Positions 1 through 33,465 of a DNA stretch of 33,465 nucleotides are shown piece after piece. Position numbers and translations under genes: made by a program. The notes below the pieces were generated by a model. The model was not told where the DNA came from. It searched no databases and worked only from the letters and a program-made list of their open reading frames with translations. The stretch comes from Flavobacteriales bacterium. Lineage in GTDB: Bacteria; Bacteroidota; Bacteroidia; Flavobacteriales; Flavobacteriaceae. Position 1 is the first letter of the stretch. Each line of letters begins with the position of its first letter. The DNA lies in NCBI GenBank assembly GCA_004213645.1, contig SGZF01000011.1, forward strand, positions 1 to 33,465, read 5' to 3'.

Positions 1-1
1 A

Positions 2-1111
2 TTTCCTTTAGCCTTCAACATAAACTATGACTACACTGACGGATTAAGTCAAACAAATATTTCAAAATTGATAGACAAACAAGTTGACAATTTAACTAAA
101 CCTAATGGTTTTGTTAATGCTAAATCTGAATATGCATATATTTTTGAGCCTCATGAGTATTATACTCAAGCTGCTATTTATAAAATTTTAGAGCATGGTC
201 TAAGAGTGAAGACTGCAACAAGAAAATTCTCAATAAACGGCAAAAAATATGATTATGGAACTTACATGATACAAGTTCAAAATCAAAAACTAAACTCTGA
301 TGAAATATATGAGTTATTAAATGATGTTTCCAAAAACTATAATATTCGTTTTGAATCACAACCTACTGGGATAACAGATGGAATTGATTTAGGATCTGAT
401 TATTTTATAATCGTTAAAAAACCAAAGATTGCTCTGATTGTTGGTGATGGAGTTAGAAGCTACGATGCAGGTGAAATTTGGCACTTACTGGATACTCGAT
501 ACGATATTCCTATTTCAAAACTTGATGTTGATGATCTTGAATATATTGAACTAAGTAAATATTCTCATATTATTTTACCTGATTATTATGGAAAAAAAAT
601 CAGTTCAGACCAAATTAATGAATATGTTACTAATGGAGGAAACTTAATTGCTTACCGAAACTCTATTAGATGGGTCTCTGAAAACATAATTGAAATTGAA
701 CTATTATCCAATAATTTAATTGCAGATGGAGTAAGTTTTGATAAAAGAGAAGCATTTTATAGAGCACAACAAACAGGTGGTGCTATATTTGAAACAATTA
801 TAGATAAAAGTCATCCTGTCAACTATGGTATCGAGTCAAATATTCTACCTCTTTTCAGAAATTCAAATGTATACATGAGCAAAAGTGAACAAAGTTTTAA
901 TAATCCTATCTCTTATTCAAATAATCCCTTAATGAGTGGATATATTTCAGAAGAGAATCTTTCATTGTTAAAAACATCTGTGCCATTTAAATTAATTAGA
1001 AAAGGTAAAGGTAAAGTTATGTTGATGACCGATAATACAAATTTTAGAGCATTTTGGTTTGGAACTAACCGAGTTCTTTTAAATATGCTATTTCACTCAA
1101 ATTTAATGTAG
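2..1111 (+). CDS. M14-type zinc carboxypeptidase-like protein, C-terminal part (5' cut by window edge)
   Basis: The reading frame is open from the first bases of the window, so the gene begins upstream. An internal TTG at 68 is unlikely to be the true start because coherent protein (…NYDYTDGL…) precedes it. The visible part resembles the C-terminal half of the large (about 800-900 residue) secreted M14-family carboxypeptidases of marine Bacteroidota and relatives. The zinc-binding peptidase domain would lie outside the window and is not seen. From about residue 140 of the visible part (PKIALIVGDGV…, then …ITNGG-like NLIAYR) the sequence looks like the class I glutamine-amidotransferase-like fold that often ends these proteins. 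A role in extracellular peptide breakdown is inferred. The stop TAG directly abuts the stop codon of the convergent recQ. The call rests on family resemblance without the catalytic domain, so confidence is moderate. Confidence 0.6.
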   Translation, partial: FPLAFNINYDYTDGLSQTNISKLIDKQVDNLTKPNGFVNAKSEYAYIFEPHEYYTQAAIYKILEHGLRVKTATRKFSINGKKYDYGTYMIQVQNQKLNSDEIYELLNDVSKNYNIRFESQPTGITDGIDLGSDYFIIVKKPKIALIVGDGVRSYDAGEIWHLLDTRYDIPISKLDVDDLEYIELSKYSHIILPDYYGKKISSDQINEYVTNGGNLIAYRNSIRWVSENIIEIELLSNNLIADGVSFDKREAFYRAQQTGGAIFETIIDKSHPVNYGIESNILPLFRNSNVYMSKSEQSFNNPISYSNNPLMSGYISEENLSLLKTSVPFKLIRKGKGKVMLMTDNTNFRAFWFGTNRVLLNMLFHSNLM

Positions 1112-3241
1112 TTAGTTAGAGACATCATTAATGAACTTTATTCTATATATTCTTAGTTCATCTTCATCATATTGTTTATCAAATTCTTCGAGTGCAAATT
1201 TAATATCTTCACTTTCACTCTCTAAGAAATATTCATTAAGCTCTTCCTGTTGCTCGTCATCAAGAATATCATCAACATAATAGTCTATATCTAGCTTGGT
1301 ACCAGAAAAAACAATGCTTTCTAGTTCTGACAATAATATATTAAACTCAATACCTCTAGATTCACTTAATTCATCAAGTGGTATTTTTTTATCTATATTC
1401 TGAATAAGGGAAAGTTTTTTTGAAGACTTTGAACCTGATGTTCTAAGAATTATTTCATCTGATTTAATTATATTATTTTCTTTTATATGTTTTTTTATTA
1501 ATTCAACAAATTGAAAGCCAAATTTAATAACCTTTCCATCACCTACTCCATTTATATTTTTAAATTCATCCAATGATGTAGGGTATTTATATGTCATATC
1601 TTCTAATGAAAATTCCTGAAAAATTGCATATGGTGGAAGAGATTTATTTTTTGCAATTTCTTTTCTAAGAGTAATTAACTTTTTCATTAATTCAGAATCT
1701 ACAACTGAAACTTTATTTGATTCATTATTTATTTTAAAAGTTTTAGTAAAATCATTATCTCTAGATACATAAAATTTTTTGGGGTTTAAATAAAAATCTT
1801 TTCCTTTTGGAGTTAATTTGACTGAATTAAAATCATTAATGTCCTTTTCAAATATTCCATCAACAATTGAATAAGTAATTATTGTTTTCCAAAACTTTTC
1901 ATCAATTTCATTTTTATCATCTATTGGTAAATCCTTTATAAAATCGTTTATCAATACTTTTTTATCACTGGCAAAATAATTTTTAATTATAAAAATAAGT
2001 TGATCTTTAACATTAATTTTCTTTTTAGGATTTTTTGAATTATCATCCATATTTTCATCATTGTTAATTGATGAGTCATATTTTTCCCCAAAATAACTTA
2101 ATAAATATTTTCTTCTTGAGACTGATGTGTTAGCAAAATTGGAAATCTCTTTAAGTAACATCAAACTAATATTTCGTTCTGATGATTTCTTCTTTGAAAG
2201 CAGCTTTTCTAGTTTTTCAACATCTTGATAAGAATAATACATTAAACAATGCCCTTTTCCTCCATCTCTTCCTGCTCTTCCAGTTTCCTGATAATAACCT
2301 TCAATACTTTTTGGAATAGTATAATGAACCACATACCTAACATCAGGTTTATCAATTCCCATTCCAAAAGCAATTGTAGCAACTATGACATCACAATCAT
2401 CTTTTAGAAATTTATCTTGGTTTTCTTCTCTTACTTTTTTTTCCAAACCCGCATGGTATGGCAAACTTATTACTCCATTCATATTAAGTAATTGTGACAA
2501 TTCTTCTACATTTTTCCTAGATAGACAATAAATAATCCCAGATTCTTTATTATTAGACTTAATAAATTTTAAAAGATCAATATCTATTTGATCATTTTTT
2601 GGTCTTACTTCATAATATAAGTTTGGTCGATTAAAAGAGGATTTAAATATTTTTGAGTTATTTATTTTTAAATTTTTTATAATATCATCTTGAACTTTTG
2701 GAGTAGCTGTAGCTGTTAAAGCAATAATTTTAATTTTTGGGTTAATCATGTCAATCACTTCTCTAATCTTGCGATATTCAGGCCTAAAGTCATGCCCCCA
2801 CTCTGATATACAGTGAGCCTCATCAATTGCTAAAAAGGATATAGATACGTTTGTTAAAAAATCTATTGTATCTTTTTTAGATAATGTTTCTGGAGCTACA
2901 AATAATAATTTTGTTTTTCCAGAACACACATCATCTTTAACATTATCTGATTGCTCTTTATTAAGAGTTGAATTAAGAACATGAGCAACAGAATCATCAG
3001 TATTATTTCCTCTTATAAGGTCAACCTGATTTTTCATTAAAGCAATTAAAGGAGAAACTATAATTGCTGTTCCATCTAAAATCATAGCTGGTAGTTGATA
3101 ACAAAGCGATTTACCCCCTCCAGTTGGCATTATGACAAAAGAATCATTACCCTCAAGTAGATTTCTAATTATAGATTCTTGAAGATTTTTAAATGAAGTG
3201 AAACCAAATTTTTCTTTTAATTGATCTTTTAGTGTATCCAA
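1112..3241 (-). CDS. recQ: ATP-dependent DNA helicase RecQ lacking the usual zinc cysteines
   Basis: RecQ is a 3'-5' superfamily 2 helicase acting in recombination and repair. Visible in order: Walker A TGGGKS (residues 40-45), DEAH (140-143), LTATAT (175-180), the motif VI region QETGRAGRDG (318-327), a winged-helix RQC region (about 405-490) and an HRDC domain (about 515-585). An acidic C-terminal extension runs to residue 709, consistent with the long Bacteroidota form. In typical RecQ the block after motif VI carries a four-cysteine zinc site (C-R-R…CGNCDxC). Here the first position is Ser375 (SRRKYLLSYFGE) and residues 387-402 contain no cysteine, so the zinc site is gone. The start is TTG, the only usual initiator between the upstream in-frame stop and the conserved N-terminus. 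The gene is divergent from kdsD across 62 bases. Confidence 0.95.
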   Translation of the reverse strand: MDTLKDQLKEKFGFTSFKNLQESIIRNLLEGNDSFVIMPTGGGKSLCYQLPAMILDGTAIIVSPLIALMKNQVDLIRGNNTDDSVAHVLNSTLNKEQSDNVKDDVCSGKTKLLFVAPETLSKKDTIDFLTNVSISFLAIDEAHCISEWGHDFRPEYRKIREVIDMINPKIKIIALTATATPKVQDDIIKNLKINNSKIFKSSFNRPNLYYEVRPKNDQIDIDLLKFIKSNNKESGIIYCLSRKNVEELSQLLNMNGVISLPYHAGLEKKVREENQDKFLKDDCDVIVATIAFGMGIDKPDVRYVVHYTIPKSIEGYYQETGRAGRDGGKGHCLMYYSYQDVEKLEKLLSKKKSSERNISLMLLKEISNFANTSVSRRKYLLSYFGEKYDSSINNDENMDDNSKNPKKKINVKDQLIFIIKNYFASDKKVLINDFIKDLPIDDKNEIDEKFWKTIITYSIVDGIFEKDINDFNSVKLTPKGKDFYLNPKKFYVSRDNDFTKTFKINNESNKVSVVDSELMKKLITLRKEIAKNKSLPPYAIFQEFSLEDMTYKYPTSLDEFKNINGVGDGKVIKFGFQFVELIKKHIKENNIIKSDEIILRTSGSKSSKKLSLIQNIDKKIPLDELSESRGIEFNILLSELESIVFSGTKLDIDYYVDDILDDEQQEELNEYFLESESEDIKFALEEFDKQYDEDELRIYRIKFINDVSN

Positions 3242-3263
3242 ATTATAGTTTTTGCAAAATGTT

Positions 3264-3271
3264 TAAATTTG
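3264..3271 (+). promoter_or_regulatory. possible Bacteroidota -7 promoter element for kdsD-tatC-lptB
   Basis: TAAATTTG matches the Bacteroidota sigma-A -7 consensus TAnnTTTG and lies 32 bases before the kdsD start in the recQ/kdsD divergent gap. No TTTG is seen at the expected -33 distance of about 19 bases. The consensus is short and AT-rich, so chance occurrence is possible. Confidence 0.3.
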
Positions 3272-3303
3272 CATTATATACAATTTAAAATAAATTTCCC
3301 ATT

Positions 3304-4278
3304 TTGACTAATCAAGAGATAATAAAAGATACCGCCCTAAATACACTGGATCTTACGTCCAGATCAATTTCAAATCTTTCACAAGTAATTGACTCAAACT
3401 TTTGTGAGATTATAGAAAACTTAATTATATGCAAAGGCAAAATAGTTCTTACTGGCATTGGTAAGAGTGCAATTATAGGTATGAAAATTTCTGCAACTTT
3501 AAATTCTACAGGATCAAAATCAATATTTTTACATCTTGGTGATGCACTTCATGGAGATATGGGTGTTATTAGTAGCGAAGATATTGTTATATGTTTATCA
3601 AAAAGTGGAGAATCTGAAGAAATTCAATCCCTGTGTAATTATTTGAGAGAAAATAAAATAAAACTAATAGGAGTCTCTTGTGTAAAAAACTCTTTACTTG
3701 AAAAATTTTCAAATTTTTTTATTCATACAAGTATTGAGAGAGAAGCTTGTCATAATAATTTAGCTCCTACATCAAGCTCAAGCTGTCATTTGGCCATAGG
3801 AGATGCTATTGCAATGACCTTACAGAAGTTAAAAGGCTTTTCACCTAGTGAGTTTGTTATTTATCATCCCTCAGGTGTTTTAGGAAAGCAATTAAGTTTA
3901 ACCTTATACAACTTGATAGATTTAAATAGAAAACCAAAAGTTGATGGCAAATCATCATTCTTTGATATTGTGAATGAAATTTCTGCTAATATGTATGGAG
4001 CAACTGCTGTTTTAAATAATGAAAAAATAATTGGAATTATTACAGATGGTGACATAAGAAGACTAGTTGAAAAAAATATAAATATAAATGATGTTTCTGC
4101 TTTAAGTTTTATGAATACAAATCCTAAAACTATGAAATCTGATACTCTTGCTATCAAATCATTAAAATATATGCAGGAAAATAATATTAGCCAGGTGCTT
4201 GTTTTGGATGATAGCAATAATTATATTGGAATTGTTCATATACTAGATATAATTAAACAAGGAATTAGTAATGAGTAA
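3304..4278 (+). CDS. kdsD: D-arabinose 5-phosphate isomerase (KpsF/GutQ family)
   Basis: This enzyme interconverts ribulose 5-phosphate and arabinose 5-phosphate, the first step toward KDO for the lipopolysaccharide core. The N-terminal SIS domain spans about residues 35-170, with GIGKSA (51-56), the LHLGDALHGD segment carrying His83, SKSGES (99-104), LAPTSS (153-158) and HPSGVLGK (188-195). Two CBS repeats follow (about 205-258 and 270-322), so the full-length architecture of 324 residues is present. The start is TTG: a stop lies six codons upstream and no ATG or GTG occurs between. There is no Shine-Dalgarno sequence. The gene overlaps tatC by eight bases and heads an envelope-biogenesis operon. 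KdsD is preferred over the paralogue GutQ because of the neighbouring LPS export gene lptB. Confidence 0.92.
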   Translation: MTNQEIIKDTALNTLDLTSRSISNLSQVIDSNFCEIIENLIICKGKIVLTGIGKSAIIGMKISATLNSTGSKSIFLHLGDALHGDMGVISSEDIVICLSKSGESEEIQSLCNYLRENKIKLIGVSCVKNSLLEKFSNFFIHTSIEREACHNNLAPTSSSSCHLAIGDAIAMTLQKLKGFSPSEFVIYHPSGVLGKQLSLTLYNLIDLNRKPKVDGKSSFFDIVNEISANMYGATAVLNNEKIIGIITDGDIRRLVEKNININDVSALSFMNTNPKTMKSDTLAIKSLKYMQENNISQVLVLDDSNNYIGIVHILDIIKQGISNE

Positions 4279-5068
4279 TTCTAGAGATATGTCATTCTTA
4301 GACCATCTTGAAGAATTAAGATGGCATATTATTAGGTCAACAATATCTGTTCTAGTTATTGCTGTTGTTGCATTTTTGGCAAAAGATATAATCTTTGACC
4401 AAATAATATTTGGTCCAAAAAAAGGAGATTTTATAAGTTATAAAATTTTTTGCTCAATCTCGCAATCTATTGGAGGTGAAGCATTCTGCTTTAATGAACT
4501 CCCATTTAGAGTTCAAAGCAGAACAGTTTCTGGTCAATTTTCTGCACACTTATGGACTTCAATTTTAGCAGGCTTTATTTTAGCTTTCCCATATGTAGTA
4601 TATGAGTTCTGGAGGTTTATTAGTCCTGGACTATATAAAAAAGAAAAAGAAGGGGCTAGAGGTTTTATATTTGTTTCATCAACTTTATTTTTTATTGGTG
4701 TTTTATTTGGATACTATGTGGTAACTCCGTTGTCAATAAATTTTTTAGGAAACTATTCAATTAGCTCAGAAGTTTTTAATGACTTTGATTTAAACAGTTA
4801 TATTGGTTTACTAAGAGCATCTGTATTGGCTTCCGGATTAATCTTTGAACTACCAATTATAATTCACTATCTGACAAAAGTAGGCATAGTAACTCCAAAT
4901 TTTTTAAGAAAAAATAGGAAATTTGCTTTAGTTATAGTTTTAAGTTTATCAGCTATAATTACTCCACCAGATATTGCAAGTCAAATTATTGTCAGTATTC
5001 CTATTTTAGTTTTATATGAAATAAGTATAATAATTTCAAAAATTGGTTATAATAAATTAAATACATAA
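4271..5068 (+). CDS. tatC: Sec-independent (Tat) protein translocase subunit TatC
   Basis: TatC is the multi-spanning receptor of the twin-arginine pathway, which exports folded proteins across the inner membrane. The N-terminal signature FLDHLEELR (residues 9-17), with the conserved acidic position, is clear, and about six membrane segments can be seen. The loop after the first helix is long (about residues 45-95) and contains two short cysteine-bearing stretches and SGQFSAHLWTS, as in Bacteroidota TatC. FILAFPYVVYEFWRFISPGL (about 101-120) is the conserved second-helix region. The length of 265 residues suits this group. The gene starts inside the end of kdsD (ATGAGTAA overlap) and is followed nine bases later by lptB, so the three are probably co-transcribed. 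No tatA or tatB is in the window. Confidence 0.96.
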   Translation: MSNSRDMSFLDHLEELRWHIIRSTISVLVIAVVAFLAKDIIFDQIIFGPKKGDFISYKIFCSISQSIGGEAFCFNELPFRVQSRTVSGQFSAHLWTSILAGFILAFPYVVYEFWRFISPGLYKKEKEGARGFIFVSSTLFFIGVLFGYYVVTPLSINFLGNYSISSEVFNDFDLNSYIGLLRASVLASGLIFELPIIIHYLTKVGIVTPNFLRKNRKFALVIVLSLSAIITPPDIASQIIVSIPILVLYEISIIISKIGYNKLNT

Positions 5069-5077
5069 TATTTGTAA

Positions 5078-5812
5078 ATGATTCTTAAAGCTATTGAAAT
5101 ATCAAAATCGTATAGGGGAAGAAAAGTTGTAGACAACATCTCTGTTGAAGTAAATCAAGGAGAAATTGTTGGGTTACTTGGGCCTAACGGTGCAGGAAAA
5201 ACTACATCATTTTACATGATAGTTGGTTTAATCAAACCAGAGTATGGAAATATATCATTAGATAAGGAAATTATTACAAGTTATCCAATGTATCAAAGAG
5301 CACAAAAAGGGATTGGTTATTTAGCTCAAGAAGAATCTGTTTTTAGAAAGCTATCTGTTGAGGATAATATACTAGGTGTATTAGAGTTTTCAAGCCTGAC
5401 AAAAAATGAACAAAAAGATAAGGCTGAACATTTAATGGAAGAATTTGGTTTAATAAATATTAAAGAAAATAGAGGTGATTTACTTTCTGGTGGAGAAAGA
5501 AGAAGAACTGAAATTGCAAGAGCATTGGCTAATGATCCAAAATTTTTATTATTAGATGAACCTTTTGCCGGAGTCGACCCAATTGCTGTAGAAGATATTC
5601 AATCAATAATATCAGTATTAAAAGAGAAGAATATAGGAATTCTAATAACAGATCATAATGTACAAGAAACACTTGCAATTACAGACAGAACATATTTAAT
5701 GTTTGAGGGTAAAATACTAAAAGAAGGTATACCTGAAGAACTAGCAAAAGATGAAATGGTAAGAAAGGTTTATTTAGGAAAAAACTTTGAATTTAAAAAG
5801 AAAAAAATTTAA
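5078..5812 (+). CDS. lptB: LPS export ABC transporter ATP-binding protein LptB
   Basis: LptB is the cytoplasmic ATPase of the LptB2FG complex, which extracts lipopolysaccharide from the inner membrane and drives it toward the outer membrane. All ABC motifs are present: Walker A GPNGAGKT (35-42), Q-loop Gln84, signature LSGGE (136-140), Walker B LLLDEP (157-162) and the switch histidine in TDHNV (His193). The LptB-type AGVDP follows Walker B, and the 244-residue length is standard. The neighbours kdsD (KDO precursor) and tatC support an envelope role. The stop codon overlaps the stop of convergent pssA within a shared TTAA, leaving no room for an intergenic terminator. Other LPS transport genes are not in the window. 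Confidence 0.95.
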
Positions 5813-6567
5813 ATTAAAGACCACAAATTCCTTATTACGTTCAAGAATAAGTATAAAATTATAACTAGTGAAAATCCTCCTAGTCCAAATAAGAAAATTA
5901 TTGGAACCGAAAATACTATTGTTAGTATTTTGAAAATATTATAATCATATTTTCTTAACGATATTCTTAATGAAAAAAGTCTAAACGGAACATTCATTAA
6001 AACCACACTTGATATTGTAAGAATTATTAGTGTATAATTATTTAAAAGGTATTCTTTAGATTCTATAAGATATACATGATCCATTAGTATTGGTAGAGAA
6101 ACAAAAAATAATGCATTTGCAGGAGTTGGTAATCCTTCAAATTCATCAGTGTAATTAATTGTATTAAATTTTGCTAATCTTACGGCTGAACCTAAAGTTA
6201 TAAGGAATGCAACAAATGCTATAGGTGAAATAGAAAAAACTAAATCTAATTCTAAGATAGGAGATAAATATAAGTTCAAGTCAAAATCTGTTACTCTATT
6301 TCCAGATAACTTAAATAATTGGTAAACTACTATACCTGGAACAACTCCACTAGTAACAATATCTGAAATTGAGTCCAGATGTTTGCCAAAATCAGATTCT
6401 GCATTCAGAAGTCTAGCAACTAATCCATCAATATAATCTAAAAAAACTCCAAACAAGACAAGAATTAATACAGCGTCAAATTGAAACTGAAAAGCAAAAG
6501 CAATTGAAAAACATCCACAAATTAAGTTAAGCAGAGTTATAATGTTTGGTATAAATACTTTTATCAT
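5809..6567 (-). CDS. pssA: CDP-diacylglycerol-serine O-phosphatidyltransferase
   Basis: The enzyme condenses CDP-diacylglycerol with serine to make phosphatidylserine, the precursor of phosphatidylethanolamine. The CDP-alcohol phosphatidyltransferase motif D-G-x2-A-R-x8-G-x3-D-x3-D is complete (DGLVAR…[10 protein letters not shown], residues 47-69 from the start used here), near the end of the second of several membrane helices. I chose the ATG at 6567 because [15 protein letters not shown] matches the usual family N-terminus. An in-frame ATG at 6585 would add only six residues and cannot be excluded. The gene is divergent from lnt across a short gap and converges on lptB with overlapping stop codons. 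The related phosphatidylglycerol-phosphate synthase is unlikely because the central helices and the PNxxTLLNLxCG opening are PssA-like. Confidence 0.9.
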
Positions 6568-6637
6568 GTTTAAAATGCCTTCCAATTTATAAAAAAATTG
6601 TAATATTAGATTGTAAAAACCATTTAAACTTTTAAAT

Positions 6638-8245
6638 GTGAGCAGACTTCTTAGTTATTCTTTAATTAGTGGAATTTTATTAGGTGGGTCGTGGCCTGTT
6701 AATGGTTTTACTCCCCTTATTTTTATTAGTTTAATTCCCTTATTATATGTTGAAGATCTTATAAGTAAAGATGACTTAAGTAAAAAAAATTTACGAATTT
6801 TTTTCTATTCTTATTTAGCATTTCTTACATGGAATATTTCTACAACGTGGTGGATTGTTTATACTACACTACCTGGAGCAATTTTTGCTAATGTAGTTAA
6901 TTCATCATTCTACTCAATCATATTCTTGTTATATAGTCGAGTTAAAAGAAAAGTTGACTTCAAAGCAGGATCCCTTTTTTTAATAACTTTTTGGATTACA
7001 TTTGAAAAATTTCACTTAAACTGGGAGTTTTCATGGCCTTGGTTAAACCTTGGAAATGTCTTCTCTGAAAGAATAAACTGGATACAGTGGTATGAGTATA
7101 CAGGTGTATTTGGAGGGAGTTTATGGATACTTTGTTCGAATTTTCTTCTATTTAACTTAATTAAAAATTTTTCAAAATTTAAAGATAAAAGAAGATTTTA
7201 TATAAGGATTATTCCGAGAATATTCCTTATAAGTATACCAATTTTTTTATCGCTTTTAATTAAACCAAAAATTGATAAAATAGAAGAATTTGATGTTTTG
7301 ATAACTCAGCCTAAAATAGACCCCTGGGACTCTGAATATGGTAACTCCAAAAATAATCTTGATTACTTTAAAATTTTTAAGGAATTAACTAATGATAAAT
7401 TAATAAATAAAAAATATGATTTTGTTATAACACCAGAAACTTATTTCTCAGAAGGATATGGAGAAAATATTGACTATTTTGAATTTTCGAGACTTCATGA
7501 CAGCCTTAATTCTTATTTAAATCAATTTGAAAATACTAATTTAATTTCTGGTATACAATTCTATAAGCTTTATCAAAATCAAAATGATAAACCCACTAAA
7601 TCAGCTAATTTAGTGAGTGATGGAATATGGGTTGATTATTTTAATTCATCTATTAACATTTCAGCAAATACAGATTTTGAGTATAATCATAAATCTAAGT
7701 TAGTTGTTGGTAGTGAATATATGCCAATGAAGTCTTTGCTCGAGCCTATTATTGGTACAATTATGATTGACCTTGGTGGAACAATTCGTTCTTTAGGAAC
7801 TCAACATTATTCTGAAAGAAAAATTTTTAAACATTCTAAAAAAAATTTAAAAACTGCTCCAATTGTTTGTTATGAGACTATAGATGGAGAGTATGTTGCT
7901 AATTATGTAAGTTTGGGTGCTAACTTCATAACAATTATTACTAATGACGCTTGGTGGGGAAATACTCCAGGACATAGGCATTTATTAAGTTATGCTAGAT
8001 TAAGAGCAATTGAAAATAGAAGATATGTTTTAAGAAGTGCTAATTCAGGTGTTTCAACCATAATTAACGAAGTTGGAGAGTATGAAGGCAATTTACCATT
8101 TGATGAAAGGGGAACTATTAGTGGGAAAGCCTTTACAATTGAAGAAAAAACTTTTTACAACAAAAATGGAGATTACATTGCTAGGATTTGTATTCTAATT
8201 TCAATTTTATTATTGTTAATTTCTTTTTCAAAGGTAAAAGATTGA
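6638..8245 (+). CDS. lnt: apolipoprotein N-acyltransferase
   Basis: Lnt adds the third acyl chain to the N-terminal cysteine of lipoproteins at the periplasmic face of the inner membrane. The N-terminal half (about residues 1-210) is a bundle of membrane helices, followed by a carbon-nitrogen-hydrolase domain and a final C-terminal helix (about 515-530). The catalytic triad is visible: Glu267 in TPETYF, Lys354 in HKSKLVVGSE and Cys411 in IVCYE. The start is GTG at 6638; the overlapping ATG at 6636 is out of frame and hits a stop at once, and the N-terminus SLISGILLGGSWP fits the family. The 535-residue length is normal. The gene is followed by a DUF2795 gene and secA on the same strand, grouping lipoprotein maturation with export. 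Confidence 0.94.
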   Translation: MSRLLSYSLISGILLGGSWPVNGFTPLIFISLIPLLYVEDLISKDDLSKKNLRIFFYSYLAFLTWNISTTWWIVYTTLPGAIFANVVNSSFYSIIFLLYSRVKRKVDFKAGSLFLITFWITFEKFHLNWEFSWPWLNLGNVFSERINWIQWYEYTGVFGGSLWILCSNFLLFNLIKNFSKFKDKRRFYIRIIPRIFLISIPIFLSLLIKPKIDKIEEFDVLITQPKIDPWDSEYGNSKNNLDYFKIFKELTNDKLINKKYDFVITPETYFSEGYGENIDYFEFSRLHDSLNSYLNQFENTNLISGIQFYKLYQNQNDKPTKSANLVSDGIWVDYFNSSINISANTDFEYNHKSKLVVGSEYMPMKSLLEPIIGTIMIDLGGTIRSLGTQHYSERKIFKHSKKNLKTAPIVCYETIDGEYVANYVSLGANFITIITNDAWWGNTPGHRHLLSYARLRAIENRRYVLRSANSGVSTIINEVGEYEGNLPFDERGTISGKAFTIEEKTFYNKNGDYIARICILISILLLLISFSKVKD

Positions 8246-8297
8246 TTTTTTTTTGGTTTTCTGGAGTTATAATATACTTTTGCAGAAAATAAGTCTT

Positions 8298-8519
8298 ATG
8301 TATTGGACACTAGAATTAGCCTCTTACTTAAGTGATGCTCCTTGGCCCGCGTCCAAAGACGAGTTAATAGACTTTTCAATTCGAACTGGTGCACCTCTTG
8401 AAGTTGTAGAAAATCTTCAATCTCTGGAAGATGAAGGTGATGTATACGAATCAATAGAAGAGATATGGCCAGATTACCCAACAGATGAAGATTATCTTTG
8501 GAATGAAGATGAGTATTAA
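8298..8519 (+). CDS. DUF2795 family small acidic protein
   Basis: A 73-residue soluble protein of unknown function that I recognise as the compact Bacteroidota DUF2795 type. It opens MYWTLELASYLSDAPWP and has the GAPLEVVENLQSLEDEGD core and an ending rich in Asp, Glu, Trp and Tyr (EEIWPDYPTDEDYLW). It is strongly acidic and has no membrane segment or signal peptide. I chose the ATG at 8298 because the conserved family N-terminus starts there; the reading frame extends to a TTG at 8253, but the extra residues are poly-T derived and not family-like. It sits 52 bases after lnt and 56 bases before secA. The position invites a guess about envelope biogenesis, but nothing in the protein shows it. 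Confidence 0.85.
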   Translation: MYWTLELASYLSDAPWPASKDELIDFSIRTGAPLEVVENLQSLEDEGDVYESIEEIWPDYPTDEDYLWNEDEY

Positions 8520-8554
8520 TTTTATAAGATTAATATTTATTGGTAATTTTTAGA

Positions 8555-8562
8555 TAAATTTG
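8555..8562 (+). promoter_or_regulatory. possible -7 promoter element upstream of secA
   Basis: TAAATTTG fits the Bacteroidota -7 consensus TAnnTTTG and ends 13 bases before the secA ATG, which would give a very short leader. No convincing -33 TTTG is present. secA may equally be read through from lnt. Confidence 0.25.
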
Positions 8563-8575
8563 AAAAAAAATTAAT

Positions 8576-11500
8576 ATGTCCATTATTAACTCCCTTTTAA
8601 AGGTATTTCTTGGGGATAAGTCTGGTAAAGATCTAAAAAAACTTTCCCCACTAGTTGATGATATTAATGAACATTTTAATAAAATGTCTTCATACAGTAA
8701 TGATCAACTCAGAGATAAAACAATTGGATTTAAAAAGATGATTTTTGAAAAAACTTCAAGTGTAAATAAGTCAATTGATGAATTAAATACTAAAATTTCA
8801 ATAGAAAAATCTAATACTAATAAAGAAGATTTATTTAAACAAGTAGAGCTATTAGAAGAGGAATTAATTGGGATTAAAGCAGAAGTCTTAAATGAATTAT
8901 TACCTGAAGCTTTTGCTGTAGTTAAGGAAACAGCTAGAAGATTCTTTGAAAATGAGGAGATTCAAGTTAATGCATCAGATTTCGATAAGGAAATTGCTAC
9001 AAAAAAATCGTATGCAAAGATTACTAACAATAAGGCTATCTGGAAAAATAATTGGGATGCTGCAGGAAAAAATGTTGTTTGGGATATGATTCATTATGAT
9101 GTACAATTAATTGGGGGAATAGTTCTTCATCAGGGAAAGATTGGAGAAATGCAAACTGGTGAAGGTAAAACATTGGTATCTACACTACCTATTTATCTTA
9201 ATTCATTAACTGGTGATGGAGTTCATCTTGTAACAGTTAATGATTATTTAGCAAAAAGAGACAGTGCTTGGATGGGACCCCTTTTGGAATTTCATGGATT
9301 AAGGATTGACTGTATTGATTATTATAAACCGAATTCTCCTGAAAGAAAAAAAGCATATGAAGCTGACATAACTTATGGTACCAATAACGAATTTGGCTTT
9401 GATTATCTAAGAGATAATATGTCCCATTCACTTGATGATATTGTTCAAAAAAAGCATAATTATGCAATAATTGATGAAGTAGATTCTGTTTTAATTGATG
9501 ATGCAAGAACTCCTTTAATAATATCAGGACCAACAAAAGATGGAGATCGTCATGAATTTGACAATCTTAAACCCAAAATTAACAGGCTTGTATCTCTACA
9601 GAAGACTTATTTATCTAATAGTCTCTCTGAAGCAAAAAATCTAATAAAAGATTCAGATAATGACCAAGGTGGATTCCTATTATATAGAGTTTTCAGAGGC
9701 CTACCAAAAAACAAAGCTTTAATTAAATTTTTAAGTGAAGAAGGAGTTAAGCAAATCCTTCAAAAGACAGAGAATTTTTATATGCAAGATAATAATAGAG
9801 AAATGCATCAAATTGATGAAGAACTTTATTTCACTATTGACGAAAAAAATAATCAGATTGAACTTACTGATAAAGGAATTGAGACATTATCAAAAGATCT
9901 AGAAGATAAAGATTTCTTTATTATGCCAAATATATCAACAGAGGTATCTGAAATTGAAGCTAAAGGACTATCAAGTGAAGAAGAGGCTAAAGAAAAAAAC
10001 GACCTTTTCAACGATTTTAATGTAAAAAGTGAAAGGATTCATAGTATTAATCAATTGTTAAAAGCATTTACCCTTTTTGAAAAAGATGTTGAATATGTTG
10101 TTGTAGAAAATAAAGTAATGATAGTAGATGAACAAACAGGTAGAATCATGGATGGAAGAAGATACTCTGACGGTCTTCATCAAGCAATTGAAGCAAAAGA
10201 AAATGTAAAAATTGAAGCTGCAACTCAAACTTTTGCAACAATTACTCTTCAAAATTATTTTAGACTGTATTCAAAACTTTCAGGTATGACCGGAACTGCT
10301 GTTACAGAGGCTGGTGAATTTTGGGAGATATATAAACTTGATGTAACTGAAATACCTACTAACAAACCTATAGCGAGAAAGGACCAGGATGACTTAATAT
10401 ATAAATCCAAGAGAGAAAAGTATAATGCAATAATAGAAGAGGTGATAAATTTAAGAAACAACAGAAGACCTACCTTAATTGGAACTACATCTGTTGAGAT
10501 CTCTGAATTGCTTAGTAAAATGTTGAGCAGAGCAAATGTTAATCATAATGTACTTAATGCTAAGCTTCACAAAAAAGAAGCTGATATTGTAGCTGAAGCT
10601 GGAAATCCTGGAGTAGTTACTATAGCAACTAATATGGCTGGAAGAGGAACTGATATTAAGCTAAGTAAGGATGTAATTGATGCTGGTGGACTTGCTATAA
10701 TTGGTACTGAAAGGCATGATTCAAGGAGAGTAGATCGACAGCTTCGGGGAAGATCCGGAAGACAGGGTGATCCTGGAAGTTCTCAATTTTATGTTTCTTT
10801 TGAAGATAATTTAATGAGGTTATTTGGCCAAGATAGAGTTTCAAATATTATGGATAGAATGGGACTAAAAGATGGTGAGAATATTCAACATCCAATGGTA
10901 ACTAAATCAATTGAGAGAGCTCAAAAGAAAGTAGAAGAGAACAATTTTGGAATACGAAAAAGGCTGCTTGAATATGATGATGTAATGAACTCTCAAAGAA
11001 ATATCATCTATACTCTAAGAAAAAATGCGTTAGAAGGAGATAGACTTCAGATTGATATCTCAAATATTATGTTTGACACAATTGATGAAATAATTAGAGA
11101 AAATAAAGGAACTAATAATTACAAAAACTTTGAGTTTGAGCTCATAACTACTTTTTCTATGTCATCTCCAGTAGATGAAACCGAATTTTTAGATTCAAGT
11201 GAAGAAATTCTCATTGATAAGTTGTATCAAGAGTTAAATACTTTTTATATAAATAAAAAAGAACTAAACAGAACTCTTGCGTTTCCAGTAATAAAAAATG
11301 TATATGAGAACAAAAGTAATTCGTTTAAAAGAATTGTGGTTCCATTTACCGATGGTAAAAAAGTTATAAATATTGTTACTGATCTAAAAAAATCATATGA
11401 TAGTGAAGGCGAAAATTTAATTTACGATTTTGAAAAAAATATATCATTAGCAATAATTGATGAAAAATGGAAAAATCATTTAAGAAAGATGGACGAACTA

Positions 11501-11932
11501 AAACAGTCAGTTCAACTCGCTGTTCATGAACAAAAAGATCCACTCTTAATTTATAAATTTGAAGCATATGAATTGTTTAAATCAATGATTCATATTCTTA
11601 ATAAAGAATTACTTTCTTTCTTATTCAAATCTAATCTTCCAGATAATCAAGCAAACATAAAAGATGCCTCTTCAAATGTGCAAGGAAAAAATTATAACAC
11701 CACAAAAGAGGAAAGCTTAAATAGTGATGAATTAGCTGAAAGGGCTAGACGAGTTGGAGCAAATGTAAATCAACGATCTCAAAAAGTTGAAACTATTACT
11801 AGAAATATTCCAAAAATCGGTAGAAACGAAAAAGTTGAAATTAAAAACTCTTCTACAGGAGAAACTCAAACTTTAAAATTTAAACAAGCAGAAAATTTAC
11901 TTCATACAGGTGAATGGGAGTTAAATAGTTAA
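8576..11932 (+). CDS. secA: protein translocase ATPase SecA (long Bacteroidota form, no zinc tail)
   Basis: SecA drives unfolded preproteins through SecYEG using ATP. Visible: MQTGEGKT Walker A (about 192-199), the TVNDYLAKRD motif (about 220-229), DEVD (300-303) followed by DDARTPLIISGP, TNMAGRGTDIKL and GTERHDSRRVDRQLRGRSGRQGDPG in the second ATPase domain, then the helical scaffold and wing. At 1,118 residues it is about 200 longer than the E. coli protein, with insertions in the N-terminal helical segment and the preprotein cross-linking domain, as in Bacteroidota. The tail reads PKIGRNEKVEIK… and then ends ELNS, whereas many SecA proteins carry a CxCx8CH zinc/SecB-binding motif after GRN; it is absent here. 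The ATG at 8576 is the natural start (MSIINSLLKVFLGDK). Confidence 0.97.
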   Translation: MSIINSLLKVFLGDKSGKDLKKLSPLVDDINEHFNKMSSYSNDQLRDKTIGFKKMIFEKTSSVNKSIDELNTKISIEKSNTNKEDLFKQVELLEEELIGIKAEVLNELLPEAFAVVKETARRFFENEEIQVNASDFDKEIATKKSYAKITNNKAIWKNNWDAAGKNVVWDMIHYDVQLIGGIVLHQGKIGEMQTGEGKTLVSTLPIYLNSLTGDGVHLVTVNDYLAKRDSAWMGPLLEFHGLRIDCIDYYKPNSPERKKAYEADITYGTNNEFGFDYLRDNMSHSLDDIVQKKHNYAIIDEVDSVLIDDARTPLIISGPTKDGDRHEFDNLKPKINRLVSLQKTYLSNSLSEAKNLIKDSDNDQGGFLLYRVFRGLPKNKALIKFLSEEGVKQILQKTENFYMQDNNREMHQIDEELYFTIDEKNNQIELTDKGIETLSKDLEDKDFFIMPNISTEVSEIEAKGLSSEEEAKEKNDLFNDFNVKSERIHSINQLLKAFTLFEKDVEYVVVENKVMIVDEQTGRIMDGRRYSDGLHQAIEAKENVKIEAATQTFATITLQNYFRLYSKLSGMTGTAVTEAGEFWEIYKLDVTEIPTNKPIARKDQDDLIYKSKREKYNAIIEEVINLRNNRRPTLIGTTSVEISELLSKMLSRANVNHNVLNAKLHKKEADIVAEAGNPGVVTIATNMAGRGTDIKLSKDVIDAGGLAIIGTERHDSRRVDRQLRGRSGRQGDPGSSQFYVSFEDNLMRLFGQDRVSNIMDRMGLKDGENIQHPMVTKSIERAQKKVEENNFGIRKRLLEYDDVMNSQRNIIYTLRKNALEGDRLQIDISNIMFDTIDEIIRENKGTNNYKNFEFELITTFSMSSPVDETEFLDSSEEILIDKLYQELNTFYINKKELNRTLAFPVIKNVYENKSNSFKRIVVPFTDGKKVINIVTDLKKSYDSEGENLIYDFEKNISLAIIDEKWKNHLRKMDELKQSVQLAVHEQKDPLLIYKFEAYELFKSMIHILNKELLSFLFKSNLPDNQANIKDASSNVQGKNYNTTKEESLNSDELAERARRVGANVNQRSQKVETITRNIPKIGRNEKVEIKNSSTGETQTLKFKQAENLLHTGEWELNS

Positions 11933-12092
11933 TCTGTCTACATTATTCTTAGATTTTAAGTCCTTTTGTATTAAATTAATATTTTTTTAAATACTTTTTT
12001 GGGAATTTAATAATTAACATTTTAATCTATTTCGTTTTAATTGGATAGGTTTTTTATGGTAAATTGATAATTATATTTTTGTAATCCTTATT
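11933..12092 (+). other. 160-base intergenic region between secA and gltB
   Basis: This is the longest gene-free stretch in the window. It is almost entirely A/T and contains several T runs. I see no GC-rich hairpin followed by T's that would be a convincing intrinsic terminator, no open frame of note and no recognisable riboswitch. It probably holds the 3' end of the secA transcript and the gltBD promoter. Confidence 0.5.
12074..12081 (+). promoter_or_regulatory. possible -7 promoter element for gltBD
   Basis: TATTTTTG fits TAnnTTTG and ends 11 bases before the gltB ATG. TTTT (not TTTG) stands at the expected -33 position (12051-12054, spacing 19), so the match is partial. Confidence 0.25.
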
Positions 12093-15000
12093 ATGAAATT
12101 AAAAGACCAAGGTTTATATCTCTCAGAGTTCGAACACGATAATTGTGGAGCAGGCTTTATATGCAGTCTCAATGGGGAAAAAACTAATACTATTATTAGT
12201 GAAGCATTGAACATATTAACTTGTCTGGAACACAGAGGTGCAGTTAGTTCAGATGGAAGAACAGGAGACGGAGCTGGAATTTTAGTTGAAATTCCCCATG
12301 ATTTTTTTGTTAAAGAATGTAGTTTCACTCTTCCAGCTGAAAATGAATATGCAGTTGGAATGGTCTTTCTTCCTAATAAAATTAATCAATTAAACTATTG
12401 CATTAAAATCTTTGAGGATGAAATAAAAAAACAAGGTTTAAGTATTTTAGGGTGGAGAGATGTTCCAGTTAATTCAAAAGTTGTTGGGTCCATTGCAAGT
12501 AAAACTCAACCTCAGATTAAGCAAGTTTTTATTAAGCACAATGTATCTGAAATGGGTCATAAGGAGTTTAACTTAAAGCTTTTTATTGCTAGAAAAATTT
12601 CTGAAAATATTATTTATGCCTCTGAATTGAATCAAAAAGAATTTTTTTATTTTTCAAGTCTAAGCTTAACAACAATAATCTATAAAGGCCTACTAATTCC
12701 CGAAGATATTGAGAGGTTTTATATCGATTTAAAAAATCCAAAATTAGTTACTAGACTTGCTTTAGTTCACCAAAGATTTTCAACAAATACTTTCCCAACA
12801 TGGGATTTGGCACAACCTTTCAGGTATATGTGTCATAATGGTGAAATAAATACTTTTAAAGGTAATATCAGCAGAATGAGAACAAGGGAGGAATTATTCA
12901 AATCTGATAGTATATCTGACGAAGATATGTCTAAAATTTTTCCAATAATTGTTCCTGGAAAATCAGATTCTGCATCAATGGATATGGTCGTAGAATTATT
13001 ACTAATGACAGGTAGATCTCTTCCAGAAGTAATGATGATGTTAGTTCCTGAGGCATGGGAAAAACACAAATCAATGTCAGATGAAAAAAAAGCATTTTAC
13101 AAGTTTAACAGCTGTATTATGGAACCATGGGATGGACCTGCATCAATACCATTTACAGATGGTAAATATATAGGTGCCCTTCTAGACAGGAATGGATTGA
13201 GACCTTCCAGATATACAGTAACTAAAGACGGATATGTAATAATGTCATCTGAAACAGGAGTTGTTGATTTAGATCCTGAAAATATTTTATCTCATGGTAG
13301 ATTAGAACCAGGTAAAATATTTTTAGTTGATATGGAGGAAGGAAGAATTATTAATGATAATGAGATAAAAGAAAATATTGTTTCTAAGAGACCATATAAA
13401 AAATGGACCGAAAAAAATATTTTACAATTAAGTAATATACCGTACACAGGTAATAAGACCCCTGAAGAAAGAATTGATCTGGAAACAAGGCTTAAAATAT
13501 TTGGCTACACAAAAGAAGACTTCAAGAAAATAATAATACCCATGAGTATAAGTGGGAAAGAATCAATTGGATCAATGGGAACTGATACTCCATTGGCTGT
13601 TCTTTCAAAGAAACCACAATTGATTTATAATTATTTTAAACAACTTTTTGCTCAAGTAACAAATCCTCCTCTAGATGGAATAAGAGAGGAAATAATTACT
13701 GACACTAGTTTGTCATTAGGAAGTAATTATAACATTTTTGAAATTATTGAAGACCACTCAATAAACCTTTCAATTAAAAATCCTATAATTTCAAATGAAG
13801 ATCTTGATAAAATAAAATTTATTGATCATAAAAAATTTAAAGCTAGTTCTATTGAGTGTCTTTATCAATTCAAAAAAGGTCATAATGGGATTGAAGAGGC
13901 TTTAGACAATATAGTCCTTAAAATTGAAAAATTAATTGATGATGGAAGTAATATAATTATTTTAAGTGATAGAAATGTTTCGAAAAAGATGGCACCAATA
14001 CCTGTTTTACTTGCATGTTCATTTGTACACCAAACAATGATAAAGAAAAAGAAAAGATCAAAATTTGGTATTATTATTGAATCTGCTGAACCTAGGGAAC
14101 CACACCACTTTTCCATGCTTTTCGGTTATGGTGCTAGTGCAATTAATCCTTATTTAGTTAATGAAATAATTAGTTACCATCATAAAATTGGTCATATTAA
14201 GGATATCAGTGTTGAATCTGCAATATCAAACTTTAATAATGCTATTGCAAAGGGTATTCTTAAAGTAATGAATAAGATTGGTATATCCACATTAAATTCA
14301 TATAGAGGTTCTCAAATTTTTGAGGCTTTAGGTTTAAAGACAAATTTTATAAATAAGTATTTCAAAAATACACCATCAAGAATTGAAGGAGTTGGTCTTT
14401 ACGTTCTCGAAAAAGAAATTAGCCAAAGAATTCATTTTGCTTTTAATTCAGAATCTGACTTTTCATCTATTAAAACAGGTGGTGATTATAGATGGAGAAG
14501 AGATGGTGAAAGCCATATGCTAAACCCAAAAACTATATCAAAACTTCAAGATTCAGTTAAGACAGAAAATTACAGTTCTTATAAAGAATACTCCGATCTC
14601 ATTAACAAACAAGAAGAACAACTTATGACAATTAGAGGACTCTTAAAATTTGTTGATTACAATCCAATACCAATTGAAGAGGTTGAGCCGTGGACTGAAA
14701 TTGTAAAAAGGTTCAAGACTGGTGCAATGTCATATGGATCTATTAGTAAGGAAGCTCATGAGAATCTTGCTATTGCTATGAATAGAATTGGTGGAAAAAG
14801 TAATTCAGGTGAAGGTGGTGAAGATTTTGTAAGGTTTGGTAAAGATGAAAATGGAGATTCTAGAAATAGTGCAATAAAACAAGTTGCATCAGGAAGATTT
14901 GGAGTAAGTTCTTATTATCTAACTAATGCAGACGAAATACAAATTAAAATGGCACAAGGAGCAAAACCAGGAGAGGGTGGACAGCTACCAGGTCCTAAAG

Positions 15001-16598
15001 TAAATCCTTTAATTGCCAAAGTTAGAAATTCTACTCCATATGTTGGTTTAATTTCTCCACCCCCTCATCATGATATTTACTCAATTGAAGATCTTGCTCA
15101 ATTAATATTTGATCTTAAAAATGCTAATAGAGATGCAAGGATTAATGTAAAACTAGTATCTGAAGTTGGAGTTGGCACTATTGCTGCAGGAGTAGCAAAA
15201 GCCAAAGCAGATGTAATTTTGATTTCAGGATTTGATGGTGGAACAGGGGCATCGCCTTTAACCTCATTAAGACATGCTGGACTTCCTTGGGAGTTAGGAA
15301 TAGCAGAGGCTCAACAAACACTAGTTTTAAATAATCTGAGAAGTAGAGTAGTTCTTGAATGTGATGGTCAGTTAAAGACTGGAAGAGATGTTGCTATAGC
15401 ATGTCTTCTTGGAGCTGAAGAGTTTGGATTTTCCACAGCTCCACTTGTTGCGTCAGGTTGTATAATGATGAGAGCATGTCATTTAAACACCTGCCCTGTG
15501 GGTATAGCGACACAAGACCCTGAGCTGAGAAAGAACTTTAAAGGCAAACCAGAGCATGTAATAAACTTTATGTATTTTGTTGCTGAAGAATTAAGGGAAA
15601 TTATGGCTAACCTAGGTTTTAGATCAGTCGAGGAAATGGTCGGTCAAAGTCAAAAATTAAAAGCAAAAAAAGATATTGAAGATTACAAGGTAAAGGGGAT
15701 TAATCTCGATAAGGTATTATATAAACCAAATTCTTTTAACAAAAAGACCCTAAGGAGTACTGAAAATCAAGATCATAACCTTAAAAAAGTATTAGATTTT
15801 AAAATTTTAAAAGAGGCTAAACTTTCAATAAAAAAGAAAATTAAAACTTCTTTAGAATACACTATAAAAAATACAGATAGAACAGTTGGAGCTATTCTAA
15901 GCAATGAAATATCTAAACTTTATGGAGAAAAAGGTTTAGCAAAAAATACTCTTAACCTTACCTTTAATGGATCTGCCGGACAAAGTTTTGGTGCATTTTG
16001 TGTAAAAGGAATGACAATGACAGTGTTTGGTAACACAAATGATTATTTTGGTAAAAGTTTATCAGGAGCTATTCTTACTGTAAGGGTTCCAAAAAAATCA
16101 ACTTTTAAATCTAACATGAATATTATTACAGGTAATGTAGCACTTTATGGAGCAATCAGTGGTGAAGCATACATAAATGGAATTGCTGGAGAGAGATTTT
16201 GTGTTAGAAATTCAGGTGCAAATGCTGTTGTTGAGGGGGTTGGAGATCATGGGTGTGAATATATGACTGGTGGAAATGTTTTAATCCTTGGTAAAATAGG
16301 AAGAAACTTTGGTGCTGGTATGAGTGGCGGTATCGCATACATTTACAGAGATGAAAAGTTTGATGATTCAAAATTTAATATGGAAATGATTGATCTGGAA
16401 GAAATAAATAATCAAGATGAAGATATAATTTGTAAAATGCTAGAAAATCATTATACTCAGACAAATAGTAAAATTGGAAAAATTATTTTATCAAAATGGC
16501 ATAGTGAAAAGAATAATTTTGTAAAAGTGATGCCTAAAGAATATAAAATAGCCTTAGAGAAAATTGCACAAGAGAAAATTAATCAACTCATCAATTAA
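12093..16598 (+). CDS. gltB: glutamate synthase large (alpha) subunit
   Basis: GltB hydrolyses glutamine and channels the ammonia to 2-oxoglutarate, making glutamate with electrons delivered through the small subunit. The N-terminal glutaminase domain has its catalytic cysteine at Cys18 (DNCGAGF), implying removal of a 17-residue propeptide. The central domain, the FMN-binding synthase domain (GGKSNSGEGGED, AKPGEGGQLPGPKV, ISGFDGGTGASPL) and the C-terminal GXGXG beta-helix (from about 1,245) are all present. The 3Fe-4S cysteines are Cys1123, Cys1129 and Cys1134 in CIMMRACHLNTC. The length of 1,501 residues is standard for bacterial NADPH-type enzymes. gltD begins at the base after the stop codon, forming a classic gltBD operon for ammonia assimilation. 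Confidence 0.97.
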   Translation: MKLKDQGLYLSEFEHDNCGAGFICSLNGEKTNTIISEALNILTCLEHRGAVSSDGRTGDGAGILVEIPHDFFVKECSFTLPAENEYAVGMVFLPNKINQLNYCIKIFEDEIKKQGLSILGWRDVPVNSKVVGSIASKTQPQIKQVFIKHNVSEMGHKEFNLKLFIARKISENIIYASELNQKEFFYFSSLSLTTIIYKGLLIPEDIERFYIDLKNPKLVTRLALVHQRFSTNTFPTWDLAQPFRYMCHNGEINTFKGNISRMRTREELFKSDSISDEDMSKIFPIIVPGKSDSASMDMVVELLLMTGRSLPEVMMMLVPEAWEKHKSMSDEKKAFYKFNSCIMEPWDGPASIPFTDGKYIGALLDRNGLRPSRYTVTKDGYVIMSSETGVVDLDPENILSHGRLEPGKIFLVDMEEGRIINDNEIKENIVSKRPYKKWTEKNILQLSNIPYTGNKTPEERIDLETRLKIFGYTKEDFKKIIIPMSISGKESIGSMGTDTPLAVLSKKPQLIYNYFKQLFAQVTNPPLDGIREEIITDTSLSLGSNYNIFEIIEDHSINLSIKNPIISNEDLDKIKFIDHKKFKASSIECLYQFKKGHNGIEEALDNIVLKIEKLIDDGSNIIILSDRNVSKKMAPIPVLLACSFVHQTMIKKKKRSKFGIIIESAEPREPHHFSMLFGYGASAINPYLVNEIISYHHKIGHIKDISVESAISNFNNAIAKGILKVMNKIGISTLNSYRGSQIFEALGLKTNFINKYFKNTPSRIEGVGLYVLEKEISQRIHFAFNSESDFSSIKTGGDYRWRRDGESHMLNPKTISKLQDSVKTENYSSYKEYSDLINKQEEQLMTIRGLLKFVDYNPIPIEEVEPWTEIVKRFKTGAMSYGSISKEAHENLAIAMNRIGGKSNSGEGGEDFVRFGKDENGDSRNSAIKQVASGRFGVSSYYLTNADEIQIKMAQGAKPGEGGQLPGPKVNPLIAKVRNSTPYVGLISPPPHHDIYSIEDLAQLIFDLKNANRDARINVKLVSEVGVGTIAAGVAKAKADVILISGFDGGTGASPLTSLRHAGLPWELGIAEAQQTLVLNNLRSRVVLECDGQLKTGRDVAIACLLGAEEFGFSTAPLVASGCIMMRACHLNTCPVGIATQDPELRKNFKGKPEHVINFMYFVAEELREIMANLGFRSVEEMVGQSQKLKAKKDIEDYKVKGINLDKVLYKPNSFNKKTLRSTENQDHNLKKVLDFKILKEAKLSIKKKIKTSLEYTIKNTDRTVGAILSNEISKLYGEKGLAKNTLNLTFNGSAGQSFGAFCVKGMTMTVFGNTNDYFGKSLSGAILTVRVPKKSTFKSNMNIITGNVALYGAISGEAYINGIAGERFCVRNSGANAVVEGVGDHGCEYMTGGNVLILGKIGRNFGAGMSGGIAYIYRDEKFDDSKFNMEMIDLEEINNQDEDIICKMLENHYTQTNSKIGKIILSKWHSEKNNFVKVMPKEYKIALEKIAQEKINQLIN

Positions 16599-18050
16599 AT
16601 GGGAAAAGTTAAAGGATTTAAGGAATTTAAAAGAATTGATGAAGAATATCTTCCTGTAAGAAAAAGACTAAAGTCATATAAAGAGTTTACACTGAAACCA
16701 AAAGAATCAGAATTAAATTCTCAAGCAGCCAGATGTATGGACTGTGGTGTTCCATTTTGTCACAGTGGTTGTCCGCTTGGAAATTTAATACCCGATTTTA
16801 ATGATTTAGTATATAATAATAAATGGAAAGAAGCTCTTGATGTATTACACTCTACAAATAACTTTCCTGAATTTACTGGAAGGCTATGTCCTGCTCCATG
16901 TGAGTCTGCATGTGTACTTGGTATAATTGATCCTCCTGTATCAATTGAATTAATTGAAAAACACATAGTCGAAAGAGGATTTAAAGAAAAATGGATTGTT
17001 CCTAAACCACCACTTGAAAGAACTGGTAAAAAGGTTGCTATCATTGGATCAGGTCCAGCTGGACTTGCAGCAGCTCAACAATTAAATTCCTCTGGTCATA
17101 CTATTACTGTATTTGAAAGAGATAATAAAATAGGTGGATTACTCAGATATGGTATTCCGGATTTTAAACTTGGTAAAAATATAATTGATAGAAGAGTAAA
17201 TATATTAACTGAAGAAGGAATAAAATTCAAATGTAATATTGAAATTGGTAAAGAACTTAAGATTCAAGATTTAGAAGATGAGTTTGATGCTATACTTTTA
17301 GCTACTGGTTCGACTATTAAAAGAAATCTGGAAATTCCTGGTAATAAATTATCAGGAGTTATTCAGGCTATGGATTTTTTAACTCATAATAATCAATATG
17401 TTGATGGTCAATTAAAAAAGCATTCTGAAAAATTTAATGCAAAAGGAAAAAAGGTTATAGTTATTGGTGGGGGTGACACAGGTTCAGATTGTATAGGAAC
17501 TTCTAATAGACATGGGGCTAAGGACGTAATTAATTTTGAACTCGCAGGTAAACCTGCTGATGAGAGAACCTCTGAAAATCCTTGGCCATATTGGCCTTTC
17601 ACTTTAAAAACATCATCATCTCATGAAGAAGGAGTAGAGAGGGAATGGAGTGTGTTAACGAAGAGATTTATCGGAGATAAAGAAGATAATATTATCGGAT
17701 TAGAAACTGTTAAGGTTGAATTTGATAAAGAAAAGAAAAAGTTTATTGAAATTGAAAATACTACAAAAAGATGGGACTGTGACCTGGTAATACTGGCCCT
17801 TGGATTTACTGGTCCAGAAAAAGAACTTCCATCAAAACTAGATATAGAACTGAATGAAAGAGGTAATATATCAGCAAATTCTGAGTATCAAACCAAAAAA
17901 AATAATATTTTTACAGCAGGTGATTGTAGAAGAGGCCAATCTCTAATTGTTTGGGCTATTTCTGAAGGAAGAGAAGCATCATATCATGTAGATAAATACT
18001 TGATGGGATCTTCTAATCTTCCGAGAAAGAACTCCCTAGGAGATCTTTAA
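16599..18050 (+). CDS. gltD: glutamate synthase small (beta) subunit
   Basis: GltD is the FAD-containing NAD(P)H dehydrogenase that passes electrons to GltB. The N-terminal iron-sulfur region has Cys46, Cys49, Cys54 and Cys58 (CMDCGVPFCHSGC), then Cys97, Cys101 and Cys105 (CPAPCESAC), enough for two 4Fe-4S clusters. The FAD-binding loop is GSGPAG (150-155) and the NAD(P)H-binding loop is GGGDTGSDC (about residue 290). A late TAGDCRRGQSL motif binds flavin. The length of 483 residues is typical. The ATG follows the gltB stop with no gap, so translational coupling is likely. The same fold occurs in dihydropyrimidine dehydrogenase subunits and NfnB-like proteins, but the adjacent gltB settles the identity. 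Confidence 0.96.
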   Translation: MGKVKGFKEFKRIDEEYLPVRKRLKSYKEFTLKPKESELNSQAARCMDCGVPFCHSGCPLGNLIPDFNDLVYNNKWKEALDVLHSTNNFPEFTGRLCPAPCESACVLGIIDPPVSIELIEKHIVERGFKEKWIVPKPPLERTGKKVAIIGSGPAGLAAAQQLNSSGHTITVFERDNKIGGLLRYGIPDFKLGKNIIDRRVNILTEEGIKFKCNIEIGKELKIQDLEDEFDAILLATGSTIKRNLEIPGNKLSGVIQAMDFLTHNNQYVDGQLKKHSEKFNAKGKKVIVIGGGDTGSDCIGTSNRHGAKDVINFELAGKPADERTSENPWPYWPFTLKTSSSHEEGVEREWSVLTKRFIGDKEDNIIGLETVKVEFDKEKKKFIEIENTTKRWDCDLVILALGFTGPEKELPSKLDIELNERGNISANSEYQTKKNNIFTAGDCRRGQSLIVWAISEGREASYHVDKYLMGSSNLPRKNSLGDL

Positions 18051-18074
18051 AAAATCACTTGACATAAAAATAGT

Positions 18075-19190
18075 ATGGACTCAAAAAGGATTAAATTCCT
18101 GGTTTTTTCTGCTTCTTATCCATATAGAGGTGGAATTTCTGATTCTACTCATTCTTTATGCAATGAGTTGACTAAAAATAATATTGAAACAGAAGTTTGG
18201 ACTTTTTCTCTTTTATATCCTAATTTTTTATTTCCAGGGAAGACACAATTTAGCAATGAAGTTTATGAACAAAACTTTAAGGTTAAACGAATTATAAACA
18301 CTATCAGTCTATTTAACTGGATTAAAGTTTCTAAAAAAGTAAATAAAATTAACCCGGAGGTTTTAATTCTTAGATATTGGTCTCCAATACTTTATTTACC
18401 ATATTTTTTTATTGGTTTGTTTTTAAAAAAAAAAATAAAGGTTGTTGGTCTTGTTGATAATTGGGATAATCACGAAAAACTCCCATTTGAAAGATTCTTT
18501 AGATATCTATTTATAAGTACATGTAACTATTTTATTTCATTTTCAAAAAATATTGGAAATAAAATTAAACAGTCTACTAATAAAAAAGTTATTTCACTAT
18601 TCCATCCAATTAACACAAATTTACCAGAACTTATAGATCAAAAAACTGCAAAAAATATCCTAGGTCTTGATCAATCATATTATATATCATTTGTTGGAAT
18701 TATTAGAGAGTATAAAGGACTGAAGACACTCATTAAAAGTATTAAGTTTTTAAAAAATGAAAATATTAAATTAATCATTGCAGGGGAATTTTATGACCCT
18801 ATTTATAAATATTTAAAAATTATAAATGAGCTTAATTTAAATGAGAAAATCATAATTGATAATAGATTTTTAGACTCTAAGATGTTAAGAAATTATATAT
18901 GTGCAAGTGATTTAATTATTCAACCATATACTAAAGCAAGTCAAAGTGGAATTACTCCGATTTGTTATCATTATAATACCCCTATGGTAGTATCAAATAT
19001 AAATGGATTAAAAGAAATAATTCAAAAAGATAAAAGTGGAGAGATTTTTGATAAAACTCCAAAAAATCTATCTAAAGCTATACTTAAAGGTCTTGAAAAA
19101 AAAAGAAATGAAAACTATAAGTCAAATATTAAGAAAAGCAGAGGCAAGTACAGTTGGTTATCATTTATTAAAAAAATTCAAAGTATTTAG
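18075..19190 (+). CDS. GT-B fold glycosyltransferase (family 4-like)
   Basis: A predicted cytoplasmic or membrane-associated sugar transferase; donor and acceptor are unknown. The N-terminal half opens FLVFSASYPYRGGISDSTH, the glycine-rich loop of an acceptor domain. It also has a hydrophobic patch (PILYLPYFFIGLFLKKK, about 108-124) that could touch the membrane. The C-terminal half has FVGIIREYKGLKTLI (about 210-224) and the donor-site region QPYTKASQSGITP followed by MVVSNINGLKEII. An 11-A run falls in the codons for LKKKIK (18425-18435). The gene starts 25 bases after gltD and may be read with it, although a metabolic link is not obvious. Its last 30 bases overlap the end of the convergent PAP2 gene. 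Confidence 0.8.
   Translation: MDSKRIKFLVFSASYPYRGGISDSTHSLCNELTKNNIETEVWTFSLLYPNFLFPGKTQFSNEVYEQNFKVKRIINTISLFNWIKVSKKVNKINPEVLILRYWSPILYLPYFFIGLFLKKKIKVVGLVDNWDNHEKLPFERFFRYLFISTCNYFISFSKNIGNKIKQSTNKKVISLFHPINTNLPELIDQKTAKNILGLDQSYYISFVGIIREYKGLKTLIKSIKFLKNENIKLIIAGEFYDPIYKYLKIINELNLNEKIIIDNRFLDSKMLRNYICASDLIIQPYTKASQSGITPICYHYNTPMVVSNINGLKEIIQKDKSGEIFDKTPKNLSKAILKGLEKKRNENYKSNIKKSRGKYSWLSFIKKIQSI
18425..18435 (+). repeat. A11 homopolymer inside the glycosyltransferase gene
   Basis: Eleven consecutive A residues within the coding frame, the longest homopolymer I noticed in the window. Such tracts can slip in replication or transcription, but in DNA this AT-rich one may arise by chance. Confidence 0.85.
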
Positions 19191-19736
19191 ATAAGCTCCA
19201 TAAATAAAAGTCCCATTTACTATCCCAACGAATACTCCAATTAGAATATCAATAGGGTAATGCACACCTAAATATATTCTGCTGTATGATATGAAGAAAG
19301 CATAAAGAGCAAACAAAAATATTAATAATTTATTTTTTTTAAATAATAATAAGCCAAAAAATATTGCCAACGAAAAAGAATTTGAAGCATGGGCTGAAAA
19401 AAAACCATATTTACCTCCACATGAGTCTTTTACCAATCTAATTGAATCTATAAGTGATTCATTAAAGCAAGGTCTTAACCTCTGAAAAAAATCTTTAGAA
19501 ATATTAGAAAACTGATCAGAAATAGTCACTAAAATAATTATTGATAATAAAAGATTAATTACAAATGATTTTTTATTAGGTTCAATTGATATATATAACA
19601 TCAATACTAATAAGTATAAAATAATATTAGCTTCAGGTCTAGAAAGAGAAAGCCAAAAAAAGTCAAAATTAGTGGATCCAAGGCTATTTAAGTATACGAA
19701 TAGCTCAGTATCAAACTGTAATATTTCCTCAATCAT
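19161..19736 (-). CDS. PAP2-family membrane phosphatase
   Basis: An integral membrane phosphatase acting on lipid phosphates or pyrophosphates such as undecaprenyl pyrophosphate or phosphatidic acid; the substrate cannot be read from the sequence. The three catalytic motifs are complete: K81-x6-R88-P89 (KDFFQRLRP), the histidine block FFSAHASNS (His116) and S152-R153-x5-His159-x3-Asp163 (SRIYLGVHYPID). About five membrane helices are visible and the length of 191 residues fits the small Bacteroidota forms. The start overlaps the end of the upstream MATE gene by eight bases, indicating coupling. The 3' end overlaps the convergent glycosyltransferase by 30 bases. It is the last gene of a long minus-strand run starting at grpE. 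Confidence 0.9.
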   Translation of the reverse strand: MIEEILQFDTELFVYLNSLGSTNFDFFWLSLSRPEANIILYLLVLMLYISIEPNKKSFVINLLLSIIILVTISDQFSNISKDFFQRLRPCFNESLIDSIRLVKDSCGGKYGFFSAHASNSFSLAIFFGLLLFKKNKLLIFLFALYAFFISYSRIYLGVHYPIDILIGVFVGIVNGTFIYGAYLNTLNFFNK

Positions 19737-21120
19737 TTATTAATATAATTTTTTTTGAAAGATAATTAAATCTTATAAAGAGAAATAGTGAAGATGAGAT
19801 AAGACCTACTAGAAGGCCAATCCAAATACCTATCATAGATAGATTAGTGTAGAAACCTAGATAATAAGAGGTTGGAAAACCTAATAAACCATATGAGCAA
19901 AATATTATTATAGCGGGTTTATATACATCTTGCATTCCTCTTAAAGAACCTAAAACAACAGCTTGAATTCCGTCAAATATTTGAAAAAATCCAGCCACAA
20001 TTAATAATTTTGATGCAATACCTAGAACTTCATTTACATCATTTAAATTTGAAGGGTCTGAAGGGTCTAGATAAAGTAATGGTAAATAGTTATTAAATAG
20101 AAGAAAGACTACACAAAAAAATAAATCAATTATTATAATTAATATAAGTGTAGATAACGCAACTTCCCTTAGTTTTTTATAATTCATCATACCTCTTTGA
20201 TTACCTACTCTAATCATTGCAGCAACTCCAACACCAAGTGCAATCATATATGTCATTGAGGACAAGTTTAAAGCTATTTGATTTGCTGCTTGTGAATTTT
20301 TACCAATGAATCCTGACATCCATACAGCAGAGATAAAAAAAGCAACTTCAAAAAAACTATGCAAAGCTGATGGCAAACCTAAATAAAGTATTTTTTTAAC
20401 TCTTTTAATTTCAATTTTTGAAGGCAAGAATCTTTTGATATAGTTTTTAAGCTTTTTATGAATTTTTAGATAAAAAATTATAAATATCAACATGCAAATT
20501 CTTGATATTAGTGTTCCAATAGCCGCTCCTTCAACTCCAAGTTCAGGAAATATCCAAAATCCAAAAATTAAATAATAATTTAAAATTATATTGATTGCAT
20601 TACCTACTAGTGTAGAATACATTGCTGCTCTTGTAAATGATAGGCCATCAGCAAATTGTCTAAATGATTGAAAGGTAACTATTGTTATCAAAGAAATTGA
20701 AACCCAAAATAGATAAGGAGATGCTAATCTCACCACTTCAATTGGTTGATTCATAGAATATAAAAGGTTTCTATTCAAAAATACTGATAAGAAAAGAATA
20801 ACTCCAAGTGTAAGACATATCATAAAGCTGTGCTCAAATATTCTAGAAATATCTATATCTTTCTTTGCTCCGTCAGCTTCAGCAATTAAAGGTGTTATTG
20901 CTTGTGAAAAACCAATACCTATTGACATTGCAATGAAAACAAAACTATTTCCAAGAGAAATTGCAGCCAATTCAGCTGTACCAAGCTGTCCAACCATTAC
21001 ATTATCAATAAATTGAACAAATGTGTGACCTAGCATTCCTATCATAACAGGGTAAGCTAACTTAAGATTATACTTAAATTCTCTTGTATAAATAGAGAAT
21101 TTATTAAGTATATAGTTCAT
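19729..21120 (-). CDS. MATE-family multidrug/metabolite efflux transporter
   Basis: A polytopic inner-membrane exchanger of the NorM branch that exports cationic compounds using a sodium or proton gradient; the substrate is unknown. The N-terminal LKLAYPVMIGMLGHTFVQFI and DNVMVGQLGTAELAAISLG are typical of helix 1 and the following loop. The second half repeats the fold (LYLGLPSALHSFFEVAFF, about 245-262), giving the expected twelve helices over 463 residues. The motif GSLRGMQDVYKPA (about 392-404) matches the family's late conserved loop. The gene starts two bases after the M28 peptidase stop and ends inside the PAP2 start, so all three are probably one transcript. A lipid flippase of the related MOP superfamily (MurJ, Wzx) is less likely given the MATE signatures. 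Confidence 0.93.
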   Translation of the reverse strand: MNYILNKFSIYTREFKYNLKLAYPVMIGMLGHTFVQFIDNVMVGQLGTAELAAISLGNSFVFIAMSIGIGFSQAITPLIAEADGAKKDIDISRIFEHSFMICLTLGVILFLSVFLNRNLLYSMNQPIEVVRLASPYLFWVSISLITIVTFQSFRQFADGLSFTRAAMYSTLVGNAINIILNYYLIFGFWIFPELGVEGAAIGTLISRICMLIFIIFYLKIHKKLKNYIKRFLPSKIEIKRVKKILYLGLPSALHSFFEVAFFISAVWMSGFIGKNSQAANQIALNLSSMTYMIALGVGVAAMIRVGNQRGMMNYKKLREVALSTLILIIIIDLFFCVVFLLFNNYLPLLYLDPSDPSNLNDVNEVLGIASKLLIVAGFFQIFDGIQAVVLGSLRGMQDVYKPAIIIFCSYGLLGFPTSYYLGFYTNLSMIGIWIGLLVGLISSSLFLFIRFNYLSKKIILIND

Positions 21121-21122
21121 AT

Positions 21123-22505
21123 TTACAGTTTATAATTATCTATAAGAAAAACTAATGAGGCCATAGCAGCAGCACCTAACTCTAGTTCACGTTTATTAAT
21201 TTTATCAAAAGTGTCAGAAGCAGCATGATGAAAATCAAAATATCTTTGAGGATCAGGTCTCAAACCAGCAAGTATAACTATTCCATCTTTAAGTGGCCCA
21301 ATATCTGCACCACTTCCACCTAGAAAAAAATTATTTACTCCGTAGTTCTTAAATAATTCTTCAAATTTTTTTAGTGATTTAAATTCTTTCTCTGATGTAT
21401 CAAAACTGAAACCTCTAGGAGTAAAACCACCAGCATCAGATTCTAATGCAAAAAAATGCTTTTCATTATTTTTTCTAGCTTCTTGAGCATACTTATTTCC
21501 ACCTCTTAGTCCATTCTCTTCATTTGCGAATAATACTATTCTAATAGTTCTTTTTGGCACATAATTTAAATTTTTAAAAATTCTTAAAACCTCCATTGAC
21601 TGAACTATTCCAGCACCATCATCATGACTTCCGTCACCTAAATCCCATGAATCAAGATGCCCTCCAACAACAATTATTTCCTCAGGTTTTTTTGAGCCTT
21701 TAATTTCTCCAATTACACTATGAGTTAATACATCAGGATAATTTTTAGAGTTTTGTCTAAAGAAAAACTTTATGTTAGAATTTAATGATAGCATTGAACT
21801 TAAAAGTTCTGCGCCATTTGTGCTTATTGCAGCAGCTGGTATTCTTTGATTAAGTTTTAATCCATCGTAATACATAGATCCTGTATGAGGATAATCATCA
21901 AGAGTTGTTGTCATAGATCTAACTATAACACCAACAGCTCCAAGTTTTGCAGCTTCAGTTGCACCATTAGTCCTTTGATTTACACTTCCACTATATGCTT
22001 GGAATGTATTAATTATTGTATCATCCATTGGACGATTATAAAAAATAATTTTACCACTGACTGAATCCTTTCCTAATTCTCTTAACTCATTAAAACTTTT
22101 TACCTCAATTACTCTTGCAGAAATACCAATTGATGGAGTAGAAATTGAACCACCTAAAGCGGCTATTGGAACAGAAATAGTATTACCCGGTGTAGTTTCA
22201 ATATGAGCATATTCAGGCGCACCTCTCACCCATTTTGGAACCATTACTGGCTGAAGCCAAACAGAATCAAGACCTATTGAATCTAATTCTTCTTTTCCCC
22301 ACTTTACTGATCTATCATAATTAATTGAGCCTGATAACCTCCCTCCTATTTGATTTGAAAGATAATCAAGCCATTGATATGATTTTCCATTAGATAGAGC
22401 TTCATCATATATATTATCAATAAATATTAGATCATTATTAGTAGAATTTTGAGAAAATGATGAAGAAATGCAAACTATTATAAATAGATAGTTGAAGAGT
22501 CTCAT
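21123..22505 (-). CDS. secreted M28-family metallopeptidase
   Basis: A predicted exported aminopeptidase or carboxypeptidase using two zinc ions. Numbering uses the ATG at 22505, preferred because it gives a clean signal peptide (MRLFNYLFIIVCISSSFS, then QNS). The frame also runs to an ATG at 22541, but that prefix is not signal-like and would overlap the upstream gene. A protease-associated-type insert lies at about 100-260. The metal ligands and general base are visible: GGHLDSWD (His283), SHDDGAG (about Asp295), EENGLRGG (Glu329/Glu330), LESDAGGF (Asp357) and HHAASD (His427). The length of 460 residues matches secreted M28 proteins of aquatic bacteria. No C-terminal sorting domain is evident. 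The gene lies four bases after the response regulator, an unusual pairing that may reflect only operon packing. Confidence 0.93.
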   Translation of the reverse strand: MRLFNYLFIIVCISSSFSQNSTNNDLIFIDNIYDEALSNGKSYQWLDYLSNQIGGRLSGSINYDRSVKWGKEELDSIGLDSVWLQPVMVPKWVRGAPEYAHIETTPGNTISVPIAALGGSISTPSIGISARVIEVKSFNELRELGKDSVSGKIIFYNRPMDDTIINTFQAYSGSVNQRTNGATEAAKLGAVGVIVRSMTTTLDDYPHTGSMYYDGLKLNQRIPAAAISTNGAELLSSMLSLNSNIKFFFRQNSKNYPDVLTHSVIGEIKGSKKPEEIIVVGGHLDSWDLGDGSHDDGAGIVQSMEVLRIFKNLNYVPKRTIRIVLFANEENGLRGGNKYAQEARKNNEKHFFALESDAGGFTPRGFSFDTSEKEFKSLKKFEELFKNYGVNNFFLGGSGADIGPLKDGIVILAGLRPDPQRYFDFHHAASDTFDKINKRELELGAAAMASLVFLIDNYKL

Positions 22506-22509
22506 ATAA

Positions 22510-23676
22510 TTATTTTTTTGCTGCAAACAGACTAACATCATCCTTAGTAATGGGATTTCCTCCGAGAATAATTAATCTTTCAATAACATTTCTAAGTTCT
22601 CTAATATTCCCTGACCAATTGTATTCCTCAAGAAGTTTTATGGAATCTTTGTCAAACTGTTTTTTTTCTATTCCTTGTTCATTCGATATTAATTTAGAAA
22701 AATGTTCAATAAGAGGTGGTATATCATTTTTTCTTTTACTTAATTCTGGAACCTCAACCATAATAACAGCAAGTCTATGGTAAAGATCTTCCCTGAAATT
22801 CCCAATATCAATTTCTTTTTTTAAATCCTTATTTGTTGCTGCTATCACTCTTACATCAACACTAATATCTTTTTGACTTCCTACTCTTTGAATCTTGTTT
22901 TCTTCAAGAGCTCTTAGTACTTTTGCTTGAGCTGCAAGACTCATATCTCCAATTTCATCTAAAAATAAAGTTCCATTATTAGCAGCCTCAAATTTTCCTT
23001 GTCTATCCTTTACTGCAGATGTAAATGAACCTTTTAAATGTCCAAAAAGTTCACTTTCAATTAGCTCTGAGGGAATAGCGGCACAATTTACTTCAATAAA
23101 AGGAGATTTACTTCTAGAACTCTTCTGATGAATATTATGGGCAACAAGCTCTTTACCAGTTCCACTTTCACCGGTTATTAGAACTCTTGCCTCTGTTTGA
23201 GCAACTTTATCAATAATTGAATGTATCTCCATAATAGATTCAGAATTACCTATCATGTCATACTTCTTTGCAACCTTTTGCCTCAGAATTTTATTTTCAG
23301 TTACTAACTCCTTTTTCTCAAGAGCATTTCGAACTGAATTAATTAGTCTATTTAGATCTGGCGGTTTTGATATAAAATCATAAGCTCCAAGTTTCATAGA
23401 TTCAACTGCAGTTTCAATATTACCATGACCTGTCAACATTATAAATGGAAGTAAAGTATTAATTTTTCTAGTTCTTTGAAGTAAATCAATACCATCAATT
23501 ATTGGCATTTTTATGTCACAAAGAACTAAATCAAATGATTCTTTTTTAATAAGGTCTAGGCCCTTTTTTCCATCAGAAGCCTCTTGAATTTCAAAGCTAG
23601 AATCTTCTTCTAATAAGATTCTTACAAGAACTCTTCTTATTGGTTCCTCATCTTCAATTATAAGGATTTTACTCAT
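22510..23676 (-). CDS. sigma-54-type response regulator (NtrC family) without a DNA-binding domain
   Basis: A two-component activator that should remodel sigma-54 RNA polymerase using ATP. The receiver domain (about 3-115) has the acidic pocket EDEE, phospho-acceptor Asp54 (LCDIKMP), Thr82 and Lys104. The AAA+ domain (about 140-370) has Walker A GESGTGKE (169-176), GSFTSA (216-221) in place of the usual GAFTGA sigma-54 contact loop, Walker B LFLDEIGD (237-244), arginines in NFREDLYHR (293-301) and WSGNIRELRN (354-363). The protein ends at 388, 18 residues after RLIILGG, so the Fis-type helix-turn-helix normally found at the C-terminus is missing. I recall related Bacteroidota proteins of the same build. 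The gene follows dnaJ by 35 bases. No partner histidine kinase is in the window. Confidence 0.93.
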   Translation of the reverse strand: MSKILIIEDEEPIRRVLVRILLEEDSSFEIQEASDGKKGLDLIKKESFDLVLCDIKMPIIDGIDLLQRTRKINTLLPFIMLTGHGNIETAVESMKLGAYDFISKPPDLNRLINSVRNALEKKELVTENKILRQKVAKKYDMIGNSESIMEIHSIIDKVAQTEARVLITGESGTGKELVAHNIHQKSSRSKSPFIEVNCAAIPSELIESELFGHLKGSFTSAVKDRQGKFEAANNGTLFLDEIGDMSLAAQAKVLRALEENKIQRVGSQKDISVDVRVIAATNKDLKKEIDIGNFREDLYHRLAVIMVEVPELSKRKNDIPPLIEHFSKLISNEQGIEKKQFDKDSIKLLEEYNWSGNIRELRNVIERLIILGGNPITKDDVSLFAAKK

Positions 23677-23711
23677 TTCTCATTGAATTAGATGCTCTAA
23701 GATAAAATTAA

Positions 23712-24824
23712 TTATGCAAACATATCTCTAACTTTTTCAAAAAAGGATTTATCAGATTTCTTTGGATTGGGTTTAAAATTGTCATCATCTAACATTTCTT
23801 TAAAAAAATCTTTTTGTTTTCTATTAAGAGTTTTAGGTGTCCATATGTTGACATGTACCAGCAGGTCACCCTTTGAGTAACCATTCAAATCAGGAATACC
23901 TTTATTTTTAAGTCTTAAAGTCTTACCTGATTGAATTCCTGACTCTAGTTTAATTCTTACTTTACCATCAATAAGATGAATATCCTTTGATATTCCAAGA
24001 GCAGCCTCAGACATGCTTATATATAAATCATAGTGAAGGTGCTTGCCATCTCTTGTAAATGAATCGTCTTCAGATTCCTCAATTAATACAATAAGATCTC
24101 CAGAAATTCCACTTGGATTATTGGAATCATTACCCTTATTTGAAACTTTTAACTGCATACCTTCTTCAACACCTGCAGGAATTTTTATTGAAACTGTTTC
24201 TTCGGAATTCAACATACCATTAGAGTCTGTACCTTGACCTCTTGAAATTATTGATTGACCCGAACCACCACATGAAGGACATACAGATGATGACTGCATT
24301 CTTCCTAGAATTGTGTTTGTAACTCTTGTTACTTGACCAGTTCCATTACATGTAGTACATGTTGAAAATTTAGAGTCCGGAGATAATACTTTTCGTCTTA
24401 CTTTAATTTTTTTCTCAACTCCATTAATTATTTCATCTAAAGTTAATTTAACTCTTATTCTAAGATTAGAACCCTTAGAAACTCTTTGCCCTGCGCCTCC
24501 AAACCCTCCAAATGATGAGCCAAATGCACTTCCAAATATGTCACCAAATTGACTAAAAATATCATCCATATTCATTCCGCCACCTCCAAATCCTCCTGCA
24601 CCATCAAAAGCACTATGACCAAATTGATCATATTTAGATTTTTTATTTGGATCACTCAATACCTCATAAGCTTCAGCAGCTTTCTTAAAGTTTGATTCCG
24701 CTGTCTTATCTCCGGGATTTTTATCAGGATGATATTGAATTGCTTTTTTTCTGTATGCTTTTTTTATTTCAGATGCTGAAGCGGATTTACTTATTCCTAA
24801 TATGTCATAATAATCTTCTTTCAT
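23712..24824 (-). CDS. dnaJ: chaperone DnaJ (Hsp40) with a single zinc centre
   Basis: DnaJ delivers unfolded proteins to DnaK and stimulates its ATPase. The J domain (1-68) has the HPD triad at 32-34, followed by a Gly/Phe-rich linker (about 70-112) and C-terminal substrate-binding domains ending FFEKVRDMF. The standard protein carries four CxxCxGxG repeats. Here only two remain: CTTCNGTG (156-163) and CPSCGGSG (182-189). By spacing they are repeats 2 and 3, which form zinc centre II. Repeat 1 is replaced by VLSPDSKFS and repeat 4 by SRGQGTDSNGML, so centre I is lost. I recall the same pattern in some flavobacterial DnaJ. The gene starts four bases after grpE. dnaK is not in the window. Confidence 0.96.
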   Translation of the reverse strand: MKEDYYDILGISKSASASEIKKAYRKKAIQYHPDKNPGDKTAESNFKKAAEAYEVLSDPNKKSKYDQFGHSAFDGAGGFGGGGMNMDDIFSQFGDIFGSAFGSSFGGFGGAGQRVSKGSNLRIRVKLTLDEIINGVEKKIKVRRKVLSPDSKFSTCTTCNGTGQVTRVTNTILGRMQSSSVCPSCGGSGQSIISRGQGTDSNGMLNSEETVSIKIPAGVEEGMQLKVSNKGNDSNNPSGISGDLIVLIEESEDDSFTRDGKHLHYDLYISMSEAALGISKDIHLIDGKVRIKLESGIQSGKTLRLKNKGIPDLNGYSKGDLLVHVNIWTPKTLNRKQKDFFKEMLDDDNFKPNPKKSDKSFFEKVRDMFA

Positions 24825-24828
24825 TATA

Positions 24829-25329
24829 TTATTGTGCTACTACCACTTTTGGAAAGGTTAAAATATTATTACCTAATTTATATCCACCTTGAATAATATC
24901 AATTATTTTCCCTTTTTGATCATTTTCTGTAGAGGGAATTTGACTAACTGCCTCATGTAATTCAGGATCAAAAACGTCACCAACATTAACTTCAACTTCA
25001 ATTAAACCTTGACTTTTTAAAGTTTCATTAAATTTATTATATATTAATTTTACACCTTCATTATCCCCATTAGAGTTATCTTGTTCTATTGCTCTCTTAA
25101 AATCTTCAAGCACTGGAACTAAACTAGACAGTACCTCTTTACCAGCAGTTTTAAATAATTCAACTCTCTCTTTTGATGTTCTTCTTTTGTAATTTTCAAA
25201 TTCAGCAAATAATCTTACATACTTGTCTTTCTCAGTTTTCAAATCTTCATTTAATTCTTTTAAAGACTGTGATTTCTGTCTTGGTTTTGATTTAGTAGGC
25301 TTTTTGTTAACAGTTTTCTTTTTAGTCAT
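24829..25329 (-). CDS. grpE: nucleotide exchange factor GrpE
   Basis: GrpE releases ADP from DnaK, resetting the chaperone cycle. The 166-residue protein has a lysine-rich N-terminal tail and a long coiled-coil helix (about 25-75) with the conserved FAEFENYKRRTSKE segment (about 40-53). A beta domain follows, with FDPELHEAVSQ (about 125-135) and the C-terminal GGYKLGNNILTFPKVVVA. These are standard GrpE marks. grpE is the first gene of a minus-strand run followed by dnaJ, a regulator, an M28 peptidase, MATE and PAP2 genes with short gaps. A sigma-54-like element lies just upstream (25351-25366). No CIRCE (HrcA) operator was seen upstream, so heat control, if any, works another way. Confidence 0.95.
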   Translation of the reverse strand: MTKKKTVNKKPTKSKPRQKSQSLKELNEDLKTEKDKYVRLFAEFENYKRRTSKERVELFKTAGKEVLSSLVPVLEDFKRAIEQDNSNGDNEGVKLIYNKFNETLKSQGLIEVEVNVGDVFDPELHEAVSQIPSTENDQKGKIIDIIQGGYKLGNNILTFPKVVVAQ

Positions 25330-25350
25330 TAGCTGCTTTTTTTAATTAAC

Positions 25351-25366
25351 TGCAATTTTATTGCCA
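25351..25366 (-). promoter_or_regulatory. sigma-54-like -24/-12 promoter upstream of grpE
   Basis: Read on the minus strand, TGGCAATAAAATTGCA matches the sigma-54 consensus TGGCAyr-N4-TTGCw at every strongly conserved base, with exactly ten bases between the GG and the GC. Only the weak y and r positions differ. A start near 25340 would give a leader of about 11 bases before the grpE ATG. A sigma-54-type activator is encoded two genes downstream. The core is also a short inverted repeat (GCAAT-AAA-ATTGC), so an operator is an alternative reading. Confidence 0.5.
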
Positions 25367-25379
25367 TATTGATTATATG
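25365..25379. promoter_or_regulatory. small dyad (CATAT-N5-ATATG) abutting the -24 box
   Basis: A perfect five-base inverted repeat with a five-base spacer lies immediately upstream of, and touches, the sigma-54-like -24 element. It could be an operator half-site pair, but short AT-rich dyads are common in such DNA. Confidence 0.25.
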
Positions 25380-25393
25380 CCAGATTGTCATAC

Positions 25394-26302
25394 CTAAAGT
25401 GATAAATCTAATAATGCATCATCTAGTTCATCATAAATAAACTTATAGTCATTGAGGTAAATTGACTCAACATTTTGACTAGATAGAATAATTTCAGACA
25501 TCTCACCAAATATTTTTTTAACAAAAAAAGATGGAATGTTAGGAAAAATTACTTTTGATTTATTAATAGATGCAATTTTATTTATTAATTCAATTTGTCT
25601 CACAGGATTTGGTGATACAAGATTAAATATTCCTTTCCTTGACTTCTCTGAGCTAGATATAAATATATTAGCTACATCTTCCTCATGAATCCAAGATTGC
25701 CACTGGTTTCCTTTACCAAGAGGAGACAAAATATAAAATCTAGATAGTAAGCTACATATTTTAAATAATCCACCTGATTTAGATAGAACAAGACCTATTC
25801 TCATTGTTGAGAATGATATATCAGGAAGTTTAAATTGAAATTCACTAGCCTTATCTTCCCATTTTATAACTACTTGGTTAATGAACGAGTTAGTATCATT
25901 TATTGAATGTTTTTCATTTGAAATATTTATTAAAGAATTTTCATATGCTGAAATCCCAGATGCTGAAATAAATGATCTTATTTTAATTTTTTTATTATAT
26001 ATATGATTTAAAATAAAAGAAGTAGAATTTAATCTACTGTTAAGAATTTTAGACTTATTTTTTTTTGACCAATTAATAAAAATACTAAATCCTGCAAGAT
26101 TGATTACAGAATCTACACCAACAAAACATTCACTATTAATTAATTTTAAATTAGGGTCCCAATAAAAATATTTTAAGTTTATATTATTGGATATCAAATT
26201 CTTATTTCTACTTAGAATATTTACTTTATAGTTTTTAGATAATGCAAGCTTAGTGATTTTTTTACCTATCGTTCCTGAACCACCTGTTATTAATAGCTTC
26301 AT
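25394..26302 (-). CDS. SDR-family NAD(P)-dependent epimerase (TIGR01777 / YfcH / SDR39U1 type)
   Basis: An atypical extended short-chain dehydrogenase whose natural substrate is unknown even in well-studied relatives. The dinucleotide-binding loop is GGSGTIG (7-13), followed by NLAGFSI (about 70-76). SASGISAYEN (about 113-122) is the position where the family usually has SASAxGYYG. WQSWIHEEDVANIF (about 201-214) is the conserved late motif. The C-terminal DUF1731 portion is present (from about 245: FPNIPSFFVKKIFGEMSEIILSSQNV). The length of 302 residues is normal. It lies 64 bases upstream of grpE on the same strand and is divergent from ilvE across 29 bases. Old database labels call such proteins cell-division inhibitor SulA, which is a misannotation. 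Confidence 0.9.
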   Translation of the reverse strand: MKLLITGGSGTIGKKITKLALSKNYKVNILSRNKNLISNNINLKYFYWDPNLKLINSECFVGVDSVINLAGFSIFINWSKKNKSKILNSRLNSTSFILNHIYNKKIKIRSFISASGISAYENSLINISNEKHSINDTNSFINQVVIKWEDKASEFQFKLPDISFSTMRIGLVLSKSGGLFKICSLLSRFYILSPLGKGNQWQSWIHEEDVANIFISSSEKSRKGIFNLVSPNPVRQIELINKIASINKSKVIFPNIPSFFVKKIFGEMSEIILSSQNVESIYLNDYKFIYDELDDALLDLSL

Positions 26303-26331
26303 ATTGTTTTTTTATCTATCTTTCGTTTTTT

Positions 26332-27381
26332 ATGAAAATAACTAAATCTACCAACACAAAAATAAATGATGTTAACTTCAATTCAATCAAATTTGGAGAA
26401 ATATTTACTGATCATATGTTTGAGTGTAACTTCTCTAATGGATCATGGGAAGATCCAATAATAAGACCTTATAGCTCTCTTGTTTTAGATCCATCTACTC
26501 ATGTTTTTCATTATGGTCAATCTATTTTTGAAGGAATGAAAGCATATAAAGATAACAATAATGATTTATGGTTATTTAGACCAAAAGATAATTACGAAAG
26601 ATTAAAAAAGTCATCTGAAAGAATGCACATTCCAGTATTTCCTGAAGAATATTTTTTTAATGGTCTCAATGAATTAATAAAATTAGAAAAAGATTGGATT
26701 TCAAATAAGCCTGGATCATCTTTGTATATAAGACCTTTTGTTTTTTCGTCATCTCCAATGTTAGCAGCAAGTCCGTCAATAGATTATAAATTTCTAATTA
26801 TTTGTTCTCCTGGAGCTGCTTATTACTCAAAACCATTAAGTGTTTATATAGAAGATGAGTATAGTAGAGCAGCACCTGGTGGGGCTGGTTATGCTAAAGC
26901 TGCTGGAAATTATGGTTCAGCATTTTACCCAACATCTCTAGCTATTTCAAAGGGTTTTGATCAAATTGTTTGGACAGATTCAAACTCACATCAAAAAATT
27001 GAAGAAGTTGGAACAATGAGTATTGCCTTTAGAATTGGTGATAAAATAGTTACACCAATGACAAGTGATACAATTTTAGATAGTGTTACTAGAAAAAGTG
27101 TTATTCAAGTGGCAAAAGATCTTGGAATTGCTGTTGAAGAAAGGGACATTTTTATTTCTGAGTTAATTTCTGAGTTTAAATCAGGAAATCTTAAAGAAAT
27201 TTTTGGATGTGGAACAGCAGCTGTAATTGCTCCAATATCCTCCTTTGGCTACAAAAAAGAGAGATTTGAGTTAAATAAACTTGAAGAAAGTTATGCAGAT
27301 CAGATTAAAAATTCTATTGTAAATATTCAACAAAATTTATCAAAAGACTTAAATAGTTGGAAATATAAAATAAAACAATAA
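26332..27381 (+). CDS. ilvE: branched-chain amino acid aminotransferase
   Basis: A pyridoxal-phosphate enzyme that transfers amino groups between glutamate and the keto acids of leucine, isoleucine and valine. It belongs to fold type IV, the longer BCAT form. LDPSTHVFHYGQSIFEGMKAY (residues 52-72) is the conserved entry region. Lys189 in GGAGYAKAAGNYG is the PLP-binding lysine, KIEEVGTMSIAF (about 222-233) is the cofactor phosphate region, and GCGTAAVI lies near the end. The length of 349 residues matches. The ATG is preceded by only 29 bases from the divergent epimerase and has no Shine-Dalgarno sequence. The gene converges on the pyrophosphohydrolase gene with a one-base gap. It consumes or produces glutamate, the product of gltBD elsewhere in the window. 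Confidence 0.95.
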   Translation: MKITKSTNTKINDVNFNSIKFGEIFTDHMFECNFSNGSWEDPIIRPYSSLVLDPSTHVFHYGQSIFEGMKAYKDNNNDLWLFRPKDNYERLKKSSERMHIPVFPEEYFFNGLNELIKLEKDWISNKPGSSLYIRPFVFSSSPMLAASPSIDYKFLIICSPGAAYYSKPLSVYIEDEYSRAAPGGAGYAKAAGNYGSAFYPTSLAISKGFDQIVWTDSNSHQKIEEVGTMSIAFRIGDKIVTPMTSDTILDSVTRKSVIQVAKDLGIAVEERDIFISELISEFKSGNLKEIFGCGTAAVIAPISSFGYKKERFELNKLEESYADQIKNSIVNIQQNLSKDLNSWKYKIKQ

Positions 27382-27382
27382 T

Positions 27383-27772
27383 TTATTTATCTAAAATATC
27401 TTTAATTTTGGGCTTAAAGTACCCAGGCCCCTTTAGTATTTTTCCATCTTCTCTTATAACAGGTTTACCATCCTGACTAAGCTTACTCATATTACTTCTC
27501 TGAATTTCATTAAATACATCTACGATTTTATCTTGCAAACCATGAGCTAAAATTGTACCACAGAGTATATATAACTTATCCCCTAAGGCATCTGCTATTT
27601 CAACTAAATCTTTATTTTTAGCAGCTTCAAGATACTCATCATTCTCCTCTTGCATTAACCTATACCTTAGTTCAACAATTGATTGATCAAGATTTCCATT
27701 TTGTGTCTCTGAGTATTTAATTTTAAAAGCTTTATTAAATTCCTTTACTGCGTCAATAGCATTAGTTATCAT
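27383..27772 (-). CDS. MazG / phosphoribosyl-ATP pyrophosphohydrolase-like nucleotide pyrophosphohydrolase
   Basis: A small all-alpha NTP pyrophosphohydrolase that probably cleaves a nucleoside triphosphate to the monophosphate; the exact substrate is unknown. The metal-binding motifs of the superfamily are visible: E42-E43-x2-E46 in QEENDEYLEA and E58-x2-D61 in EIADALGDKLY. An FNEIQRSNMSKL segment (about 87-98) lines the substrate site, and a C-terminal DGKPVIREDGKILKGPGYFKP tail is shared with stand-alone phage and bacterial relatives. The 129-residue length fits. It is unlikely to be HisE because no his genes are nearby and the C-terminal tail differs. A house-cleaning role against abnormal nucleotides is inferred. 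It is divergent from the small membrane gene across 42 bases. Confidence 0.85.
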   Translation of the reverse strand: MITNAIDAVKEFNKAFKIKYSETQNGNLDQSIVELRYRLMQEENDEYLEAAKNKDLVEIADALGDKLYILCGTILAHGLQDKIVDVFNEIQRSNMSKLSQDGKPVIREDGKILKGPGYFKPKIKDILDK

Positions 27773-27814
27773 AATTATTAAATTTACATTAGAAAAGTTT
27801 AATAAAATTAATTA

Positions 27815-28000
27815 ATGTTTACTAAAGGACAGCTTATTTTTGCTATAATATTTGTTATATTTTTTTCAGCTATTATTGGTTATTCTTATTTAAAAGATTC
27901 GAGAATTCATAAGGTTTATTACAAGAATTCTTATGTTATTTTAATAATTTTCATAGTTTTTATATCTATAATAGCTACATACAGTAATTTATTCAGATAA
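27815..28000 (+). CDS. conserved small two-helix membrane protein
   Basis: A 61-residue protein with two hydrophobic helices (about 7-25 and 40-57) separated by a basic loop (YLKDSRIHKVYYKNS). I recognise the opening FTKGQLIFAIIF and the KD…HK-x-YYK loop as a small family seen in Bacteroidota genomes; no function is known to me. The positive loop between the helices suggests that both termini face the periplasm and the loop the cytoplasm. It starts with ATG and ends with TAA at 27998-28000; crcB begins at the very next base, so translation is probably coupled. Association with fluoride export is inferred from position only. Confidence 0.75.
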   Translation: MFTKGQLIFAIIFVIFFSAIIGYSYLKDSRIHKVYYKNSYVILIIFIVFISIIATYSNLFR

Positions 28001-28372
28001 ATGAAAGATTTTTTACTAGTATTTATAGGAGGTGGGGTTGGTTCAGCATTAAGACTTCTATTAAATAAAATAATTCCAAACGATACCTTTCCGTACTCAA
28101 CACTTACTGTTAATTTAGTTGGTAGTTTTTTAATTGGTTTCATAATAAGTTACCTAATACATCATAATTTATTAAAATCAGATTATTATTATCTTCTTGT
28201 AGTGGGGATCTGTGGTGGTTTAACAACATTTTCTACTTTTTCTATCGACAATGTTAACTTATTGAAATCCAATGATTTAATATACTCCTTAGTATATATA
28301 ATTATTAGTGTATCTTTCTGTATACTTTTGACATATATTGGATATACCTTAATGAATAAAATCTTAAATTAA
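28001..28372 (+). CDS. crcB: fluoride ion channel CrcB/FluC
   Basis: A small membrane protein that works as a dual-topology dimer and lets fluoride leave the cytoplasm. Visible signatures are GGGVGSALR (10-18), PYSTLTVNLVGSFLIGF (31-47) with the pore-lining Asn38, and GGLTTFSTFS (72-81) with the central sodium-site and fluoride-coordinating phenylalanine region. Four helices in 123 residues are normal. No fluoride riboswitch was recognised in the 42 bases ahead of the preceding small gene or between the genes, so control by fluoride cannot be shown. The gene follows the small membrane protein with no gap and precedes the amidohydrolase by one base, forming a three-gene unit. Confidence 0.95.
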   Translation: MKDFLLVFIGGGVGSALRLLLNKIIPNDTFPYSTLTVNLVGSFLIGFIISYLIHHNLLKSDYYYLLVVGICGGLTTFSTFSIDNVNLLKSNDLIYSLVYIIISVSFCILLTYIGYTLMNKILN

Positions 28373-28373
28373 A

Positions 28374-29972
28374 ATGAAGAACCTTCAATATTTTTTTATA
28401 AATTTTTTATTTATACTTAGTCTTAGCTCTCAAGAAAATAAACTTTCAGATGGACCATTTAATCAATTAATAATAAGAGGAGCTACCCTTATAAATGGAA
28501 ATGGAAGCCCTCCAATTGGACCAGTTGATATAGTTATTGAAAACAATATTATTAAATTAATTAGTAGTGTAGGTTATCCAGGTATAGCAATACTTGAAAA
28601 TAGCAGGCCTAAACTAAAAGAAAATGGTAGAGAAATTAATGCTGAAGGAATGTATATTCTACCAGGTTTTATTGATATGCATGGTCACATAGGAGGAACA
28701 TCTCAAGGGGCAGAACCTGATTATGTATTTAAGTTATGGTTGGCACATGGCATAACAACTGTAAGAGAGCCTAGTGGAAGAGGAATAGATTATAGTCTTG
28801 ATTTAAAAAACAAAAGTTTAAAAAATGAAATTATCGCTCCAAGACTTATAATATATAGTGGTTTTGGATCTGATTTTAAAAAAGAAATTAGCACTCCTGA
28901 ACTAGCAAGAGAATGGGTCAGGTTCAATGCAAAGAAAGGTGCAGATGGGATTAAATTCTTTGGATCAGAACCAGATATTATGATTGCCGCATTAGATGAA
29001 AATAATTTACTTGGTTTAGGATCAGCCATGCATCACGCGCAGCTTAGTGTTGCAAAATGGAATGTTTTAAATTCAGCAAGAGCAGGTTTAAAGTCCATGG
29101 AACATTGGTATGGTCTTCCTGAAGCACTTTTTGAAGATAAAACTGTGCAGAATTATCCATATGATTATAACTATTCCAATGAACAGCACAGGTTTGAGGA
29201 AGCTGGTAAATTATGGCAACAGGCTGCTAAGCCAAATTCTGATCATTGGAATAATGTAATGAATGAATTGATTAGCTTAGACTTTACACTAGATCCCACA
29301 TTTAACATTTATGAAGCAAGTCGAGATTTGCAAAGAGCAAGAAGAGCTGAATGGCACGAAGAATATACACTTCCTAGCTTATGGGAGTTTTACCAGCCAA
29401 GTAGAATATCTCATGGCTCATATTGGCATTACTGGGGGACAGAGCAAGAAGTTGCTTGGAAGGAAAATTTTAATCTTTGGATGAATTTTGTCAATGAATA
29501 TAAGAATAGAGGTGGTAGGGTAACGGCAGGTTCTGATTCTGGTTTTATTTTTCAACTATATGGGTTTGCATTCATTAGAGAATTAGAACTACTAAGAGAA
29601 GCTGGTTTTCACCCTATTGAAGTGATAATGGCAGCAACACTAAATGGTGCAGAAGCGTTAGGTATGGAAAATGAAATTGGTTCAATTGAGATTGGAAAAA
29701 AAGCTGACATGTTAATTGTTGAGGAAAATCCATTAGAAAACCTAAAGGTTCTATATGGTACAGGAGCAATAAAATTAAATACTAATAATGAAGTCGTGCG
29801 AGTAGGTGGGGTAAAATATACTATTAAAGATGGTATAGTTTATGACTCAAAGCTTTTATTAGAAGATGTTAAAAAAATGGTCCAAAAAAGCAAAGACGAG
29901 TTAAATTACGAGATTTATCAACCAGGAGAAAAAAAAGATTTGGTTAAAAAAGGTAATAAAAATATTGACTAA
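28374..29972 (+). CDS. secreted amidohydrolase-superfamily protein
   Basis: A predicted exported metal-dependent hydrolase of the imidazolonepropionase/prolidase-like branch; the substrate is unknown. An N-terminal signal peptide is visible (KNLQYFFINFLFILSLSSQ). The metal site has DMHGHIGG (His103, His105), a lysine in DGIKFFG (Lys194, candidate carbamylated bridge), HHAQ (His220/His221), SMEHW (His244) and TAGSDSG (Asp388). The late EIGSIEIGKKADMLIVEENPLENL (434-457) is the conserved return of the composite beta-sandwich domain. The length of 532 residues is longer than many relatives because of an aromatic-rich insert at about 255-365. It begins one base after crcB and its stop overlaps the stop of the convergent hydrolase. 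Confidence 0.88.
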   Translation: MKNLQYFFINFLFILSLSSQENKLSDGPFNQLIIRGATLINGNGSPPIGPVDIVIENNIIKLISSVGYPGIAILENSRPKLKENGREINAEGMYILPGFIDMHGHIGGTSQGAEPDYVFKLWLAHGITTVREPSGRGIDYSLDLKNKSLKNEIIAPRLIIYSGFGSDFKKEISTPELAREWVRFNAKKGADGIKFFGSEPDIMIAALDENNLLGLGSAMHHAQLSVAKWNVLNSARAGLKSMEHWYGLPEALFEDKTVQNYPYDYNYSNEQHRFEEAGKLWQQAAKPNSDHWNNVMNELISLDFTLDPTFNIYEASRDLQRARRAEWHEEYTLPSLWEFYQPSRISHGSYWHYWGTEQEVAWKENFNLWMNFVNEYKNRGGRVTAGSDSGFIFQLYGFAFIRELELLREAGFHPIEVIMAATLNGAEALGMENEIGSIEIGKKADMLIVEENPLENLKVLYGTGAIKLNTNNEVVRVGGVKYTIKDGIVYDSKLLLEDVKKMVQKSKDELNYEIYQPGEKKDLVKKGNKNID

Positions 29973-30754
29973 CCTGACTGATCTATAAAATCTAACATCA
30001 TTGAATTAAAAATTTCTGGTTTATCTATATTTACCACGTGGCCACAGCTAGGAATAACATATAACTTAGATTTCTTGTGAACTTTAACTAACTCCTTAAC
30101 TGAGGGAAGAAACATATAGTCTTGATCACCCATTATGTAATATATTGGAATTTTTATCTCAATTTGTCTAAAAAATTTTAGTAGAGGGACTAGTTCGGTA
30201 GTTAATTGAAACCATTTTTTAAATTCCTTTTGATAAAGTTTTTTTGCTTCATTTACAAATAACAATCTTGATTCTTTATGGTTTTTATTTGGCATTATTA
30301 TAAAGGCAAGCAAATTATATATCCACATGTATGGAAGAATTGATTTTGTAGAGTTACCTAAAAACATTAATATTTTTGACCTCAAATTTAATTTCATTAT
30401 TGCTCCTCCCATAATTAGACTCTTAACTCTTTTTGGATTTTTTTCAGCAAAATTTCTAATTAAAATTGTTCCAAGGGAAATTCCCACAAAATGAGATTTT
30501 TGTATTTTTTCAGCATCAATTACCTCAAGTATATCGTTAGTTATTGAGTTAAATGTATATTTCTTTTTGAAAGGATTAATAGGGATTGATTTAGATTTAC
30601 CATGACCTCTTAGATCAAGTAATAAAAGATTATAATTTTTTGAAAAGTATTTTATTTGTTTATACCATATTGAAGAACTTCCTCCTGCACCATGAACAAA
30701 TGTTATCCAATCAGCGTTATTATTTTTTGAAAGAAATTTAGTGTAGTGTATCAT
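29969..30754 (-). CDS. alpha/beta-fold hydrolase
   Basis: A cytoplasmic esterase- or lipase-like enzyme with unknown substrate. Visible: the oxyanion-hole region FVHGAGGSS (19-27), DLRGHGKS (47-54), the nucleophile elbow GISLGT (Ser93), an acidic residue in MGDQDYMF (Asp210 or Asp212) and the catalytic histidine in CGHVV (His239). These complete the Ser-Asp-His triad. A helical cap with hydrophobic stretches lies at about 120-190. The length of 261 residues is normal, and no signal peptide is seen. The gene starts at the base next to the pyrF stop, so it is probably the last gene of the purM-prfA-pyrF transcript. Any link to nucleotide synthesis is not evident. Confidence 0.88.
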   Translation of the reverse strand: MIHYTKFLSKNNNADWITFVHGAGGSSSIWYKQIKYFSKNYNLLLLDLRGHGKSKSIPINPFKKKYTFNSITNDILEVIDAEKIQKSHFVGISLGTILIRNFAEKNPKRVKSLIMGGAIMKLNLRSKILMFLGNSTKSILPYMWIYNLLAFIIMPNKNHKESRLLFVNEAKKLYQKEFKKWFQLTTELVPLLKFFRQIEIKIPIYYIMGDQDYMFLPSVKELVKVHKKSKLYVIPSCGHVVNIDKPEIFNSMMLDFIDQSG

Positions 30755-31579
30755 CTATAATTTGTCAATATATATTTCCATTTCACATTGTATTTTTTTT
30801 GCTTCATTTCTAGCCATTGATGCAAAGTCATCATCTGAAGATGCATATATTATCGATCTTGATGAGTTGACTATAATTTTAAAATTTTTATCAAGACCAT
30901 AGTTACAGATTTCTTTTAAATTTCCACCTTGAGCACCAACACCTGGAATCAAAAGGTAAGAATCTGGAACCAAACTTCTAATCTTCGCAATTTCTTGAGT
31001 GTTTTTAGCACCTACTACATACATTATCCTTTCATTATTTTTCCAATTTTTTGATTTACTAATTACTTTTTCGTAAAGTTTTTCTGAATTATCAGCTAGA
31101 ATTAATTCCTGAAAGTCTTGAGATCCAATATTAGAAGTTAATGCTAATAAAAATACATATTTGTTATCAAAGCTCAGAAATGGTTCAACTGAATCAGAAC
31201 CCATATATGGAGATACTGTAATTGAATCAAAGTCTAAATCTTTTAAAAAAGCATTTGCATACATTTTGGATGTATTACCTATATCTCCTCTCTTAGCATC
31301 TGCTATAGTAAAAATATCAGGATAATTAGTTTTTAAATATTTTGAAATTTTTTCAAGTGATTTATAACCTTTTGATCCATGGGCCTCAAAAAAAGCAATA
31401 TTAGGTTTATATGCAATTGAATATTGATGAGTAGAATCTATAATTTGTTTTGAAAACTCGAAGATAGGATCTTCATAATTAAGCAATGATTTTGGAATTT
31501 TATTTATATCAACGTCAAGTCCTACGCACAGAAAAGACTTTTTTTTGATTATTTGATTATGAATTTTTTTATCTAGCAT
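30755..31579 (-). CDS. pyrF: orotidine 5'-phosphate decarboxylase (longer, type 2 form)
   Basis: PyrF removes CO2 from orotidine monophosphate, giving UMP, the last step of de novo pyrimidine synthesis. The catalytic motif DAKRGDIGNT (94-103) contains the essential lysine Lys96, with Asp22 and Asp24 in GLDVD and Lys58 in YKPN (58-60). VTVSPYMG-like TVSPYMGSD (121-129) and PGVGAQGG (212-219) bind the phosphate and base. The length of 274 residues and the YKPNIAFFE segment mark the longer type 2 class common in Bacteroidota. The ATG overlaps the prfA stop by one base (TAATG), implying translational coupling. Confidence 0.96.
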   Translation of the reverse strand: MLDKKIHNQIIKKKSFLCVGLDVDINKIPKSLLNYEDPIFEFSKQIIDSTHQYSIAYKPNIAFFEAHGSKGYKSLEKISKYLKTNYPDIFTIADAKRGDIGNTSKMYANAFLKDLDFDSITVSPYMGSDSVEPFLSFDNKYVFLLALTSNIGSQDFQELILADNSEKLYEKVISKSKNWKNNERIMYVVGAKNTQEIAKIRSLVPDSYLLIPGVGAQGGNLKEICNYGLDKNFKIIVNSSRSIIYASSDDDFASMARNEAKKIQCEMEIYIDKL

Positions 31580-32655
31580 TATACCTCTCCAGCTTCTTTT
31601 AATCTTTCAGTATTTATAAAGAGTTGAATTTCATCAATTAATTTAGAAACATCTCCATCCAATATCTTTGGCAAATCATATAAAGTTAGTCCAATTCTAT
31701 GGTCAGTTACTCTTCCTTGAGGATAATTATATGTCCTTATTTTAGCTGATCTATCACCCGATTTAACTAACTCATTCCTTTTCTGAGAATCTGATTCCAT
31801 CCTTTTATTTAATTCAATTTCATAAAGTCTGGATCTCAAAACTCTCATAGCTTTTTCCTTGTTTTTATGTTGTGATTTTTGATCTTGACATTGAGCAACT
31901 ACACCAGTAGGTTCATGGGTTAATCTTACTGCAGAATAAGTAGTATTAACAGACTGCCCACCAGGACCTGAAGAACAAAAATAGTCAACTCTAACCTCAC
32001 TCATGTTTACTTCAACGTCAAACTCTTCAGCCTCAGGAAGAACCATAACTGTTGCAGCAGAAGTATGAACACGTCCTTGAGTTTCTGTCTGAGGAACTCT
32101 TTGAACCCTATGAACACCAGACTCATATTTAAGAACACCGTATACGTCATCTCCTATTATTTCAAATATAACTTCTTTAAAGCCTCCTGCTGTTCCTTCA
32201 CTCGTATCAACGACAATTATTTTCCATTTTCTATCCTGTGCAAATTTTGTATACATTCTGTAGAGATCTCCTGCAAAAATGCTTGCCTCATCACCACCCG
32301 TTCCAGCTCTAATCTCAATAACAACATTTTTAGAGTCATCAGGATCCTTTGGTATTAACATTATTTTTATTTCTTCGCCCAATATATTGATAGAATCTTT
32401 TGATGCATCTAACTGTTCTTTGGCCATATCGATCATGTCCTGATCATCAGATGTATTCAGGTATTTTTCAGCCTCTTTTTTTTGTTCAATAGCATCTTTG
32501 TAAAGCTTACCTTTTTCAACAAGCTTACTTAGCTCTTTTAATTCTTTATTTAATTGAATATATTTTTTTTGATCAGCAATAATATCAGGATTACCAATAG
32601 TTTGATATATTTCATTATACCTTTTATCTATTATATCAATTTTTTCTAGAAGCAT
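31579..32655 (-). CDS. prfA: peptide chain release factor 1
   Basis: RF1 reads UAA and UAG stop codons and triggers release of the finished protein. The stop-codon-reading motif of RF1 (P-x-T) is PQT at 188-190 within [13 protein letters not shown]. The peptidyl-tRNA hydrolysis motif GGQ is at 232-234 ([12 protein letters not shown]), where Gln234 is the usual site of methylation. The AGTGGDEA segment (117-124) of domain 1 and HKNKEKAM (263-270) are also conserved. The length of 358 residues is standard for RF1; RF2 would show SPF instead of PxT. The gene starts nine bases after purM and overlaps pyrF by one base. No prmC methyltransferase is in the window. Confidence 0.97.
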
Positions 32656-32664
32656 ATTGACTAA

Positions 32665-33465
32665 TTAATACTCAAAATTACCTATTTCTGATTGAATAGT
32701 TAACTTCTTTTTATCAGATTTAAAAACTTCACCGATAATCTTGGCTTTAATCCCTACGGATTCTGATATTTTTATTATTTCTGAGGCATTTTCAGCATTT
32801 GTAAAGATTTCCATTCTGTGCCCCATATTAAAAACTTTAAACATTTCCTTTGAATCTGTTTTTGATTCTTCCTGGATAAGTTTAAAAATTGGTGGAACCT
32901 CGAATAAATTATTTTTTAATATATGGAGATTATCAATAAAATGGAGAATCTTTGTCTGACCCCCACCAGTGCAGTGGATAATTCCATTAATTTTATCTCG
33001 TCCAACCTGATCAAAAATCTTTTTTAATAGAGGTGCATAAGATCTGGTAGGAGATAGTAAAAGCCTACCTACATCTAGTTTTAAGTTATCTAATTTATCA
33101 GTTAATTTTTTTGATCCACAATAAGTCAATTCATCTGGTAAATCATTATCATATGATTCTGGATAAAGAATTTTTAAATATTTAGACAAAACATCATGTC
33201 TAGCAGATGTAAGTCCGTTACTCCCAATACCTGAATTATAATCTTTGTTATAGGAAGATATTCCAGAAGAAGATAGACCTATTATAACATTTCCAGGTTT
33301 GATGTTTGAGTTATCAATAATTTGATCTTTTTTTATTCTAACTGTTATGCATGAATCAACAATTATAGTTTTAACTAGATCTCCAACATCCGCTGTTTCT
33401 CCTCCACCACTGTAAATATTAATTCCATGTTTTCGATAATAATTTAATATTTCATTTGTTCCTTT
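32665..33465 (-). CDS. purM: phosphoribosylformylglycinamidine cyclo-ligase (AIR synthetase), N-terminus cut by window edge
   Basis: PurM closes the imidazole ring in purine synthesis, turning FGAM and ATP into aminoimidazole ribotide. The frame stays open to the window end, giving 266 visible residues; an internal TTG at 33189 is not a real start. Translating the edge gives SGGGETADVGD (33379-33411), the ATP-binding PurM motif, and GIGSNGLTSARHD (33193-33231). In the C-terminal domain LSPTRSYAPLL, GIIHCTGGG and FNMGHRMEIF are conserved. The Bacteroidota type of PurM has this divergent C-terminal spacing. It is the first visible gene of purM-prfA-pyrF-hydrolase on the minus strand. Confidence 0.94.
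   Translation of the reverse strand, partial: KGTNEILNYYRKHGINIYSGGGETADVGDLVKTIIVDSCITVRIKKDQIIDNSNIKPGNVIIGLSSSGISSYNKDYNSGIGSNGLTSARHDVLSKYLKILYPESYDNDLPDELTYCGSKKLTDKLDNLKLDVGRLLLSPTRSYAPLLKKIFDQVGRDKINGIIHCTGGGQTKILHFIDNLHILKNNLFEVPPIFKLIQEESKTDSKEMFKVFNMGHRMEIFTNAENASEIIKISESVGIKAKIIGEVFKSDKKKLTIQSEIGNFEY

Follow-up and report, generated by a model that had tools for sequence, protein, structure and literature searches.

The window, by which we mean the whole stretch of 33,465 nucleotides that was analysed, carries on its minus strand a TIGR01777-family gene, grpE, dnaJ and a gene for a receiver-AAA+ protein of the NtrC kind, all reading in the same direction. The features of this locus, and the activator gene found elsewhere that is considered below, are listed in Table 1. 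The TIGR01777-family gene and grpE are separated by a 64-bp gap (25330-25393), which holds TGGCA-N6-TTGCA. The minus strand from 25366 to 25351 reads TGGCAATAAAATTGCA, in which the GG-N10-GC spacing is exact, as the earlier note had stated for this strand and position before grpE. The distance from this sequence to the ATG of grpE is 21 bases, which replaces the 22 bases given there.

Table 1. Features of the grpE-dnaJ locus and the groESL-linked activator gene
Feature	Position	Strand	Basis or remark
TIGR01777-family gene	25394-26302	-	same strand as grpE
Dyad TGACAATCTGGCA (TGNCA-N3-TGNCA), candidate activator-binding site	25378..25390	-	located at about -51 to -39 relative to the predicted start
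-24 element TGGCA	25362..25366	-	sequence match and conservation
-12 element TTGCA	25351..25355	-	sequence match and conservation
Predicted 5' leader	25330..25340	-	inferred start about 25340, 12 bases past the -12 C, from sigma-54 geometry
grpE, 166 aa	24829..25329	-	PF01025, E 8e-37
dnaJ, 370 aa	23712..24824	-	PF00226, PF00684, PF01556; 4 bases after grpE
Receiver + AAA+ protein of the NtrC kind	22510..23676	-	no DNA-binding domain; loop GSFTSA; 35 bases after dnaJ
PspF-like activator	L130 2178-3434		AAA+ with GAFTGA, Fis-type HTH (HTH_8), no receiver

The sequence at 25351-25366 is the sole exact match to TGGCA-N6-TTGCA within the window, and the five sites that match TGGCA-N6-TTGCW with one mismatch (2459, 15173, 15380, 17024 and 20360) are all intragenic. 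In 100 dinucleotide shuffles of the window, the ten-base core averages 0.10 matches, and 10 of the 100 shuffles contain at least one. Because of these shuffle counts, the ten-base match is suggestive by itself and not decisive. In the whole genome, TGGCA-N6-TTGCW occurs exactly at seven sites; the remaining six lie within open reading frames and were set aside as promoters for that location.

Upstream of the promoter sequence, the minus strand contains a dyad that reads TGACA-ATC-TGGCA (25390-25378) and begins 24 bp before the first T of the promoter. The dyad combined with TGGCA-N6-TTG has a single match in the window, and none of the 100 shuffles contains it; the combined pattern had, however, been formulated with the site and its relatives already in view.

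The conservation of the element before grpE was determined in three sets of relatives. The same-genus set consists of 15 grpE loci, the window's own included; among the other genomes of the genus, which numbers 25 genomes in all, are those in which the contig ends or the gene went unmatched. All 15 carry the full dyad, TGGCA and TTG with a constant spacing of 24, and 14 of them carry the GC of the -12 element; the check that the earlier note had named, of the -24 and -12 bases in relatives with the same gene order, speaks for the promoter. An additional grpE copy of the genus outside these 15, which lies where a contig of G005 ends (L119), reads TTGT at -12. The second set is made up of named grpE loci, the best 80 of 584 relatives; related species among them are not independent, and five appear to be the same assemblies as loci of the genus set. 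The element or a near form of it is present in all of these best 80 of 584 (76 at 16 of 16 letters, two at 15 and two at 14), and only 2 of 1600 first-order resamples reach 14 letters. Across the same best 80 of 584, the eight fixed letters of the dyad are all kept in 80, the TGGC of the -24 element in 80, the A that follows it in 78, and the C at -12 in 65. The GrpE relatives nearest to the window among the named ones come from uncultured Bacteroidetes and Flavobacteriaceae genomes, and judging from these names the window would belong to an uncultured member of Flavobacteriaceae. In the third set, 20 further genomes at the level of the order, 15 have TGGCA-N6-TTG in full; the dyad is intact in seven, and 15 keep at least seven of its eight letters. 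The best-scoring grpE match in Capnocytophaga (L273, L323) departs from TTG at the expected place, either by spacing or by bases. A scan of viral contigs with GrpE returned no relative.

The grpE loci were used to define a pattern for genome searches, consisting of TGNCANNNTGNCA, 10-13 bases, TGGNA, six bases and TTG. In the window's own 1.04-Mb genome, which is 78% complete, this pattern matches at three places only, before grpE-dnaJ, dnaK and htpG, where the last two genes belong to the HSP70 and HSP90 families and their sites played no part in building the pattern. The dnaK site reads TGGCA...TTGA, and the htpG site, which is less perfect, reads TGGTA...TTGT. A stricter pattern, in which TGGCA is required, matches in 45 of 60 genomes, the own genome included, with 24 of 24 other genomes of the genus, 12 of 12 others of the family and 8 of 23 others of the order. 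The matched places that were read in relatives number 31, of which 12 lie before grpE and 17 before dnaK, and two have no gene found downstream. At L101 (G059:C6:109779-109817), a full match to dyad and promoter stands with no downstream gene found in the stretch that was read. In the phylum sample, 54 of 296 genomes match (the own genome, 28 of 29 in the family, 0 of 6 in the order, 21 of 37 in the class and 4 of 223 others), and by these group counts the strict form is well represented in the family, still frequent in the class, and rare in the rest of the phylum. For the whole-genome search that gave the seven exact TGGCA-N6-TTGCW sites, a reversed pattern served as control and gave 6 and 6 matches compared to 72 and 60; it is a poor control because it contains CpG, and no conclusion is based on it.

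The region before groES was examined for 15 of the 25 genus genomes and for four loci of the family. In 14 of the 15 genus loci, the dyad is located 46 bp from TGGCA though the intervening bases vary, and in G020 it is located 25 bp from TGGCA, that is, 21 bp nearer. A protein bound to one face of the DNA could leave such shifts of about two helical turns. We soften this argument because the four family loci give 25 (with one half-site imperfect), 45, 55, and one locus in which neither TGGCA nor the dyad was found. The -12 region of groES in the genus reads RTGAA in place of TTGCA, and the groES promoter is therefore weaker evidence for sigma-54. The GC at -12 is likewise not kept in the rest of the set, as the TTGA of dnaK and the TTGT of htpG show, and among the 17 dnaK sites read, C is found at -12 in one.

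Two candidates for the activator were compared. In the own genome, two proteins match Sigma54_activat clearly (E 8e-73 and 2e-67; a further five, weaker matches were left aside), compared to the three activators of Flavobacterium psychrophilum, whose account leaves the choice undecided among three PF00158 proteins (PMC9723704). The protein encoded in the window consists of a receiver and a sigma-54 AAA+ domain with Walker B present; the domain search found no HTH family in it, and it ends 26 residues past GN-x-RELR. In a set of 37 orthologues with full frames, own included and eleven partial frames excluded, this C-terminal tail is 23-26 residues long in 36, and the motif used for the measurement was not found in the other. 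The loop of these 37 reads GSFTSA in 20, GAFTSA in 13, GSFTGA in four and GAFTGA in none. Orthologues of this kind, HTH-less and with altered GAFTGA loops, are distributed across the order.

The PspF-like protein is encoded in a run of genes for a MiaB-like radical-SAM protein, the activator, lptE, one unnamed gene, secG, groES and groEL. As in PspF, an AAA+ domain is joined to a Fis HTH with no sensor domain; the differences from PspF are that about 185 residues follow GN-x-R-x-LR and that the proposed targets are chaperones. An orthologue is present in 57 of the 60 genomes; a match is obtained in 58, but that of G005 is the window-type protein, and the genomes lacking the orthologue (G005, G015 and G023) are incomplete. 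GAFTGA is found in the copy of all 30 genomes whose copy was read. In six order-level genomes that are at least 98% complete (G043, G046, G047, G051, G056 and G058), the groESL-linked protein is the only activator matched. TGGCA-N6-TTG is kept before grpE in G043, G046, G047 and G056, whereas TTG is lost in G058 and GG is changed to TG in G051; the dyad there is intact in G051, lacks a single letter in G043, G046, G056 and G058, and is present as a half only in G047. Some genomes of the genus also show the groESL-linked protein alone, but grpE is unmatched in them too. The groESL-linked protein is favoured because it is the sole matched activator in six genomes that keep much of the element, and, as judged from sequence, this GAFTGA and Fis-HTH protein is likely the better activator candidate than the protein of the window. 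G051, a 344,793-base contig (L222) of the same order, keeps rpoN together with its single matched sigma-54 activator.

Taken as a whole, the results make it quite probable that the segment from 25390 to 25351 (minus strand) is the sigma-54 promoter of the grpE-dnaJ operon, that the groESL-linked PspF-like activator binds the dyad, and that the element serves chaperone control. An arrangement in which the receiver-AAA+ protein of the window activates from solution in the manner of FlgR, the dyad belonging to some other factor, appears unlikely to us. The window protein resembles FlgR in having a receiver and an AAA+ domain, no HTH and a changed position 5 of GAFTGA, the last two properties being described for FlgR in PMC3162934 and PMC9696931; it differs from FlgR in having S, not D, at position 5, and S also at position 2 in the window genus. 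Serine at position 5 is listed as putatively active and serine at position 2 is found in LevR (PMC3162934), and GSFTGA counts as an active loop in other work (PMC4641369, PMC6615313); the gene, moreover, stands after dnaJ in 14 of 14 other genus loci read. However, the intact GAFTGA occurs in 0 of the 37 orthologues, and six order-level genomes without a match to the protein keep at least parts of the grpE promoter, four of them TGGCA-N6-TTG. No domain of the protein is able to read the conserved dyad, and, whereas the role of FlgR is flagellar, the window protein is encoded in a chaperone operon and its activity is hypothetical. The term "self-encoded activator" in the earlier note, understood as a DNA-bound activator, is accordingly not borne out, in view of the missing HTH, the GSFTSA loop and the promoter parts kept in the six genomes lacking a match.

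The sigma factor that the proposed promoter would need is encoded in the genome. RpoN of the own genome contains all three sigma-54 domains (AID, core-binding and DNA-binding), so the presence of rpoN, which had been proposed as a check, is established; the gene was found in 60 of 60 relatives and in 294 of 296 phylum genomes, and in the two phylum genomes without an rpoN match (94% and 88% complete, fragmented) the element is missing too. In other bacteria, the same kind of target genes is under heat-shock control by HrcA/CIRCE and RpoH. The present lineage differs in that none of 60 genomes gave a match to HrcA and that the own genome, 78% complete, contains a single Sigma70_r2 protein (G000:C28:42123-42326, L326). 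Since only this one Sigma70_r2 protein was matched, no ECF sigma factor is seen in the 78%-complete genome.

In F. psychrophilum, RNA-seq of 5' ends places the sigma-54 motif SM4 at grpE-dnaJ, dnaK, htpG, groES-groEL, lon and clpB (PMC9723704). The SM4 promoters at the first four of these stand before the same genes as here and are of the -24/-12 type, and both organisms have one sigma-54 factor; the SM4 starts are mapped, whereas the start in the window is predicted from sequence, and the mutagenesis described in PMC9723704 was performed on a different operon. A regulon study of Bacteroidota (PMC12316311), whose basis is matrix prediction across genomes, likewise describes the chaperone cluster as enriched in sigma-54 regulons, with Flavobacteriia ranking highest, and treats the grpE gene of F. 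psychrophilum as sigma-54-dependent. The promoter type is thus already known, having been mapped in a cultured relative, and represents the normal flavobacterial arrangement. The earlier note had regarded sigma-54 control of chaperones as unusual; this does not apply to the family, because starts at grpE-dnaJ, dnaK, htpG and groESL are already mapped in F. psychrophilum, and the arrangement is conserved through the family sample and published (PMC9723704, PMC12316311). Its principal proposal, a sigma-54 promoter before grpE-dnaJ, is well supported by rpoN, the conservation, the copies at dnaK and htpG and the F. psychrophilum starts. It is thus very probable that the sequence at 25351-25366 is a genuine sigma-54 promoter from which grpE and dnaJ are switched on.

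The same region could be viewed as a sigma-A promoter with the -7 box TAnnTTTG (PMC9723704), with TGGCA and the dyad as half-sites of a repressor operator. This box extends over the -12 position in 56 of the 80 named grpE loci (best 80 of 584) but occurs in 0 of the 15 genus grpE loci, the window included, and in 0 of the 17 dnaK sites; these same genus grpE and dnaK sites hold TGGCA and TTG in a fixed register, which for dnaK is part of the search pattern. In favour of this view, the C at -12 is variable and TGGCA itself fits TGNCA; TGGC is, on the other hand, what the named grpE, genus grpE and dnaK sets have in common. The starts of these genes in F. psychrophilum are assigned to the sigma-54 motif and not to sigma-A motifs (PMC9723704), and we consider the sigma-A reading very improbable. 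A chance match in AT-rich DNA, to which the ten-base core in 10 of 100 shuffles and the intragenic location of six of the seven exact genome sites might point, is refuted by the conservation, which extends to all 15 genus loci and to all 80 named ones (best 80 of 584), and the combined dyad and core appear in 0 of 100 shuffles.

With the sigma-54 promoter and the groESL-linked activator as the preferred reading, the following mechanism can be proposed. The sigma-54 holoenzyme would bind TGGCA/TTGC as a closed complex, with transcription starting at about 25340, and an AAA+ activator would open this complex. The activator would be the PspF-like protein encoded near lptE-secG-groESL, which we infer to bind the TGNCA-N3-TGNCA dyad at a distance of about 25 or 46 bp upstream of the -24 element. 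Since dnaK, htpG and probably groESL would be served by the same element, it would control the chaperones in this lineage, for which HrcA searches gave no match. A response of the grpE-dnaJ promoter to stress is also proposed.

A wider form of this proposal seems to us about as probable as its opposite. According to it, the chaperones of Flavobacteriaceae (grpE-dnaJ, dnaK, htpG and groESL) would be under one sigma-54 circuit, in which a sensor-less Fis-HTH activator encoded near groESL acts on an unusually close TGNCA-N3-TGNCA (about 25 or 46 bp, a difference of about two helical turns). The circuit would persist down to genomes of about 1 Mb, and rpoN with the activator down to about 0.34 Mb, perhaps because sigma-54 is kept for chaperone control. 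This would offer a possible reason why small flavobacterial genomes, and one same-order genome of about 345 kb, keep rpoN. The analysis also suggests how bacteria without a detected HrcA or second sigma-70-type factor, the own genome being incomplete, can control their chaperones, and it names concrete candidates both for the activator and for the site to which this protein would bind.

The position of the dyad is different from that of activator sites in Clostridiales, most of which lie 100-250 bp upstream (PMC6615313), compared to about 25 or 46 bp from the -24 element in the flavobacterial loci. The dyad is also an addition to the F. psychrophilum account: term searches of the main texts of PMC9723704 and PMC12316311 returned no mention of an activator site, and neither the dyad nor the 21-bp shift that it shows at groES came up in the literature searches. 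The dyad, with this shift, and the likely activator gene may thus be new details of a known promoter type.

The gene for the receiver-AAA+ protein is possibly co-transcribed with grpE-dnaJ. At the end of this gene, the frame of an M28 peptidase, if read from its first ATG, overlaps the NtrC-type gene by 32 bases (22505-22541); a later ATG (MRLFNYLF...) looks like the more natural start of the peptidase and would provide it with a signal peptide.
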